The notes beneath the pieces were generated by a model, which was not told the DNA's origin, searched no databases, and saw only the letters and a program-made list of their open reading frames with translations. A program made the translations under genes and the position numbers. A DNA stretch of 64,000 nt from Arcobacter nitrofigilis DSM 7299 (GTDB lineage Bacteria; Campylobacterota; Campylobacteria; Campylobacterales; Arcobacteraceae): positions 1,550,001 through 1,614,000 of the forward strand of contig NC_014166.1 of the NCBI RefSeq assembly GCF_000092245.1, read 5' to 3'. Below are positions 1-64,000 of the stretch, in pieces; within the stretch, counting starts at the first letter, position 1, and every line of letters starts with the position of its first letter.

Positions 1-701
1 TTGATTTTATACAAGTACCCACAACACTATTATCACAAGTTGATGCAAGTGTTGGAGGTAAAACTGGTGTAAATAATAAGTTTGGGAAAAACTTAATTGG
101 TGCTTTTCATCAGCCAAGAGCAGTCTACATTGATCCGTATTTTTTGACTACTTTACCCCCAAGAGAATTCTCAGCTGGAATTGCAGAAATAGTAAAAATG
201 GCAGTAACTTTTAATAAAGAATTTTTTGAGTGGATTGAACAAAATGATTTAACAGATGTTGAAAATATAAAAGTAGCCATTAAAAAATCTGTTGAAACAA
301 AAGCTTGGGTTGTATCTCAAGATGAAAAAGAAAATGGAATAAGAGCTGCTTTAAATTATGGACACACCTTTGGACATGTAGTCGAAAATGAGACAAATTA
401 TTCAAAATATCTTCATGGTGAAGCTGTAGGTATTGGTATGATTATGGCAAATGAAGTTGCAAAAAAAATTGGACTTATGAGCGAAGAAGATACTTTAAGA
501 GTAAAAAATGTTTTAGAAAAATATGATATTCCAACAACTTATAAAATTTCTGATGTTGAAGATTTTTATGAGCATTTCTTCTTGGACAAAAAAAGTCTTG
601 ATGATAAAATAAAGTTTATTTTGCCCGTTGGTATTGGTGATTGTAAAATTACTGATGAAGTATCTAAAACTGATGTTATTGAAGTTTTAAAAGGATTTTA
701 A
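1..701 (+). CDS. aroB: 3-dehydroquinate synthase, 5' end cut by the window
   Basis: AroB converts DAHP to 3-dehydroquinate, the second step of the cytoplasmic shikimate pathway, using NAD and a divalent metal. The reading frame is open from base 3, upstream of any start codon, so the gene begins outside the window. The first visible residues include the family signatures QVDASVGGKTGVN and NLIGAFHQP. Further on are the metal-binding segments NYGHTFGHVVE and LHGEAVGIGM. About 232 residues are visible of a usual length near 345. The stop codon abuts the TTG start of the downstream MscS gene, which suggests co-transcription. Confidence 0.95.
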   Translation, partial: DFIQVPTTLLSQVDASVGGKTGVNNKFGKNLIGAFHQPRAVYIDPYFLTTLPPREFSAGIAEIVKMAVTFNKEFFEWIEQNDLTDVENIKVAIKKSVETKAWVVSQDEKENGIRAALNYGHTFGHVVENETNYSKYLHGEAVGIGMIMANEVAKKIGLMSEEDTLRVKNVLEKYDIPTTYKISDVEDFYEHFFLDKKSLDDKIKFILPVGIGDCKITDEVSKTDVIEVLKGF

Positions 702-2357
702 TTGAGAAAAATATTTTTTCTGATTTTTACTATTGTATTTACAATAAATTTAAGTGCTGCAAAAATCGAAAATCCAACTGACTCTGCTGTTACAAATGAA
801 AATGTAAACACTCAAGAAGAGTCTAAATTAGTTATGTTAGAACCAACGCCTGAAGTAAAAGCTAAGATTGATAATTATCTTTTAGAAATCGGGAAAATAA
901 ATGATTTATTAGAAGATGATATTTTATTAAAAAGATATTCTAATTATATAGCATATAGAAGTATTTCTAAAGAGTTACATTCTTTAAAAGATGAACTAAC
1001 TGATGTTAATAAAAAAAATAGAGATTTATTATATAAAGTAGAAAATAAAATTAGAATCAAAAAAAATGAGTTAGAACTTATCTCTGAATATAAAGATTCA
1101 CCTATTGGAAAACTAATTGATCCTCCTGAAATAGAAAAATATGAGCCTATAACAAATCCTTTTGGTATTATAAATGCTCTATCATATAAAAAGAAAATGA
1201 AAGATCATAAAAAAGAGTTTAATAGAATCATTGATGATGTTTCAAGGTTAATTACTCTTTTAGATGAAAAGATGCTTTTATATCTTGATTTATATAATTT
1301 AGATCCAAAAGATGAGTATGAAAAGAAAATAAACTTTTTAGATAGTGAGAAAAAAGATTTTAATATGGTTTTAGAGATTTTGTCTACTACTAGTGAAGTT
1401 TATACAAGAAAAATAGAACAAGTTGTTTTAGAAACTGATAATCAAATTTCAGAGCAAATTTCAAAATCATTTATTATTTTTTCTATAATTGCTGTTGTAT
1501 TTATATTTTCATTTTTAGTAAAACTTGCTCTTAAAAAGTATTTTTCTCAAAATGAAAACTTTTATATGGCAAATAAGGTTATTAACTTTATTTTAGTTCT
1601 TTTGATTGTATTGATTGTACTTTTTTCATATATTGATAATGTTTCTTATGTTATTACTATCCTAGGATTTGCATCAGCTGGTATTGCTATTGCTTTAAAA
1701 GACTGGTTTATGTCTATTTTTGGTTGGATGGTAATAGTTACTTCTGGTTCTATTCAAGTGGGAGATAGAATAAAAGTTACAAGAGGTGGCGTTGAAGCAG
1801 TTGGTGATGTACTTGATATTTCATTATTTAAAATAACTATTAGAGAAGATATTACTTTAACTTCTTACAAAGTAAATAGAAGAACAGGAAGAATATTTTT
1901 TATACCAAATAACTATGTTTTTTCTGAGATGATTGCTAACTATACCCACTCAGGACTAAGAACAGTTTGGGATGGAATTGATATTACAATTACTTTTGAT
2001 TCAAACTATAAAAAAGCACAGCATATTGCAAAAGAGATATTAAAACACTATTCAAAAGGTTATACAGATATTACAAGAAAACAGTTATCTAAAATGAGAA
2101 ATAAATATAATCTAAGAGCAACAGGAGTTGAACCTAGAGTTTATACTTTTGTTGAACCTTACGGGATTGTAATCTCTTCTTGGTATCTTACTAACTCTTA
2201 TGCTGCACTAGTTTTAAGAAGTACAATGTCTCCTGAAATTTTGCAGGCATTTATGGCAGAGGATGATATTACGATAGCTTATCCTACACAACAAATTAAT
2301 TTAGGGTCGAACCAAGCAGAACGAGTTCCCCCAGCAGATTTACCAGAGGCTCCATAA
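702..2357 (+). CDS. MscS-family mechanosensitive channel with long periplasmic N-terminus
   Basis: This is probably an inner-membrane channel releasing solutes on hypo-osmotic shock. Residues 1-19 look like a signal peptide ending SAA. About 230 mainly helical, charged residues follow, probably periplasmic. Membrane helices lie near 255-277 and 290-312, and the pore helix near 318-340 reads GFASAGIAIALKDW, as in MscS TM3. A beta domain (GDRIKVTRGGVEAVGDVLDI) and a cytoplasmic alpha/beta domain follow. The TTG start lies directly after the aroB stop and gives the signal peptide at the right place. The C-terminal tail is Pro-rich. It is twice the size of the minimal MscS encoded at 10490, and it is larger because of the periplasmic part. 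Gating is not predictable from sequence. Confidence 0.88.
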   Translation: MRKIFFLIFTIVFTINLSAAKIENPTDSAVTNENVNTQEESKLVMLEPTPEVKAKIDNYLLEIGKINDLLEDDILLKRYSNYIAYRSISKELHSLKDELTDVNKKNRDLLYKVENKIRIKKNELELISEYKDSPIGKLIDPPEIEKYEPITNPFGIINALSYKKKMKDHKKEFNRIIDDVSRLITLLDEKMLLYLDLYNLDPKDEYEKKINFLDSEKKDFNMVLEILSTTSEVYTRKIEQVVLETDNQISEQISKSFIIFSIIAVVFIFSFLVKLALKKYFSQNENFYMANKVINFILVLLIVLIVLFSYIDNVSYVITILGFASAGIAIALKDWFMSIFGWMVIVTSGSIQVGDRIKVTRGGVEAVGDVLDISLFKITIREDITLTSYKVNRRTGRIFFIPNNYVFSEMIANYTHSGLRTVWDGIDITITFDSNYKKAQHIAKEILKHYSKGYTDITRKQLSKMRNKYNLRATGVEPRVYTFVEPYGIVISSWYLTNSYAALVLRSTMSPEILQAFMAEDDITIAYPTQQINLGSNQAERVPPADLPEAP

Positions 2358-2360
2358 AAT

Positions 2361-3626
2361 ATGAATTTTACAAATACAAAACCAAAGGTTTATTTTAAAA
2401 CTTTTGGTTGCAGAACAAACGTTTTTGATACTCAAGTTATGATGAGTAATTTAAAAGATTTTGAAATAACACAAGATGAAAAGAGTGCGAATGTAGTTGT
2501 TATCAACTCTTGTACTGTTACAAATAGTGCAGATAGTACAGCACGAGGTTATATAAACTCACTAAATAAACTTCCAAACAAACCAAGAGTTGTTTTCACA
2601 GGTTGTGGAGTTTGGACAAAGGGTGAAACTTTGTTTAAAGAAGACAAAGTCGATTCTTTATTTGGGCATAGTGAAAAAGAGAATATCAATGAACTTCTTA
2701 AAAATGAAGAACGATTTTTCAATGCTGGTGATTTAGAACATATTGATGAAACTATTGTTGAAGAGTTTGTAGGTAAAAGTAGAGCCTTTATAAAAATACA
2801 AGAGGGGTGTGATTTTAGATGTTCATATTGTATCATTCCTTATGTAAGAGGAGATGCAAGAAGTTATAGTGAAGATAAAATCCTAGAACAAATTACAACA
2901 CTTGCTAGTAATGGTTTTGGAGAGTTTATTTTAACTGGTACAAATGTTGGCTCTTATGGTAAGAAAAAACATACTTCATTGGCTAAGCTTCTTAAAAAAA
3001 TCTCTTTAATAAAAGGTGTTAGACGTATACGAATGGGAAGTATAGAACCTATTCAAATAGATGATGAATTTAAAGAGATAATAGATGAACCTTTTATGGC
3101 AAGACATCTTCATATTGCACTTCAACACACTTCTAAAAAAATGCTTGAAATCATGAATAGAAGAAACAAAGTTTTAAAAGACCTTGAACTTTTTGAATTT
3201 TTAAAAGATAAAGGTTATGCTCTTGGAACAGATTTTATTGTAGGTCATCCAGGTGAAACTGATGAGTTATGGAAAGAGGCTATTGAAAACTTACATAAAT
3301 TTCCCTTGACTCATGTTCATGCTTTTACTTATTCTAAAAGAGATGGAACACCAAGTGCTACTATGAAAGAACAAGTAAAAGGTGATATATCAAAAGCTAG
3401 ATATAATGAGCTTGTTTCAATAATAGATGAAAAGAATTTTAATTTTAGAAAAAACAATAAAACTACTTTAGAAGTTCTAATTGAACAAGAAAAAAATGGA
3501 AAATATATAGGATTAGATCAATATTTTAATCAAATAGAAATCCAAAGTAATGCTGATTTGGTTGGAGATTGGGTTTTTATTGAGAATTATGAAGCAAAGG
3601 ATAAAATCAATGTTGCAAAATTCTAA
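2361..3626 (+). CDS. mtaB: MtaB-type tRNA t6A37 methylthiotransferase (radical SAM)
   Basis: The enzyme adds a methylthio group to t6A at position 37 of ANN-decoding tRNAs, in the cytoplasm. The N-terminal UPF0004 domain carries the three cluster-binding cysteines C17 (FGCRTN), C51 (SCTVTN) and C82 (TGCGVW). The radical-SAM motif is CDFRCSYC with C150, C154 and C157. Residues FIVGHPGET and the C-terminal TRAM-like region complete the family layout. Its 421 residues match the MtaB/YqeV branch better than MiaB or RimO; that assignment rests on motif context only. It starts four bases after the MscS stop and overlaps the following AAA gene by 17 bases. Confidence 0.85.
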   Translation: MNFTNTKPKVYFKTFGCRTNVFDTQVMMSNLKDFEITQDEKSANVVVINSCTVTNSADSTARGYINSLNKLPNKPRVVFTGCGVWTKGETLFKEDKVDSLFGHSEKENINELLKNEERFFNAGDLEHIDETIVEEFVGKSRAFIKIQEGCDFRCSYCIIPYVRGDARSYSEDKILEQITTLASNGFGEFILTGTNVGSYGKKKHTSLAKLLKKISLIKGVRRIRMGSIEPIQIDDEFKEIIDEPFMARHLHIALQHTSKKMLEIMNRRNKVLKDLELFEFLKDKGYALGTDFIVGHPGETDELWKEAIENLHKFPLTHVHAFTYSKRDGTPSATMKEQVKGDISKARYNELVSIIDEKNFNFRKNNKTTLEVLIEQEKNGKYIGLDQYFNQIEIQSNADLVGDWVFIENYEAKDKINVAKF

Positions 3627-5091
3627 TGACTTAAAAAATAACAGAGATAAAAATTTAAAACTGATGCTTTTATCAGGTATAGCCTTAGTTGTACTATTTT
3701 TTTATACTATTTATAAAAGTTCTGCATATATACAAACTAGTACTTATAGTTTTGGTTTAGTTTTTATTGTAATTCTTTTACTATTTGCAGTAGTTGCAAG
3801 ACTAAAAAGAGATAAGATACAAGAGTTTATAAACAAAAATAAAGTAAAAAATTCAATTTTTGCACAAGAACTTGAAAAAAGAAAAGCTGTGGGTGAAGAA
3901 GTTCCACATGAGGAGAGTTCACATATTGAAGTTGTAAAACCAAATACTACTTTTAAAGATGTAGCAGGTATTGCTCAAGTAAAAGAAGAACTTGAAGAGA
4001 TAGTAGAGTTTTTACACAATCCTAAAAAATATTTTAAGTATGGAATTAAATTACCAAAAGGTGTTTTACTCTATGGACCTCCAGGTGTTGGTAAAACTTT
4101 GATTGCAAGGGCAGTTGCTGGTGAATCAAATGTTCCATTTTTTTATCAAAGTGGTGCAAGCTTTGTTCAAATATATGTGGGAATGGGTGCAAAAAGAGTT
4201 CGTGAATTATTCGCAAAAGCAAAAGTTAATGCTCCTTCAATTATATTTATAGATGAAATTGATGCTATAGGAAAAGAGCGAGGTGGAAAATCAAATGATG
4301 AGAGAGAATCAACACTAAATGAACTTCTAACTCAAATGGATGGTTTCGAAGGTGATAATGGTGTAATCGTAATAGCAGCAACTAATAAAATAGAAGTACT
4401 TGATGACGCACTTTTAAGAGCAGGAAGATTTGATAGAAGAGTTAAATTATCACTTCCAAATATAAATGATAGAAAAGAGATTTTAGAGCTATATTTAAAA
4501 TCTATCAAACATAATATTGATGTGAAAACTTTAAGCACAAATCTTTCTGGATTCTCTTCTGCTTCTATTTCAACACTTATAAATGAAGCTATGTTATACA
4601 TGATAAAATCAGGTGATAAAGTACTTGAACAAAAACATATAGAAATCGCAAAAAATAAATTAGAATTTGGGAAAAAAGAGAATTTTATTTTATCAGAAAA
4701 TGAAAAAGAAGTATTATCTATTTATCAGGCTTCAAAAGCTTTTATTACAAAACAAAAAGTTTCACTATTTGATGAAAATAGTACGAAACTAAATAGTGTA
4801 TTTCCTTCAAAAAATCAGCTTAAAAATGAACTTAAAAAATATTTAGCAGGAAGTATTGGAATTGAAGTTTTAAAAGATGAACAGTATGCTATTTTTGAAG
4901 AGGATTTAGAAAAAGCAAATAAATTAGCTAAAGAGATGGTTGAGAAATTTGCAATGGCTAGAGAAAGTAAAGAGCTAATTGATCAAACTAAAGTTGAATT
5001 AAAAACTATTTTTGATGAAAACTATGAGGAAATAACTAGATTGTCAAAAATTATGATAAAAAATGAAGTAATAGAAGAAAATGAAATCTAA
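3610..5091 (+). CDS. FtsH-like AAA+ ATPase lacking the protease active site
   Basis: This 493-residue protein has FtsH architecture. Two N-terminal membrane segments lie near 17-34 and 43-64, then an AAA module with Walker A GPPGVGKT (156-163), Walker B IIFIDEID (211-218) and the second region of homology TNKIEVLDDALLRAGRFDRR. The peptidase part is degenerate: where FtsH has HEAGH, this protein has YQASK (about 372-376), so no zinc site is visible. ATP-driven unfolding or assembly without proteolysis is inferred. Helicobacter pylori is known to carry a second FtsH-like gene (HP0286, from memory). I chose ATG 3610 because AGGA lies 8 bases upstream; an ATG at 3589 is an alternative. It overlaps mtaB by 17 bases and bioV by 11. 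Confidence 0.85.
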   Translation: MLQNSNDLKNNRDKNLKLMLLSGIALVVLFFYTIYKSSAYIQTSTYSFGLVFIVILLLFAVVARLKRDKIQEFINKNKVKNSIFAQELEKRKAVGEEVPHEESSHIEVVKPNTTFKDVAGIAQVKEELEEIVEFLHNPKKYFKYGIKLPKGVLLYGPPGVGKTLIARAVAGESNVPFFYQSGASFVQIYVGMGAKRVRELFAKAKVNAPSIIFIDEIDAIGKERGGKSNDERESTLNELLTQMDGFEGDNGVIVIAATNKIEVLDDALLRAGRFDRRVKLSLPNINDRKEILELYLKSIKHNIDVKTLSTNLSGFSSASISTLINEAMLYMIKSGDKVLEQKHIEIAKNKLEFGKKENFILSENEKEVLSIYQASKAFITKQKVSLFDENSTKLNSVFPSKNQLKNELKKYLAGSIGIEVLKDEQYAIFEEDLEKANKLAKEMVEKFAMARESKELIDQTKVELKTIFDENYEEITRLSKIMIKNEVIEENEI

Positions 5092-5602
5092 TTACTTCAG
5101 TGGTTTTTGTTTAAATAATGAGAAAGAACTCTTTTGTGATTATTTAATAGAAAATGATTTTACACTTTCTGGCTTTTCATATGGAGCTATAAAGGTATTT
5201 GAAGAGGCTTTAAATAGTGATAAAAGAGTTGATTTGATTCAACTTTTTTCCCCTGCATTTTTTCAAACGCAAAATGAAAAGTTTATAAGAATGCAATTGA
5301 TGTTTTTCAAAAAAGACTCAAAGAGTTATTGTGAAAATTTCTTAAAAAATATATCTTATCCTTCAAGCGTTGATGTAACAAAATATTTTAAAGAGGGTTC
5401 CTATGAAGAGTTAGAAACTCTTCTTACTTATAAGTGGAGCAAAGAGAAGATAAATGAGCTTTTAGAAAAAGGAACTAAAATAGAAGTTTATTTAGGCAAA
5501 GAAGATAAGATAATAGACTCAAAAAAAGCCTATGAGTTTTTTAAAGATTTTTCAACTGTTTATTTTATGAAAAAACATGGACATATTTTAAAAGGATTAT
5601 GA
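5081..5602 (+). CDS. bioV: BioV-like pimeloyl-ACP methyl ester esterase
   Basis: BioV frees pimeloyl-ACP from its methyl ester, providing the biotin ring precursor in the Helicobacter/Campylobacter group. The 173-residue protein is a short alpha/beta hydrolase. A nucleophile elbow GFSYGA lies near residues 32-37, a likely acid is in GKEDKIID, and a late His is in KHGHIL. The opening YFSGFCLNNE and the short length fit BioV rather than BioH or BioG. It overlaps the preceding ATPase gene by 11 bases and shares an ATGA junction with mog, so it sits inside a tight operon. No other biotin gene is in the window, so the assignment rests on motif, length and taxon. Confidence 0.7.
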   Translation: MKSNYFSGFCLNNEKELFCDYLIENDFTLSGFSYGAIKVFEEALNSDKRVDLIQLFSPAFFQTQNEKFIRMQLMFFKKDSKSYCENFLKNISYPSSVDVTKYFKEGSYEELETLLTYKWSKEKINELLEKGTKIEVYLGKEDKIIDSKKAYEFFKDFSTVYFMKKHGHILKGL

Positions 5603-6132
5603 TGATAGCAAAAATAGGTATTGTAACAGCAAGTGATAGAGCAAGTAACGGAGTTTATGAAGACTTATCAGGTAAAGCTATTATTGATACATTAAACGAG
5701 TACTTAACTAGCAAATGGGAACCAGTATATAAATGTATTGAAGATAACCAAGAAACAATAGAAAATACACTAAAAGATTTAGTAGATAATGAAAATTGTT
5801 GTTTAGTAGTAACAACTGGTGGAACAGGACCTGCTAAAAGGGATGTAACTCCAGAAGCTACAGAAAATGTATGTGATAGAATGATGCCCGGTTTTGGAGA
5901 ACTTATGCGTGCAGAGTCTTTAAAATTTGTACCAACAGCAATTTTATCAAGACAAACAGCAGGGCTTAGAGGTAGTTCTTTAATTGTAAATCTTCCTGGA
6001 AAACCAAAATCGATAAGAGAGTGCTTAGATGCAGTATTTCCAGCAATTCCATATTGTATTGATTTGATGGAAGGACCTTTCTTAGAGTGTAATGAAGAGG
6101 TTATTAAACCTTTTAGACCCAAACAAAAATAA
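5599..6132 (+). CDS. mog: molybdopterin adenylyltransferase
   Basis: Mog adenylylates molybdopterin before molybdate insertion, a late cytoplasmic step of Mo-cofactor synthesis. Family motifs are GIVTASDRAS near the N-terminus, TTGGTGPAKRDVTPEAT (MoCF-binding loop) and NLPGKPKS near the end. Length (177 residues) fits stand-alone Mog/MoaB rather than the large MoeA. The ATG overlaps the bioV stop as ATGA; a second ATG follows at once, so the true start may be one codon later. The product is relevant to the TorA-type molybdoenzyme encoded at 29308, although the two are not linked. Confidence 0.9.
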   Translation: MMIAKIGIVTASDRASNGVYEDLSGKAIIDTLNEYLTSKWEPVYKCIEDNQETIENTLKDLVDNENCCLVVTTGGTGPAKRDVTPEATENVCDRMMPGFGELMRAESLKFVPTAILSRQTAGLRGSSLIVNLPGKPKSIRECLDAVFPAIPYCIDLMEGPFLECNEEVIKPFRPKQK

Positions 6133-6148
6133 TTTATAGGAGAATAAA

Positions 6149-7483
6149 TTGAAGAAAATTATTATAACAATTGGCTTATCAGTAATTTTATTTTATCTTT
6201 TGAGTTTTTACTTTTCAACCCAACATGCAACTTTAATATCTATAATATTTCTACTTGTAGTATTATGGTCAAATGAGGGCTTAGCTTTAGGTGTTGTATC
6301 ATTATTGCCTATTTTGCTTTTTCCAACTTTTGATATATTAAGTACCAATGAAACAGTTTCCAATTATTCCAAATCAATAATTTTTCTGTTTTTAGGTGGT
6401 TTTATGATAGCAATTGCTACTCAAAAAACAGAGTTGCATAAGTATATTTCAAATAAACTCTTAACTTTATTTCCAAATACGCCAAGGGGAATTATCTTTT
6501 CCCTTGCTATTACTTCTGCTTGTTTGAGTTCACTTATTTCAAATACTACAACTGCACTTTTATTGATTCCAATTGCTATATATTTAAGTGATGATGTAAA
6601 AGTTAGACTTAGATTTGTATTAGCAATTGCTTATGGTGCAAGCATTGGGGGAATAGTTACTCCAATTGGAACACCACCAAATCTTATTCTTTTAGGTTTT
6701 ATGGAACAACATCACCTTGAAGCAATACCTTTTGTTAAATGGATAGTATTAACAGCTCCATTAGCAATGGCAATGTTAATAGTGATTCCTTATGTTTTAT
6801 CTATAGGAATGAAAAATTCAGTTATTGATGCTAGTTTACATAAAGTTAAGCCATTAACTAGTGATCAAAAGAGATTGATATATATTCTTGGTTCTTTAAT
6901 CATTTTATTATTTGTAAATTCAAAAATAGAACCTTATTATATGGGATTAGGACTAAATGAAAAAGGAATACTCCTTGGATATGGTTTATTGATGTTTTTA
7001 CCAAAAATTGGTTTTTTAACTTGGGATGATACAGTAAAAGTTCCATATGAAATTATGTTTTTATTTGGGGCAGGTTTTTCTATTGCTATGGCATTTTCAA
7101 AAACAGGTTTAGCTGATGTAATTGCTCATCATTTATTATCCCTAACTGGATTACCTGTAGTTGTGCTTATAGTTTTAGTGGCAGCTTTAGTTACATTTAC
7201 CACAGAAATTACATCAAATACTGCTTTAATATCTGTTGTTCTTCCTATTCTTTATTCTCTTGGTAATGTTGGAGGAGTTGATTTATCATTAATTTTATTT
7301 ATTGCAACTATTTGTGCTTCTTATGCCTTTATGTTGCCAATTGCCACCCCAGCAAATGCAATAGCCATGAGTAGTGGAGTTGTCAAAGTAAGTGATATGG
7401 CAAAATATGGATTTATTTTTAATATTTTAGGTATAGTTTTTATAACAATTATTGCTATGGTTTATTGGCAATATAGTATATAG
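6149..7483 (+). CDS. SLC13/DASS family anion (dicarboxylate-type) transporter
   Basis: This 444-residue, very hydrophobic inner-membrane protein has about 11-12 predicted helices. Both halves carry the SNT motif that lines the substrate and sodium sites of the DASS family: SNTTTALLLIP near 130 and SNTALISVVLP near 358. The family stretch TPIGTPPN follows the first motif, and MLPIATPANAIAMSSG lies near the end. Likely substrates are C4-dicarboxylates or related anions, cotransported with Na+; the exact substrate is not readable. It starts with TTG behind TAGGAG. A promoter-like and inverted-repeat region separates it from the next gene. Confidence 0.85.
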   Translation: MKKIIITIGLSVILFYLLSFYFSTQHATLISIIFLLVVLWSNEGLALGVVSLLPILLFPTFDILSTNETVSNYSKSIIFLFLGGFMIAIATQKTELHKYISNKLLTLFPNTPRGIIFSLAITSACLSSLISNTTTALLLIPIAIYLSDDVKVRLRFVLAIAYGASIGGIVTPIGTPPNLILLGFMEQHHLEAIPFVKWIVLTAPLAMAMLIVIPYVLSIGMKNSVIDASLHKVKPLTSDQKRLIYILGSLIILLFVNSKIEPYYMGLGLNEKGILLGYGLLMFLPKIGFLTWDDTVKVPYEIMFLFGAGFSIAMAFSKTGLADVIAHHLLSLTGLPVVVLIVLVAALVTFTTEITSNTALISVVLPILYSLGNVGGVDLSLILFIATICASYAFMLPIATPANAIAMSSGVVKVSDMAKYGFIFNILGIVFITIIAMVYWQYSI

Positions 7484-7494
7484 TTTCACAATTA

Positions 7495-7514
7495 ATTAAC
7501 AATGATATGTTAAT
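7495..7514. promoter_or_regulatory. inverted repeat upstream of the DsbC-like gene
   Basis: ATTAACA and TGTTAAT form a 7-bp inverted repeat around a 6-base loop, in the 55-base gap after the SLC13 gene. It is followed by TATAAA and a TAGGAG ribosome site. No T-run follows, so an operator or weak hairpin is as likely as a terminator. Confidence 0.3.
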
Positions 7515-7538
7515 ATCTATAAAATTTAGGAGAATAGA

Positions 7539-8270
7539 ATGAAAAAGATTTTTAAATTGATGTTTTTATTTAGTATGCTAATTTCATTGAATGCTTTTGC
7601 ATCAACAGAATTAAGTAAAAGTGAGGTTAATGAAATAGGGAAGCTTCCAATATTTTTTGGTTCTGGAATGAAAGTTTTAAAGGCTTATAAAGAAGATAAT
7701 TTTTATTTACTAAGAGTAAATATTCAAGAAAATATTCAAGAATTAGTTTTAACTGCTGATAAAAAATATTTAATTGCAGGTAAAATTTATAATGTTCTAT
7801 CTGGTGAACAAGTTTCAATTCCTAATGATGTATCAATTTTAAAAGATAAAGAAGTTTTAACTTATGGTACAGGAAATGATGTATATTATTTATTTACAGA
7901 TCCGGAGTGCCCTTATTGTAAAAAATTTGAGTCATACTTTGATCAAATTAAAAATGATGTTCAATTCAAAATTTATCTTTTCCCTTTGAGTTTTCACAAA
8001 AATGCAATACCTTTATCTAAGTATATTTTATCATTTAAATCAAATGAAGATAGAGTAAATGCACTATTGAATGTAACTCCTAGTACAAAAGAGTTTTTAG
8101 ATAAAAAATTTACTAAAGCACAAGACGAAGCTTTAACAAATGTTATTAATGCTCAAATGAAATTGGGTGAAAAACTAGGTGTAAGAGGAACTCCAACATT
8201 ATATGATATACATGGAAAAGCACTTTCATGGGTAAAAGTCTTAGAAAGATATGGGGTAGAAGTTAAATAA
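7539..8270 (+). CDS. DsbC/DsbG-like periplasmic thiol-disulfide protein
   Basis: A secreted thioredoxin-fold protein of 243 residues. Residues 1-21 form a signal peptide (lysines, then a hydrophobic core ending AFAS). A short N-terminal region resembles the DsbC dimerisation part. The thioredoxin domain has the active site DPECPYC with C124 and C127, and the cis-proline loop reads RGTPTLYD near 220. The CPYC pair is known in several DsbC/DsbG-like proteins. It probably isomerises or reduces disulfides in the periplasm, possibly of c-type cytochromes. The ATG has an AGGAG site 8 bases upstream. The next gene, mutS2, starts 4 bases after the stop but is functionally unrelated. Confidence 0.82.
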   Translation: MKKIFKLMFLFSMLISLNAFASTELSKSEVNEIGKLPIFFGSGMKVLKAYKEDNFYLLRVNIQENIQELVLTADKKYLIAGKIYNVLSGEQVSIPNDVSILKDKEVLTYGTGNDVYYLFTDPECPYCKKFESYFDQIKNDVQFKIYLFPLSFHKNAIPLSKYILSFKSNEDRVNALLNVTPSTKEFLDKKFTKAQDEALTNVINAQMKLGEKLGVRGTPTLYDIHGKALSWVKVLERYGVEVK

Positions 8271-8273
8271 TAT

Positions 8274-10475
8274 ATGCAAGAGATATTTAAAAAATTAGAT
8301 TTAGAAGAGTATTTATTAAAATTTTCAAAACTATTGGCAAGAGAAAAGCCAATTGTTTTAGAAGGTGATATAAATTTACACTATAAACTTATAAATGAAT
8401 TAAGTAAATATGAGTTAAAAGAGCCAGAAAAAGTTGAAAATCTTGATGAAAAATTAATTCATATACAAAAACAAGGTATTTTAAGAGTTGAAGATGTTTA
8501 TGAGTTTATAAAGATTATAAAATATTTTCTATATTTAAAAAGATTTACTTTTGAAGGAAAGCTTGCTGAGTGGATAGATAAAGTATCAGTACCAAGTGAT
8601 ATTGAAAAAGTAGTTGATTTTTTTGATACAAAAGGGAATTTCAAAGAGGGGATTGATAAAGATCTAGACATGATAAAAGATGCTCTTTACAGAAATAAAG
8701 AGTCTATAAAACAAGCACTTCATAAATCTATAAATAATAGTAAACTAAGACCATATTTAATTGATTCACAAGTACATTATGTAAATTCTGAAGAGACCTT
8801 ACTTGTACGTGGTGGCTTTAATAATATTATAAAAGCCACTGTTGTTCATAGATCTAGTTCTGGATTTTTTTATATTTTACCACACTCTATTTCTGAGCTT
8901 AAACAAAAAGAATCAGATCTTAAAAATAAACAAGAAGAAGTTTTACTAAAAGTTTGTAAAAGTATCTCTTCAACTTTTGAAAAGAATTTATTATTTCTTA
9001 GATTTATTAATAAAGAGTTTGACAGAATTGACCACTATTTAGCAAGATTATTTTTTGCAAAGATTGATGACAAGAATTTTATTATTCCTTCAAAAAATGG
9101 CAAAAATGTCTTAAAAGAGTTTGTTCATCCTGCACTTCATGGTGGAAAACCTATCTCTATTGATTTTTCAAAATCAGTTATTATGATTACGGGGGTAAAT
9201 GCAGGTGGAAAGACAATGATGCTTAAATCAATTCTTTCAGCTGTACTTATGTCAAAGTATTTGATACCTTATAAGGCAAATGAAAACTCTTCTATTGGTT
9301 ATTTTAAAAATGCTTTAGCAGTTTTAGATGATCCTCAAAGTGTTAAAAATGATATTTCTACTTTTGCTGGACGAATGGTAGAATTTTCTAAACTGTTTAC
9401 CCAAAGAGATGTAATAGTTGGAGTTGATGAAATTGAACTTGGAACAGATTCAGATGAAGCAGCGAGTTTGTTTAAAGTAATCATTGAAGAATTGATTGAT
9501 AAAAATATAAAAATCATAATCACAACTCACCATAAAAGGTTGGCTGCTCTTATGGCTGCTAATGATAAAGTTGAACTTATAGCTGCTATTTATGATGAAG
9601 CGAACCAAAGACCAACTTATGACTTCTTACAAGGAACAATAGGGCGTTCATATGCTTTTGAAACAGCACAAAGATATGGAATACCAATAAATGTAGTTAA
9701 AAAAGCAAAAGAAGTTTATGGTGATGACCAAGATAGATTAAATGAATTAATTGAACGAAGTAGTGCTTTAGAGATGGAGTATCAACAAAAAATAGCTAAA
9801 TTAGATATGGAAATTGATAAACATCAAAAATTAAACAAAAATTTAAAAGAAGCAAAACAAGAGCTTGATGATCATATAAATGTAGAAAAATCAAAACTTC
9901 ACAAAGAGTATAAGGACGCTAGAGATGAAGCTAAAAAAGCTATAAAAGCTAAAATATACCAAGAGTCTCATCAACACTTAAACATTGCACATAAAAAAGT
10001 AAAAGAGATAACAGTAGAAAAAGTAGAAGAAAATTATAATTTCAAAGAAAAAGATAGGGTAAAATATAAAAGCTCAAAAGGTGAAATAATATCTGTAAGA
10101 GGCAAAAAAGCTTTAATCTTAACAGATGCAGGAATGAGACTACATGTAAATGTAGATGAATTAAGACCTTCAGGAAATGAAGTTAAAGCAAAAATTAAAA
10201 AGAAGACTACAATAAGTGTAGAAAAACCTCAAGGTGGACATGTAAATATTGATTTACATGGTTTAAGAGGTGATGAAGCTGTTGAAAAACTTGATAAGTT
10301 TATTTCTGATTGTTTGATTTCTGGCTTTGATGAAGTTTTAGTTTATCATGGAATTGGTACTGGAAAATTATCTAAAATAGTAAAAGACTTTTTAATCAAA
10401 CATCCAAATGTAAAATCATTTACAGATGCTCACCCAAGTCAAGGTGGATTTGGTGCGAAGGTTGTAAAATTATAG
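8274..10475 (+). CDS. mutS2: MutS2 family ATPase/endonuclease
   Basis: MutS2 proteins bind branched DNA or collided ribosomes and use a C-terminal Smr nuclease domain. The 733-residue protein lacks the mismatch-binding domain of MutS. The ATPase has Walker A GVNAGGKT (307-314), a Walker B region VGVDEIELGTDSDEA and the TTHHKRLA switch. A coiled coil spans about 500-590. The Smr domain at about 657-733 has DLHGLRGDEA and HGIGTGKL, as in active Smr proteins. In Helicobacter, MutS2 suppresses recombination and repairs oxidative damage (known for the family). The ribosome site is weak, consistent with coupling to the previous gene. Confidence 0.93.
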   Translation: MQEIFKKLDLEEYLLKFSKLLAREKPIVLEGDINLHYKLINELSKYELKEPEKVENLDEKLIHIQKQGILRVEDVYEFIKIIKYFLYLKRFTFEGKLAEWIDKVSVPSDIEKVVDFFDTKGNFKEGIDKDLDMIKDALYRNKESIKQALHKSINNSKLRPYLIDSQVHYVNSEETLLVRGGFNNIIKATVVHRSSSGFFYILPHSISELKQKESDLKNKQEEVLLKVCKSISSTFEKNLLFLRFINKEFDRIDHYLARLFFAKIDDKNFIIPSKNGKNVLKEFVHPALHGGKPISIDFSKSVIMITGVNAGGKTMMLKSILSAVLMSKYLIPYKANENSSIGYFKNALAVLDDPQSVKNDISTFAGRMVEFSKLFTQRDVIVGVDEIELGTDSDEAASLFKVIIEELIDKNIKIIITTHHKRLAALMAANDKVELIAAIYDEANQRPTYDFLQGTIGRSYAFETAQRYGIPINVVKKAKEVYGDDQDRLNELIERSSALEMEYQQKIAKLDMEIDKHQKLNKNLKEAKQELDDHINVEKSKLHKEYKDARDEAKKAIKAKIYQESHQHLNIAHKKVKEITVEKVEENYNFKEKDRVKYKSSKGEIISVRGKKALILTDAGMRLHVNVDELRPSGNEVKAKIKKKTTISVEKPQGGHVNIDLHGLRGDEAVEKLDKFISDCLISGFDEVLVYHGIGTGKLSKIVKDFLIKHPNVKSFTDAHPSQGGFGAKVVKL

Positions 10476-10489
10476 AAAAGGTAATAGGC

Positions 10490-11308
10490 ATGGATAAAGA
10501 ACTTGAGAGCATACAAAAGTTTTATGATGTGATAATAGAGTTTTTTGTTAATTATAGTTTCCAATTAATTGGTGCAATAATTATTTTTCTTTTAGGTTGG
10601 TATGTTGCAAATAAAGTTTCTGCTTTCGTTAAGAAAATCTGTGATAAAAATGAATTAGATGTTACTTTAACTAAGTTTGTTGTAAATATTATTAAGTTTT
10701 CCATCATTATTGGTGTGGCTATAGTGGCAGTTGGAAAACTTGGAATTACTCTTACTCCTTTTATTGCTGGTATTGGTGCTGCATCTTTAGGTGCTGGGTT
10801 AGCTTTACAAGGAACACTTTCAAACTATGGTGCAGGGCTTTCTATAATCATAGGTCGTCCTTTTATTGTGGGGAATACTATTAGTGTAGATGGAGTTTTT
10901 GGTGTAGTAGAAGAGATAAGATTAACACACACTATTTTATCAACTGAAGATGCTGAACAAATAACAATTCCAAATAAACATATTATAGGTGAAATATTAG
11001 TTAACTCTTTTGAGTATAGAATAGTTGAATCTGTTGTTGGTATTGATTATAATTCTAAACCAGAAGAAGCAATCTCTCTTATTGAAAATATTTTAAATCA
11101 ATTTGATGCAGAAGTTATTTCAAAAGAGGCTAAAGCTCAAGTTGGAATTAAAGAGTTTGGTGATTTTTCTATAAATATAGAACTAAGATATTGGGCTCAT
11201 ACAAAACATTTTTTTGAGACTCAGTACAAAGTAAATCTTGCTATTTTTAATGCTTTAAAAGAAAACAATATCAATATTCCTTTTCCAACTTACAATATCA
11301 AGAAGTAG
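10490..11308 (+). CDS. mscS: small-conductance mechanosensitive channel (MscS)
   Basis: At 272 residues this matches canonical E. coli MscS in size and layout. Three membrane helices lie at about 22-44, 60-82 and 88-118. The Gly/Ala-rich pore helix TM3 reads GIGAASLGAGLALQG followed by LSNYGAGLSII, and the beta domain starts at RPFIVGNTISVDG. It releases small solutes during osmotic downshock. The stop codon lies inside the terminator hairpin it shares with the convergent DUF748 gene. It starts 15 bases after mutS2 and is probably co-transcribed with it. Confidence 0.93.
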   Translation: MDKELESIQKFYDVIIEFFVNYSFQLIGAIIIFLLGWYVANKVSAFVKKICDKNELDVTLTKFVVNIIKFSIIIGVAIVAVGKLGITLTPFIAGIGAASLGAGLALQGTLSNYGAGLSIIIGRPFIVGNTISVDGVFGVVEEIRLTHTILSTEDAEQITIPNKHIIGEILVNSFEYRIVESVVGIDYNSKPEEAISLIENILNQFDAEVISKEAKAQVGIKEFGDFSINIELRYWAHTKHFFETQYKVNLAIFNALKENNINIPFPTYNIKK

Positions 11309-11327
11309 TTTTAACTACTTCTTTTTT
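11300..11327. terminator. bidirectional terminator between mscS and the DUF748 gene
   Basis: Perfect 11-bp arms (AAGAAGTAGTT and AACTACTTCTT) are separated by two T bases and followed by a T-run on the plus strand. The stop codons of both convergent genes fall inside the hairpin. Confidence 0.85.
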
Positions 11328-13957
11328 ATATCTATTGCTAAAGGGAACTCAACATATTTTGCTTTAATATCATCTAAGACTTTTATTTCAGGATTGATAA
11401 ATAGTCTGTTGTCTGTAATCTTGTGCTCTTCTAAAAGATACTTTTTAATTGACACTATTCTATTATTTGCTAAGCTTTCTAATTCTTTTTTAGAAATATC
11501 TATTTTTGGTAATATGAGCGCTTTTATTTTAGCAGTATAAGATTTTTTATCTAATACCATTTTGTCATTTTCTTTTATCATTGATTTTGCTTTTAATTCT
11601 TTAAGTGAAACTTGCCCATTATATATAGATTCTAAGGCTAATAAGTATTTATCACCAGTTTTTATACTTTTACTTTTTTCAGAGATTAATCCTTCTAATT
11701 TTATATCTTGTAAGGCAATTTTATCTTTGATTTTATCATATGCAGGTTCAACTTTTAAAGCAAGATTTGGACGTTTTGCAAAAGCTTTAGCAATATTATC
11801 TAAAGTCTCTTTTTCTGAGTCAATTAAGTTACTTTCACCATAAACAAATTCAACCTTTTTTATAGAATCTTCACTAACACCTAAAATTGAGGCTAAAAGT
11901 GAAAAAGGAGAAGCAACTGATTTAATAATAAGATTTGTAAATACTTTCCAAATTATTGGTGCTACAGAAAACTGTGGATCATCTAAGTTTCCACTAATAG
12001 GTAAATCAATATCAATAATCCCATCAGAATCTTCTAATAAAGCAATTCCAAGTTCTAAAGGTAGATTTGAACCTTTGTTTTTATCAATCATCTTCCCAAG
12101 TTCAATTTTATCAATAATAACGCTATTTTGAGCCTTGAGGTTAGATTTTGTGATGTTGTAATGTAAGTTTAAATTTAATTTTCCCTGTTTAACTTCTCTT
12201 CCCACAAATTTATCTGAATAGGGAGTAAAACTTTTCATAGCTATATTTTTAAAAATAAGATTTACATCTGTAAGTATTTTTATGTCATTAAGATCAACAA
12301 TTCCTGTAATCTTTGTATAACCATAATTGTCAATTTTACCTATAAGTTTCAACTCTGTTGGTTTTGAACTTTTTGAGTTAAGTTCTGAAAAATCACCATT
12401 TAACTTTGTAATATTAGTTTTAAAGGGTACTTTTAAACTTTTGTCTTCAAATAATAATTGAGCATTTTTAATATTTACAGGACCTATATCTAAATAGGTA
12501 GTTGATTTTTCACTTTTTATATTTTCTTTTTTTTCTTTTAAAACTTTTTCTTTAGTATTTTCATCTTTTCCCAATATTACTGAAGCATATGGATTGGGAA
12601 TATCTACACTTGATAATTTTACTTTATCTTTAGCCTTTAGAAATTTGTGTAGATTTATTTGTATATCCTTAGCTTCAATTTTTGTGTTAGCTGCTTTATT
12701 ATCTATTTTTATATTTTTTGTTTCAAAAGTTGATTCATCAACAGTTATATCATTATCCAAAACAGATAACTTTTTTAATAATACATTTATCTCTTTGGCA
12801 TCTATTGTATTTTTGTTTTTTTTATCATCATAAGAAAAACTGGAATTATTTAAGGCAAAAGAGTTTAAATTAACTAACCAAGGTTTGTTATTTGTAGTTT
12901 CTTCTTTTTTTGTATTACTAGTGGGTGTATGGGAACTATTTATCAAATTATCAATATTTAATTCACTTTTTTTAGATGAAGATATATTAGCAAATAGTTT
13001 ATTTAAAGTTATGTTATCAATATCTATTTTTTGTTTTGTGTAGTCAATATTTAAGTTTGTAAGATCAAGACTTTTTAGACCGGCAAGTGTTTCTTTGTCT
13101 TTAACAATATTTAAATCTTTTATTTTAAGATTTGCTTTGTCTATATTTAGTTCTATATTTTTACTTGTATCAAGTTTATATCCTAACTTTAAATTTAAAG
13201 TTGGATTATCAATAGTAAAGTTTAATAAGTCTTTTGTATATCCTAAATACTCATTGGCATGAAGATTTTCAAGTTTGATATTTCCATACATCTTAAAGGG
13301 TATAAGTCTTAATCCTCCATCAATAAATAGTTTTGTATCTTTGTTTATAATCGTATTAAGACTATGAGATGCTAAAGAGTTTTTGAAAGTACCTAAGTCA
13401 TAAAAAGTATAGTTAAAATTATGTATATTTGTTATGGTTTTTTTAGAATTAAATATTTGAGTAAAAAGAAAATCTCCATTTATTATTTGGGCTTTTGTGA
13501 TTTTAAACTCTGGAATTGAAGAGTTTTTATCTGTTGTTTTTGTTTCAGTTTTTGTTTCAGTTTTTGTTTCAGTTTTTGTTTCTTGTGGTTTTAAAAGAGA
13601 TGCTAAATTAATATTTCCACTTTCATCTTGAATAATATTTATATAAGGTTTTATTAGGCTTATTTTTTTAAAACTAATATGATATTCGTGGATTGATTTA
13701 AGAAGAGAGAAGTCAATATTAAGGCTTTTAAATCCTATTAATTTTTCATCCTTATTTGATATAGAAAAACCATCAAGTTTTAAGTCCAAGGTATATGGAT
13801 TGAAACTTACTTTTTCTAATTTACTTTTATAAATAAGTAAATTGTCAAGATTTTTGATTATTTGGTCTTTTGCAATATAAGGTATCAAAAAGAAACCTAA
13901 GAGAGAATAAATCATTAAAATAGATAATAAAATTTTAAGAAAAAGATTATTTTTCAT
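11315..13957 (-). CDS. AsmA-like DUF748 family envelope protein
   Basis: An 880-residue protein with one N-terminal membrane anchor (about 5-27) and a very long periplasmic part built of repeated beta segments (for example LNIDKANLKIKDL, VDIPNPYASVILG). This pattern is typical of DUF748/AsmA-like proteins, which form long lipid-transfer grooves between the membranes. Near residues 125-140 is a Lys-Thr-Glu-Thr tandem repeat. The C-terminal 150 residues resemble the OmpA-like tail seen in DUF748 proteins. I chose ATG 13957, which has TGGAG just upstream, rather than the TTG four codons earlier. Role in phospholipid transport or envelope integrity is inferred from the family only. Confidence 0.75.
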   Translation of the reverse strand: MKNNLFLKILLSILMIYSLLGFFLIPYIAKDQIIKNLDNLLIYKSKLEKVSFNPYTLDLKLDGFSISNKDEKLIGFKSLNIDFSLLKSIHEYHISFKKISLIKPYINIIQDESGNINLASLLKPQETKTETKTETKTETKTTDKNSSIPEFKITKAQIINGDFLFTQIFNSKKTITNIHNFNYTFYDLGTFKNSLASHSLNTIINKDTKLFIDGGLRLIPFKMYGNIKLENLHANEYLGYTKDLLNFTIDNPTLNLKLGYKLDTSKNIELNIDKANLKIKDLNIVKDKETLAGLKSLDLTNLNIDYTKQKIDIDNITLNKLFANISSSKKSELNIDNLINSSHTPTSNTKKEETTNNKPWLVNLNSFALNNSSFSYDDKKNKNTIDAKEINVLLKKLSVLDNDITVDESTFETKNIKIDNKAANTKIEAKDIQINLHKFLKAKDKVKLSSVDIPNPYASVILGKDENTKEKVLKEKKENIKSEKSTTYLDIGPVNIKNAQLLFEDKSLKVPFKTNITKLNGDFSELNSKSSKPTELKLIGKIDNYGYTKITGIVDLNDIKILTDVNLIFKNIAMKSFTPYSDKFVGREVKQGKLNLNLHYNITKSNLKAQNSVIIDKIELGKMIDKNKGSNLPLELGIALLEDSDGIIDIDLPISGNLDDPQFSVAPIIWKVFTNLIIKSVASPFSLLASILGVSEDSIKKVEFVYGESNLIDSEKETLDNIAKAFAKRPNLALKVEPAYDKIKDKIALQDIKLEGLISEKSKSIKTGDKYLLALESIYNGQVSLKELKAKSMIKENDKMVLDKKSYTAKIKALILPKIDISKKELESLANNRIVSIKKYLLEEHKITDNRLFINPEIKVLDDIKAKYVEFPLAIDIKKK
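13536..13583. repeat. 12-bp in-frame tandem repeat in the DUF748 gene
   Basis: Four copies of GTTTTTGTTTCA (plus strand; last copy with one change) lie head to tail. On the coding strand they encode repeated Lys-Thr-Glu-Thr. Copy-number change would stay in frame. Confidence 0.9.
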
Positions 13958-14038
13958 AGGAAACTCCAAATAATTAGTTGATTCATTATAGCAAAATAAA
14001 TCACAAATTTGTTACAATACCCTTTTTAAAGGAATTAG

Positions 14039-15139
14039 ATGAATATTATAGAATTATTTCAAAAATTATTAAGATTTAAATCACTTACACCTGATGATGA
14101 TGGAGCTTTTGATTTTATTGAAGAGTATCTTGGGGATACTTGGACTTGTATCAAAGTTGATATGGAAGGTGTAAAAAACAGATTTTATTATAAAAAGTTC
14201 AATGATAAAAAACAGCACTTATGTTTTGCAGGACATATTGATGTGGTACCTGTAGGGCAGGGTTGGGAAATAGACCCATTTGCAGCTGATATAATAGATG
14301 GAGTAATAAGTGCAAGAGGTGCCCAAGATATGAAAAGTGGAGATGCTGCTTTTTTATATGCTTGTAAACATGCCCAAGATTTTGATGGAACCTTAAGTAT
14401 TTTGATGACAAGTGATGAAGAGGGTGAAGGAACTTACGGAACTATCAAAATGCTTGAACACCTAAAAGAGATAGATTTTATACCAAATTATGCAGTTGTA
14501 GCAGAGCCAACTTGTGAAGAGGTTTTTGGTGATGCTATAAAAGTAGGAAGACGTGGAAGTATAAATGGATATATTACTATAAAAGGTAAACAAGGACATG
14601 CAGCATATCCAGAAAAATGTATAAATCCAGTTCATAATTTTGCCTCAATTTTACCAAAACTAGCAGGGCATAACTTAGATGATGGCGATGAATACTTTGC
14701 CCCATCAAAGATGGTAATAACTGATATAAGAGGTGGTATGGAAGTTACAAATGTAACACCAAATGAATTAAAACTTATGTTCAATGTAAGAAATTCAACA
14801 AATACTACAAGAGAGTCTGTAGAAGAGTTTATACATGAAAATCTAAAAGATTTAGAATATGAGTTTAAAACAACACAAGGCTCTTTTCCTTTTGTGACAA
14901 ATAAAGAATCAAAAGTAGTAAAAGCTATGGAAAATTCTATAAAAGAGGTTTTAGGAGTAACAACAAAACACTCAACCCATGGAGGAACAAGTGACGCCAG
15001 ATATTTTGGAGCTTTTGGAATAGAAGCCATAGAGTTTGGTGTTATAAATGATACTATTCATAGTATTGGTGAGAGAACAACAGTTAAAGAAGTAGAAGGG
15101 TTAACTGCTGTTTATGAGGATTTGATTAAGAACTTTTAA
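14039..15139 (+). CDS. dapE: succinyl-diaminopimelate desuccinylase
   Basis: DapE removes succinate from N-succinyl-LL-diaminopimelate in lysine and peptidoglycan precursor synthesis. It is a cytoplasmic M20-family metalloenzyme with two zinc ions. Visible ligands and catalytic residues are H66 and D68 in AGHIDVVP, the Asp in GAQDMKSG, the Glu pair in SDEEGEG, the Glu in AVVAEPT and the late His in STHGGTSDARY. The middle dimerisation domain begins after GRRGSINGYI. Length (366) is normal. The ATG follows AAAGGA at a good distance, with a TACAAT -10-like box about 25 bases upstream. It is the last core gene before the accessory island. Confidence 0.93.
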   Translation: MNIIELFQKLLRFKSLTPDDDGAFDFIEEYLGDTWTCIKVDMEGVKNRFYYKKFNDKKQHLCFAGHIDVVPVGQGWEIDPFAADIIDGVISARGAQDMKSGDAAFLYACKHAQDFDGTLSILMTSDEEGEGTYGTIKMLEHLKEIDFIPNYAVVAEPTCEEVFGDAIKVGRRGSINGYITIKGKQGHAAYPEKCINPVHNFASILPKLAGHNLDDGDEYFAPSKMVITDIRGGMEVTNVTPNELKLMFNVRNSTNTTRESVEEFIHENLKDLEYEFKTTQGSFPFVTNKESKVVKAMENSIKEVLGVTTKHSTHGGTSDARYFGAFGIEAIEFGVINDTIHSIGERTTVKEVEGLTAVYEDLIKNF

Positions 15140-15144
15140 ATTTA

Positions 15145-15159
15145 ATTACATTATGTAAT
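15145..15159. terminator. palindrome after dapE, terminator or operator
   Basis: ATTACAT, one T, ATGTAAT form a perfect palindrome immediately followed by ATTTTTTATT. It could be a weak dapE terminator. The half-site ATTACAT recurs at 15192-15198, just before the ORF6N gene, so an operator is also possible. Confidence 0.4.
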
Positions 15160-15221
15160 ATTTTTTATTATTTCTACAAAAGACTGATAGAATTACATCA
15201 TATTAATTATGGAGTGATTCT

Positions 15222-15722
15222 ATGGAAAGTTTAGCTCAAACAATAATTCACGATAAAATATATGAATTACGCGGACTAAAAGTTATGCTAGATAGTGATT
15301 TAGCGACTCTTTATGAAGTTGAAACAAGAAGAATAATGGAACAAGTTAATCGTAATATAGAAAAATTTCCTAACGATTTTATGTTTCAATTAACAAAAGA
15401 TGAATTTGAAAACTTGAAGTCGCAAAATGCGACATCAAGTTGGGGCGGTACAAGAAAACTTCCTCATGTATTTACTGAGCAAGGCGTCTATATGCTTGCA
15501 ACTGTATTAAAAAGCAAAGTTGCTACAGAAGTTACTATAAATATCATGCGTACCTTTACAAAGCTTAGAGAGTTTGCACTTACATATAAAGATATAGTAA
15601 TAGAGTTAAAAAATCTAAAAGAAGATTTGAAACTAAATAAAAATCAAACAATAGAAAATACTAAACACATCAAAACAGCCTTTACAGGAAACTTTTTGCT
15701 AAAGCAAAACCGTATATACTAG
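15222..15722 (+). CDS. ORF6N-domain DNA-binding protein, C-terminus frameshifted
   Basis: ORF6N proteins are small DNA-binding proteins common on phages and mobile elements. The N-terminal domain is intact: LRGLKVMLDSDLATLYEVETRRI, here residues about 16-38, and NIEKFPNDFMFQLTKDEF. The segment TRKLPHVFTEQGVYMLATVL is also typical. The frame stops after 166 residues. The +1 frame from 15709 to 15810 continues with FELLTQILEDTKK and MGFRIEEIKK, which look like the expected C-terminal tail, so one extra base in the AAAA tract at 15706-15709 probably caused a frameshift. The DNA-binding part could still be made. GGAG lies 8 bases before the ATG. It is adjacent to the putative defence gene. Confidence 0.8.
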   Translation: MESLAQTIIHDKIYELRGLKVMLDSDLATLYEVETRRIMEQVNRNIEKFPNDFMFQLTKDEFENLKSQNATSSWGGTRKLPHVFTEQGVYMLATVLKSKVATEVTINIMRTFTKLREFALTYKDIVIELKNLKEDLKLNKNQTIENTKHIKTAFTGNFLLKQNRIY

Positions 15723-15810
15723 TTTTGAACTACTTACTCAAATACTCGAAGATACAAAAAAGACAGATGATAAAGTGATGGGGTTTAGGATTGAGGAAAT
15801 TAAGAAATAA
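15709..15810 (+). pseudogene. displaced C-terminal tail of the ORF6N gene
   Basis: This short open stretch in the +1 frame encodes TVYTSFELLTQILEDTKK and then DDKVMGFRIEEIKK before a TAA. It has no start of its own and reads naturally as the end of the ORF6N protein. Confidence 0.6.
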
Positions 15811-15861
15811 TACTATATATTAAAATTATTGTATGTTAATCAAACATAGAAAGAGCGTTAA

Positions 15862-18800
15862 ATGGAAAATAAAAATACATTATTTAATAATCGTTTTGGT
15901 GGTTCAATTGCTATCCGTGGATTTGAATTTCAATTTTTATATTCATGCTATTCTGTTTTACTAGAATTAAATGAACAAGATTTAAGTAAAAAAATTGGTT
16001 TAGAAAGATTAGAAGATTTAGATATTATTCATAAAAATGAATATGTACAATTAAAAACTTCTTCAAAAGATATCGATGCTAGCTTTTTTATTACAAACAA
16101 TATATTGAAAAACTTTTTAGATTTATACCAAGTAGATAAAACCTCAAAATTTAAATTGGTGCATAATTCAAGCATATCAAATGGCTATTTGAAAAAACTA
16201 GAAAATAAAAAAATCGACAAAAAAACTTTGGAACATTGGACTAATAAAATTTATGAAATTGATAATAGTTTAGATATAAATATTAGTGAATTTTTAAACA
16301 AAATATCTTTTGAAAAAACTACTGAAAAAGACTTATATAGCAAATCTAAAAAATTGATTCTTAAAAAATTTAATCTTATTTTAGGCTCTGAAGAAACATT
16401 TTTATTTGCTCTTTTACATCATATTTTAATTTGGTCAAAAGAAAGAAAAGAAGTTACTTATACTGATTTAGTAAAAGTTATTCAATTAGTTCAAGATTCG
16501 GCTTCTAAAACTTCTACACTTGAAGCAATAAACAAAAACTACATATCAAAAATATCATTTAAAAAACAGATGAATGATAAAAATTTTGATAACTATTTTG
16601 ATGGTAAATCTGCTCGACCAGAACATATTATCAATGAACTTCCAATAAGAAGAGATTATTGGGAAGAAAAAATATTAAAAAGTGTATATAAACATGATAT
16701 TGTAACTATAAAAGCATCTAGTGGACAAGGTAAATCAACTTTAGCTTGGCAAAGTGCAAAAATATTTGAAGATGAATTGAATTTTGATATTTATGAACTT
16801 AATTATTGTGATGATAATACAAAAGTTGAAGAACTATATGATTTTTTCATAACAAGATTTGAGATAGGTGAATTGCCATTGATTATAATAGATGGATTAA
16901 ATCAAGATGTCTCTGAATATAAGGTATTACTTGAGCGACTTTATAGTTTCCCTATAAAAGTTATTATTACATCAAGAGAAGAGGATTGGAATAGATTTAA
17001 ACCTGATATTTCAAAATATGATTTATTTATATTAGATATTGCTCTTTTAGACGTTGAAGCCAAGGATATATTTAAAAAGTTGAAAGAGAAAGATAAAATT
17101 TTTAAAGATATTCAAACATGGCAGCCATCATGGGAAAAAATCAAAGATAAAGCTTTGTTAATAGAGTACATATATCTTCTAACTCATGGTAGTATGTTGC
17201 AAGATAGATTAGAACATCAAGTTAAATGTTTAAGAGAAGATGAACATGAATCAGCAGTTAAAATTGAAATTTTGAGAATTGTATCACTAGCCGATGTATT
17301 AAACATTAAAATACAAACTAAAAAACTAACAACTTTTATACAAGATAGCATAGGTTTTAAATCCGATAGAGAAACAGTATATAGCCTATTGGAAAAAGAG
17401 TATTTTATAAAGTTTGATAATAAATATATCGAAGGCTTGCATCCAGTTAGGTCAGAACATTTATTAAAAATACTACATAACTTTATTGTGATAGAAGAAA
17501 CAGCTATTAATTTACTAAAAATAATCGATGATAAATTTATTTATGACTATTTCATATCAATATCTAATTATTTAGATGATGAAAAAGAAGATTTTTTTGA
17601 AGAGAGTTCAAAAGTCATATCACAAAAAAGTTTTTCTACCATGGTTGAGGCAATAGATGGTTTAATGCATTTTGAAGCATATAATTATTGGTTAGAAAAT
17701 AAAGAAATTTTTGAAGAGGTCTATTTAAAAGGTTTTGTAAATTTATTTATAATGGATACATTGCCTTTTAGAAAACAAGAGTTATTAAAGAAATGTAATG
17801 AAAATATCAATACTGTTGTATTTGAATATTTAATAAAAAAACAAGATGAACTTAGCTGTTATAATCCTTTAAATTCTAATATTTATAAATTTGTTTTCCA
17901 ATTATCAAAAAATATTACTCGTTTTACAGGTCAATTTCTTTCATATAATAAATTAAACTTTTTAATTAAATGGTTTAGACAACTTGATCTAAAATTTAAA
18001 CAACCTTTTGAATTTGATGAAAAAATTCTATTGGATATATTGCAAAATGAGGAGATGGAGGAATCAAGAGCTTTATTTAATTTTTACTATGTGCAAGATT
18101 CGATTAAATATAATTGTTTTTTAGATAAAAATAAAAGTGATATTTTTAGCATTTTAAAAAGAAAGACAAATAGTTTAATAATAGAAGAAGTAGATGATGA
18201 TATAAATATAGTGTATTTGATCGATAATGAAAAAGCTGATAAATTAAATGAATGTAGTATGGAAAGGATAGATATAATTTATGATTTCTTCCCAGATTAT
18301 AAAAGATATTGTACCGAAGCTTTATATTTGCCATTTCCAAACGAAGAGATATTTAAAGGGATAGTTCAAAATTCTATTAAACAGATACCAAATGAAAATT
18401 TATATCATGATTTTGATACACATATAAATCAAATATGGATAAAAACTATAAGCAAAAAATATTCAGAAAATTCAATTTATGAGTGGCAAAAGTATCATTA
18501 TCAATTAAGAGTAAAATTATTAGATTTTACAAAAAAAATTAATCGTACTTTTGAATTATTTATTCAAAAAAACACCTCTCAAAATAAATCACAAGAAGTT
18601 ATTGATATTGCAAATGAGGTATTGTCAATTATAAAGTTAAAAAAAGATTTTCCCTACGATAGTATAAACTATGATGATAAAAAACCATTTGAGGATGAAA
18701 TAAAATTTATAACTGATTATATAGGCTCTTTTCAAAATGTCTTAAACCAAATATTTTCATTATTTGGTGACAAATTCTCTCAAGGTAGTGATTTAGCTAT

Positions 18801-19683
18801 TAATAATTTGAAAGATGTGAAAAAGCATTTACTTAACATGCAAAATAGCTTTAACATAGTACAAAATAGCACAAGTTTTTATTTTGATTTTGAAGAGATA
18901 GCAATAGAAGAAGAATACTGGATTAACAGGCTTTTAAAAACTATAGATTTTCATCGGCATGGAAATAACATAAAATTGAGTGACATTAAAAATCAAATTG
19001 AAGAGTGGTTTCAAACTAAAACAAAACAAGAGCTTCAAAACATTTATAAAATTTTAGCTACTTTTGAAAAAGAATATGATTTTGAGGTTATTTATCCAAA
19101 AACAGTCATTGAAGATGGCAATTTTAGAGAGATAGTAATCGGTATAAAAAATATGAAAGAACATGACTTTGAAAAAGTTATTATAGGGTTAGTAGAATTT
19201 TATAAAATTGAAGAATTAAGTTATATAAATATAATTAATATTGTTGATAATCATGCAACTTTTGCATTTAGAATACCAATTTCATATTTTATGAATATAA
19301 AACATTTTTTAGAAACTGATGAATATGAAGAAAGTGAATGGGGAAACCCTTATCCTATTATTCCAACAAATGAGTTACTTTCAAACTTAACTGAAGAAGT
19401 CTTAATACATAATAATATTCAAAATGAGAATGTCTCAATACTAATTCAAACATTATTTGATATTTGGGAGTTGATTGAATATAGAGAAAAACTAAATGTT
19501 AACTCAAGAATTGAGCAAGATTGGCTTAAAGAATTAGAAAATAAATATTCATATAAAATAAAAAATAAAATGAGTATTGTGAATATAGAAGATTATAATA
19601 AGCTTATTGATAATATTTTAAATAAAGAATTAATAATTACAAAAGATAATATCTTAGTGTTATTGAATGGATTAGTAAAATGA
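15862..19683 (+). CDS. putative anti-phage protein: DUF4297/Cap4-like nuclease region plus STAND-like NTPase
   Basis: A 1273-residue cytoplasmic protein I cannot assign to a named gene. Residues 15-100 look like a DUF4297/Cap4-type PD-(D/E)xK fold: GFEFQFLYSCY, then LEDLDI (D54 a candidate ligand) and YVQLKT with Q63 and K65. Residues 275-450 form a P-loop NTPase with Walker A SSGQGKST (286-293), Walker B LPLIIIDG (338-345) and a sensor-like VIITSREEDW (367-376). The remaining 820 residues are mainly helical with no repeat I recognise, a plausible sensor. Such effector-NTPase-sensor layouts are known in Avs and related systems. It stands alone between a broken ORF6N gene and a GNAT remnant. 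Its A+T content is even higher than its neighbours'. A DNA-repair or restriction role is an alternative. Confidence 0.6.
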   Translation: MENKNTLFNNRFGGSIAIRGFEFQFLYSCYSVLLELNEQDLSKKIGLERLEDLDIIHKNEYVQLKTSSKDIDASFFITNNILKNFLDLYQVDKTSKFKLVHNSSISNGYLKKLENKKIDKKTLEHWTNKIYEIDNSLDINISEFLNKISFEKTTEKDLYSKSKKLILKKFNLILGSEETFLFALLHHILIWSKERKEVTYTDLVKVIQLVQDSASKTSTLEAINKNYISKISFKKQMNDKNFDNYFDGKSARPEHIINELPIRRDYWEEKILKSVYKHDIVTIKASSGQGKSTLAWQSAKIFEDELNFDIYELNYCDDNTKVEELYDFFITRFEIGELPLIIIDGLNQDVSEYKVLLERLYSFPIKVIITSREEDWNRFKPDISKYDLFILDIALLDVEAKDIFKKLKEKDKIFKDIQTWQPSWEKIKDKALLIEYIYLLTHGSMLQDRLEHQVKCLREDEHESAVKIEILRIVSLADVLNIKIQTKKLTTFIQDSIGFKSDRETVYSLLEKEYFIKFDNKYIEGLHPVRSEHLLKILHNFIVIEETAINLLKIIDDKFIYDYFISISNYLDDEKEDFFEESSKVISQKSFSTMVEAIDGLMHFEAYNYWLENKEIFEEVYLKGFVNLFIMDTLPFRKQELLKKCNENINTVVFEYLIKKQDELSCYNPLNSNIYKFVFQLSKNITRFTGQFLSYNKLNFLIKWFRQLDLKFKQPFEFDEKILLDILQNEEMEESRALFNFYYVQDSIKYNCFLDKNKSDIFSILKRKTNSLIIEEVDDDINIVYLIDNEKADKLNECSMERIDIIYDFFPDYKRYCTEALYLPFPNEEIFKGIVQNSIKQIPNENLYHDFDTHINQIWIKTISKKYSENSIYEWQKYHYQLRVKLLDFTKKINRTFELFIQKNTSQNKSQEVIDIANEVLSIIKLKKDFPYDSINYDDKKPFEDEIKFITDYIGSFQNVLNQIFSLFGDKFSQGSDLAINNLKDVKKHLLNMQNSFNIVQNSTSFYFDFEEIAIEEEYWINRLLKTIDFHRHGNNIKLSDIKNQIEEWFQTKTKQELQNIYKILATFEKEYDFEVIYPKTVIEDGNFREIVIGIKNMKEHDFEKVIIGLVEFYKIEELSYINIINIVDNHATFAFRIPISYFMNIKHFLETDEYEESEWGNPYPIIPTNELLSNLTEEVLIHNNIQNENVSILIQTLFDIWELIEYREKLNVNSRIEQDWLKELENKYSYKIKNKMSIVNIEDYNKLIDNILNKELIITKDNILVLLNGLVK

Positions 19684-19692
19684 AAATGAAAA

Positions 19693-19923
19693 TTGAATAG
19701 AGATTATAAAGATATATTATATTTAAAAATTTTAGGAAAAATGCTTATAAATCATATTTTTAAAATAGCAAAAGAGAATGAACAAACTCTTTTAAGAGTT
19801 GATGCAAGTATCACTGCAAAACCATTTTTTGAGAAGTTTGGTTTTAAAGTATTAAAGAAAAATAGGGTTAAAAGAGGCAATATAGAATTGACTAATTTTA
19901 CTATGCTATTGTCCCATTGCTGA
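19693..19923 (+). pseudogene. GNAT acetyltransferase C-terminal remnant
   Basis: The 76 codons encode only the last part of a GNAT N-acetyltransferase. ASITAKPFFEKFGFKVLKKN and IELTNFTM match the acetyl-CoA-proximal C-terminal half of YafP-like enzymes, which are usually about 150 residues. The normal N-terminal half and the acetyl-CoA loop are missing, and the upstream sequence belongs to the NTPase gene. The only start is a TTG without a clear ribosome site. It is most likely debris left when the island was inserted or partly deleted. Confidence 0.7.
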
Positions 19924-20038
19924 TTTTGTTGCAAAAACTACTATACCTATAGCAAATAATAAAACCACTAAAAGTGAAATTATCTTATGATAAAGAGAGT
20001 TTTAAAGTTGATAAATTTTAATGTACTAAGGGAAGAAA

Positions 20039-20518
20039 GTGAAAAATAAATTATATTTTATGTGTGGAAAGATGGCGGCTGGAAAATCCACTTTGTCAAA
20101 AAAACTTGCAAAAGAAAAAGATGCAATATTATTAAGTGAAGATAAAATATTAGGACAACTTTATCCAAGTGAAATACAAACAATAGAAGATTATGTAACT
20201 TACTCTTCTAGGGTAAAAATTATGCTAAAAGAGCATCTTATTGAACTCTTAAAAAAGGGGAATAATGTTGTGTTAGATTTCCCTGCAAATACAATTAGCC
20301 AAAGAGAGTGGTTTAAAGAGATAATAAAAGAATCTAAAATTGAGCATGTGATGCATTATGTAAAAAGAAGTGATGATGTATGTAAAAGCCAACTAAAAAA
20401 GAGAAATGAGAATATATCACAAGATTCTCCCCTGATAGATGAAAAAACTTTTGATACTATTACAAAGTATTTCCAAGAACCTAAAGAAGAGGAAGGTTTT
20501 AATATAATATATTGTTAG
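20039..20518 (+). CDS. small AAA_33-type P-loop kinase
   Basis: A 159-residue cytoplasmic ATP-binding protein. Walker A is CGKMAAGKST (about 9-18), followed by a nucleotide-kinase-like fold with SEDKIL after strand 2, NVVLDFPAN as the Walker B strand and a basic lid region (KSQLKKRNE). This resembles chloramphenicol-phosphotransferase-like or zeta-toxin-like kinases, but no antitoxin gene is adjacent, so a toxin role is unlikely. The substrate is unknown. The start is GTG with AAGGGAAG upstream. It may mark the return to ordinary chromosome after the island. Confidence 0.72.
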   Translation: MKNKLYFMCGKMAAGKSTLSKKLAKEKDAILLSEDKILGQLYPSEIQTIEDYVTYSSRVKIMLKEHLIELLKKGNNVVLDFPANTISQREWFKEIIKESKIEHVMHYVKRSDDVCKSQLKKRNENISQDSPLIDEKTFDTITKYFQEPKEEEGFNIIYC

Positions 20519-20591
20519 ATTAACTACTTAGCAGATTTCATCATTATTTAAATTATAAAATTATAGTATGTTTATACAAAAGGAAAATAAA

Positions 20592-21308
20592 ATGCAACAA
20601 AATAGTAAAACTAGTTTTTTGATTTTGGGAATATTTATATTCTTAGGATTGAGTACTTTAGGTTACTTTTTTAAAAGTGCAATTGTGGAGTATAAACAAT
20701 TTGATAGAACTGTTAAGGTAAAAGGTCTTTCTGAAAAAGAGTATAAGGCTGATATTGTAATTTGGCCTATTACTTATACAGAAGTAAGTAACAATCTTGA
20801 AGATATATATAATTCCATTGATAAAAACAATGAAAAAATAGATAATTTTTTGCTTTCAAATGGCATAGAAAAAAGCGAGATAACTTTTTCTGCTCCTGAA
20901 ATCACTGATAAAGTTGCTCAACAATATGGTAATGAAAAAATAAACTATAGATACAATGCTAGACAAACAATAACTGTATATTCAAAAAATATTGATGGAG
21001 TTCGAGCTGTAAAAAGTTCACTATCAAAACTTGGAAAGCAAGGTATAGTATTTTCCGGCGATAATTATGGAAGTCGAACAGAATATATTTTTACAAAACT
21101 AAATGAAGTAAAACCAAAAATGATAGAAGAAGCTACAAAAAAAGCAAGAGAAGTAGCCCAAAAATTTGCCTTTGATTCAAAAAGTAAATTAGGAAAAATA
21201 AAAAGTGCATCTCAAGGGCAATTTTCAATCTCTCAAAGGGATAAAAATAACCCTCAAATTAAAAAAATCAGAGTTGTCTCAACTGTTGAGTATTATTTAA
21301 CAGATTGA
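20592..21308 (+). CDS. SIMPL (DUF541) domain protein
   Basis: A 238-residue membrane-anchored periplasmic protein. Residues 9-30 form one hydrophobic segment. The rest is a SIMPL domain: VKVKGLSEKEYKADIVIW opens it, the segment NNEKIDNFLLSNGI with ITFSAPEI is the typical phase, and ATKKAREVAQKFAFDSKSKLG is the long conserved helix. Family members in E. coli (YggE) and Brucella (BP26) are linked to oxidative stress, but the biochemistry is not settled. I start at ATG 20592, which has AAAGGAAAA just upstream, rather than the ATG eight codons earlier. The gene is monocistronic. Confidence 0.85.
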   Translation: MQQNSKTSFLILGIFIFLGLSTLGYFFKSAIVEYKQFDRTVKVKGLSEKEYKADIVIWPITYTEVSNNLEDIYNSIDKNNEKIDNFLLSNGIEKSEITFSAPEITDKVAQQYGNEKINYRYNARQTITVYSKNIDGVRAVKSSLSKLGKQGIVFSGDNYGSRTEYIFTKLNEVKPKMIEEATKKAREVAQKFAFDSKSKLGKIKSASQGQFSISQRDKNNPQIKKIRVVSTVEYYLTD

Positions 21309-21424
21309 TTAAAAAGAAATTAATAAAGATTGATTTAGAATATACGCGCTATTAGAAGTCTACAGATAAAATATAGTCTATATTAAAATAATAAAATTCT
21401 ACAAAATATATATTTAAGTAGCTT

Positions 21425-21449
21425 ACTATCATTTGTTTCTTTTGATAGT
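21425..21449. promoter_or_regulatory. hairpin in the 5' leader of the lactate dehydrogenase gene
   Basis: ACTATCA and TGATAGT pair around an 11-base loop, 36 bases before the ATG at 21485. There is no T-run, so it is more likely an operator or leader hairpin than a terminator. The rest of the 176-base gap is AT-rich without further structure that I can see. Confidence 0.3.
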
Positions 21450-21484
21450 TCAAAAGATTTTATAGCATAAGGGAGAAAAATTTT

Positions 21485-22474
21485 ATGCATACAAATAAAT
21501 TAGTGGTTATAGGTGCAGGGCATGTTGGGTCTTATGTTTTAGCAGATGCTATGAAAATTGGATTGTTTGGGAAAATTGGTGTAATTGATATTTTAAATAA
21601 CGTTGCATTTGGTGAAGCTATTGATCAAGCACAAGCAACTGCTATGACGTATATGAATAATATTGATGTTACAAGTGGTGGATATGAACAGTGCGAAGAT
21701 GCAGATATTATTGTAGTTGCAGCAGGTCCTAGTGTAATTCCAGATAAAAATGATTCAAAATCAGAACCAGATAGAGCACAATTAACAAAAATTAATTGTG
21801 AAGTTATAAGAGAAGTTATGACAGGTATTACAAAATATACAAAAGATGCTATTATTATACTTATTACAAATCCACTTGATACTATGGTTTATATAGCTGA
21901 AAATGAGTTTGATTATCCAAAAGGTAGAGTTTTTGGTACTGGAACTATGCTTGATTCTGCAAGATTACGAAAAGTAGTTGCAGATATGTATAATATCGAT
22001 CCAAAATCAGTAACTGGATATATGATGGGAGAACATGGAAAAACTGCATTTCCTGTACTTAGTAGATTGAATATAGCAGGTATTTCTTTTACTGATTTGA
22101 ATAAATACTTTGATGAAAAAGATTCAATTACTCAAGCAGAAGCAATTCAAAAAGAGATAGTTTCTGCAGCATATAAAGTTATGAATGGAAAAGGTTGGAC
22201 AAATGCAGGTGTAGCACAAGCAGCAGTTACTATGGCACAAGCTGTTTTATTAGATGAAAGAAGTGTATACCCAACTTCAACTACTTTAAGAGGTCAATAT
22301 GGTCATGATGGAGATGTTGCTTTAAGTATGCCTTGTATCATTGGTAGAGAAGGTGTTATAAAACAAATTGCTGTATCTCTAAATGAATGGGAAACTAAAA
22401 AATTACAAGAGTCAATTGATTATATAAAACTTGCTATGAAAGATGCAAAAACTGGCTTAGAATTTCTTAAATAA
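21485..22474 (+). CDS. L-lactate / L-2-hydroxyacid dehydrogenase
   Basis: A soluble NAD-dependent oxidoreductase of the LDH/MDH family, 329 residues. The Rossmann motif is GAGHVG (10-15), with D35 after strand 2 favouring NAD. Catalytic residues are R97 (PDRAQL), D157 and R160 (LDSARLR) and H184 (GEHG). The substrate loop, VIPDKNDSKSEPDR, is longer than in ordinary LDH and carries neither the Q102 of LDH nor the Arg of MDH at the usual place. This resembles L-2-hydroxyisocaproate dehydrogenase, so the substrate may be a larger 2-oxoacid. GGGAG precedes the ATG. It converges on an SLC13-like permease gene that could carry its substrate. Confidence 0.82.
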   Translation: MHTNKLVVIGAGHVGSYVLADAMKIGLFGKIGVIDILNNVAFGEAIDQAQATAMTYMNNIDVTSGGYEQCEDADIIVVAAGPSVIPDKNDSKSEPDRAQLTKINCEVIREVMTGITKYTKDAIIILITNPLDTMVYIAENEFDYPKGRVFGTGTMLDSARLRKVVADMYNIDPKSVTGYMMGEHGKTAFPVLSRLNIAGISFTDLNKYFDEKDSITQAEAIQKEIVSAAYKVMNGKGWTNAGVAQAAVTMAQAVLLDERSVYPTSTTLRGQYGHDGDVALSMPCIIGREGVIKQIAVSLNEWETKKLQESIDYIKLAMKDAKTGLEFLK

Positions 22475-22478
22475 TATA

Positions 22479-22511
22479 AGTTTTTAATTTATTAAAATAG
22501 TTTTAAAAACT
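22479..22511. terminator. AT-rich hairpin between convergent genes
   Basis: AGTTTTTAA and TTAAAAACT can pair around a 15-base loop between the dehydrogenase and the permease genes. The all-AT stem makes it weak; a shared terminator is possible. Confidence 0.4.
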
Positions 22512-23844
22512 CTACCCAAAAATATTGTAATGGATATAAGAACAGTGTAGTTAATAATGCCAAGGTAAGTAATACTTTTAAAATATGTCTTTGTTTTATT
22601 TTAGAAAGAGCAAGTCCTACTATTAAAGGTGGGGCTTGGTGAGCAAAGAATATATTTGAATAAGCAGCTACTTGCATCATAAGTATTTGATCAAAACTAA
22701 AACCAGTTACGCTAGAAATTTGTTCTGCCATAGGTGTAAATATGGCAGGAATACTTGGTTGTGTAGCAATTATTCCTGTTAGTGACATGACTAAAGTTAC
22801 TTTCATATAGTTTAATATTCCATATTGTGATGGTACATACAAGTTAATTAAACTTGATAATACATCTTTTATATAATCATTATGTGCTACAACAGTTCCA
22901 AGTCCTATAATTGTTGCTACATATAATAAAGAAGAAAAATTTATACTATTTATATCTTTTGATTTTATTATGCCAATTGAAGGTACTGCTAAAAAAAGTA
23001 TTCCACATATTGCAATAATACTAGGAGAAATTTTATGTATAAAATCAGTTGCCCAAAAAGTAATCATAAGCAAAATAGTAAAAATCACTATTAATTCATT
23101 TTTTGAGAATTTCAATTTTGTTTTATTTTTATTTATGATTTTGGGAGTATCGTTAAAGAAGTTATAAATTAATATAACTATTATAATATCTTTTAAAATA
23201 GTAAAAACTAAGAAGTTAGTAATCAAATAATGGGAATACAAAATATTGTAATCGTAAAGTTGTGAAGTTAAACCTGTTAATATCATATTTGGGATATTTG
23301 CAGGAAGAATTGCAAAACCAGACATTGATGTTGTAATTATAAAAGCCAATAAAATACCAATATATCCTTTATCATTCTCCTTAAATCCAAAGCTATTAGC
23401 AACTGCTATTGCAAGAGGAACCATCATCACAACTCTTCCTACACTTGAAGGCATAACAAAACTAGCAAGAGCTGAGAATATAGTAATCGAGATTATGATA
23501 TTTAAATAAGTTACATTTTCTAAATTTGAAAAGATTTTTGAAAATCTATGTGTTAAGTTTACATTTTTTATGGCTGTTCCAATTAACATACCTGCAAAAA
23601 CTAACCAAAAGGCAGATGAAGCAAAACCAGAAAAAATAAGCTCTTTTGAACTTAATGAAAAAGCAGTACAAGCAAATAAAAAAAGTAATGAACTATAAAA
23701 GCCTGGGACTAAATTTGTAGCCCAAAATAGTATAGTTGATAAAACTATACTTATAAGTAGTAGATCATTTAAGTTTATTATAAAATTTGAAAGAATTGAA
23801 TATAAAAAAACAGGAATAGTAATTAATAAAACAGTTTTTGACAT
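22492..23844 (-). CDS. SLC13-like anion permease
   Basis: A 450-residue inner-membrane protein with about 11-12 hydrophobic helices. Repeat-like family segments are FSGFASSAFWLVFAGMLIG, ASFVMPSSVGRVVMM and ATQPSIPAIFTP. The layout is that of SLC13/ArsB-like permeases, but the SNT signature is replaced by MPSS in the first half and by QPSIP in the second, so the substrate may differ from the carrier at 6149. AGGAAA precedes the ATG. It is transcribed toward the lactate/2-hydroxyacid dehydrogenase, which makes a hydroxy- or oxo-acid a reasonable but unproved guess. Confidence 0.7.
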   Translation of the reverse strand: MSKTVLLITIPVFLYSILSNFIINLNDLLLISIVLSTILFWATNLVPGFYSSLLFLFACTAFSLSSKELIFSGFASSAFWLVFAGMLIGTAIKNVNLTHRFSKIFSNLENVTYLNIIISITIFSALASFVMPSSVGRVVMMVPLAIAVANSFGFKENDKGYIGILLAFIITTSMSGFAILPANIPNMILTGLTSQLYDYNILYSHYLITNFLVFTILKDIIIVILIYNFFNDTPKIINKNKTKLKFSKNELIVIFTILLMITFWATDFIHKISPSIIAICGILFLAVPSIGIIKSKDINSINFSSLLYVATIIGLGTVVAHNDYIKDVLSSLINLYVPSQYGILNYMKVTLVMSLTGIIATQPSIPAIFTPMAEQISSVTGFSFDQILMMQVAAYSNIFFAHQAPPLIVGLALSKIKQRHILKVLLTLALLTTLFLYPLQYFWVEFLKLF

Positions 23845-24030
23845 TTTCCTACTTGTGTAAAGTTTTTTATAAGATTATTATTATTTTAATTAAAAAGACA
23901 TTATATACTTAAAAAATAAGAATAATCCTTATAATATTGCATTTTTACTTTAATTATTTTTTGTTTTAACTTTTTTTGTTACAATACAAAGTTAGATTTT
24001 ATATATTTAAATATTATTGAGGTTCTCATA

Positions 24031-24660
24031 ATGAACATAGAAAAATTAAAAGATGTGGAATCAGAATTTTTTGATGCTTATCCCAAAGGATTTGAGGATG
24101 AGAAGCTAATACGTATGGTAAAAAAATTCAATCCTGAAAAACTAGAAGCTTATTCAAAAGAAGCTTTTAAAAAAGAGAATTTTTCAGATCCACATTTTAT
24201 AACTGAGTCATATTTTAAAACTATTCAAAAATCAGTTATGGTATCACTTTTTGATAAAGTAAAACTTCGTGATGTAATAAAGGCTTTAACATCTTATGAA
24301 AAAGATATGCTTAGTATTGAACTTTATGAATTATTATATGGAAATAAGAAAAATGGATTTGAAGGACTTGTGGAGTTTTTAGCTGAATTTGGCATGGCAA
24401 AGTGGACTTTAGTGACCCTTGTACCTTATAGTTTTAATAGACAAACAGAGTATTTTATCAAACCAACAACAACAAAGAATATTATAAAATATCTAGAAGT
24501 TCCTAATTTAATATATAAACCAAGACCAACTTATGCGTTTTATAAACAGTACACTAAAGTTTTAGATAATATTAAATCAAAAGTTTCAAAACCACTATCC
24601 TTTGACAATGCTGCTTTTACTGGGTTTTTAAAAATGGGCATTGAGATTTGTAGTGAATAA
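24031..24660 (+). CDS. conserved-looking hypothetical protein upstream of the response regulator
   Basis: I do not recognise this 209-residue protein. It is soluble, rich in charged helices, without signal peptide or membrane segment. The half from about 110 has aromatic motifs (KWTLVTLVPY, KPTTTKNIIKYLEVPN, RPTYAFYKQY) that look like a folded domain rather than a random frame. A GAGG site precedes the ATG, and a TACAAT box lies about 50 bases upstream. The next gene, a response regulator, starts 30 bases after the stop, so the two are probably co-transcribed. It is about TorD-sized but shows no TorD motif that I can identify. Confidence 0.65.
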   Translation: MNIEKLKDVESEFFDAYPKGFEDEKLIRMVKKFNPEKLEAYSKEAFKKENFSDPHFITESYFKTIQKSVMVSLFDKVKLRDVIKALTSYEKDMLSIELYELLYGNKKNGFEGLVEFLAEFGMAKWTLVTLVPYSFNRQTEYFIKPTTTKNIIKYLEVPNLIYKPRPTYAFYKQYTKVLDNIKSKVSKPLSFDNAAFTGFLKMGIEICSE

Positions 24661-24690
24661 TTAATTTAAAAAGAATAAAAAAGGGTAAAA

Positions 24691-25368
24691 ATGTCAAATA
24701 AACTTCTAAAGAGTTTAAAGGTTTTATTTATAGAAGATGAAGATCTTATAAGAAATAAGATTGTTTCTTCCTTAGATTATATAGTAGCTGAAGTTATTTC
24801 AGCTTCAAATGGAATAGAAGCATTGGAAAAGCTTCAAAATTTTACTCCTGATTTGATTATCACTGATTTGGAAATGCCTAAAATGAATGGTGCAGATTTT
24901 ATTCATGAAGTTAGAAAAAAAGATAAAAATACTTGTATTATAGTGGTCACTGCATATACTAGTGAAAAGTATTTATTGCAACTTATTGATATGCATATTG
25001 AAAAATACATTCTCAAACCAATTACTTTGGAAAAATTAATCAGTGCTTTGGAAGATTGTCAAAAAAGATTTTCTAATACTACTAATTTAAAAAGGACTCT
25101 TCCTGATGATTATACATATGATTGGAATCAAAAAATTTTATTGCATAAAGATGAGATGATTACTTTAACAAAAAAAGAGATTCTATTTTTAGAACTTCTT
25201 TTTAAAAACATAGATAGTGTAACTTCATTTGAAGAGTTACAAGAGGTTGTTTGGCAAGATAGTGTTATGACAGATAATGCTTTGCGTTCTTTGATTAGAA
25301 ACCTAAGAAAAAAATTACCAAAAGATTTTATTGTCAATTTATCAGGTATTGGTTATAAAGTTGCGTAA
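24691..25368 (+). CDS. OmpR/PhoB-family response regulator
   Basis: A cytoplasmic DNA-binding regulator of 225 residues. The receiver domain (about 8-125) has the acidic pair E15-D16, phospho-acceptor D59 in IITDLEMPKMNG, the TAYTSE switch and the conserved Lys in ILKPITLEKL. The C-terminal winged helix (about 140-225) has LTKKEILFLELL, the recognition helix DNALRSLIRNLRKKL and the wing SGIGYKV. Its last codons overlap the start of the binding-protein gene, and the partner histidine kinase follows. The probable target is the cytochrome c/TorA operon downstream. Confidence 0.92.
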   Translation: MSNKLLKSLKVLFIEDEDLIRNKIVSSLDYIVAEVISASNGIEALEKLQNFTPDLIITDLEMPKMNGADFIHEVRKKDKNTCIIVVTAYTSEKYLLQLIDMHIEKYILKPITLEKLISALEDCQKRFSNTTNLKRTLPDDYTYDWNQKILLHKDEMITLTKKEILFLELLFKNIDSVTSFEELQEVVWQDSVMTDNALRSLIRNLRKKLPKDFIVNLSGIGYKVA

Positions 25369-26989
25369 ATATTTACTTCTTTTTTTATGTGTTAGTTTTT
25401 TGTTTTCAAATGAAGCAATAACATATAAGCATGATCAAACAGATAAAATTCTTTTAAATAAAATGACAAAAGACTCCGAACTAAAAGTATATATGCCAAC
25501 CCTTCCATATTTCAATCTAATTAGTTTGATTAATGGTACTTTAGTAAAACTAAGTGATTCTAAAAGAGGATGGGATTATTATTTAGCATACAAACATAAA
25601 AAAATAAATGAACTTACTTATGATTTTTGGTTAAGAGATGATGTTCATTATCAAGATGGTACAAAATTTGATGCTGATTCTGTAGTTGAAAATTTTAAAC
25701 ATTTTATTGAGGGACCTTTTTTATATAGTAATATTCATAATGCCTTAGACTCAGTTGAAAAGTTAAATGATTATAAAATAAGAATACATTTAAAAATACC
25801 ATATGGAATGTTATTAAATGATTTGTGTGTAATAAATTTTTACACAAAAAAATATTATGAAAAATATAATTGGACACCAAGTTTAACAGCTCAAAATACA
25901 AAAGGTCCGGGTCTTTATGGAGCAGGACCTTATATCATGGCTCAAGGTTATGCCACAGGATTAAAACAGAGTAAAAAGATAGTTTTAACTGCAAATCCAT
26001 ATTATTTTGAAAAAAACAAACCTTATATAAATAAAATCACTATTTATACAGAGCTTCCAACAAAAGAAGTTATTAATGATATTTCAAAACATGAGGGAAA
26101 ACTTGATATTGCTTATATTCCTTATAATAAAAAAACTGAAATAGTAAATTCAAAATATGCGAAGCTTTTGATTTCTCCCTCACATGGTAATTTAACAGTT
26201 CATATGAATCTAATAAAGAAAGATTCAAAACTTAAAAATATAAAAGTAAGACAAGCTTTAAATGATGCAATTGATCAAAAAAAATTAATCAAGTTTGCTT
26301 TTAGAAATGAAGCGAGTGTATCGCCATTTTTATTATCTTCTAATACTTATTTTGCAAAAGAATTATCAAAAAAATACTTAAACAAAAAACCAAGATTTAC
26401 TCAAAAACAGTTGCATAATATTTTAAATGGTTTAGAGTTAAAAGTTATTACCCAAGATAGGTTTATGTCCGTTTGGAAAGGAATTGAGTACCAATTGTCA
26501 AAGTATGGTGTAAAATTAAATTATACAGTAACAAGTGATGAAAAAGTTGTTTTAGAAAAGCTTTTAAACAATAGAAAAAATATTTATGATTGGGATTTAT
26601 TAATTTGGGGAAATGAAGATTGGAACGGAAGCCCTTGGACGGCATTTTTTACCTTATATACAAAAACTAATTGGTGCTCGATTGATAAAGATGATTATTT
26701 AGTAAATGAGTTTGAAAAGTTATTTAAACTAGATACAAATTCAAAAGAGTTTCAAAAAGAGGTAAATAAAATATTATTATACAGTTACGAAAAAGCCTAC
26801 ACACTGGTTCTCCCTTCACCAAATATAGTAATTGCCTTAAATAAAGAGGTCTATTATCATCCTTCAGAGATGTCAACTTTTCCTTTATGGAATGCAAAAA
26901 TTACTCCTTATCATTGGTCTGTAAGAAAAGAAAAGTTAGATAAAAGTAGATTAAATTACCTTTATCCAATTAGGATTAAAAATGAATAA
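25361..26989 (+). CDS. SBP_bac_5-type periplasmic solute-binding protein, probable sensor partner
   Basis: The 542-residue protein has the fold markers of the peptide/nickel-binding (DppA/NikA) family: FWLRDDVHYQDGTKFDADSVVENF as family segment one (about 80-103), the hinge region YGAGPYIMAQGY, and IKVRQALNDAIDQKKLI. A signal peptide fits residues 1-16 if the TTG at 25361 is used; that start overlaps the regulator's stop. An N-terminal Cys at a lipobox is not obvious. No permease or ATPase gene is nearby. It lies between response regulator and kinase genes, so I infer it presents a ligand to the kinase, as TorT does for TorS. The ligand is unknown; direct uptake with distant transporter parts is the alternative. 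Confidence 0.8.
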   Translation: MRKYLLLFLCVSFLFSNEAITYKHDQTDKILLNKMTKDSELKVYMPTLPYFNLISLINGTLVKLSDSKRGWDYYLAYKHKKINELTYDFWLRDDVHYQDGTKFDADSVVENFKHFIEGPFLYSNIHNALDSVEKLNDYKIRIHLKIPYGMLLNDLCVINFYTKKYYEKYNWTPSLTAQNTKGPGLYGAGPYIMAQGYATGLKQSKKIVLTANPYYFEKNKPYINKITIYTELPTKEVINDISKHEGKLDIAYIPYNKKTEIVNSKYAKLLISPSHGNLTVHMNLIKKDSKLKNIKVRQALNDAIDQKKLIKFAFRNEASVSPFLLSSNTYFAKELSKKYLNKKPRFTQKQLHNILNGLELKVITQDRFMSVWKGIEYQLSKYGVKLNYTVTSDEKVVLEKLLNNRKNIYDWDLLIWGNEDWNGSPWTAFFTLYTKTNWCSIDKDDYLVNEFEKLFKLDTNSKEFQKEVNKILLYSYEKAYTLVLPSPNIVIALNKEVYYHPSEMSTFPLWNAKITPYHWSVRKEKLDKSRLNYLYPIRIKNE

Positions 26990-28634
26990 TTTAAAAATAC
27001 GACAGAAGTTTATTATATTAGGACTTATTGCTCTTATTTCATTGGTGTTGCTAGCTTTATTATCACTAAAAATAAATAGAGATAGTTTTACTAATTCAAA
27101 TAATGTTGTAATAAACTTCAAAGATACACAAGAGATTCAAACTTTTTATATAGAGGAACTTTTTTTATTAAGAGAAGTAACTCTATCTTTAGTTATATCT
27201 CCAAATGATGACTTTAAAAAGAAATTTGATGAAAAAATTTCACCTATTATTAAAAGATTAGATGAAAAATTTTCAAATGAAACATCTGATAATAAAAAAG
27301 CATGGGAAGATTATAAAAAATTAGTTTTAAAAACTAGAGAATACTCTTTAAATGGATTTGATGAAGGTGCTTTTATGAATACTTCATCTGTGGAAAGAAA
27401 TAGTTTTTATTTTTTGATTAATAAGTTAAAAACAATTCAAAAAAAGAATTTACAAGAATCTGAGAAAAAATTAAAAGAATTGAAAAATGATATAAAAATA
27501 AATAATATATATATTCTTTTAGGGGTTTTGATTATTGGTTTTTTTGGATTTATTATTAATCTAACCGTTGTATTTAAAATAGTAAAACAAATAGAGAGTG
27601 TACAAAAAGGGTTACAGAAATTTTTTAAACATTTAACAAATCCTACTGCTTATAAGGAACAGTTGCATATTGATATACATAGTAAAGATGAACTTGGATT
27701 AATGGCAGAAGCAATAAATACAAAAGTAAAATTAATAAAAGAGAATTTACAAGATGACTATAGACTGATACAAGAAGCTACTTTTACTTTGGATTCTTTA
27801 AAAGAGGGAAAATTTGGTAAAAGACTAGAAACACAGGCAAAATCCAATGAATTAAATGTATTAAAAAATGTTATGAACGAAATGATAGGAAATCTAGAAA
27901 ATAAAATATTAGAAGAGATCAATCATCGAACAAATCAAGAAAAACTAATGATTCAACAATCAAAACTAGCTGCAATGGGTGAAATGATAGGAAATATTGC
28001 CCATCAATGGAGACAACCCTTAGGTGAAATAAATGCCGTATTGATGGAAATAGAGACTATAACTAGATATGGAAAACTTGAAGAAGAACATCTTTTAAAA
28101 AGTATAAAAATCTGTAATGAGATTACAGAACATATGTCTACTACTATAAGTGATTTTCAAAACTTTTTCAAACCTTCAAAACAAAAAGATAAATTCTCAG
28201 TATTAGAAGTGTGTAAAAAAGCTGTATCAATTATCAATGCCTCTTTAAATAACAATAATATAGAACTGATTTTTGATATTCAAGAAGACAATACAATAGA
28301 AGGTTATTCAAACGAGTTCTCCCATGCAATATTAAACATAATTTCAAATGCAAAAGATGCACTAATCTCAAGAAAAATTAAAAATCCAATAATAATTTTA
28401 AGTATAAAAACTGGAAAAGAATTTACAATAATTAAAATAGAAGATAATGCAGGAGGAATTAATTTAGAAGATATAAATTTAGTGTTTGAACCTTATTTTA
28501 CTACTAAAGGTGAAAAAAGAGGCACAGGAATAGGTTTATATATGACAAAAGTAATTGTTGAAGATAATATGCATGGATTCATTGATGTTAAAAACACAAA
28601 TAAAGGGGCACTTTTTAGAATAAAGGTAAAATAA
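26982..28634 (+). CDS. membrane sensor histidine kinase
   Basis: A 550-residue inner-membrane kinase. Membrane helices lie at about 9-30 and 174-198, enclosing a helical periplasmic domain of some 140 residues. A HAMP-like linker and coiled coil follow. The H-box is GNIAHQWRQPLGEI with H341; the HQWRQPL form is typical of Campylobacterota kinases. The ATPase domain has the N-box ISNAKDAL (N456), G1 EDNAGGI, F-box PYFTTK and G2 GTGIGLYM. It overlaps the solute-binding protein gene by 8 bases and very likely phosphorylates the regulator encoded at 24691. Confidence 0.92.
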   Translation: MNNLKIRQKFIILGLIALISLVLLALLSLKINRDSFTNSNNVVINFKDTQEIQTFYIEELFLLREVTLSLVISPNDDFKKKFDEKISPIIKRLDEKFSNETSDNKKAWEDYKKLVLKTREYSLNGFDEGAFMNTSSVERNSFYFLINKLKTIQKKNLQESEKKLKELKNDIKINNIYILLGVLIIGFFGFIINLTVVFKIVKQIESVQKGLQKFFKHLTNPTAYKEQLHIDIHSKDELGLMAEAINTKVKLIKENLQDDYRLIQEATFTLDSLKEGKFGKRLETQAKSNELNVLKNVMNEMIGNLENKILEEINHRTNQEKLMIQQSKLAAMGEMIGNIAHQWRQPLGEINAVLMEIETITRYGKLEEEHLLKSIKICNEITEHMSTTISDFQNFFKPSKQKDKFSVLEVCKKAVSIINASLNNNNIELIFDIQEDNTIEGYSNEFSHAILNIISNAKDALISRKIKNPIIILSIKTGKEFTIIKIEDNAGGINLEDINLVFEPYFTTKGEKRGTGIGLYMTKVIVEDNMHGFIDVKNTNKGALFRIKVK

Positions 28635-28642
28635 ACTTTCCC

Positions 28643-28683
28643 ACTTTTTTTACACTTTTTTTCAATTAATAGGACTTTTTTTT
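28643..28683 (+). promoter_or_regulatory. candidate regulator-binding direct repeats upstream of the cytochrome c/TorA operon
   Basis: ACTTTTTTT occurs at 28643-28651, 28654-28662 and 28674-28683 (last with one extra T). The starts are 11 and 20 bases apart, near one and two helical turns. OmpR-family regulators bind such direct repeats, and one is encoded just upstream. Low-complexity chance repeats remain possible in this AT-rich DNA. Confidence 0.4.
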
Positions 28684-28687
28684 CATA

Positions 28688-28693
28688 TATAAT
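28688..28693 (+). promoter_or_regulatory. -10 box of the cytochrome c/TorA promoter
   Basis: TATAAT 31 bases before the cytochrome start, placed just after the direct repeats. No good -35 hexamer is present, which is usual for sigma-70 promoters in Campylobacterota and fits activation by a bound regulator. Confidence 0.55.
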
Positions 28694-28718
28694 TTTATAA
28701 ATATAAAAAAGGAGCAAT

Positions 28719-29306
28719 ATGAAAAAGAGTTTAATTCTTGGAATTACTTTATTAACAGTTTCATTATACGCAAATGAAACAATGTACACTAGCAGTGTAA
28801 AAAATCTATATGAGGCTAGTGATAGTAATGCCGTTAAAGGTAGACTTTTACCTACATCAAAAGTTATAGTGGTAGAAAAAAATTCAGATAAATCTAAAAT
28901 AGAAATTGAAGGTTTTATGAAAGCTGGAGTATCTAATGCCATTTATTTTTCAGTAGGAAAAAGAATTTTAGTTGCTGGACTTAGCAAAAGTGGAAAGTTT
29001 GATATAAAAAAACTTTCATCAAGTAAAGATAAAGATGGTGTAGAGTGGAAAAAAGTAGTTCTAACTGCATATACAAAAAATGAAAATCTAACTAAAGATT
29101 TAAAACCATTATATGATAAAGCAGAAGATTTATTTAAAAGTAACTGTTCTATCTGTCATCCAATTCATCCTGTGGATGAGTTTACAGCTAACCAATGGCC
29201 AAGTATGTTTAAAGCTATGGTGAATAGAACTGCTATTCCAAAAGAAGATAGATATTTAGTAACACAATTTTTACAAAAACATGCAAAAGATATGAAAGGT
29301 GAATAA
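28719..29306 (+). CDS. monohaem c-type cytochrome, electron donor to the TorA-like reductase
   Basis: A 195-residue periplasmic protein with a signal peptide (1-18, ending LYA). The central part (about 25-120) resembles the extra C-terminal domain of TorC rather than a classical cytochrome. A single haem site CSICH (C143, C146, H147) follows, and a Met for the second ligand may be in WPSMFKAM. Campylobacter jejuni has the same pair, Cj0265c next to the TMAO/DMSO reductase Cj0264c (from memory). GGAGC precedes the ATG. The reductase gene follows with 1-base spacing, so electrons probably pass from the quinol pool through this protein to the reductase. Confidence 0.88.
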   Translation: MKKSLILGITLLTVSLYANETMYTSSVKNLYEASDSNAVKGRLLPTSKVIVVEKNSDKSKIEIEGFMKAGVSNAIYFSVGKRILVAGLSKSGKFDIKKLSSSKDKDGVEWKKVVLTAYTKNENLTKDLKPLYDKAEDLFKSNCSICHPIHPVDEFTANQWPSMFKAMVNRTAIPKEDRYLVTQFLQKHAKDMKGE

Positions 29307-29307
29307 A

Positions 29308-31791
29308 ATGAAAAATATTGATCAGAAAAGAAGAGGATTTATTAGAGTTGCTGCATTATTTAGTACAGTTCCATTTATTGATGCAATTACAAAAAGAGGA
29401 GAGTTACTTGCAGGAACAATTGCAAAATTTTCTACAAAACTAGTTGAAAATGGTGAAGTATTAACAGCCGCTCACTGGGGTATGTTAAAACTTACTATAA
29501 AAAATGGAAAAGTGGTAAAATCTGAGCCTTATCAAAAAACTTCTGATATTGAGAACTCATTGCAATATTATACACAAGATTTAGTATATGCAGATGATAG
29601 AATAAAATATCCTATGGTAAGAAAATCATATTTAGAAAATCCAGATAATCCAAAACCTGAATTAAGAGGTAATGATGAATGGGTAAAAGTTCCATATGAA
29701 AAAGCAATAAAATTAATAGCAAAAGAGCTTAAAAAAACAAGAAAAGAAAAAGGTGCAAAGGGAGTTTTTGCAGGAAGTTATGGTTGGAAAAGTAGTGGGA
29801 ATATGCATAATGCAAGAGTTCTTTTACAAAGATTTATGACTGCAACAGGTGGATTTACTGGAACAGTAGGAGATTATTCAACAGGAGCATCACAAGTAAT
29901 TATGCCTCATGTATTAGGTACACTTGAAGTATATGAACAACAAACTTCATGGCCACTTGTACTTGAGCACTCAAAAGTTGTAGTAATTTGGGGAGCAAAC
30001 CCTCTTGCAACTTTAAAAATTGCATGGACTTCAACTGATGAAAATGGATTTAAATATTTTGAAAAACTAAAAAAATCTGGTAAAAAAATAATTTGTATTG
30101 ACCCTTTTAAAACAGAAACTTGTGAATACTTGGATGCACAATGGGTTGCACCAAATCCAAATACAGATGTTGCAATGATGATGGGTATGGTACATACATT
30201 ATTAGAAGCAAAAAAATATAATGCAGACTTTTTAGCTGATTATACAGAAGGTTTTGATAAATTTAAAGAGTATATATATGGTAAAGATGATGGTATTGTA
30301 AAAAATGTTCAATGGGCATCAAAAATTTGTGGAGTTGATGAAAAAACAATAAAAGAACTTGCAACTTTATTCTATGATAATAGAACTATGCTTATGTCTG
30401 GATGGGGAATGCAAAGAGCTCATCATGGAGAGCAACCTCACTGGATGCTAGTTACACTAGCTTCTGTTCTTGGACAAATTGGACTTCCTGGTGGTGGATT
30501 TGGATTATCTTACCATTATTCAAATGGTGGTGTACCATCAGCAAAAAGTGCAATAGTTGGTGGTATTACTGCAAATGTAACTCCTTCAAAAGATGAAGGT
30601 GGAGCAGCATGGTTAAAAAATGCAGCTAAATACTCTTTTCCTGTTGCAAGAATTGCAGATGCACTTTTAAACCCAGGAAAAACAATTGATTTTAATGGTA
30701 AAAAAGTTACTTATCCCGAGATTGATTTTATTTATTGGGTAGGTGGAAATCCATTAGTTCATCATCAAGATACAAATACATTATTAAAAGCTTGGCAAAA
30801 ACCAAGAACTGTTGTTGTAAATGAAGCATTCTGGACACCAACTGCACGAATGGCAGATATTGTAATGCCAGCAACAACTTCATATGAAAGAAATGATATT
30901 ACAATGACAGGTGATTATTCTAACCTTAATATTGTTCCTATGAAACAAGCAGTTAAAAAACAATTTGAAGCAAGAGATGATTATCAAATTTTTAGTGACT
31001 TATCAAAAGAGTTTGGTGTATTTGATAAATATACTCAAAATAAAACTGATTTACAATGGGTAGAAGAATTTTATACAAAAGCTTATAACCAAGCTCAAAA
31101 AATGAAATTATCAATGCCAACATTTAGAGAGTTTTGGGGTAAAAATAAACCAATAACTTTTGATGTTCCATATGAAAATACACAATTTACAAGATATGCT
31201 GATTTTAGAGAAGATCCAATCTTAAATCCACTTGGAACACCATCTGGAAGAATAGAAATTTATTCTAAAACAATAGAAAAAATGAATTATAAAGATTGTA
31301 AAGCACATCCAGCTTGGTTAGAACCAGCAGAATGGGTAGGTATGAAAGAAAAACCTGCAGAATTTGCATTAATTTCTCCACACCCTAGTCATAGACTACA
31401 CTCTCAACTTAACAATACAAGTTTAAGAAAAAAATATGCAGTTGCAAATAGAGAGCCAATTTGGATTAATACAAAAGATGCAAAAGCAAAAGGCATTAAA
31501 GACGGTGATATTGTAAGAGTATTTAATGAAAGAGGTCAAATCTTAACAGGTGCAATTGTAACTGATGGTTTAAAAGAAGGTATTGTAAGAGTTCAAGAAG
31601 GTGCTTGGTATGATCCTTTAGAAAAAGGAAAAATTGGAACACTATGTAAAAATGGTTCAGCAAACCTTTTAACAAAAGATATTCCAACTTCAGAATTAGC
31701 TGATGGAAATAGTTCAAATACAGCTTTGGTAAATATTGAAAAATATACGAAAGCTGCTCCAGAACTAACAATCTTCACTCAACCTAACTAA
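29308..31791 (+). CDS. TorA/DMSO-reductase-family molybdoenzyme (TMAO/S- or N-oxide reductase)
   Basis: A periplasmic bis-MGD reductase of 827 residues. The twin-arginine signal is KRRGFIR (7-13) followed by a mild hydrophobic stretch. The Mo ligand is probably S191 in GDYSTGASQ, and the adjoining LEVYEQQTSWP is highly typical of TorA and DMSO reductase. There is no N-terminal 4Fe-4S Cys motif, as expected for this branch. The cofactor-binding C-terminal domain has SPHPSHRLHSQ. I chose ATG 29308 over the GTG three codons earlier because AGGTGA is well placed. Likely substrates are TMAO, DMSO or similar oxides as respiratory acceptors. A strong terminator closes the operon. Confidence 0.9.
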   Translation: MKNIDQKRRGFIRVAALFSTVPFIDAITKRGELLAGTIAKFSTKLVENGEVLTAAHWGMLKLTIKNGKVVKSEPYQKTSDIENSLQYYTQDLVYADDRIKYPMVRKSYLENPDNPKPELRGNDEWVKVPYEKAIKLIAKELKKTRKEKGAKGVFAGSYGWKSSGNMHNARVLLQRFMTATGGFTGTVGDYSTGASQVIMPHVLGTLEVYEQQTSWPLVLEHSKVVVIWGANPLATLKIAWTSTDENGFKYFEKLKKSGKKIICIDPFKTETCEYLDAQWVAPNPNTDVAMMMGMVHTLLEAKKYNADFLADYTEGFDKFKEYIYGKDDGIVKNVQWASKICGVDEKTIKELATLFYDNRTMLMSGWGMQRAHHGEQPHWMLVTLASVLGQIGLPGGGFGLSYHYSNGGVPSAKSAIVGGITANVTPSKDEGGAAWLKNAAKYSFPVARIADALLNPGKTIDFNGKKVTYPEIDFIYWVGGNPLVHHQDTNTLLKAWQKPRTVVVNEAFWTPTARMADIVMPATTSYERNDITMTGDYSNLNIVPMKQAVKKQFEARDDYQIFSDLSKEFGVFDKYTQNKTDLQWVEEFYTKAYNQAQKMKLSMPTFREFWGKNKPITFDVPYENTQFTRYADFREDPILNPLGTPSGRIEIYSKTIEKMNYKDCKAHPAWLEPAEWVGMKEKPAEFALISPHPSHRLHSQLNNTSLRKKYAVANREPIWINTKDAKAKGIKDGDIVRVFNERGQILTGAIVTDGLKEGIVRVQEGAWYDPLEKGKIGTLCKNGSANLLTKDIPTSELADGNSSNTALVNIEKYTKAAPELTIFTQPN

Positions 31792-31794
31792 AAT

Positions 31795-31823
31795 AAAAGT
31801 AGAGATTTCTTCTCTACTTTTTA
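31795..31823 (+). terminator. Rho-independent terminator of the TorA-like operon
   Basis: AAAAGTAGAGA and TCTCTACTTTT form an 11-bp stem around a TTTCT loop, ending in a T-run, four bases after the stop codon. Confidence 0.9.
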
Positions 31824-31852
31824 ACTTCAAGATAAAAGTGGTTTATTTTCTA

Positions 31853-31858
31853 TATAAT
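31853..31858 (+). promoter_or_regulatory. -10 box of the effector-binding protein gene
   Basis: TATAAT 30 bases before the ATG at 31888, just past the terminator of the upstream operon. Confidence 0.45.
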
Positions 31859-31887
31859 CTTTCCTATAAAAATAAAAAAGAGAGAAC

Positions 31888-32331
31888 ATGAAAGTAACAA
31901 AAGTAAATAACTTAATGATTTCAGGTCTTAGTATTATCACAAATAATAAGCTTGAATTTGAATCAGAAAATGGCAAAATACCTCAATTATGGGATGATTA
32001 TATTGAAAAAAATGTTTATGGAAGTACTTTCAATAAAGCAAATAGTAAATATATGTATGGTGTTTATAGCGACTATACAAGTGATGTAACTGGTGATTAT
32101 AAAGTAACAGTTGGTGTAGAAGTTACTAAACCCAAAAACGCTTTAGTAATAAAAGATGAAAGATACTTAGTTTTCTCAAAAAAAGGTGAACTTCCTGATG
32201 TTGTAGTTGAGACTTGGGTAGAGATATGGGAATACTTTGAAAATAATAACGAATATGAAAGAAAATATAGCATTGATTTTGAGAAGTATGTAAAAGAGGA
32301 TGAAATAGAGATTTATATCTCAATAAAATAG
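31888..32331 (+). CDS. GyrI-like small-molecule (effector) binding domain protein
   Basis: A 147-residue soluble protein consisting of one GyrI-like/AraC effector-binding fold. Recognisable parts are the opening GLSIITNNKLEFES with IPQLWDDYI, then YMYGVYSDY, DYKVTVGVEV and a late segment YERKYSIDFEKY with EIEIYISIK. Such domains bind hydrophobic cations or drugs and occur alone or fused to regulators; here no DNA-binding part is present. GAGAGA precedes the ATG. It sits alone between the TorA terminator and nhaD, so its ligand and role are open. Confidence 0.75.
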   Translation: MKVTKVNNLMISGLSIITNNKLEFESENGKIPQLWDDYIEKNVYGSTFNKANSKYMYGVYSDYTSDVTGDYKVTVGVEVTKPKNALVIKDERYLVFSKKGELPDVVVETWVEIWEYFENNNEYERKYSIDFEKYVKEDEIEIYISIK

Positions 32332-32427
32332 TTATTTAGGATAATATTTAGTTATTTTTAGCAAATATTATCTTATTTAAATAATTATTGAATACAATAA
32401 CGGCATAAAATTCTAGGAGAAATTATA

Positions 32428-33795
32428 ATGTTTAAGATTTTTGGTATTTTGGCTCTTCTTTTGTCAAATGTTGCATATGCAACTAATTTAGGCGAGCCAG
32501 ATTTAACAAATACATGGGTTGGTATTATTTCTTTATTTATATTTGTTGTTGGTTACTATGTAATTGCAAATGAAGAAAAATACGAAATTGACAAATCGGT
32601 TCCAGCATTATTTGTTGGTATTTTTACATTTTTATTAATTGCAATTTATTTTGTCACAAATAATTTAGATATAAAGTTAGTACATGAAGAAGCAGAAAAT
32701 GTTATTTTAGAAATTGCAGAAATATTCTTTTTCTTATTTGTTGCTATGACTTATATTGAATCATTACTTCATATGGGAGTTTTTGATAGGTTAAAATACA
32801 ATCTTGTATCAAAAGGTTATAGTTATAGAAAACTTTTTTGGCTTACAGGGTTATTATCATTTTTCATATCACCTTTTGCTGACAACTTAACTACAGCGCT
32901 TATTTTATCAACAGTACTTTTTACAATAGAAAGAGAGAAAAAAGAGTTTTTAGTTCCAGGTGCTATTAATATAGTTGTTGCAGCAAATGCAGGTGGAGCT
33001 TGGAGCCCTTTTGGAGATATTACCACTCTTATGGTATGGACATCAGGTAAAGGTAACTTTTTAGACTTTTTATATCTATTCCCTTCATCTATTTTAGGTT
33101 ATTTGGCAACTGCATTTTTATTATCTTTAGCAGTTCCCAAAACAAAACCTATTTTTGATAATGAAGTTGAAGTTCCTCAAATGAAAGAGGGTGCTAAAAC
33201 AATTATCTTTTTAGGTGCTGTAACTATCATTATGGCAGTTATTTCTCATCAAGTATTAGACTTCCCAGCAATGTGGGGAATGATGTTTGGATTAGTTTTA
33301 TTAAAAGCATATTCATTTAAATTGCAAAAGAAATTTGGTAAGTCTCATTTTGATGTATTTCAATCAATGGCAAAAATTGAAAATAATACTTTAATGTTCT
33401 TTTTTGGTATCTTATCAGCAGTTGGTGCTTTATACTTTTTAGGTTGGTTAACTTTAGCTTCAGTTGTATATGAACCAAGCTACTTAGGTCCTATTTATTC
33501 TAATATTGCTGTTGGGTTCTTATCTGCAATTGTTGATAATGTTCCTGTAATGTCTGCTATATTAAAAGCAAATCCAAACATGGACTTATCAAATTGGTTA
33601 TTAGTTACTTTAACTGCTGGTATTGGTGGTTCTTTAATCTCTTTTGGAAGTGCTGCTGGTGTTGGTGTAATGGGTAAACTAAAAGGTATATATACTTTTT
33701 CTAGCCATATGAAATATGCATGGATGATATTAGTTGGTTATTTCATTTCTGTAGGTATTTGGTATTTTCAATTTGAGATGCTAAAAATTTATTAA
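32428..33795 (+). CDS. nhaD: NhaD-type Na+/H+ antiporter
   Basis: NhaD exports sodium in exchange for protons across the inner membrane, typical of marine and halotolerant bacteria. The 455-residue protein has a cleavable-looking N-terminal segment (1-18, ending AYA) and about 12 membrane helices. NhaD signatures are SPFADNLTTALILS, ANAGGAWSPFGDITTLM and IVDNVPVMSAI; the acidic residues in these segments are thought to carry the ions. AGGAG precedes the ATG, and a TACAAT box lies about 30 bases upstream. The gene shares a bidirectional terminator with the convergent exporter gene. Confidence 0.92.
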   Translation: MFKIFGILALLLSNVAYATNLGEPDLTNTWVGIISLFIFVVGYYVIANEEKYEIDKSVPALFVGIFTFLLIAIYFVTNNLDIKLVHEEAENVILEIAEIFFFLFVAMTYIESLLHMGVFDRLKYNLVSKGYSYRKLFWLTGLLSFFISPFADNLTTALILSTVLFTIEREKKEFLVPGAINIVVAANAGGAWSPFGDITTLMVWTSGKGNFLDFLYLFPSSILGYLATAFLLSLAVPKTKPIFDNEVEVPQMKEGAKTIIFLGAVTIIMAVISHQVLDFPAMWGMMFGLVLLKAYSFKLQKKFGKSHFDVFQSMAKIENNTLMFFFGILSAVGALYFLGWLTLASVVYEPSYLGPIYSNIAVGFLSAIVDNVPVMSAILKANPNMDLSNWLLVTLTAGIGGSLISFGSAAGVGVMGKLKGIYTFSSHMKYAWMILVGYFISVGIWYFQFEMLKIY

Positions 33796-33798
33796 TAT

Positions 33799-33829
33799 AA
33801 TAAAGCTTTCTTTTTTTGAAAGCTTTATT
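33799..33829. terminator. bidirectional terminator between nhaD and the EmrE-like exporter
   Basis: AATAAAGCTTTC and GAAAGCTTTATT form a 12-bp stem around a T7 loop. The stop codon of the minus-strand gene lies inside the stem. Confidence 0.88.
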
Positions 33830-34766
33830 TAATCGTATTTTGATATTTTGTAAATAAAAACAAACCCACCATTATAAGAGTAAGTCCTACTATTGAAGTA
33901 GGATTTAGTGACCCACTTCCTAAGAATACAATTCCTCCAATCAAAGCAAAAACTACTTCACTAGCTTGAGTTGCATCAACTGCTGCTATTTCATTTGAAT
34001 CTTTAGCTATATTTCTAGCATATAAAAAGATTGAAGTAGCAAAAACACCAGAAAATAAAGCTACAAGAGCACTATTAAAAACTTGAGAATCACTTGGAGC
34101 CTGAGGTTGAATAATTGCTATTAAAATGAACCATAAAGGCAAAGAACCAAGAGAGAGTAAAAAAACTTTATTAAAAGCATTATTTAATAACTTTGATTTT
34201 ATTTGTGGCACATTTTTATGATTTCCATTTTTTGCTTCCCAAACAAGCTGATTTCCAATAGGATAACAAAAAGAGGCAACAAGAATAGGAAAACCACCCA
34301 ATAATAAAGCTTTTAAGTCAAAAGAGTCCATATGAGATAGATTTACTAAACAAACACCTATAAAGACAAGTGCAGAAAAAAACCAAATTTTCTTAGGAAA
34401 TTTTTTACCAAAAAACATCAATACAAAAAGTGTTGCCACCACTGTAAATTGCCAAGTGGCAGCTATGACCCAACCAGGAGAAAAATCAGCACTAAAACAA
34501 ATCAAGGCATAAAAAAATCCAAAACCAATAGTCCCACTTATTGTCCAAAAGATATAATTAGATATATATAACTTACAAACATCAATAACTCTTTGTATTC
34601 CACCTTGAAATAGTAAAACAAAAAATAAAAATAAAATCATAAAAAAGTATCTAAGTGATGCAGACCAAAGCCAATGTCCACCAGATACACTCATAAGCTC
34701 ATTTAAAACAAAAGTTGTACTAAAAAAAGCACCTGCAATAATTCCTAAAACAATTAATTTAAACAT
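33825..34766 (-). CDS. DMT-superfamily multidrug resistance efflux transporter (EmrE-like, Pfam PF13536 type)
   Basis: An inner-membrane protein of 313 residues with 10 hydrophobic helices in two DMT repeats. N-terminal FSTTFVLNELMSVSGGHWLWSA (about 15-36, paraphrasing the family opening) and SPGWVIAATWQFTVVAT are typical of this transporter group, as is DATQASEVVFALIGGI in the second half. Likely exports a small organic or drug-like compound; the substrate is unknown. I start at ATG 34766, preceded by TTGGATAT, rather than a TTG four codons upstream. It is divergent from the racemase gene. Confidence 0.78.
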   Translation of the reverse strand: MFKLIVLGIIAGAFFSTTFVLNELMSVSGGHWLWSASLRYFFMILFLFFVLLFQGGIQRVIDVCKLYISNYIFWTISGTIGFGFFYALICFSADFSPGWVIAATWQFTVVATLFVLMFFGKKFPKKIWFFSALVFIGVCLVNLSHMDSFDLKALLLGGFPILVASFCYPIGNQLVWEAKNGNHKNVPQIKSKLLNNAFNKVFLLSLGSLPLWFILIAIIQPQAPSDSQVFNSALVALFSGVFATSIFLYARNIAKDSNEIAAVDATQASEVVFALIGGIVFLGSGSLNPTSIVGLTLIMVGLFLFTKYQNTIK

Positions 34767-34861
34767 CAATATATCCAATAAAAAAATTTTATGAAGTCTA
34801 ACACAATGTCACTTTATCTTTTTTGTGTTATAGTACTAAAAAATTAATAGTGGCTTTAATA

Positions 34862-35554
34862 ATGAAAACAATAGGATTATTAGGTGGTATGAGTTGGGAA
34901 AGTACTGCTTTATATTATAAACAAATAAATGAAGAGATAAAAAATAAATTAGGCTCTTTGCACTCAGCAAAAATAGTTATTTATAGTGTTGATTTTGATG
35001 AAATTGAAAAATTACAACATAGGGCAGAGTGGGATAAAACAGCTGAGATTTTATCTGTTGCTGCTCAAAATATAGAAAAGGCAAGTGCTGATTTTCTATT
35101 GATTTGTACAAATACTATGCATAAAGTTGCACCTCAAATTCAAAAGAATATAAATATACCAATAGTTCATATTGCTGATGCAACTGCAAAGGTTTTGCAA
35201 AAAGATATTATAAAAAAAGTAGGATTATTAGGAACAGCTTTTACTATGAGAGAAGATTTTTATAAAAATAAAATCAGTGAAAACTTTGGCATAGAAGTTC
35301 TTGTCCCAAATGAAGAAGATATAAAAATTGTACATAAAATCATATATGAAGAGTTGTGTCTTGGTATTGTAAGAGAAGAATCAAAAAAAGAGTATTTAAA
35401 AATTATTGATAAATTAGTTAGTAATGGGGCAGAGGGAATAATACTTGGATGTACAGAAATATGTATGTTGATTACATCAAAAGATACTGACGTAAAACTT
35501 TATGATACTACTAAAATACATGCATTAGAAGCTGTAAATTTAGCTTTAAATTAA
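34862..35554 (+). CDS. aspartate/glutamate racemase family protein
   Basis: A PLP-independent amino-acid racemase of 230 residues. The opening IGLLGGMSWEST is the family signature. The two catalytic cysteines are in LICTNTMH (about residue 82) and ILGCTEICML (about 190). It probably interconverts L- and D-aspartate or a related amino acid in the cytoplasm. The ATG at 34862 starts exactly before the signature; a longer frame from 34823 has no support. The MOSC gene follows after 12 bases and may be co-transcribed. No peptidoglycan gene is near, so aspartate is the more likely substrate than glutamate. Confidence 0.87.
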   Translation: MKTIGLLGGMSWESTALYYKQINEEIKNKLGSLHSAKIVIYSVDFDEIEKLQHRAEWDKTAEILSVAAQNIEKASADFLLICTNTMHKVAPQIQKNINIPIVHIADATAKVLQKDIIKKVGLLGTAFTMREDFYKNKISENFGIEVLVPNEEDIKIVHKIIYEELCLGIVREESKKEYLKIIDKLVSNGAEGIILGCTEICMLITSKDTDVKLYDTTKIHALEAVNLALN

Positions 35555-35566
35555 ATAGGAGAAAAT

Positions 35567-36220
35567 ATGAATAAAATAATATCAAAAATCCTTTCTTTGA
35601 AAATAGGTAAAGGAAAAGAGTTAAAAAATAAAGAAAAAGTAATACAATCAGCCATAAATAAAACAACTGTAGAAGAGGCATATCTCACAAATATAGGCTT
35701 TAAAGGTGATGACCAAGTTCATAAAGAGTATCATGGTGGACCAAACAAAGCAGTACTTTTTTACTCTTCTTTGACATATGATAAAGTAAATGAAGTATTA
35801 AATATAAATTTAGACTATAAAGATATCTCACCTTTGGGTGAAAATTTACTTGTATCAGATATTACTGAAGATGATATTTGTGTGGGAGATATTTTAAAGC
35901 TAGGTGAAGCTGTTATTCAAGTAACACAACCAAGAGAACCTTGTAATGTATTAAATATAAATACAAAAACAAAAGAGATGTTAAAAACTGTAATTAAATA
36001 TGGATATACAGGTTGGTATGCAAAAGTTTTAGAAGAGGGGATTGTAAAACAAACTGATAGTGTAGAACTTGTTGAAAGAATATACCCAAATCTAACAATT
36101 AAAAAGTTAAACGAAGCAAAAGCAAATCCAAAAGAAAATCTTGATTTTATACAAGAAGCTGTATCTTGTGAAGTATTAGGAGCACCTTTTAAAAAGGCTT
36201 TAGAAAAACATTTAGGATAA
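35567..36220 (+). CDS. MOSC-domain protein (YiiM-like)
   Basis: A cytoplasmic 217-residue MOSC protein, a fold that binds the Mo cofactor through a cysteine. Visible parts are VEEAYLTNIGFKGDDQ and HKEYHGGPNKAVLFY, then DISPLGENLLVSDI, and the conserved QPREPCNVL with the probable cofactor-binding Cys. YiiM in E. coli reduces N-hydroxylated compounds such as 6-hydroxylaminopurine (known for the family). The AGGAG site is 6 bases from the ATG. It ends in a perfect palindrome shared with the opposite small gene. Confidence 0.85.
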   Translation: MNKIISKILSLKIGKGKELKNKEKVIQSAINKTTVEEAYLTNIGFKGDDQVHKEYHGGPNKAVLFYSSLTYDKVNEVLNINLDYKDISPLGENLLVSDITEDDICVGDILKLGEAVIQVTQPREPCNVLNINTKTKEMLKTVIKYGYTGWYAKVLEEGIVKQTDSVELVERIYPNLTIKKLNEAKANPKENLDFIQEAVSCEVLGAPFKKALEKHLG

Positions 36221-36242
36221 AATAGTTTTAAACTATTTTATC
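36216..36242. terminator. palindromic terminator between MOSC and the small minus-strand gene
   Basis: A perfect 13-bp inverted repeat (GATAAAATAGTTT, one T, AAACTATTTTATC) covers the ends of both convergent genes. AT-rich, hence of moderate strength. Confidence 0.6.
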
Positions 36243-36458
36243 TACTTCATAATCATAACAATCTTTTATATTGCTATATTGAAAATCTTTATATTTACTT
36301 GAAATAATCTCATAATTGAGTCTTGATAATTCTTCATTGAGACTAGTTTTTGAAAAGTCCATTGAAAGTAATTTGGGGAAATTCTCAATTATATTTCCAA
36401 TAGTTGTAATACTATCAAAACTATTTGGGTCAAAAGGGACTTTGCTTTTTTTACTCAT
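36228..36458 (-). CDS. small hypothetical protein downstream of DUF3095 gene
   Basis: I do not recognise this 76-residue protein. It starts with basic residues (MSKKSKVPF), has no membrane segment, and carries polar helices with SLNEELSRLNYEI. An AAGGAT site lies 6 bases before the ATG, which supports translation. It is the third gene on the minus strand after hxlR and the DUF3095 gene, 41 bases downstream of the latter, and could be part of the same redox-responsive transcript. Confidence 0.6.
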   Translation of the reverse strand: MSKKSKVPFDPNSFDSITTIGNIIENFPKLLSMDFSKTSLNEELSRLNYEIISSKYKDFQYSNIKDCYDYEVDKIV

Positions 36459-36499
36459 AAATATCCTTATTTGTAGTATATTTATTTAGTATGCATTTT

Positions 36500-37654
36500 T
36501 CATTCTTTTGATTTCAATCTAGCCTTTAATTCTTTTGCTGCTAGAGCATAACCACCGTTTGAACTATCTACAAAGTGAATATGTTTACCATGTCTTTCAA
36601 AAATAAGACAAGTCATAAGTGCAGAATCTGACTTATGTATTCCATATACTAAATTGCCATTTTGAAACTCTTGTTCTAAATACTCTTCAAGCTTTTTTGT
36701 TTGCATTTTATCAGTAGAAATTACCATTCTAAGCATATCATCAAACTTTTCTGTATCGGTTGTTCTTATAACTCTATTTTTATAATCACTCCATTGTCCC
36801 TTGGAATATTTCATAAGAAGAACTCCAAGTAGATTTTCAATAAGTAATTGTAGGATTAAAAAAAATCTAGAAAAAATATTTGAAGCAAAAACTGAAGCTT
36901 CTGCATTTAAAACCATAGGATTAAAAGAGATAACAAGTTGATTTATCTCTTTTATAGGATTTCTTTGTACATAAGAACCTGCTATTTCATCTATCTTATT
37001 TAAAGTATTTTGATAAATTTCATTTGATTTTTCAGGATTTGTACTTTTGATTAATAACGAACTTGTTTCATCTTTGGGACTTTTTATATCTTCCCAACGA
37101 CACTCTAATCCAACAAAATCAGCAGTATAGTTAAAAGTAAAGTTTTCCTCTATTTTAAAAGTTTTGTATTCATTTTTTAGCAAGTATTCTGCAAGTTCTA
37201 GACCATTTCCTCTAACTATTGCTTGTGTAAAATCTTTAGTAACCTTGAATTTTGTGACTTCTATAAATGAACCTCTTTTTTTAATCTCTTTTATACTAAT
37301 AATTCCTACTCTTAAGTCCAAGTCAAATGCTTCTTTTGCTTTTTGGGCAGTTTGTAGTAAAACAACTTTTGCTTTATCTACTAAAGTAGGGGGTATGATT
37401 AAACTTGCTCCATCTCCTCCAAATATATATGGAAACTCTAAACTCTTATCTATATTTAATATACCAATAATAGTAAGTGCAGCTACAAAATTTACTTTTT
37501 TGTACATACCTTCTTCTATAGATTTTGTAGAGTCAACAATATCAGAGACTAATACAAACCAATCATCTGGAACTTTATGATAATTATCATTATTCATAAT
37601 AAAAGAGAAATCTTTTATCTCTTTTATTTCCCTATAAAAAGTATTTGTGCTCAT
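36500..37654 (-). CDS. DUF3095 protein, class III cyclase-like
   Basis: A soluble 384-residue protein. Its N-terminal half resembles class III nucleotide cyclase/GGDEF-type folds: VLVSDIVDSTKSI (D38 and D41 as candidate metal ligands) and YIFGGDGASLIIP (GGDG at 79-82). The rest (LECRWEDIKSPKDE and onward) is the DUF3095-specific part. Nucleotide cyclase activity has been suggested for the family but I know of no proof. It starts 5 bases after the hxlR stop, so it shares the transcript of a thiol-based regulator, which suggests a signalling role during electrophile stress. Confidence 0.8.
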   Translation of the reverse strand: MSTNTFYREIKEIKDFSFIMNNDNYHKVPDDWFVLVSDIVDSTKSIEEGMYKKVNFVAALTIIGILNIDKSLEFPYIFGGDGASLIIPPTLVDKAKVVLLQTAQKAKEAFDLDLRVGIISIKEIKKRGSFIEVTKFKVTKDFTQAIVRGNGLELAEYLLKNEYKTFKIEENFTFNYTADFVGLECRWEDIKSPKDETSSLLIKSTNPEKSNEIYQNTLNKIDEIAGSYVQRNPIKEINQLVISFNPMVLNAEASVFASNIFSRFFLILQLLIENLLGVLLMKYSKGQWSDYKNRVIRTTDTEKFDDMLRMVISTDKMQTKKLEEYLEQEFQNGNLVYGIHKSDSALMTCLIFERHGKHIHFVDSSNGGYALAAKELKARLKSKE

Positions 37655-37659
37655 ATCAT

Positions 37660-38031
37660 CTATTTACAAAGACTTGTTTTACATTGATCATCACTGGTTA
37701 CTTTACCACACTCTTCAACATACGATATTCCCCACTTGTACATTTCTTCTAATACTGGTTTTAGTCTTTTACCACATTCTGTTAGGCTATATACTACTTT
37801 TGGAGGAACTTCTGCATATACTTCTCTATGTATAATTTTTTTTTCTTCCAATTCTTTTAATTTTATAGTTAATGTTTTTTGAGTTATTTCACATACAGTT
37901 TCATGTAAGTCTTTAAATCTCATGTCACCATCTAATAAATGCCAAATTATTCCTAATTTCCATCTGTCATTAAATATGTCAAGAGTTACTGAAACTGAAC
38001 ATTTATACTCTTTGTCATTTATATAATACAT
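37660..38031 (-). CDS. HxlR-family redox/electrophile-sensing repressor (YodB/QorR-like)
   Basis: A 123-residue dimeric winged-helix regulator. The helix-turn-helix spans about 38-80 (MRFKDLHETVCEITQKTL, then LKELEEKKIIHREVY), with the HxlR ending PPKVVYSLTECGKRL. C11, in YKCSVSVTLD, sits where YodB, HypR and QorR have their sensing cysteine (known for those proteins); further cysteines lie near 47 and in the C-terminal tail. It is divergent from a large detoxification operon. The intergenic region contains a YodB-box-like site overlapping both promoters, so autorepression and repression of the operon are inferred. AAGGAT precedes the ATG. Confidence 0.88.
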   Translation of the reverse strand: MYYINDKEYKCSVSVTLDIFNDRWKLGIIWHLLDGDMRFKDLHETVCEITQKTLTIKLKELEEKKIIHREVYAEVPPKVVYSLTECGKRLKPVLEEMYKWGISYVEECGKVTSDDQCKTSLCK

Positions 38032-38053
38032 CTTAAATCCTTTTCATAATTTA

Positions 38054-38059
38054 ATTATA
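38054..38059 (-). promoter_or_regulatory. -10 box of the hxlR promoter
   Basis: TATAAT on the minus strand, 22 bases before the hxlR ATG. The position of its -35 region falls in the left arm of the operator at 38075-38110. Confidence 0.5.
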
Positions 38060-38074
38060 ACATAAAGTTTATAA

Positions 38075-38110
38075 ATTACTATTACTTTACTTTAGGTAAG
38101 TAAGAGTAAT
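38075..38110. promoter_or_regulatory. HxlR operator with YodB-box-like core
   Basis: Arms at 38075-38087 (ATTACTATTACTT) and 38098-38110 (AAGTAAGAGTAAT) match as an inverted repeat with one mismatch around 10 bases. Inside, 38088-38102 reads TACTTTAGGTAAGTA, which fits TACT-N7-AGTA and differs at three positions from the Bacillus subtilis YodB box TACTATTTGTAAGTA (recalled from the literature). The element lies between the two divergent -10 boxes and covers both -35 regions. Confidence 0.65.
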
Positions 38111-38126
38111 TTAAGTTTACTGGGTA

Positions 38127-38132
38127 TATAAT
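38127..38132 (+). promoter_or_regulatory. -10 box of the detoxification operon
   Basis: TATAAT preceded by TGGGTA, 22 bases before the ATG at 38155. The operator ends 16 bases upstream, where a bound repressor would block polymerase. Confidence 0.6.
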
Positions 38133-38154
38133 TCTCATAATTAAAAGGAGATTT

Positions 38155-39135
38155 ATGAATATTCATAAAGTTTCTACATTTTCTAATGAAAACAGTGGAG
38201 AAAATTTAATTAATGATTTAACTACTATTGAAATAGGAAAAGAAGAGAATAACTCAAAATATTATATTGCTTTATTTGTAGCAATGGTTTCATGGGGAAT
38301 AGCTTGGACAGCAAGTAAATCTGCAACAATACATTCAAATCCAGAAATTGCTGCTTTTTGGAGATATGCAATATCTTTAGTAAGTATTATTCCTATCATG
38401 TTGTATATGAAAATATCTCTAAAAACAGATAAAGTAGGTATATTTTATATGATTATAGCAGGTCTTCTAAGTGCAGGATTTAATTATTCAACTTTTTTAG
38501 GATTATCCCATGGTCAAGCTGGATATGGTGGTACAATAATGACATCTTTAACTCCAATTTTTACTTATTTTTTATCAATATTATTTTTAAAAACAAAAAT
38601 AAGTCTTAATCAAGCAATAGCACTTAGTTTGGGTATATTTGCAACAATAATATTATTAAAAATTCCAAGTGTAGGAATAGGATTTTTGAATTATAACACA
38701 GGTTTTTTTGTTTTAAGTGCTTTTTGTTGGGCCTTAATGACTATATTATCTAAAAAAAGTTCAAGTAGAACTGATCCTTTATTTTATACTTTGGTTATTT
38801 TTTTTATTACAACAATAGTAAACTATTTTATAGCTTTACCTTATCATCCTTTTAACATCTTCAGTTATGATGAAACATTTTGGTGGAGTATTGCTTATGT
38901 TGGTTTATTTTCGGGCACTTTTAGTACAACACTATTTTTTATTGCCATTGGTAAAATAGGTGCAGATAAAACTGCTGCTTTTATGTTTATTATTCCTGCT
39001 GTTGCAATGATTGCCAGTAATATTGTTTATCATGAAAAAATTCTATTTTCTACAGTATTAGGATGTATTTTATCTTTAGTTGCAGTTGTACTTTATAATA
39101 GAAAAGAAAAAATTAAATTAGGAGTTAAAAAATGA
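38155..39135 (+). CDS. EamA-family exporter, first gene of the detoxification operon
   Basis: A 326-residue DMT-superfamily protein with ten membrane helices in two EamA repeats (VAMVSWGIAWTASKS; later CWALMTILSKKSS). About 34 polar residues precede the first helix, an extension that its paralogue at 43205 lacks. Conserved family parts are FWRYAISLVSIIP and GGTIMTSLTPIFTYFLS. It probably exports a small organic compound. AAGGAG lies 6 bases from the ATG, and the next gene overlaps the stop by four bases. Confidence 0.85.
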   Translation: MNIHKVSTFSNENSGENLINDLTTIEIGKEENNSKYYIALFVAMVSWGIAWTASKSATIHSNPEIAAFWRYAISLVSIIPIMLYMKISLKTDKVGIFYMIIAGLLSAGFNYSTFLGLSHGQAGYGGTIMTSLTPIFTYFLSILFLKTKISLNQAIALSLGIFATIILLKIPSVGIGFLNYNTGFFVLSAFCWALMTILSKKSSSRTDPLFYTLVIFFITTIVNYFIALPYHPFNIFSYDETFWWSIAYVGLFSGTFSTTLFFIAIGKIGADKTAAFMFIIPAVAMIASNIVYHEKILFSTVLGCILSLVAVVLYNRKEKIKLGVKK

Positions 39136-39713
39136 AAAAAGTATTAATATTAAATGGACATCAATTTTATAAAAATGTGGCAGAAGGAAATCTAACAAAC
39201 AGTTTTATAAATAAAGCAAATGAATTTTTTACTAAAAATGGTTTTGAAGTAAAACAAACACATATTGAAAAAGGTTATGAAAAAGAAGAAGAGATAGAAA
39301 AGTTTGAATGGGCTGATTATATTTTATTTCAATATCCAGTTTATTGGATGGGGCTTCCTTGGATAGCAAAAAAATATATAGATGAGACATTTACACAAGG
39401 ACGACACTTTGCAAGTGATGGAAGAAGTAGAGATGATGCTTCTAAGTTATATGGAAGTGGAGGATTACTAACAGGTAAAAAATATATGTTATCTTTAACT
39501 TATAATTGTCCTGAGTCTGCTTTTAATAATAAAAATAGCCTATTTGATGGAATGTCTTTAGACCAAGCTCATATTGCAGTTCATAAAACTTTTCAATTTT
39601 GTGGACTAGATGCCCTTGAAACATATGCAGTACATGACATTTTCAAAGGTGATTTAAACTTAGATGCAGAATTAGAAAAATTTGAAAAAATTTTAACTAA
39701 AAACTTTTTATAA
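39132..39713 (+). CDS. MdaB-like NAD(P)H:quinone reductase (flavodoxin fold)
   Basis: A 193-residue soluble FAD/FMN enzyme. The opening VLILNGHQFY is the flavin-phosphate loop, and FQYPVYWMGLPWIAKKYIDE (here about 66-85) is the core signature of MdaB/NQO-like proteins. LTYNCPESAF and FQFCGLDALE complete the pattern. MdaB reduces quinones by two electrons and protects Helicobacter from oxidative stress (known). The ATG overlaps the EamA stop, so translation is coupled. Its operon partners, all redox or detoxification enzymes, support this function. Confidence 0.85.
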   Translation: MKKVLILNGHQFYKNVAEGNLTNSFINKANEFFTKNGFEVKQTHIEKGYEKEEEIEKFEWADYILFQYPVYWMGLPWIAKKYIDETFTQGRHFASDGRSRDDASKLYGSGGLLTGKKYMLSLTYNCPESAFNNKNSLFDGMSLDQAHIAVHKTFQFCGLDALETYAVHDIFKGDLNLDAELEKFEKILTKNFL

Positions 39714-39728
39714 AATATTGGAGTAGTT

Positions 39729-40478
39729 ATGAATGAAATTATAAAACAATTAGGTAGTAGAAAATCAATAAGACAATTTACAGGTGAAATTGTAAGCCAA
39801 GAAGATCTTGAACTTATTATAAAAACAGCACAAAGATGTCCAACTTCTATAAATGGGCAACAAATATCTTTAGTATATACAAGAGATAAAGATAAAATAA
39901 AACAAATAGCAGAATTTTGTGGTGGACAACAACAAGTGGCAACAGCTGATGTATTTATTTTTGTATGTGTTGACTTTAATAGAACTATTTTTGCAGTTGA
40001 GCAAACTGGAGAAGAACATCAAATTGATAAATCAGCTGAGGGTGTACTTGTAGGTGCTGTTGATGCTGGAATTATGTTAAATGCAATACAAATAAGTGCA
40101 GAATCATTAGGATACGGTACAACTGCAATTGGTGCTGTAAGAAATGAACCAGCTGCTATAATTGAGTTATTAGGACTTCCACCAAAAACATTTCCAATCG
40201 TAGGAACTACTATTGGAGTACCTACAAAAGAAGCCAAAAATGCTCCTTTGAAACCTAGAATTCCAATTGAAAGTTTTGCTTTTGAAGATAAATATGATGA
40301 TAAAAAAGTAAAAGACGGTGTTTTATTATATGAAAAACAGATGAAAAAATTCAGAGTTGATAATAATATGAACTATTTACAATCATATTGTGAGCAAACT
40401 GCAGGTTATTATAAAAATATCTATTTTAGAAAAATTGAAGAAAACTATACAAAACAAGGTTTTGTATTTAAAGATTAA
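39729..40478 (+). CDS. NfsA/Frp-like FMN nitroreductase
   Basis: A 249-residue oxygen-insensitive nitroreductase-type protein. The FMN-binding opening is GSRKSIRQFTGE, followed by RCPTSINGQQ; GTTAIGAVRNEP and PIVGTTIGVPT are the second family block. The long C-terminal tail fits NfsA/FRP rather than NfsB. Such enzymes use NAD(P)H to reduce nitro compounds, quinones or flavins. Located 15 bases after the MdaB-like gene, in the same operon, behind a GGAG site. Confidence 0.82.
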   Translation: MNEIIKQLGSRKSIRQFTGEIVSQEDLELIIKTAQRCPTSINGQQISLVYTRDKDKIKQIAEFCGGQQQVATADVFIFVCVDFNRTIFAVEQTGEEHQIDKSAEGVLVGAVDAGIMLNAIQISAESLGYGTTAIGAVRNEPAAIIELLGLPPKTFPIVGTTIGVPTKEAKNAPLKPRIPIESFAFEDKYDDKKVKDGVLLYEKQMKKFRVDNNMNYLQSYCEQTAGYYKNIYFRKIEENYTKQGFVFKD

Positions 40479-40490
40479 AAAGGAAATATA

Positions 40491-41510
40491 ATGGAAGCAA
40501 ATACAATGAAGGCAATTAGACAACATGAATTTGGTGGGCCTGAAGTATTACATTATGAAGATGCACCTATCCCTGAACTTAAATCAGGTGAAGTTCTTGT
40601 TCATGTTCATGCAGTTGGTATCAACCCACCTGATTTGTATTTACGGGATGGATATAAGATGCTTCCGCCTGAATGGCAACCAAAAGTGTCTTTCCCTATT
40701 ATTCTTGGGACGGATATTTCAGGCGTTGTTAAAGCGGTTGCTGATGATGTGAGAAACTTTACAGTTGGTGATGAAGTTTATGCTATGGTTCGTTTTCCTG
40801 AAGGACTTGCTGGTGATAGTAGAGCCTATGCAGAATATGTTAACGTTCCCGCATCAGAACTTGCAATCAAACCAAATAATATCAGTCATGTGCATGCTGC
40901 TGGTGCTCCTATGTCACTACTAACAGCATGGCAGTTCATGATTGAACTTGGACATAATCATCCTAATCCACTTCAAGCAAATAAGCATGAACCTGTTCAA
41001 TTAGAGGGGAAAACAGTTCTTATAAATGGTGCAGCCGGTGGTGTAGGACATTTTGCAGTACAATTAGCTAAATGGAAAGGTGCACGAGTAATTGCAGTAG
41101 CATCTGGTAAGCATGAGGCATTATTATATGATCTTGGTGCGGATGAATTTATTGATTATACAAAAACAACTCCAGAAGATGTTATCCGTGATATTGATCT
41201 TGTTATTGACACCATTGGTGGAGAAAAAACTGGTCGTTTCTTACGTACACTTAAACAAGGTGGTTCTTTATTCCCAATCTTTCCTTTAGGCTTCTCAGGT
41301 ACAGAAGAAGCAGAGAAATTAGGTGTTAAAATCTCATCAGTTCAAGTACGATCAAGTGGAATACAGCTCACAAAATTAAGAGACTTACTTGATGATGGAA
41401 CGATTCGTGTTGTGATTGATAGTACTTACCCTCTTTTTGATGCTAAGAAGGCACATGAACGAGTAACTCTTGGACATATTCAAGGTAAGATTGTTCTTAC
41501 TGTCTCATGA
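40491..41510 (+). CDS. quinone oxidoreductase-like NADP-dependent MDR enzyme, probably acquired
   Basis: A 339-residue zinc-free medium-chain reductase. GVNPPD-type loop GINPPDLYLRDG, TDISGVV, and the nucleotide motif NGAAGGVGHFAVQLAKW are clear; DLVIDTIGGE follows. Family members reduce quinones or enones with NADPH. Base composition differs from every neighbour: two 60-base samples give about 40-42 % GC, and most Arg codons are CGN whereas adjacent genes use AGA almost only. That suggests recent transfer, perhaps from a Firmicute. AAGGAAA precedes the ATG, and the gene has been fitted into the operon with short gaps. Confidence 0.88.
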   Translation: MEANTMKAIRQHEFGGPEVLHYEDAPIPELKSGEVLVHVHAVGINPPDLYLRDGYKMLPPEWQPKVSFPIILGTDISGVVKAVADDVRNFTVGDEVYAMVRFPEGLAGDSRAYAEYVNVPASELAIKPNNISHVHAAGAPMSLLTAWQFMIELGHNHPNPLQANKHEPVQLEGKTVLINGAAGGVGHFAVQLAKWKGARVIAVASGKHEALLYDLGADEFIDYTKTTPEDVIRDIDLVIDTIGGEKTGRFLRTLKQGGSLFPIFPLGFSGTEEAEKLGVKISSVQVRSSGIQLTKLRDLLDDGTIRVVIDSTYPLFDAKKAHERVTLGHIQGKIVLTVS

Positions 41511-41557
41511 TATAACAAAAAATATACAAAGTTTAAAAACTGAAAAAAGGAAATATT

Positions 41558-41854
41558 ATGAAAAATATAGTAATTGTAGCTAATGTTAAAGTAAAAGATG
41601 AATTTAAAGATGAAGTTTACAATGAACTTTTAAAATTACACAAAGCAACTCATAAACATGATGAGGGGTGTATTCAATATGACTTACACAAAAACTTAGA
41701 AGATGAAAATAGTTTTACTTTTGTAGAAACTTGGCAAAATGCAAAACTATTGGATGAGCATATGAAAAAAGAACATTTTTTAAAATTTGCCCAGTTTGTA
41801 GATGGTAAATTAGAAAGTATGGATATACAAAAATTAGAAAAAGTAGAAGCTTAA
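41558..41854 (+). CDS. YgiN-like antibiotic biosynthesis monooxygenase-fold protein 1
   Basis: A 98-residue ABM-domain protein, a dimeric ferredoxin-like fold. The phase IVIVANVKVKDEFKDEVYNE, with HDEGCIQYDLHKN and FTFVETWQNAKLLDEHMKKEHF, is characteristic of YgiN, a quinol monooxygenase linked to MdaB in E. coli. Here an MdaB-like enzyme is in the same operon. GGAAA precedes the ATG. The following gene encodes a second, more divergent copy starting two bases after the stop. Confidence 0.85.
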   Translation: MKNIVIVANVKVKDEFKDEVYNELLKLHKATHKHDEGCIQYDLHKNLEDENSFTFVETWQNAKLLDEHMKKEHFLKFAQFVDGKLESMDIQKLEKVEA

Positions 41855-41855
41855 T

Positions 41856-42158
41856 ATGATTATTGTAATTGTAAAAGCAAAAATAAAAAATAATAAACAT
41901 GAAGAGTTAAGAAAAATAGCAAATATTTTGCAGTATGAATATGCAGTAAATGAAAATGGCTGTGAACAATATGAGTCATTTATTGATGGTGATACTTTTA
42001 TTACCATTGAAAGATGGAGTTCTCAAGAATCACTTGATTTACACCTTGAAGCCGAGCATCTAAAAGTGTATGTACCTAAGTTAAGAGAGTGTGTTGTTGA
42101 TGAAACATTTGATGTGCAATTTATAAAAAGTGATGATGTTTCTTTCGTAAAAATATAA
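41856..42158 (+). CDS. YgiN-like antibiotic biosynthesis monooxygenase-fold protein 2
   Basis: A 100-residue ABM-domain protein. ENGCEQYESFIDGDTFITIE and RWSSQESLDLHLEAEH match the fold's second half and correspond to the same blocks in the preceding paralogue. Identity between the two is low, so they may form a heterodimer or act on different quinols. It is translated right after the first copy (TAATATG junction). Confidence 0.8.
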   Translation: MIIVIVKAKIKNNKHEELRKIANILQYEYAVNENGCEQYESFIDGDTFITIERWSSQESLDLHLEAEHLKVYVPKLRECVVDETFDVQFIKSDDVSFVKI

Positions 42159-42176
42159 AATATTTAAAGGAAATTT

Positions 42177-43205
42177 ATGAGTTTACTATTTACAGAAGGA
42201 CAAATAGGAAATTTGAAATTAAAAAATAGAATAGTTATGCCTCCTATGTGTATGTATTCAAGTGATAATAGTGGTGAATTAAAAACTTTTCATAAAGGGC
42301 ATTATTTAGCAAGAGCCATTGGTGGTATTGGTCTTATTATTTTTGAAGCAACAGCAATTGAGCCAAGAGGAAGAATCTCTTCAAATGATTTAGGTCTTTG
42401 GGATGATTCTTTAATTGAAGCACATAAAATATTAAATGAACAAATTCATTCATTTGGAGCAAAAACAGCTATCCAACTTGCCCATGCAGGTAGAAAGTGT
42501 AATGTTGAAGATGAAACTCCTATTGCACCAAGTGCAATTGCCTTTAGTGATAATAAACCTTTTAAAATGCCAAAAGCTGCAACATTAGAAGATATAAAAA
42601 ATATAAAAGAGTTATTTGTAAATGCAGCACTTAGAGCAAAAGAAGCTGATTATGATGCAATTGAACTTCATGGTGCACATGGATATTTTTTGTGTGAATT
42701 TTTATCACCATTAAGCAATTTAAGAGATGATATCTATGGTGGAAGTTTAGAAAATAGATGTAGATTACTTTTAGAAGCAGCAAAAGAGATTAAAGAAAAA
42801 GTTGATTTGCCTTTGATTGTAAGAATTAGTGCTGATGAATGGATGAATGAAGGTTGGAATATAGAAGACTCAATTTATTTATCAAAAGAGCTTGAAAAAG
42901 TAGGAGTTGATTCCATACATGTTTCATCTGGTGGAAATCAAGAAAAACCAAATAAACCAATAGAATTAAAACCTATGTATCAAGCTGATTTTGCAAAAGA
43001 GATAAAAGAAGAGGTAAATATTCCTGTAATTGCTGTTGGACTAATTACAACAGCACAAGAAGGTGAAAAACTTTTAGAAGAAAAGTATTGTGATTTTGTT
43101 GCATATGGAAGAGAATTATTACGTTCTCCTAATTTTGCATTTCTTGCAGCAAATGAATTTAACAAAAAAGAGTTAATAAACTCTTCATATATGAGGGCAT
43201 TTTAG
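42177..43205 (+). CDS. Old Yellow Enzyme, YqjM/NamA-like class
   Basis: A 342-residue FMN-dependent ene-reductase. The opening LKNRIVMPPMCMYS holds C25, equivalent to the redox-modulating Cys26 of YqjM. The substrate-binding pair H165/H168 is in ELHGAHGYFL. SLENRCRLLLEA and AVGLITTAQEGE are standard OYE blocks. It reduces activated C=C bonds of enones, quinones or nitro compounds with NADPH, which is why such genes are often controlled by electrophile sensors. AAAGGAAA precedes the ATG; the stop overlaps the next GTG start. Confidence 0.92.
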   Translation: MSLLFTEGQIGNLKLKNRIVMPPMCMYSSDNSGELKTFHKGHYLARAIGGIGLIIFEATAIEPRGRISSNDLGLWDDSLIEAHKILNEQIHSFGAKTAIQLAHAGRKCNVEDETPIAPSAIAFSDNKPFKMPKAATLEDIKNIKELFVNAALRAKEADYDAIELHGAHGYFLCEFLSPLSNLRDDIYGGSLENRCRLLLEAAKEIKEKVDLPLIVRISADEWMNEGWNIEDSIYLSKELEKVGVDSIHVSSGGNQEKPNKPIELKPMYQADFAKEIKEEVNIPVIAVGLITTAQEGEKLLEEKYCDFVAYGRELLRSPNFAFLAANEFNKKELINSSYMRAF

Positions 43206-44128
43206 TGAATAAAGAAGAAAATAAAACCAAATATTTTGTTGGTATGTTAATAGCTATGTTACTTTGGGGAGTTGCATGGACTTCTGGAAAAGCAGCAGTC
43301 GAACACTCAAATATACAAGTAGCTTCATTTTGGAGATACACAATTTCTTTTATAGGAATGATACCAGTTATGATTTATATGAAAAGAACTTTGAAAACTG
43401 ACTTTTTAGGATATTTTTATATGATTTTAGCTGGATTATTAAGTGCAGCTTTTAGTTACTTGTTTTTTGCAGGTCTTGCACATGGAGAAGCTGGATATGG
43501 AGGAACTATGGTTACATCATTGGTTCCTTTACTTACATATTTTTTATCTATTTTGCTTTTTGGTACAAGAGTATCAGCAAAACAAGTATTTGCTTTAGGT
43601 ATTGGTGTATTTGGAGCTATTATTTTGCTTCGTATTCCAATGGAGGGATTAGGCTTTTTAAATCTTGATAGTATATATTTTTTAGTTTGCGCTATTGTTT
43701 GGTCTTTTGTTACAGTTCTAACACAAAAGGCTTCAAAAAGAGTTGACCCTATGTTTTACACTTTAGTAATCTTTGGCGTAACTGCTTTTACAAATATGAT
43801 TATTGCCTTACCACATCATCCTTTTGAAATAGGATTATATGATTCAGTATTTTGGTTAAATATTTTATTTGTAGGATTATTTTCTGGAACTTTTGCAATG
43901 GCAATATTTTTTGCAAGTGCTAGTAGAATTGGTGCACATAATACGGGTGTATTTATGTTTATAGTTCCAGTTGGTGCAATAGTATCAAGTTATTTTGCCT
44001 ATGATGAAAAAATAGCATCTTCTACAATAATAGGTTGTTTATTATCACTGACAGCTGTTATATTATTCAACAAAAAAAGTAAACTAGAAAAACTGAAACT
44101 AAAAGAAGCAAAATTAGGAATAGAATGA
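43205..44128 (+). CDS. EamA-family exporter, second copy in the operon
   Basis: A 307-residue protein with ten membrane helices, clearly a paralogue of the first operon gene: compare LLWGVAWTSGKAAVEHSN with VSWGIAWTASKSATIHSN, and FWRYTISFIGMIPVMIYMK with its counterpart. It lacks the N-terminal extension. The start is GTG, overlapping the OYE stop by one base (TAGTG), so translation is coupled. Probably exports a compound related to the first copy's substrate. Confidence 0.85.
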   Translation: MNKEENKTKYFVGMLIAMLLWGVAWTSGKAAVEHSNIQVASFWRYTISFIGMIPVMIYMKRTLKTDFLGYFYMILAGLLSAAFSYLFFAGLAHGEAGYGGTMVTSLVPLLTYFLSILLFGTRVSAKQVFALGIGVFGAIILLRIPMEGLGFLNLDSIYFLVCAIVWSFVTVLTQKASKRVDPMFYTLVIFGVTAFTNMIIALPHHPFEIGLYDSVFWLNILFVGLFSGTFAMAIFFASASRIGAHNTGVFMFIVPVGAIVSSYFAYDEKIASSTIIGCLLSLTAVILFNKKSKLEKLKLKEAKLGIE

Positions 44129-44697
44129 GCAACTTGATTAAAAATGTTTATATAATACATGGATATGGAGCATCAGCAGAACATCACTGGTTTCCTTGGT
44201 TAAAAAAAGAATTAGAAAAAAAAGATACTAATGTAGTAATTTTAAACTTACCAGCTCCTAATTCTCCAAATTCAAATGAATGGAGTAATGCTTTAAAAGA
44301 ACAAATTAAAATAATTGATAAAAATTCATATTTTATCGCTCATAGTTTAGGTTGTATTTCTCTTCTTAAATTTTTGGAAGCTTTACCAAATAGTACAAAA
44401 ATAGGTGGATATATTCTTGTATCAGGATTTAATGCACCATTATTCATTTTAAAAGAATTAGATGCCTTTTTAAAACCTACAATTGATTATGAAAAATTGA
44501 AAAATATAAGTTCAAATAGAGTTGTTATTAGTTCAAAAGATGATTCAATTGTACCATTTAATTTAAGTAATAATTTATCAAATTCCCTAGATGCAAAATT
44601 ATTAGTAGAAGAAAAAGGAGGGCATTTTTTAGAAACTGATGGTTTTGAAGAGTTCCCTTTAGTTCTGAATGAATTTAATAAGTTTTTAAATGAATAG
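44125..44697 (+). CDS. RBBP9/YdeN-type serine hydrolase
   Basis: A 190-residue alpha/beta hydrolase. VYIIHGYGAS (oxyanion loop), nucleophile Ser in FIAHSLGCIS, the acid in SSKDDSIVP and the catalytic His in KGGHFLE near the C-terminus are all present. RBBP9-like proteins are small serine hydrolases with unknown bacterial substrates. It overlaps the EamA stop by four bases, inside the detoxification operon; ester or lactone products of electrophile breakdown are a guess. Confidence 0.85.
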   Translation: MSNLIKNVYIIHGYGASAEHHWFPWLKKELEKKDTNVVILNLPAPNSPNSNEWSNALKEQIKIIDKNSYFIAHSLGCISLLKFLEALPNSTKIGGYILVSGFNAPLFILKELDAFLKPTIDYEKLKNISSNRVVISSKDDSIVPFNLSNNLSNSLDAKLLVEEKGGHFLETDGFEEFPLVLNEFNKFLNE

Positions 44698-44726
44698 AAA
44701 AAATAGTTAAAATAAAAAGGATAAAT

Positions 44727-45860
44727 ATGCAATTTTCATATATTAACCCAACTCAAATTGAGTTTGGACAAGGAAAAATATCAAAAATTAGTGAATTGAT
44801 ACCAAAAGAATATAGAGTTTTATTTCTTTATGGTGGTGGAAGTATTAAAAAAAATGGTGTTTACAATCAAGTAAAAGATGCACTTAATAATCATACTTGG
44901 TTTGAATTTGCTGGAGTTGAAGCAAATCCTAAAAAAGAGACTTTAGATAAAGCTATTTCTTATGCTAGGGAAAACAAAGTAGATTTTGTTTTAGCAGTTG
45001 GTGGTGGTTCTGTTATTGATGGTGCTAAATATGTGGCAAATGCTTTTTATTATGATGGTGATGCTTGGGATTTACTTGATGGTAAATTTACTCCTACAAA
45101 AGCATTAAAAATAGGTGCAGTTTTAACTTTAGCAGCAACAGGAAGTGAATCAAATTCAGGTTCTGTTGTTACAAAAGGTGAGACTAAAGAAAAAAGATTT
45201 TTTCATTCACCATTTTCTTATCCTCAATTTTCGATTTTGGATCCAGATGTTTTAAAAAGTTTAGGTGAAAGACAACTTGTAAATGGTGTAGTTGATGCTT
45301 TTGTTCACACTTGTGAACAATATTTAACACAACCCCATGGAGCTTTGGCACAGGATTATTATGCGGAGGGACTATTAAGAGGTTTGACTGAACTTGCAAA
45401 TACATTTGAAACTAGAGATGACCTTTGGTATGCAAATCTTATGTGGCTTGCTAATCAAGCTTTAAATGGACTTATTGGTCTTGGTGTTCCTCAAGATTGG
45501 GCAACACACTTTATTGGACATGAATTAAGTGGATTATATGGGATTGACCATGCAAGAACTTTAGCAATTATTCAACCAAATTTACTTACAATACTAGCCG
45601 ATGAGAAAAAAGATAAACTTTTACAAATGGGAAAAAATGTATTTAAACTAGATACAAATAATCCTTTAGAAGTAGTTGAGAAAATAAGAACTTTATATTC
45701 ATCATTAAACATAGATTTAAAAATCTCTTCATACACTGAGGATAAAGATATTATAGAAAAAGTAACATCACTTCTAGAAAAGCATGGCTTTACAGAGTTT
45801 GGTGATAGAGGTACAGTGAATAAAGAAGTTGTAATTAAAATATTAGAAAAATCAATTTAA
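44727..45860 (+). CDS. YqhD-like iron/zinc-containing NADPH aldehyde reductase
   Basis: A 377-residue group III (iron-containing) alcohol dehydrogenase. LFLYGGGSIKKNGVY and AVGGGSVIDGAKYVA bind NADPH. Metal ligands are probably D190 and H194 (VVDAFVHTCEQYL), with H265 and H275 in HFIGHELSGLYGIDHA. YqhD reduces short-chain and reactive aldehydes such as acrolein, malondialdehyde and methylglyoxal (known), which fits this operon. It follows the hydrolase by 29 bases behind AAAGGA. Confidence 0.9.
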   Translation: MQFSYINPTQIEFGQGKISKISELIPKEYRVLFLYGGGSIKKNGVYNQVKDALNNHTWFEFAGVEANPKKETLDKAISYARENKVDFVLAVGGGSVIDGAKYVANAFYYDGDAWDLLDGKFTPTKALKIGAVLTLAATGSESNSGSVVTKGETKEKRFFHSPFSYPQFSILDPDVLKSLGERQLVNGVVDAFVHTCEQYLTQPHGALAQDYYAEGLLRGLTELANTFETRDDLWYANLMWLANQALNGLIGLGVPQDWATHFIGHELSGLYGIDHARTLAIIQPNLLTILADEKKDKLLQMGKNVFKLDTNNPLEVVEKIRTLYSSLNIDLKISSYTEDKDIIEKVTSLLEKHGFTEFGDRGTVNKEVVIKILEKSI

Positions 45861-45871
45861 AAGGAATAATT

Positions 45872-46501
45872 ATGGAAAAAACATTTATGGAAGCTATGGA
45901 TTTTAGACATGCGTGTAAGATTTTTGATGAGACAAAAAAAGTAAGTGATGAGGATATGCACTTTATATTAGAGGCTGGAAGAAAATCACCATCTTCTTTT
46001 GGTATGGAAGCTTGGAAGTTTTTAGTAATAACTAATGAAGAATTAAAAGCAAAATTAAAACCTTTTTGTTGGGATCAAGCTCAAATTACTACTTGTTCTC
46101 ATTTAGTAATTGTATTAGCAGGAATTGAAGGTGTAAAACCAGAAAGTGGAATCCCAGAAAAAAGATTTGCAAGAAGAGAAATGCCTAAAGAAAAATTAGA
46201 TTTTTATTTAGATTTATATGCAGGGCACTTAAAAGAGACTTTAAGTAATGATAAAAATATCTACTCTTGGACAGCAAGACAAACATTTATTGCTTTAGGT
46301 AATATGATGACAGCAGGAGCTATAAGAGGGATTGATTCTTGCCCTATTGAAGGTTTTGATAAAGAGGGTGTTGAGGGTGTATTGGGTCTTGATACTTCAA
46401 AATTCCAATTAACTTGTGTACTTCCTTTTGGATATAGAATTAATGAACAGTCAACACAACAAAGAGAAAAATTTGAAGATATAGTTGAATTTATAAAATA
46501 A
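45872..46501 (+). CDS. NfsB/YdgI-like nitroreductase, last gene of the operon
   Basis: A 209-residue FMN nitroreductase of the NfsB type. FRHACKIFDETKKVSDED and GRKSPSSFGMEAWKF form the N-terminal FMN site, and GIDSCPIEGFDKEGV with VLPFGYRIN the second block. It differs strongly from the operon's other nitroreductase, suggesting different substrates. AAAGGAAT precedes the ATG, 11 bases after the aldehyde reductase. A strong terminator follows 13 bases after the stop. Confidence 0.88.
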   Translation: MEKTFMEAMDFRHACKIFDETKKVSDEDMHFILEAGRKSPSSFGMEAWKFLVITNEELKAKLKPFCWDQAQITTCSHLVIVLAGIEGVKPESGIPEKRFARREMPKEKLDFYLDLYAGHLKETLSNDKNIYSWTARQTFIALGNMMTAGAIRGIDSCPIEGFDKEGVEGVLGLDTSKFQLTCVLPFGYRINEQSTQQREKFEDIVEFIK

Positions 46502-46514
46502 TAATTTTATTTAT

Positions 46515-46549
46515 ATAATGGCAAATATTTTGATTTGCCATTATTTTTT
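46515..46549 (+). terminator. Rho-independent terminator of the detoxification operon
   Basis: ATAATGGCAAAT and ATTTGCCATTAT form a 12-bp stem around a 6-base loop, followed by a six-T run. It marks the end of the eleven-gene operon. Confidence 0.92.
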
Positions 46550-46579
46550 GCTATTATCTAAATTCTTAACTAATAATTT

Positions 46580-46585
46580 TATAAT
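46580..46585 (+). promoter_or_regulatory. -10 box of the chemoreceptor gene
   Basis: TATAAT 17 bases before the ATG at 46603, directly downstream of the operon terminator. Confidence 0.45.
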
Positions 46586-46602
46586 AACAAAAGGAAAAAA
46601 TA

Positions 46603-49260
46603 ATGAAAAAACTATTAGGAAATATCTCTTTAAAAGCAAAACTACAAATACTAACTTTTCTTCCCTTATTAGCACTCCTTTATTTTATAAGCAATACCTT
46701 CATAAGTTCATATAAAAAAGTTAAAGAAATGGATGAATTAGTCCAAATGGTCGAACTTGTGAAAATAAATACTACTTTATTAAAAGACCAATCAAAAGAA
46801 AGAAATATCACAGCAAATTTTATTAACTCTCAAGGTGCGAAATATGCAGATGAACTAAAAAATATAAGAAAAGAAGTTGATGATAATTATTCATCATTAC
46901 TTCAAAAACTTATAACGAAAGATAAGATACCCAAAAGTTTAAAAATAAATTTAGAAAAAGATATTAAAACTATAAAAGAAACGTTAAGTAAAGTCAGAGA
47001 ACAAATAAGAAGTGATAATATTGAAAATGTTCGTACTATAAATGCTTTAAATTTTTATACATCGTTAAATACTCAATTATTAAAATTTTTATTAGAAATA
47101 TCTACTTATACGAATGAAGCTGTTATTTCAACTCAAATTATTTCTACATATAATTTATTATCTTCAAAAGATGACACCGAACTTATCAAATCTTATGGGT
47201 TAAATTTGATTTCTGAGTTAGACAATGAAAATGAAGATGAAGATGAAATGAAAAAAAACATTGTATATAATCAACTAAAAATAAAATCTTTATTAAACAC
47301 TGAAAATGAAAAATTTGAAGTATTCCATTCACTTGCATTAAATAACTATTCCAAATATGAAGATATTATCAAAAAAACTAAACTTGAAGATTACAAAGAT
47401 TTTATTAATACTTTATCAAGTGAAGAAGATGTAGATATTTTCTCAGGTGAAGAAGAGTCTTTTTCTAAACTTTCAAATAAAAAAATTGAAATGTTAAATA
47501 AAATAGAAAATAGTGTAATTAACAATTTGGATAATATTTTGATTGCACATGAAAAAAATGCTAGATTATCACTTTATAAAGATACTGCAATTGGTTGTTT
47601 TATTCTTATTCTTAGTCTTCTTTTAGCATTTATTATTTATAAAAAAATTGATTCTGATATGAAACTTTTAAAGAATAATTTATTAGATTTTTTCGATTTT
47701 GTTGCTAAGAAAAAAGATGATATACAAATTAGTAATGTAGAGGGTAAAGATGAATTTGCACTTTTAATAAATACTATAAATGAAGAAGTACATAAGACAA
47801 AAGAAATAGCTTCTAAGGATAATGAAGTTTTAAAAGAAATTGATGATGTAATTAGTCGTGTTGAAAATGGATTTTTTACTTATAATGTAAAATCACAAGC
47901 AGGAAGTGATTCTGTAAATACACTAAAAATTAGTGTAAATAGTATGATAAATATTACAAAAGAAAAACTTGATACTCTTGGTTTAATATTAAAAGCTTAT
48001 GGAGAATATAAATATGACTTTAAGTTAAATGAAGAACAAAAAAGAGGAATCGCAGGAAATATTGGAACTCTAAGCAGTTCTTTATTGGCATTAGGAAATG
48101 ATATTTCAAGCTTTATGGCTACCTTTAGTAATGTAATTGATAAGTTAAATAATAACACTCATATCTTAGCATCTACGTCAGCTACAATTTCACAATCTTC
48201 AAATAATCAAGCAGCTTCATTGGAAGAAACAGCAGCCTCTCTTGATGAAATTACTTCAAATATTCAAATGAATGCTGAAAATATTATTCAAATGTCTCAA
48301 CTTTCTGATAAGCTAAATGATACAGCTTCAAAGGGTAATACTTTAGCTAAAAATACATCCAATGCAATGGAAGAAATAAATACTAAAATTAATCAAATAA
48401 ATGAATCTATTACTATTATTGATCAAATAGCATTTCAAACAAATATTTTATCACTAAATGCAGCTGTTGAAGCAGCGACTGCTGGAGAAGCAGGGAAAGG
48501 TTTTGCAGTTGTTGCAGGGGAAGTTAGAAATCTAGCTTCTAGATCTGCTGAAGCAGCACATGAAATTAAATCACTAGTTGAAGAGGCTACACAAAAAGCA
48601 AATGAAGGTAAAAGTGTTTCGAATACAATGATTGAAGGATACAATGATTTAGATAATAAAATTAAAGAGACTAAACATATAATTGATGAAGTTGCAAGTA
48701 CATCAGAAGAACAAAAAAGTAGAATACTACAAATAAATGCTGCCATTTCAAACTTAGATAAAATGACTCAAGAAAATGCTTCAAGTGTAAGTAACTTATC
48801 TAAAATTTCTCATGAAGTAGAGGATTTATCTCTTCAAATTGAAGATACAATTAAAAAAGCACAATTTGATGAAAGTTATAAAGATATGGTTTGTGATGCA
48901 AATCTAGTAAATGCTGTCTCTAAACACAAAAGAAAACATATTGAATATAAAGATAAACATTTCCAAAAATTAAATGATTTTACAAACTTTAGTATAATCA
49001 ACACAAAAGAGTGTGAATTGGGTGTATGGATTGAGAATGAAGAGAAAAATGATTCACCATTTACAAAAACTGAACAATGGACACAATTAAAAAAACAACA
49101 TGAAATTGTACATACTAATATTCAGGAATATATTACTTTGAACTCAGAAAATACTCCACAAAATAAGTTAGAAAATAGAGCAATAGAGATAGAAGAAAAT
49201 ACATTATTGATATTTGAAAAATTAAATGATGTATTAAAAAATAATTGCAAAAATAAATAA
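46603..49260 (+). CDS. methyl-accepting chemotaxis protein with NIT sensor and CZB domain
   Basis: An 885-residue chemoreceptor. TM1 spans about 13-32, then a helical periplasmic NIT-like domain (about 50-320, with [20 protein letters not shown] near its start), TM2 about 330-350, and HAMP-like repeats. The signalling hairpin tip is [19 protein letters not shown], with [12 protein letters not shown]. The C-terminal CZB domain has conserved His residues and [12 protein letters not shown] domains bind zinc and sense oxidants such as hypochlorous acid (known in Helicobacter TlpD). NIT domains often respond to nitrate or nitrite, so two signals may be combined. It lies right after the redox-detoxification operon but has its own promoter. 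Confidence 0.9.
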
Positions 49261-49274
49261 AGGTAGAAAATTAT

Positions 49275-49466
49275 TTGGAAAATAAAAACTTAGAAAAAGA
49301 AGCTTATAGATTAAGATTTGAATATTATAATCTTTATGAAAATAAAGAGTTAAAGTGGCATGAAAAGTATAAAAGTCATCAACTATATAATATTGTAGTT
49401 GAGGGATTTAAATACAAATTTCATGAGATAGCACAAGAGATGCCCAAACTACTAAAAAAACTTTAA
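49275..49466 (+). CDS. small hypothetical protein after the chemoreceptor
   Basis: A 63-residue, highly charged helical protein with no recognisable domain. It starts with TTG preceded by AAAGGTAG, 14 bases after the chemoreceptor stop, and its stop overlaps that of the convergent AEC transporter gene by four bases. The amphipathic pattern (RLRFEYYNLYENKELKWHEK) supports a real protein, but I cannot assign a function. Confidence 0.55.
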   Translation: MENKNLEKEAYRLRFEYYNLYENKELKWHEKYKSHQLYNIVVEGFKYKFHEIAQEMPKLLKKL

Positions 49467-50386
49467 TTAGTATATAAAAATATCATAAGTGGTATATAAA
49501 ATAAAGATACTAAAGTCGATATAAATACTGCTAAAGACATCTTTTGAGGTTTTACATTTAATAAAGTGGCAACTGTTACAGTGTTTGCTGCAAGGGGAAC
49601 AATAGAAAATAAAAACATAACCTTATAGAATCCATCATTTAAAAAGTGCATAAAGTTTTTGTCTATAAAAATAAATATCAAAATAAGTAGTGGCCAAAGT
49701 ATAAATTTAATAGCCAAAGTATAAGTGATAAATTTTTTATCAAGAAAGTTTTGTGTCTTGATATCTTCCATTCCCATCCCTAAAAGCATCATTCCTAAAA
49801 TTGCATATGCACCTTTTAAATAGTTGCTATAATCTACAAACATCAAAGGCATTTTAATATCAAGTAAATTAAAGGTAATACCTAAAATAAAAGCGTATAT
49901 TACAGGCAGTTTTAATACTTTTGTTAAACTCTCTTTTGCACTAAAAAAACCTTTTGCCGTTATGTAATATCCAACAGAATTTTGATATAAAATAGAAGCT
50001 AAAACTGTGAAAATAAATACATCTACTAATTTTGGCTCTAAAAATAATATAGCAAGAGGAATACCAATATTTCCAGTATTTCCAGTAGATGTGCTAAAAG
50101 CTAAAAGATTTGAAGTATTATCACTCCAGACATTTTTAAATATTTTCAATAAAATAAAAGCCATAATAGAACTTAAAAGAAAAAAGAAAATTGGCATAAA
50201 TAAAACAGAAGGAATAAGTTTTACATTTATAGTTGCACTAAATACAATAAGAGGAGCTAAGATAAAAAGTAATATTTTGGCAATGGTATCTTTATTACAC
50301 TTTAAAATAGAAGTACTTATAATACCTAAAATAATACTAAAATATAAGGGGAGAATTTTGCCTAAGAGGCTTAAAAATATACTCAA
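49463..50386 (-). CDS. AEC-family transporter
   Basis: A 307-residue inner-membrane protein with ten helices in two repeats. The family hallmarks are the opening LGKILPLYFSIILG, the central STSTGNTGNIGIPLAILF and, late, SIVPLAANTVTVATLL. AEC proteins export or exchange organic acids such as malate, or amino acids. The start is TTG behind AAAGG. It is convergent with the small gene at 49275, overlapping its stop; no terminator hairpin is obvious there. Confidence 0.88.
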   Translation of the reverse strand: MSIFLSLLGKILPLYFSIILGIISTSILKCNKDTIAKILLFILAPLIVFSATINVKLIPSVLFMPIFFFLLSSIMAFILLKIFKNVWSDNTSNLLAFSTSTGNTGNIGIPLAILFLEPKLVDVFIFTVLASILYQNSVGYYITAKGFFSAKESLTKVLKLPVIYAFILGITFNLLDIKMPLMFVDYSNYLKGAYAILGMMLLGMGMEDIKTQNFLDKKFITYTLAIKFILWPLLILIFIFIDKNFMHFLNDGFYKVMFLFSIVPLAANTVTVATLLNVKPQKMSLAVFISTLVSLFYIPLMIFLYTN

Positions 50387-50533
50387 TTAATGACCTTTTG
50401 ATATAATAAAAGATGCTATCAAATATACACTTGTAGTATAGTTAAAATTTTGAAAATAAGATTCTCAATTAAAATATTTTTATACTTAATCTACTTCTTA
50501 TGTAATATTAATTTTCAATTATTATTCTTATGA

Positions 50534-50539
50534 TATAAT
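50534..50539 (+). promoter_or_regulatory. -10 box of thiI
   Basis: TATAAT with TGA just upstream, 32 bases before the chosen ATG at 50572. This position argues against the longer frame that would start at 50539. Confidence 0.5.
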
Positions 50540-50571
50540 TGCGACTAATTAAAAACAAGGTTCAACTAATA

Positions 50572-52044
50572 ATGGAAATTTCTCCAATAAAGACGCAAAA
50601 ATTTATAATAAAACTTTTCCCAGAAATAATGATAAAAGGAACATCAGCAAAAAGACAGATGGTAGCTAGATTGCATGGAAACTTGCAAAGACTTTTTACT
50701 CGAATTTCAGATGATATTACAATAAAAAAATTTTTTGATAAAATAGAAGTAGTTTGTCCAATAGAATTTGTAACAGAAGTTAGAATCAAACTATTAGATA
50801 CTCCTGGTATTGAGTTAGTTTTAGAAGCATTGCAATTTGATAAAGTAAATACAATTGATGAAATAAAAGAGATAGTAAATGCACATATGGCAAAAGAGAT
50901 AGTAAACAAATCTTTTGTGGTAAGAGTTAAACGTTCAGGTACACATGATTTTAAATCCATTGACATAGAACAAACAGTTGGTGGTTATATGTTAAATGAA
51001 AATAGAGATTTAACAAAAGGTGTTGATTTACGTAATGCTGAAGTTACTATAAATCTAGAACTTATAAATAATCAACTAAATATTATAACACTTAGACATA
51101 AAGGTCTTGGTGGATTTCCTTTAGGTTCTCAAGGTGAAATTTTATCACTTATGTCAGGTGGTTTTGACTCAACTGTTGCTTCATATCTTACTATGAAAAG
51201 AGGGATTAAAACTCATTTTGTATTTTTTAATCTTGGTGGAATCGCCCACGAAATTGGCGTAAAACAAGTGGCTTTATATCTCTGGAATAAGTTTGGTTCT
51301 TCACATAGAGTTACATTTACTTCTATTCCTTTTGATGATGTTGTTACTGAGATATTTAGATCAACACATGAAACATACATGGGTGTAACACTAAAAAGAC
51401 TTATGTTAAAAGCAGCTGAAAAAATAGCAAATGATTTAAAGATTGATGCTCTTTTGACAGGTGAAAGTGTAGCTCAAGTATCTAGTCAAACACTAAGAAA
51501 TCTTGCACTTATTGACCAATCAACAAATAAGTTAGTTCTAAGACCTCTTGCTACTATGAATAAGCCAGATATAATTGATATTGCAAATGAAATAGGCACT
51601 AAAAGATTTGCAGAAACTATGCCAGAATATTGTGGAGTGATTTCAAAAAATCCAACTATTCATGGCTCTTATGACAGAATGGAAAAAGAATCTAAAAAGT
51701 TCGATTATTCAGTTTTGGATAAGGCAGTGGAAGATGCTATTCAAATAAATATTGATGAGATAGGAGAAGATATAAAAGATATTGGACAAATGGAAATAGT
51801 AAGTGATATTTCAAATGGGAAATATGTTATTATTGATATTCGACAAATACCTGAGTGTATAGAAACATCTTGTGAGACTTTAAAGATTCCTTTTTATAAA
51901 CTAAAAACAGAGTTTGAAAAACTTCCCCAAGATAAAGAATATTTATTCTATTGTGAAAAAGGAATATTGAGCCAATTGCATGCCCAATATTTAAAAGATG
52001 CTAAAGGTTTTGATAATATAAAAGTGTATAGACCAGAAAAATAA
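50572..52044 (+). CDS. thiI: tRNA 4-thiouridine / thiazole sulfurtransferase ThiI with rhodanese domain
   Basis: ThiI adenylates U8 of tRNA and transfers sulfur, and in some bacteria also feeds thiamine thiazole synthesis. The 490-residue protein has an N-terminal ferredoxin-like region, a THUMP domain (to about 175), the PP-loop SGGFDS (195-200) and a C-terminal rhodanese-like domain (from about 405). The two cysteines needed for sulfur transfer in E. coli (C344, C456) correspond to C354 in PEYCGV and C461 in YCEKG. ATG 50572 is chosen since it follows the promoter box and AAGG. Confidence 0.93.
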   Translation: MEISPIKTQKFIIKLFPEIMIKGTSAKRQMVARLHGNLQRLFTRISDDITIKKFFDKIEVVCPIEFVTEVRIKLLDTPGIELVLEALQFDKVNTIDEIKEIVNAHMAKEIVNKSFVVRVKRSGTHDFKSIDIEQTVGGYMLNENRDLTKGVDLRNAEVTINLELINNQLNIITLRHKGLGGFPLGSQGEILSLMSGGFDSTVASYLTMKRGIKTHFVFFNLGGIAHEIGVKQVALYLWNKFGSSHRVTFTSIPFDDVVTEIFRSTHETYMGVTLKRLMLKAAEKIANDLKIDALLTGESVAQVSSQTLRNLALIDQSTNKLVLRPLATMNKPDIIDIANEIGTKRFAETMPEYCGVISKNPTIHGSYDRMEKESKKFDYSVLDKAVEDAIQINIDEIGEDIKDIGQMEIVSDISNGKYVIIDIRQIPECIETSCETLKIPFYKLKTEFEKLPQDKEYLFYCEKGILSQLHAQYLKDAKGFDNIKVYRPEK

Positions 52045-52070
52045 TAAAAAATATTTTAATATGTTAATTG

Positions 52071-52076
52071 TATAAT
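52071..52076 (+). promoter_or_regulatory. -10-like box upstream of the repeat protein gene
   Basis: TATAAT 75 bases before the ATG at 52152. A TATAAA sequence lies about 15 bases further on and could serve instead. Confidence 0.35.
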
Positions 52077-52151
52077 AAGGATATTTTGGTATAAATTCAT
52101 TTTTAAACTCAAAAATAATAAAATAGAAGAAGAAAAGAGACAAGGTAAAAT

Positions 52152-53648
52152 ATGAAAAACTCATCTGATGTTGAAAAATGGTTAGAAAGACATTCCATTG
52201 GTAATTATTTTATTTCAAAAGATTTAAAAGTAACTGTTCATGGAAATGTGAACTTAAATGGTAAGATAAAAGAGTCTAAATTACCAATAAAGTTTGATGT
52301 TGTTGATGGATATTTTGACATCAGCCACAATACTCTAATTTCATTAGAAGGATGTCCAGAAAAAGTAACTGGAGATTTTAATTGTTCATATAATAGTATA
52401 GATTCTTTGTATGGTTCTCCAATAGCAGTTGCTGATTTTAACTGCTCTTTCAATAAATTAACCACATTATCTTATTGTCCAAAAGAGATATTGGGATATA
52501 TTGATTGTTCAAATAATGAAATTACTACAATAAAAGGAAGTCCACGAACAGTTAGAGGATATTTTAATTGTTCAGAAAATAAAATACACACCTTAAAAGG
52601 TGGTCCTAAATATGTAACTTTATATTTTGACTGTTCACATAATGTACTAAGAGAATTAAAAGGTGGACCAATAACTGTTGGTGAAGATTATATGTGTAAT
52701 GGAAATGAGATACAAGATTTAGATGGGATTTCTGATGAAATTGGTTGGGATTTAATTACTGATGTTAGATTAAACCATTTAGTACATAGTTTTGATGAAA
52801 TTACAACTACATGGAGATACAAAGGTAAAGATGTTGTAGAGCATGTTTATAAACCAATTGTTTCTTTACAAAATAAAGAAGATATTGCAAGATGGTTACA
52901 TAAACATGATATTAAAGATTATAGAATATCAGATGATAACTCAGTTACGGTTAACGGAAGAGTTAAATTAAATGATAGATTAGCTAATCTTTCAAGACTT
53001 CCTTTAAAATTTAATGAAATAAATGGTGATTTTGATATTAGCGATAATGAATTAACTTCACTAGAAGGTTGTCCAAGTGTTATAAAAGGTGATTTTCTAG
53101 CTTTCAAAAATGAAATATACTCTTTAAAAGGTGGACCTAAAGAAGTTCACGGAAATTATGTTATTTTGAAAAATAATATTACAAATTTAAAATATGCTCC
53201 AACAATTGTAAAAGATGATTTTATATGTTCTCATAATCCAATAGATAGTTTAGAAGGATTAAATTTAGTTCAGGGTTCAATTTTTACGAATGTTTCTCTT
53301 CCTGATTTAAAATCACAAAAATTTGTTTATAATAAAGTAACAACATATAAGTATTCTGGTGATTTGGTATGTGAATATTTAGATAGAATTTATGTAACTT
53401 TAACTGATGAAGAGAAGATTTTTGAAAATACAAGAAAAAAACTTCATAATGGGATTACAAGATTAATTAATACTAATGGATTAAAAAAAGAGATGGTAAC
53501 TGATACTTTACTCAAGAATTTGACAAAATATAATTTAAATGATTTAAGAGAAAAAGTACTTTGTATTAGAAATCCAAGTGACACAGAAAAAGAAAGAGAA
53601 TTAACAGAAAAAGAACTTTTAAAATTGGCATTTGACCAAGAACTTTAA
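52152..53648 (+). CDS. internally duplicated LRR-like repeat protein
   Basis: A 498-residue cytoplasmic protein made of about 20-residue leucine-rich-like repeats of the form LxSLxGxPxxVxGxFxCSxNxI. Seven run from about 62 to 205 and four to five from about 300 to 375. Each repeat set is preceded by a similar 60-residue module: residues 5-60 (VEKWLERHSIGNYFISKD and so on) and 244-300 (IARWLHKHDIKDYRISDD). The whole unit has therefore been duplicated. The C-terminal 100 residues are helical. Similar GCP/CSxN repeats occur in tailed-phage and some bacterial proteins. No signal peptide. Function unknown; protein binding is the usual role of such solenoids. Confidence 0.7.
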   Translation: MKNSSDVEKWLERHSIGNYFISKDLKVTVHGNVNLNGKIKESKLPIKFDVVDGYFDISHNTLISLEGCPEKVTGDFNCSYNSIDSLYGSPIAVADFNCSFNKLTTLSYCPKEILGYIDCSNNEITTIKGSPRTVRGYFNCSENKIHTLKGGPKYVTLYFDCSHNVLRELKGGPITVGEDYMCNGNEIQDLDGISDEIGWDLITDVRLNHLVHSFDEITTTWRYKGKDVVEHVYKPIVSLQNKEDIARWLHKHDIKDYRISDDNSVTVNGRVKLNDRLANLSRLPLKFNEINGDFDISDNELTSLEGCPSVIKGDFLAFKNEIYSLKGGPKEVHGNYVILKNNITNLKYAPTIVKDDFICSHNPIDSLEGLNLVQGSIFTNVSLPDLKSQKFVYNKVTTYKYSGDLVCEYLDRIYVTLTDEEKIFENTRKKLHNGITRLINTNGLKKEMVTDTLLKNLTKYNLNDLREKVLCIRNPSDTEKERELTEKELLKLAFDQEL

Positions 53649-53719
53649 TCGTTTTACTTTCGGTTTAGTTTACTTTAGTTAAAATCGCGAATTACTAAAA
53701 CAACAAGTAGGGAAAATAT

Positions 53720-55306
53720 ATGGTTCAAACAGTCAATTTAAAAAAAGCCTTTGGTGCAAGAGTTTTATTTCAAGAAATAAATCTAAAACTAGATGCTGGG
53801 AAAAGATATGGTCTAATTGGTGCTAATGGTGCTGGAAAAACTACATTTTTGAAAATTTTATCTGGAGAAGAAGAAGCAACAGAAGGTGAAGTACAAGTTC
53901 AAAATGGTAAAAAAGTTGGAACTTTAAGTCAAAATCAATTTGCTTATGAAACATATAGTTTATTTGATACAGTTTTACTTGGAAATAAAAGATTATACGA
54001 TGCTATAAAAGAAAAAGAAAAACTTTATATGGAAGAGTATACTGATGAGATAGGAGAAAGATTAGGTGAATTAGAAATAATTTGCTGTGAAGAAGATCCA
54101 ACTTATGAGTATGATGTAAAAATTACTAAAATCTTAGAAGATTTAGGTTTCCCATCTTCTGAACACCAAGAACTTATGTCAACCCTAACAGGTGGAAATA
54201 AATTCAAGGTTTTATTAGCACAAGTTTTATATCCCAAACCTGATGTATTATTTTTAGATGAGCCTACAAATAACCTTGATATTGAAACTATTGGTTGGTT
54301 GGAAAATCAATTACAACATCATGATGGTACTATGGTAGTTATCTCTCATGATAGACACTTCTTAAATGCAGTATGTACGCATATTTTAGATGTTGATTAT
54401 AAACAAATTAGAGAATTTAGTGGTACATATGATGACTGGTATATTGCCTCTACTTTAATTGCGAAACAACAACAAACTGATGTAAATAAAAAATTAAAAG
54501 AAAAAGAAGAGTTAGAAAAATTTATTGCTAGATTTAGTGCAAATGCCTCAAAAGCTAGACAAGCAACATCTAGACAAAAACAACTAGATAAATTAGATGT
54601 TGGTTCTATTCAAGTTTCAAGTAGAAGAGACCCTTCTATTATCTTTAGACAAAAAAGAGAAGTAGGTAAAGAATTACTTACTGTTAAAAATATATCTAAA
54701 TCGTATGATGGAGAACTTGTATTAAATGATATCTCTTTTACTGTTGAAAAAGGTGATAAAATAGCACTTATTGGACCAAATGGTATTGGTAAATCAACTT
54801 TATGTGAAATCCTAATGGAAAAAGTGAAACCAGATAGTGGTGAAGTTTTTTGGGGAGCAACAATTCAAAATGGTTATTTCCCTCAAAATGCAACTGATAT
54901 TATTAAAGGTGAAATGACATTATATGATTGGTTAAGAGATTTTGATAGAGAAGCTGATATCTCTGAAATAAGAAATTGTCTTGGTAGAATGTTATTTAAT
55001 GGACAAGAACAAGAGAAAAAAGTAAGTTCTTGTAGTGGGGGAGAAAAACATAGAATGTGGCTTTCTAAAATTATGTTAGAACAACCAAATTTTATGGTAC
55101 TTGATGAACCAACAAACCACTTAGACCTTGAAGCAATTATTGCCTTAGGTGAAGGTCTTTTAGAATACCCAGGTTCTGTTATTTGTGTATCACATGATAG
55201 GGAATTACTTGATGCTTATGCAAATAGAATTATTGAAATCCAAAATGATGGATCTATTATAGACTTTAAAGGTACTTATGAAGAGTATATTGAATCAAAA
55301 GAATAA
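53720..55306 (+). CDS. ybiT: ABC-F family ATPase, YbiT-like
   Basis: A soluble protein of 528 residues with two ABC cassettes and no membrane part. Walker A motifs are GANGAGKT (34-41) and GPNGIGKS; Walker B DEPTNNLD and DEPTNHLD; signatures LTGGNKFKVLL and CSGGEKHRMWL. The charged linker between cassettes (KLKEKEELEKFIARFSANASKARQA, about 245-270) is the P-site-tRNA interaction motif of ABC-F proteins. ABC-F proteins bind the ribosomal E site and rescue or regulate translation. The arrangement and length fit YbiT, not Uup or EttA, with moderate certainty. Confidence 0.88.
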   Translation: MVQTVNLKKAFGARVLFQEINLKLDAGKRYGLIGANGAGKTTFLKILSGEEEATEGEVQVQNGKKVGTLSQNQFAYETYSLFDTVLLGNKRLYDAIKEKEKLYMEEYTDEIGERLGELEIICCEEDPTYEYDVKITKILEDLGFPSSEHQELMSTLTGGNKFKVLLAQVLYPKPDVLFLDEPTNNLDIETIGWLENQLQHHDGTMVVISHDRHFLNAVCTHILDVDYKQIREFSGTYDDWYIASTLIAKQQQTDVNKKLKEKEELEKFIARFSANASKARQATSRQKQLDKLDVGSIQVSSRRDPSIIFRQKREVGKELLTVKNISKSYDGELVLNDISFTVEKGDKIALIGPNGIGKSTLCEILMEKVKPDSGEVFWGATIQNGYFPQNATDIIKGEMTLYDWLRDFDREADISEIRNCLGRMLFNGQEQEKKVSSCSGGEKHRMWLSKIMLEQPNFMVLDEPTNHLDLEAIIALGEGLLEYPGSVICVSHDRELLDAYANRIIEIQNDGSIIDFKGTYEEYIESKE

Positions 55307-55379
55307 TAATTAGAATTTTATAAAATATTTAAAAAAACTATTTATTAATTATTTTACTTCTTATTTAAATTGTATTGAC

Positions 55380-55385
55380 TATAAT
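55380..55385 (+). promoter_or_regulatory. -10 box of the pseudokinase-GGDEF gene
   Basis: TATAAT preceded by TTGAC, 21 bases before the ATG at 55407. Confidence 0.4.
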
Positions 55386-55406
55386 TCTTAACATTTAGGA
55401 TTTTAT

Positions 55407-58400
55407 ATGAAGAATGACCCATACAATATAATTGAAAATTTAAATAATTCATCAAATTCAGATTCAGAATTTTTTTTAGCCTATGATAAAAACCATAAAA
55501 AAGTATTACTGAAAAGAATTAAAAATGATTTTCTTGTAAATAATAATAAATTATATAATGAATATTCAATTCTGAATATTTGTAAACATGAAAATATTAT
55601 TGCTGCAAAAGCCATAGAAAAAATCGAAAATAAGATATATTTGGTAAGAGAATATTTTGATGGAATTTCTTTAACTAATTTTATAAAAAAAAATAATAAC
55701 TTATCATTAGATGAGTTTTTTTATGTTTCATTATCTTTATGTAAAGCAATTTATACTTTGCATAACAAAAAAATTGTACATGGAAATATTACTCCTGATA
55801 ATATATTAATAGATAAAAATCATCTGGTAAAATTAATTGGTTTTGGTTTTGCTTCAACAATAATTGAAAATAATACTACTAATAGTATTTATCAGTCTCC
55901 AGAACAAACGGGAAGAATTAATAAAAGTATAAATAATAGTACAGATATTTATAGTTTGGGAATGGTATTTTATTTTTTACTATCTAATAACTCATTAGAT
56001 GAATCTGCAGATGATTCTCATTTAACATATACTATAATTACAAAAAAAATAAAAAGTTTACACGCAGTTAACCCTAATATTCCTCTAATAATCTCTAATA
56101 TAATTGATAAAATGATAGATAAAGATCAAAAAATACGTTATAGCAATATATGTTCTGTAATATCAGATTTTCAAAAAGCTATTAAAAGTAACTTTTATGA
56201 ATTTAAGTTAGATAGTATGAGAAATATTTTGGAGTTAAATTACTTAAATAATTTATTTGGGAGAGAAAAAGAAATTGAATTATTTAATAATTATTATTCT
56301 CAATTAAAAAATAATAATATATCTTTTGTTTCTATATCAGGTGATTCGGGTATAGGAAAGTCTACTTTTCTAGATTTTTTCCTTGAAAAAAATAAAATAA
56401 AATTTAGTTATATTCTAAAGATTAAACTAGAAGAATTTAAACAAAATAATTCTTATGAAATTTTATATATGGCATTAAGAAACTTAACTAAACAGATTAT
56501 TATAAATGATAAAGAGAAATTAAAAACATGGAAAATAAAAATTGAAGAAGAATTAAAAGAAAAAGCGATTTTTTTATTTTCAATTATTCCTGAATTGGAG
56601 TATATTCTTGGTGAACAAAAAGGTGATAATATTACTTCAGATGTTGATTATAAAACACAACTTGATGCAGTTTTAATTCGTTACTTACAACTATTTGCCA
56701 AGGAGAATAAACCTCTTTGTATATGTTTTGATGATGTACAATGGATAGACCATGTTACTTTAAAGTGGATTGAACATGTAACAATAAATTTAAAGAATAT
56801 ATTTATTGTTACGACACATAGGGAAAAAGAGGTAAATAAAAATCACTCATTTTATATTTTATTAAAAAAATTAAATTCAATGGGAATAACTATTAATTCA
56901 TTAAAGATTGAACCATTAAATCAAAAATCAATAAAAGATTTTATTTCATCATCAATTGAAATCGACAAAATCGATGATATCAGTAGAATTATTTTTAATA
57001 AAACCAGAGGTAATTTTTTATTTGTAAAACAATATATTAAAGAATTATTAGATAAAGATGGAATTTATTTTGATTTGAATGAATTAAAATGGTTATCAAA
57101 TTTGGAAAAAATTAACAATATGCCTATTAGTGATAACGTATTTGATATTTTATCTAGTCAAATAGAATTGTTTTCAAATGATGTAAAGTATTTATTAAAG
57201 ATTGCTTCTTGCATAGGTAATGAATTCTCAAAAGAGCTTTTAAATAAAATATATGATGATACATTAACTTTTGAATCAGCATTGAGTCTTGCTATTCAAA
57301 AAGAGTGGCTTATAATATCTAAAAAAATAAATAATAAGATAGATGTAACTTGTCAATTTTCCCATGATAGGATGAAAGAAGTTATTTATACTTCACTACA
57401 AAAAGAAGAAAAATCAAAAATTCATTTAAATATTGCAAGAACTTTATATACTATTTTGAATAATGATAATTTGATTTTATGTGTAAACAATTTTAATTTG
57501 GCTTTATTGGAAATTAATGAAAAAGAAAAAACTGATCTTATTAATTTAAATATAGAATCATCACTTTATTCAAAAAGGAATGGTGACTTTGATAATGCTC
57601 TTCATTATATAAAAAATGCAATGAACATTAGTCCTTTGGAAAAACAAGATAATTATGTTGATTTATTAAAATTAAGAGCTGAATGTGAACATTTATGTCA
57701 CAATAATAAAAATGCAATAAAATATTATAATTTAGCATTAGATAATGCTAAAACAAAAAAGCAAAAAGGTTTAATTTATGAGTTAATAATCAAGTTTTAT
57801 ACAGATACAACTCAATTTAATGAAGCATATGAGGTAGGGCGAAAAGCTACTGAATTATTTGATATAAGATTACCAAAAAAATTTAATATAATATTATTTA
57901 TAAATTCATTTATTACTTTAAAATACAAATTAAAATCATTTCAAATTAATGATATATTAGAGATAAAAGAATCAAGTGATGATAATGTAATATTACTTAT
58001 TCGTATTTTATCTGCATTATTAAAAGTTTCATACCAAATTAAACCAGAACTATGTGTTTTAATTTCAATGAAATTAATCAAACTATGTTTAGAAAAGGGA
58101 ATAACTTCTGAATCAGTTGTTGGATTTATGGTTTTTGGTGTTATTTTTCAAGGAGCAGTATTATCCAATCATGATATATCATATAACTATTCTAATTTAT
58201 GTTTTAAAATGTTGGAAAAATTTGATAATAAAATTCAACATTCTGAAGTTCAATTTGTTTGTGGATATTTTGCTATATTCTGGAAACATTCTTCTTCTCA
58301 CACTGAAACTTTATGGCAAAAAGCATATGACAATGGCTTAGAGGTTGGAGATTGGTTTCATAGTGCTTGTGCAGCTGCAGGGATTATTCAAAGCATGTTT

Positions 58401-60347
58401 ATGAGAGGAGTATGCTTAAAAACTATTTTAGAAAAAATTGATTATTTTGAAGTTATGCTTAAAAGTATTGGAAGTACAGAACAATTAGGTGCAATTTTGA
58501 GTGTCAAGCAAGCAATATTAAATTTGGAAGAAAAAACAATTTCACCTACCTCTTTTTCTAACAGTACCTTTGATGAAGAAACCTATATTGATAATTTAAA
58601 AAATTATAAATCTCCTCATTTTGCTCTTTTTTATTTTCTTAATAAGATTATTACTCTTTATTTTAATGAAAAGTATGAGAAAGCATTAGAAGTTTATAAT
58701 GAAGGGGAAAAATATACTCATTCTGCAAAAGGAATGTTGCACAATACTGAGTATATGTTTTACAAAGCACTAATTTATTCTAAATTGATTAAAAATGTAA
58801 AAAGAACAAAAAAATTTTTATTCTTAAATAAGATAGTCTCAATAAAAAATAAATTTAAATTTTGGTCAAATTCTTCTCCTGAAAATTTTTTAGGAAGATC
58901 AAAAATTTTAGAAGCTGAAATATATCGTATAAAAAATAAGTTTGATTTATCAATAAGTTGTTTTGAAGAAGCATTAGAAATAACAACAATCTATGGACAA
59001 AATAATCTTCAGGTAATTATTAATAAGAGTATAAGTGAAATGTACAAAGAAAAACTGCAAAAGAAAGTTTTTTTATTGTATGAAAGAGATGCAAATAAAA
59101 GCCTAAATAAGTGGATTTATAATGATAATGAAAACACTCAAAGTGAGAATATATTTGATTTAGATATTTTAACTAAATCAACAGAAGTTATTACAAAAGA
59201 GAGAGATTTATCAAAACTTTTAGTAAAGTTAATAAAGTTAATAATAGAGAATGTAAATGCAGAACATGGTTGTCTTCTTTTAAAAAGTGGAAATGAATTT
59301 TTAATACAATCACAATCTATCAATAACAATGAAGAAGTTGTTGTTTTACAAAATCAAAAATATGCTGAATCAGACTATGTGGTTACATCTGTAATTAATT
59401 ATGTCATAAATTCTGGAGAAACTTTAGTTTTAGAGGATCTTAAAAAAAATATTATTTTCAAAGAAGAAACTGATATTTTAAATAGAGAAGTTAAATCAGT
59501 GTTTTGTGCACCATTGAAATTATCTGGTGAATTAAAAGGGATTATATATTTAGAAAATAATTTGATATCTGGAGTTTTTACATATGATAAAATAGAATTA
59601 TTAAAGCACCTAAGTGGCCAAATTGCAATTTCAATTGAGAATGCACAAATATACAATAAGCTAGAAGAGAAAGTTGAAGAAAGAACCTTTGAACTAGATA
59701 GTAAAAATGAAATATTGGAAAAACAAAATAATGTATTTAAAGAACAAAATACTAAAATTTTACAATTAAATAAAGAGGTTTTACAAGAAAATGAAGAAAG
59801 AAAGAAAGTTGAATTAAAATTACAAGAGGCAATTGAAAAACTTGATTTACTTTCAAGAACTGATTCTTTGACATCTATTAATAATCGAAGGGCCTTTGAT
59901 GAATGTTTAGAAAAAAATTTCGAACAAGCAAAACGAGATAAAAAACCAATAAGTTTAATGATATGTGATGTTGATTTTTTTAAAAAATATAATGATTTTT
60001 ATGGTCATCAAAAAGGAGATGATTGCTTAATCAAAGTTGCCCAGACTCTAAAAGAATCTCTAAAAAGACCTAATGATTCTGTTTCTCGATACGGTGGGGA
60101 AGAATTTGCTATTATATTACCAGATACTAATAAAATTGGTGCAATAAAAATTGCAAATGAAATACATAATAATTTAAATAAAAGTAAAATTATTCATGAA
60201 AAATCTGAAGTCTCAAAATATCTTACTATAAGTATAGGTGTTTCAACAATTGAAAAATTCAATACTTATGACACCAAACAATTAATTAATTCTGCAGATA
60301 AAGCTTTATATGATGCCAAAAAGTCAGGAAGAAACCAGACAAAATAA
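55407..60347 (+). CDS. pseudokinase - AAA ATPase - TPR-like - GAF - diguanylate cyclase protein
   Basis: A 1646-residue signalling protein without membrane segments. Residues 15-260 have a protein-kinase fold: K36 in VLLKRI and DIYSLGMVFYF remain, but the catalytic loop is HGNITPDN (HRD Asp replaced by N127, catalytic-loop Lys by T129) and DFG is GFG (145-147), so catalysis looks lost. Residues 275-600 form an AAA_16/PknK-type ATPase with Walker A GDSGIGKST (312-320) and Walker B LCICFDDVQWID. A helical TPR-like region (about 690-1250) leads to a GAF domain (about 1280-1420) and a coiled coil. The C-terminal cyclase has GGEEF (1563-1567) with an RPND inhibition site five residues upstream, so it should make c-di-GMP under feedback control. 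Confidence 0.85.
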   Translation: MKNDPYNIIENLNNSSNSDSEFFLAYDKNHKKVLLKRIKNDFLVNNNKLYNEYSILNICKHENIIAAKAIEKIENKIYLVREYFDGISLTNFIKKNNNLSLDEFFYVSLSLCKAIYTLHNKKIVHGNITPDNILIDKNHLVKLIGFGFASTIIENNTTNSIYQSPEQTGRINKSINNSTDIYSLGMVFYFLLSNNSLDESADDSHLTYTIITKKIKSLHAVNPNIPLIISNIIDKMIDKDQKIRYSNICSVISDFQKAIKSNFYEFKLDSMRNILELNYLNNLFGREKEIELFNNYYSQLKNNNISFVSISGDSGIGKSTFLDFFLEKNKIKFSYILKIKLEEFKQNNSYEILYMALRNLTKQIIINDKEKLKTWKIKIEEELKEKAIFLFSIIPELEYILGEQKGDNITSDVDYKTQLDAVLIRYLQLFAKENKPLCICFDDVQWIDHVTLKWIEHVTINLKNIFIVTTHREKEVNKNHSFYILLKKLNSMGITINSLKIEPLNQKSIKDFISSSIEIDKIDDISRIIFNKTRGNFLFVKQYIKELLDKDGIYFDLNELKWLSNLEKINNMPISDNVFDILSSQIELFSNDVKYLLKIASCIGNEFSKELLNKIYDDTLTFESALSLAIQKEWLIISKKINNKIDVTCQFSHDRMKEVIYTSLQKEEKSKIHLNIARTLYTILNNDNLILCVNNFNLALLEINEKEKTDLINLNIESSLYSKRNGDFDNALHYIKNAMNISPLEKQDNYVDLLKLRAECEHLCHNNKNAIKYYNLALDNAKTKKQKGLIYELIIKFYTDTTQFNEAYEVGRKATELFDIRLPKKFNIILFINSFITLKYKLKSFQINDILEIKESSDDNVILLIRILSALLKVSYQIKPELCVLISMKLIKLCLEKGITSESVVGFMVFGVIFQGAVLSNHDISYNYSNLCFKMLEKFDNKIQHSEVQFVCGYFAIFWKHSSSHTETLWQKAYDNGLEVGDWFHSACAAAGIIQSMFMRGVCLKTILEKIDYFEVMLKSIGSTEQLGAILSVKQAILNLEEKTISPTSFSNSTFDEETYIDNLKNYKSPHFALFYFLNKIITLYFNEKYEKALEVYNEGEKYTHSAKGMLHNTEYMFYKALIYSKLIKNVKRTKKFLFLNKIVSIKNKFKFWSNSSPENFLGRSKILEAEIYRIKNKFDLSISCFEEALEITTIYGQNNLQVIINKSISEMYKEKLQKKVFLLYERDANKSLNKWIYNDNENTQSENIFDLDILTKSTEVITKERDLSKLLVKLIKLIIENVNAEHGCLLLKSGNEFLIQSQSINNNEEVVVLQNQKYAESDYVVTSVINYVINSGETLVLEDLKKNIIFKEETDILNREVKSVFCAPLKLSGELKGIIYLENNLISGVFTYDKIELLKHLSGQIAISIENAQIYNKLEEKVEERTFELDSKNEILEKQNNVFKEQNTKILQLNKEVLQENEERKKVELKLQEAIEKLDLLSRTDSLTSINNRRAFDECLEKNFEQAKRDKKPISLMICDVDFFKKYNDFYGHQKGDDCLIKVAQTLKESLKRPNDSVSRYGGEEFAIILPDTNKIGAIKIANEIHNNLNKSKIIHEKSEVSKYLTISIGVSTIEKFNTYDTKQLINSADKALYDAKKSGRNQTK

Positions 60348-60444
60348 TTTTTTGTAATCAAAGGTTTTTACTATATTGTATTAATTAAGATTTACTTGGA
60401 TAAGGTTAAACTACATGATTTAATTATACAAATAAGGAGTATAA

Positions 60445-61833
60445 ATGTATAAAAAATTGCACTTACTTAGTAAAGTATGTATATTAGTTAGTTTGCCCTT
60501 GATTCTTAATGCAAGTAACATTAATCCATTTGCTGTAAACAATGGAGAAATCCCTACTAAAATGCAATATGATGGACCATTATGGAAATTTAAATATAAT
60601 TATCCAACTACTTATGTAAATCCTTCTATGCCATGGAGAGATGTTCTTAAGGGTAAACCTTTGTCTAAAGATAATGCTTATAATTATATTATGACTTTAA
60701 AAAAATATATTTCACCCTCTATAAAAAATCTTATATTAGATCCCAAAAAGTGGAATACAAGTTCTCAAAAGGGATGGTATAGTATGCTTTGGGCAGGACA
60801 AGAAGTTAAGATAAAAGTAGGTGATAAAGAGGAAAATATTTGGGATGGAAGAGACTCAATTTATGGAACTTATACTGGTCAAGTTATAAATAAGAGCGTT
60901 TATGCAAAGTCTGGATTAAAAGTAGATATTCAAAATCATGCTACAATTTATTATAATGAAGCAGCTGCTTATACTTTACATAATGTTTGGAAGAATTGTG
61001 ATGAAAAGACAAAGAAATGTATTCCTAGTATAAGTAATAATGAAGCACAATTTAAAGAGGGGGCTATTGTTATTAAAGCAGCAGGAGTAAATGCTTCACC
61101 TGAAGAGTGGCCAGTTTTAGAAGGCGCTGCGAAATGGCAAATTTTTAGAAAACCATTTAATGATAAAAATGCAAAACCTAAAGTTATAGATTTAAGAGTT
61201 GGTATTTTTGATATTATTGTAAAAGATAGTATTGCTTCACCAAAAACAGGATGGGTTTTTACTACTTTAGTATATGATAAAGATGCAAAAGGAAATGCCT
61301 GGGATAAGATGATTCCTTTAGGTGCAATGTGGGGAAATGACCCTGCTATTAATTCAGAAAAAGAACCATTATCGCCATTAATAGAGACATACATTAATCC
61401 TCTTGCACCTGCTTATTCAACAGTTACTTTAGGTTATGGAAATAGATTATCTGGACCCTTTGATATTGCAGTAAAATATAATGTAGAAATAGATGGTAAA
61501 AAAGTTAAAGAACTTAGAAGTTCATCATGTTTAAGCTGCCATGGAACATCTGTATATCCAGGTGATTTAACATTTTTTTATCCAGCTAAAGATCCTAATC
61601 AGAATCCTTGGGAAATGTATACTCCAGGTTCAAAAGAATGGAATGAGTGGTTTCAAAATAGAAATGGTACAACTCCTCAAAGTAACAAAAAAGGTGCTAT
61701 AGCATTAGATTATAGTACTTTTTTGGAGGCTGTTTTGATGAATTATGCTTCAACACTAGATACTAACAAAAATTCAAATAGTAATATGTTTGTAAAATGG
61801 AAAAAATATAGACAATTAAGACAAAATTATTAA
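60445..61833 (+). CDS. secreted protein with one CxxCH haem-binding motif
   Basis: A 462-residue exported protein of a family I cannot name. A signal peptide spans about 1-23 (ending LNAS). Most of the chain is a beta-rich domain with WDGRDSIYGTYTGQ and AAGVNASPEEWPVLEGAAKW. A single haem c site CLSCH lies at 362-366, with aromatic residues after it. It resembles hypothetical c-type cytochromes of environmental proteobacteria. AAGGAG precedes the ATG. It follows the diguanylate cyclase gene by 97 bases and may have its own promoter. It ends at a shared terminator. Confidence 0.75.
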   Translation: MYKKLHLLSKVCILVSLPLILNASNINPFAVNNGEIPTKMQYDGPLWKFKYNYPTTYVNPSMPWRDVLKGKPLSKDNAYNYIMTLKKYISPSIKNLILDPKKWNTSSQKGWYSMLWAGQEVKIKVGDKEENIWDGRDSIYGTYTGQVINKSVYAKSGLKVDIQNHATIYYNEAAAYTLHNVWKNCDEKTKKCIPSISNNEAQFKEGAIVIKAAGVNASPEEWPVLEGAAKWQIFRKPFNDKNAKPKVIDLRVGIFDIIVKDSIASPKTGWVFTTLVYDKDAKGNAWDKMIPLGAMWGNDPAINSEKEPLSPLIETYINPLAPAYSTVTLGYGNRLSGPFDIAVKYNVEIDGKKVKELRSSSCLSCHGTSVYPGDLTFFYPAKDPNQNPWEMYTPGSKEWNEWFQNRNGTTPQSNKKGAIALDYSTFLEAVLMNYASTLDTNKNSNSNMFVKWKKYRQLRQNY

Positions 61834-61837
61834 AGAA

Positions 61838-61867
61838 TTATAGAAGAAGAATAAGCTTCTTCTATAA
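61838..61867. terminator. bidirectional hairpin between the CxxCH protein and thioesterase genes
   Basis: TTATAGAAGAAG and CTTCTTCTATAA form a 12-bp stem around a 6-base loop in the 36-base gap between convergent genes. The T-tract is short on both strands. Confidence 0.75.
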
Positions 61868-61869
61868 AA

Positions 61870-62355
61870 TTAGTAAATAGTTTTTAGTGCATGCTTAGAA
61901 GACATTCTTAGCTCTCTTCTTTTGATAGCATCGTTATATCTTCTTTTTTCATCTTCAGTTACTGGTTCTAGTTTTGGAACTGGTAATGGTTCCCAATTTT
62001 CATTAACTGCTACCATTGTAAAATAACATACATTTGTATTTTTTATTGTATGGTCTTTTATATCTTCAGAAATGACTTTTATACCAATTTCCATAGACGT
62101 TCTTCCCACATAATTTACAGATGCATGAAATGTAACTAATGAACCTATTTTGATAGGATCTTTAAATAAAACCATATCAACAGACAAAGTTACTGCATAT
62201 CCCCCTGAATATCTTGCTGCACATGCATATGCGACATGGTCTAACATTTTTAAAATTTCACCACCATGTACATTCTTCCCACTAAAGTTAGCTTTATCAG
62301 GTGTCATTAACATAGTCATTGTAAGAGATTTTTCCCCTTTTACTGTATTACTCAT
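61870..62355 (-). CDS. hotdog-fold acyl-CoA thioesterase (YciA-like)
   Basis: A 161-residue cytoplasmic acyl-CoA hydrolase. MTPDKANFSGKNVHGGEILKMLD is the active-site block (residues about 17-39; the Asn/His-Gly-Gly pattern and D39 are typical), followed by TLSVDMVLFKDPIKIGSLV and NYVGRTSMEIGIKV. The C-terminal helix is basic. YciA and its relatives act on many acyl-CoAs and form hexamers. AAAGG precedes the ATG. The 120-base gap upstream to ligA holds no other gene. Confidence 0.88.
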   Translation of the reverse strand: MSNTVKGEKSLTMTMLMTPDKANFSGKNVHGGEILKMLDHVAYACAARYSGGYAVTLSVDMVLFKDPIKIGSLVTFHASVNYVGRTSMEIGIKVISEDIKDHTIKNTNVCYFTMVAVNENWEPLPVPKLEPVTEDEKRRYNDAIKRRELRMSSKHALKTIY

Positions 62356-62476
62356 ATATAACCTTTGTAAAATATCTTTTAATTATAGACTAAATATATA
62401 TAAATTTATAATAAAAACTTATATTAAGAGAGTCTAAAATTTGAAATTTATAAAAAAGTAACACTTGATAAATATT

Positions 62477-64000
<1,524 letters not shown>

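Follow-up and report, generated by a model that had tools for sequence, protein, structure and literature searches.

What does a kinase domain stripped of its catalytic residues contribute to a protein that also carries an ATPase and a predicted c-di-GMP synthase domain? The question is raised by a 1646-residue fusion protein encoded in a 64,000-nucleotide stretch of Arcobacter nitrofigilis DSM 7299 (NC_014166.1, positions 1,550,001 to 1,614,000; hereinafter the window), for which an earlier note, made from the sequence alone, proposed a pseudokinase acting as a ligand or protein sensor that controls c-di-GMP output through a STAND-like ATPase.

Domain organization of the fusion protein

The protein displays the order pseudokinase, AAA_16 (STAND-like) ATPase, TPR-like region, GAF, coiled coil and GGDEF (Table 1). 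Pfam searches recovered the Pkinase domain at residues 25–246 (E=1.2e-29), AAA_16 at residues 283–457 (E=4.4e-19), GAF (E=6.3e-10) and GGDEF (E=1.1e-51), with weak TPR matches between AAA_16 and GAF. A simple hydropathy scan, as opposed to a topology predictor, detected no clear transmembrane segment, the top 19-residue value (1.66) falling within the repeat region. The P-loop and Walker B motifs are intact in every relative of our motif table (see below) that covers the AAA_16 region. At the C-terminus, the fusion carries both sequence hallmarks of diguanylate cyclases, namely a GG[DE]EF A-site and an RxxD I-site, the latter likewise present in the homologues L104, L105, L108 and L188; consistent with the earlier description of both sites as intact, this part is apparently an intact c-di-GMP synthase. 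It is the top-scoring of the 38 GGDEF matches of the genome (Pfam), and a scan of the genome contigs was swamped by GGDEF domains.

Table 1. Coordinates of the fusion protein, its domains and motifs, and the adjacent haem protein, in window positions.
Feature	Position	Strand	Basis or remark
Fusion protein, 1646 aa, ATG start	55407..60347	+	ORF and translation
Kinase N-lobe, residues 1–84	55407..55658	+	Translation; model with kinase fold
Kinase C-lobe, residues 85–262	55659..56192	+	Retained in all close relatives
Catalytic loop HGNITPDN, degenerate (HGN for HRD, Thr for Lys)	55779..55802	+	Alignment to solved kinase
Degenerate DFG motif, GFG	55839..55847	+	Alignment to solved kinase
AAA_16 ATPase	56253..56777	+	Pfam and translation
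P-loop of AAA_16, GDSGIGKST	56340-56366	+	Translation
Walker B of AAA_16, CICFDDVQW	56718-56744	+	Translation
Winged-helix/TPR-like repeat region, residues 458–1250	56778..59156	+	Weak TPR matches; family alignment
GAF domain, residues 1267–1410	59205..59636	+	Pfam
GGDEF domain, residues 1485–1644	59859..60338	+	Pfam and translation
RxxD product-inhibition site (I-site), RPND, five residues ahead of GGEEF	60066..60077	+	Read from sequence
GGEEF motif of cyclase	60093-60107	+	Read from sequence
Exported monohaem protein, 462 aa	60445..61833	+	97 bp downstream of fusion
Single CxxCH of haem protein, CLSCH	61528-61542	+	Read from sequence

With residues 1–280 as query, the top solved-structure match was Staphylococcus aureus PknB (4eqm, E=1.7e-22). 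The structure prediction that the earlier note had suggested for the kinase region, performed here with AlphaFold2 on residues 1–540 (alignment of seven sequences; mean pLDDT 75), likewise yielded a kinase fold with bacterial PknB kinases as the nearest structures, the activation segment being poorly modelled. The alignment to 4eqm places HGN at the HRD position, Thr at the catalytic-loop Lys and GFG at the DFG position, which bears out the loss of the HRD Asp, the catalytic-loop Lys and the DFG Asp noticed earlier; loss of the Lys taken by itself is of no diagnostic value, as Asn occupies that position in many relatives whose HRD and DFG Asp are intact. In the N-lobe, the glycine loop is devoid of glycines, and the β3 Lys (K36) and αC Glu (E52) are retained, such that this copy may still bind some nucleotide. 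PADLOC matches to the defence systems MADS6 and PD-T4-6 were set aside as generic matches spanning the kinase domain only.

Two further proteins of this organism were recovered alongside. One is a 582-aa PP2C-phosphatase/kinase fusion (L101:1390-3135; kinase match at C1:384231-385028), which has intact catalytic Asp and Asn residues (in HQDIRPEN) as well as an intact DFG Asp and is a candidate active Ser/Thr kinase. The other, encoded in the window at 46603-49257, is an 885-aa methyl-accepting chemotaxis protein with nitrate/nitrite-sensing NIT and zinc-binding CZB domains.

Motif loss, lobe loss and output exchange among relatives

The sensor part of the fusion is present in 10 of 120 related genomes. 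Kinase motifs were tabulated for about 60 relatives (Campylobacterota, Gammaproteobacteria, Cyanobacteria and Actinomycetota), with output domains assigned by simple motif. The commonest state in this table is HKD..(N/K)P.N with the DFG Asp retained, and both catalytic Asp residues persist in several relatives with a GGDEF output (L133, L136, L168, L177 and one from Actinoplanes). A quick tree computed from the ATPase-TPR part only, with long branches and a single clade relied on (SH-aLRT 100), groups the window protein in that clade of seven Campylobacterota genes, all of them degenerate; the protein is not the isolated mutant that would have undercut the earlier proposal. Over the wider family, the same tree calls for three to four separate changes as a minimum.

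The members of this clade lost their catalytic residues in differing ways: among the eight aligned, the HRD Asp is kept in one and the catalytic Asn in two, and the DFG region has been scrambled or lost. Judged by its sequence, the kinase domain is catalytically dead clade-wide. K36 and E52 are kept in all three members that possess an N-lobe, and the C-lobe retains an identical APE Pro-Glu, αF Asp/Tyr/Gly and Arg-Tyr in all eight, at an overall fusion identity of about 37–45%. Five relatives (L106, L107, L187, L188 and L189) lack the N-lobe altogether and start at the hinge. For four of these five short genes (L106, L107, L187 and L188), no N-lobe was found in other frames upstream, so that neither a frameshift nor a wrongly placed start explains its absence; for L106 and L107, moreover, the gene ahead of the fusion, which is the haem gene described below, ends about 27–37 bp upstream. 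The fifth gene, L189, is split over two contigs and stands outside both the tree and the upstream-frame check. The tree shows a single deletion of the N-lobe, in the lineage sister to that of the window protein, and the ATP-binding lobe is evidently dispensable in these close relatives.

The C-terminal output also differs among the close homologues, being GGDEF in L104, L105 and L108, and a hybrid histidine kinase in L106 and L107. An N-lobe-less member with a GGDEF domain (L188:5578-10158) is nested in the tree among the histidine-kinase members, which suggests that the output domain was probably swapped more than once in the clade. The C-lobe-only members and the swap between GGDEF and histidine-kinase outputs within one pseudokinase clade are new here. 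Separately, in a genome of the same order (G119), a relative is split between two frames that overlap and contain masked runs of N (L111:2743-5748 and 701-2791); its kinase part retains HKD and DFG.

The absence of the N-lobe from five relatives, together with the invariance of the C-lobe structural residues, carries the signature of a kinase domain presumably kept as a scaffold and not as an enzyme, with the AAA_16 ATPase remaining the nucleotide-driven switch. One could instead regard the domain as a functionless, decaying remnant in a protein of which the ATPase-GAF-GGDEF part alone matters, and catalytic losses that differ from member to member, along with the vanished N-lobes, would agree with that; however, a remnant would hardly keep its C-lobe residues invariant at such modest overall identity, and the C-lobe is present in every clade member found, so that we consider decay unlikely. 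It might also be supposed that the domain binds nucleotide via K36 and E52 and senses ATP/ADP, or performs a non-canonical transfer such as AMPylation. Persistence of both residues in the three members with an N-lobe would favor this, as would the report that some pseudokinases of the CP1 family may still bind ATP (PMC12599244), but with the glycine loop, the HRD Asp and the DFG Asp all gone, and with close relatives devoid of the N-lobe, we hold it to be very unlikely. The clade-wide catalytic loss is best read, in line with the earlier note, as a regulatory role without catalysis, exerted upstream of the ATPase and the GGDEF domain.

The adjacent haem protein

The earlier note missed a conserved neighbor of the fusion, a monohaem protein encoded immediately downstream (Table 1), which carries a single CxxCH and is predicted to be exported on the basis of its hydrophobic N-terminal stretch. 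The CxxCH motif is kept in all eight homologues aligned, and the protein is more conserved than the fusion (61–64% identity to its counterparts versus 37–45%). It was found in four of the 120 related genomes, its own included, and lies beside the fusion every time (hypergeometric P about 3e-4 without its own genome, a rough value since related genomes are not independent). The gene follows the fusion in the window, in L104 and in L108, and precedes it in L107; in L106 a matching C-terminal tail lies upstream of the fusion at the contig edge, and the gene is absent from the clade members L105, L187 and L188. In two genomes from another family of the same order, a conserved protein of about 107 aa (L187:1728-2051 and L190:2029-2349) occurs near the N-lobe-less fusion in place of the haem protein.

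Searches for the haem protein returned nothing in Desulfobacterota and only its own genome in the wider Campylobacterota. Remote homologues (33–39% identity) were recovered on plasmids: on each of the three Paracoccus plasmids, the gene that comes next codes for a class III cyclase-AAA_16 protein, with a Crp/Fnr regulator after it. That cyclase-AAA_16 protein has three strong matches among plasmids, all of them these same haem-linked loci. A gammaproteobacterial contig (L128) likewise pairs a haem homologue with an AAA_16-fused class III cyclase; no AAA_16-cyclase neighbor was found beside the haem homologues of Bradyrhizobium, Variovorax, Rhizobium and Massilia. Sequence searches linked the haem protein to no solved structure, and a single-sequence structure model (pLDDT 32) was left unused. 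The haem protein of the window has no Pfam match to cytochrome P460 (PF16694), the sole family matched by its homologues, at 20.0 and 24.2 bits (cut-off 27); it may be termed weakly cytochrome-P460-like. A secreted monohaem protein as a putative partner of a kinase-ATPase fusion is new here.

Whether the pairing is functional can be weighed from its distribution. The haem protein would be an unrelated passenger if the adjacency merely stemmed from common descent of two neutral neighboring genes, as the small number of genomes, the several clade members without the gene and the unlinked homologues in the four genera named above would allow. Yet the adjacency persists through a change in gene order and through output swaps, its hypergeometric P is low, albeit a rough value given the non-independence of the genomes, and the same kind of pairing recurs in Paracoccus and in a gammaproteobacterium, there with AAA_16-cyclases; we therefore regard a passenger as rather doubtful. 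Against a functional link, on the other hand, it counts that adjacency is the only evidence for it, that the fusion is without a membrane segment and that L105, L187 and L188 manage without the haem gene.

Relationship to known families and a proposed switch

A possible functional parallel is offered by receptor guanylyl cyclases, in which a dead kinase-homology domain regulates a nucleotide cyclase within one chain; unlike the fusion, they are membrane receptors of another architecture that produce cGMP. The earlier note compared the protein to PknK-type kinases and called it unusual. The architecture instead belongs to a large known family of kinase-COG3899/AAA_16-GAF-output proteins (PMC2176072, PMC12599244), and 'unusual' was too strong in view of the known cbSTKIII proteins, of CP1, a family already published for the pseudokinase version, and of a kinase-TPR-GGDEF fusion described in 2005. 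About 40% of CP1 kinases are pseudokinases, all of these being linked to COG3899 and free of transmembrane regions; like the fusion, they join the kinase to a COG3899 ATPase, often with GAF/FhlA or PAS domains (PMC12599244). The fusion fits CP1 by its kinase fold with degraded motifs, its COG3899 (AAA_16-type) link with near end-to-end homology to cyanobacterial family members, and its lack of a transmembrane region by hydropathy, an assignment made from domain features and motifs. The text of that review is silent on GGDEF outputs, Campylobacterota, N-lobe-less members and a haem partner (PMC12599244). The cbSTKIII 'dual kinases' are kinase-GAF-histidine kinase proteins of the KD type (HstK, Pkn40/41; PMC2176072), which share with the fusion the order kinase-(AAA/TPR)-GAF-output and about 25% identity almost end to end; they differ in keeping the catalytic Asp, where the fusion has HGN, and in ending in a histidine kinase, where the fusion has GGDEF after its GAF. 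An 1826-aa Clostridium thermocellum protein described in 2005 also joins a Ser/Thr kinase domain to TPR and GGDEF, but was listed as a kinase in a survey that excluded sequences lacking the catalytic Asp (PMC1262709). Fungal histidine kinases offer a further parallel: Chk1 has the kinase-AAA_16-GAF-output layout (PMC9069115), and Chk1, Mak2 and Mak3 combine a kinase-like domain and GAF with an output enzyme, deletion of kinase plus AAA altering signalling (PMC9069115, PMC5383687); unlike the fusion, these are eukaryotic and have a histidine-kinase output.

We think it probable that the protein is a soluble kinase-COG3899 (CP1/cbSTKIII) switch in which the pseudokinase C-lobe regulates the ATPase/GAF/GGDEF parts, with the haem protein as a partner. 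The C-lobe would serve the AAA_16 ATPase as a fixed regulatory surface, whether for protein-protein or for intramolecular contacts, and the real switch would be the STAND-like ATPase/TPR block, through its ATP/ADP state and oligomerization, along with the GAF domain. Upon activation, the coiled coil would bring GGDEF domains together for c-di-GMP synthesis, subject to predicted product inhibition at RPND; in the sister genes, the same module would drive a histidine kinase instead. The secreted, co-inherited haem protein would probably be a periplasmic partner in the same response, as an effector or part of the sensing chain, and may be tied to redox or nitrogen-oxide signals. More tentatively, and with the balance tilting against it, one might generalize to a hitherto undescribed two-gene module in which a soluble STAND-ATPase switch is paired with an exported monohaem protein. 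Such a switch would have as output either a histidine kinase or a second-messenger cyclase, be it for c-di-GMP or of the class III nucleotide type, and in Campylobacterota its regulatory domain would be a kinase that is dead or C-lobe-only.

The function of bacterial pseudokinases is a largely unexplored field. Here, one architecture holds a natural series from an active-looking kinase through a dead kinase to the C-lobe only, which makes it testable which part of the kinase fold serves as a non-catalytic regulator in bacteria. The haem pairing, if functional, hints at what the COG3899 switches, a widespread family, take as input or deliver as output.
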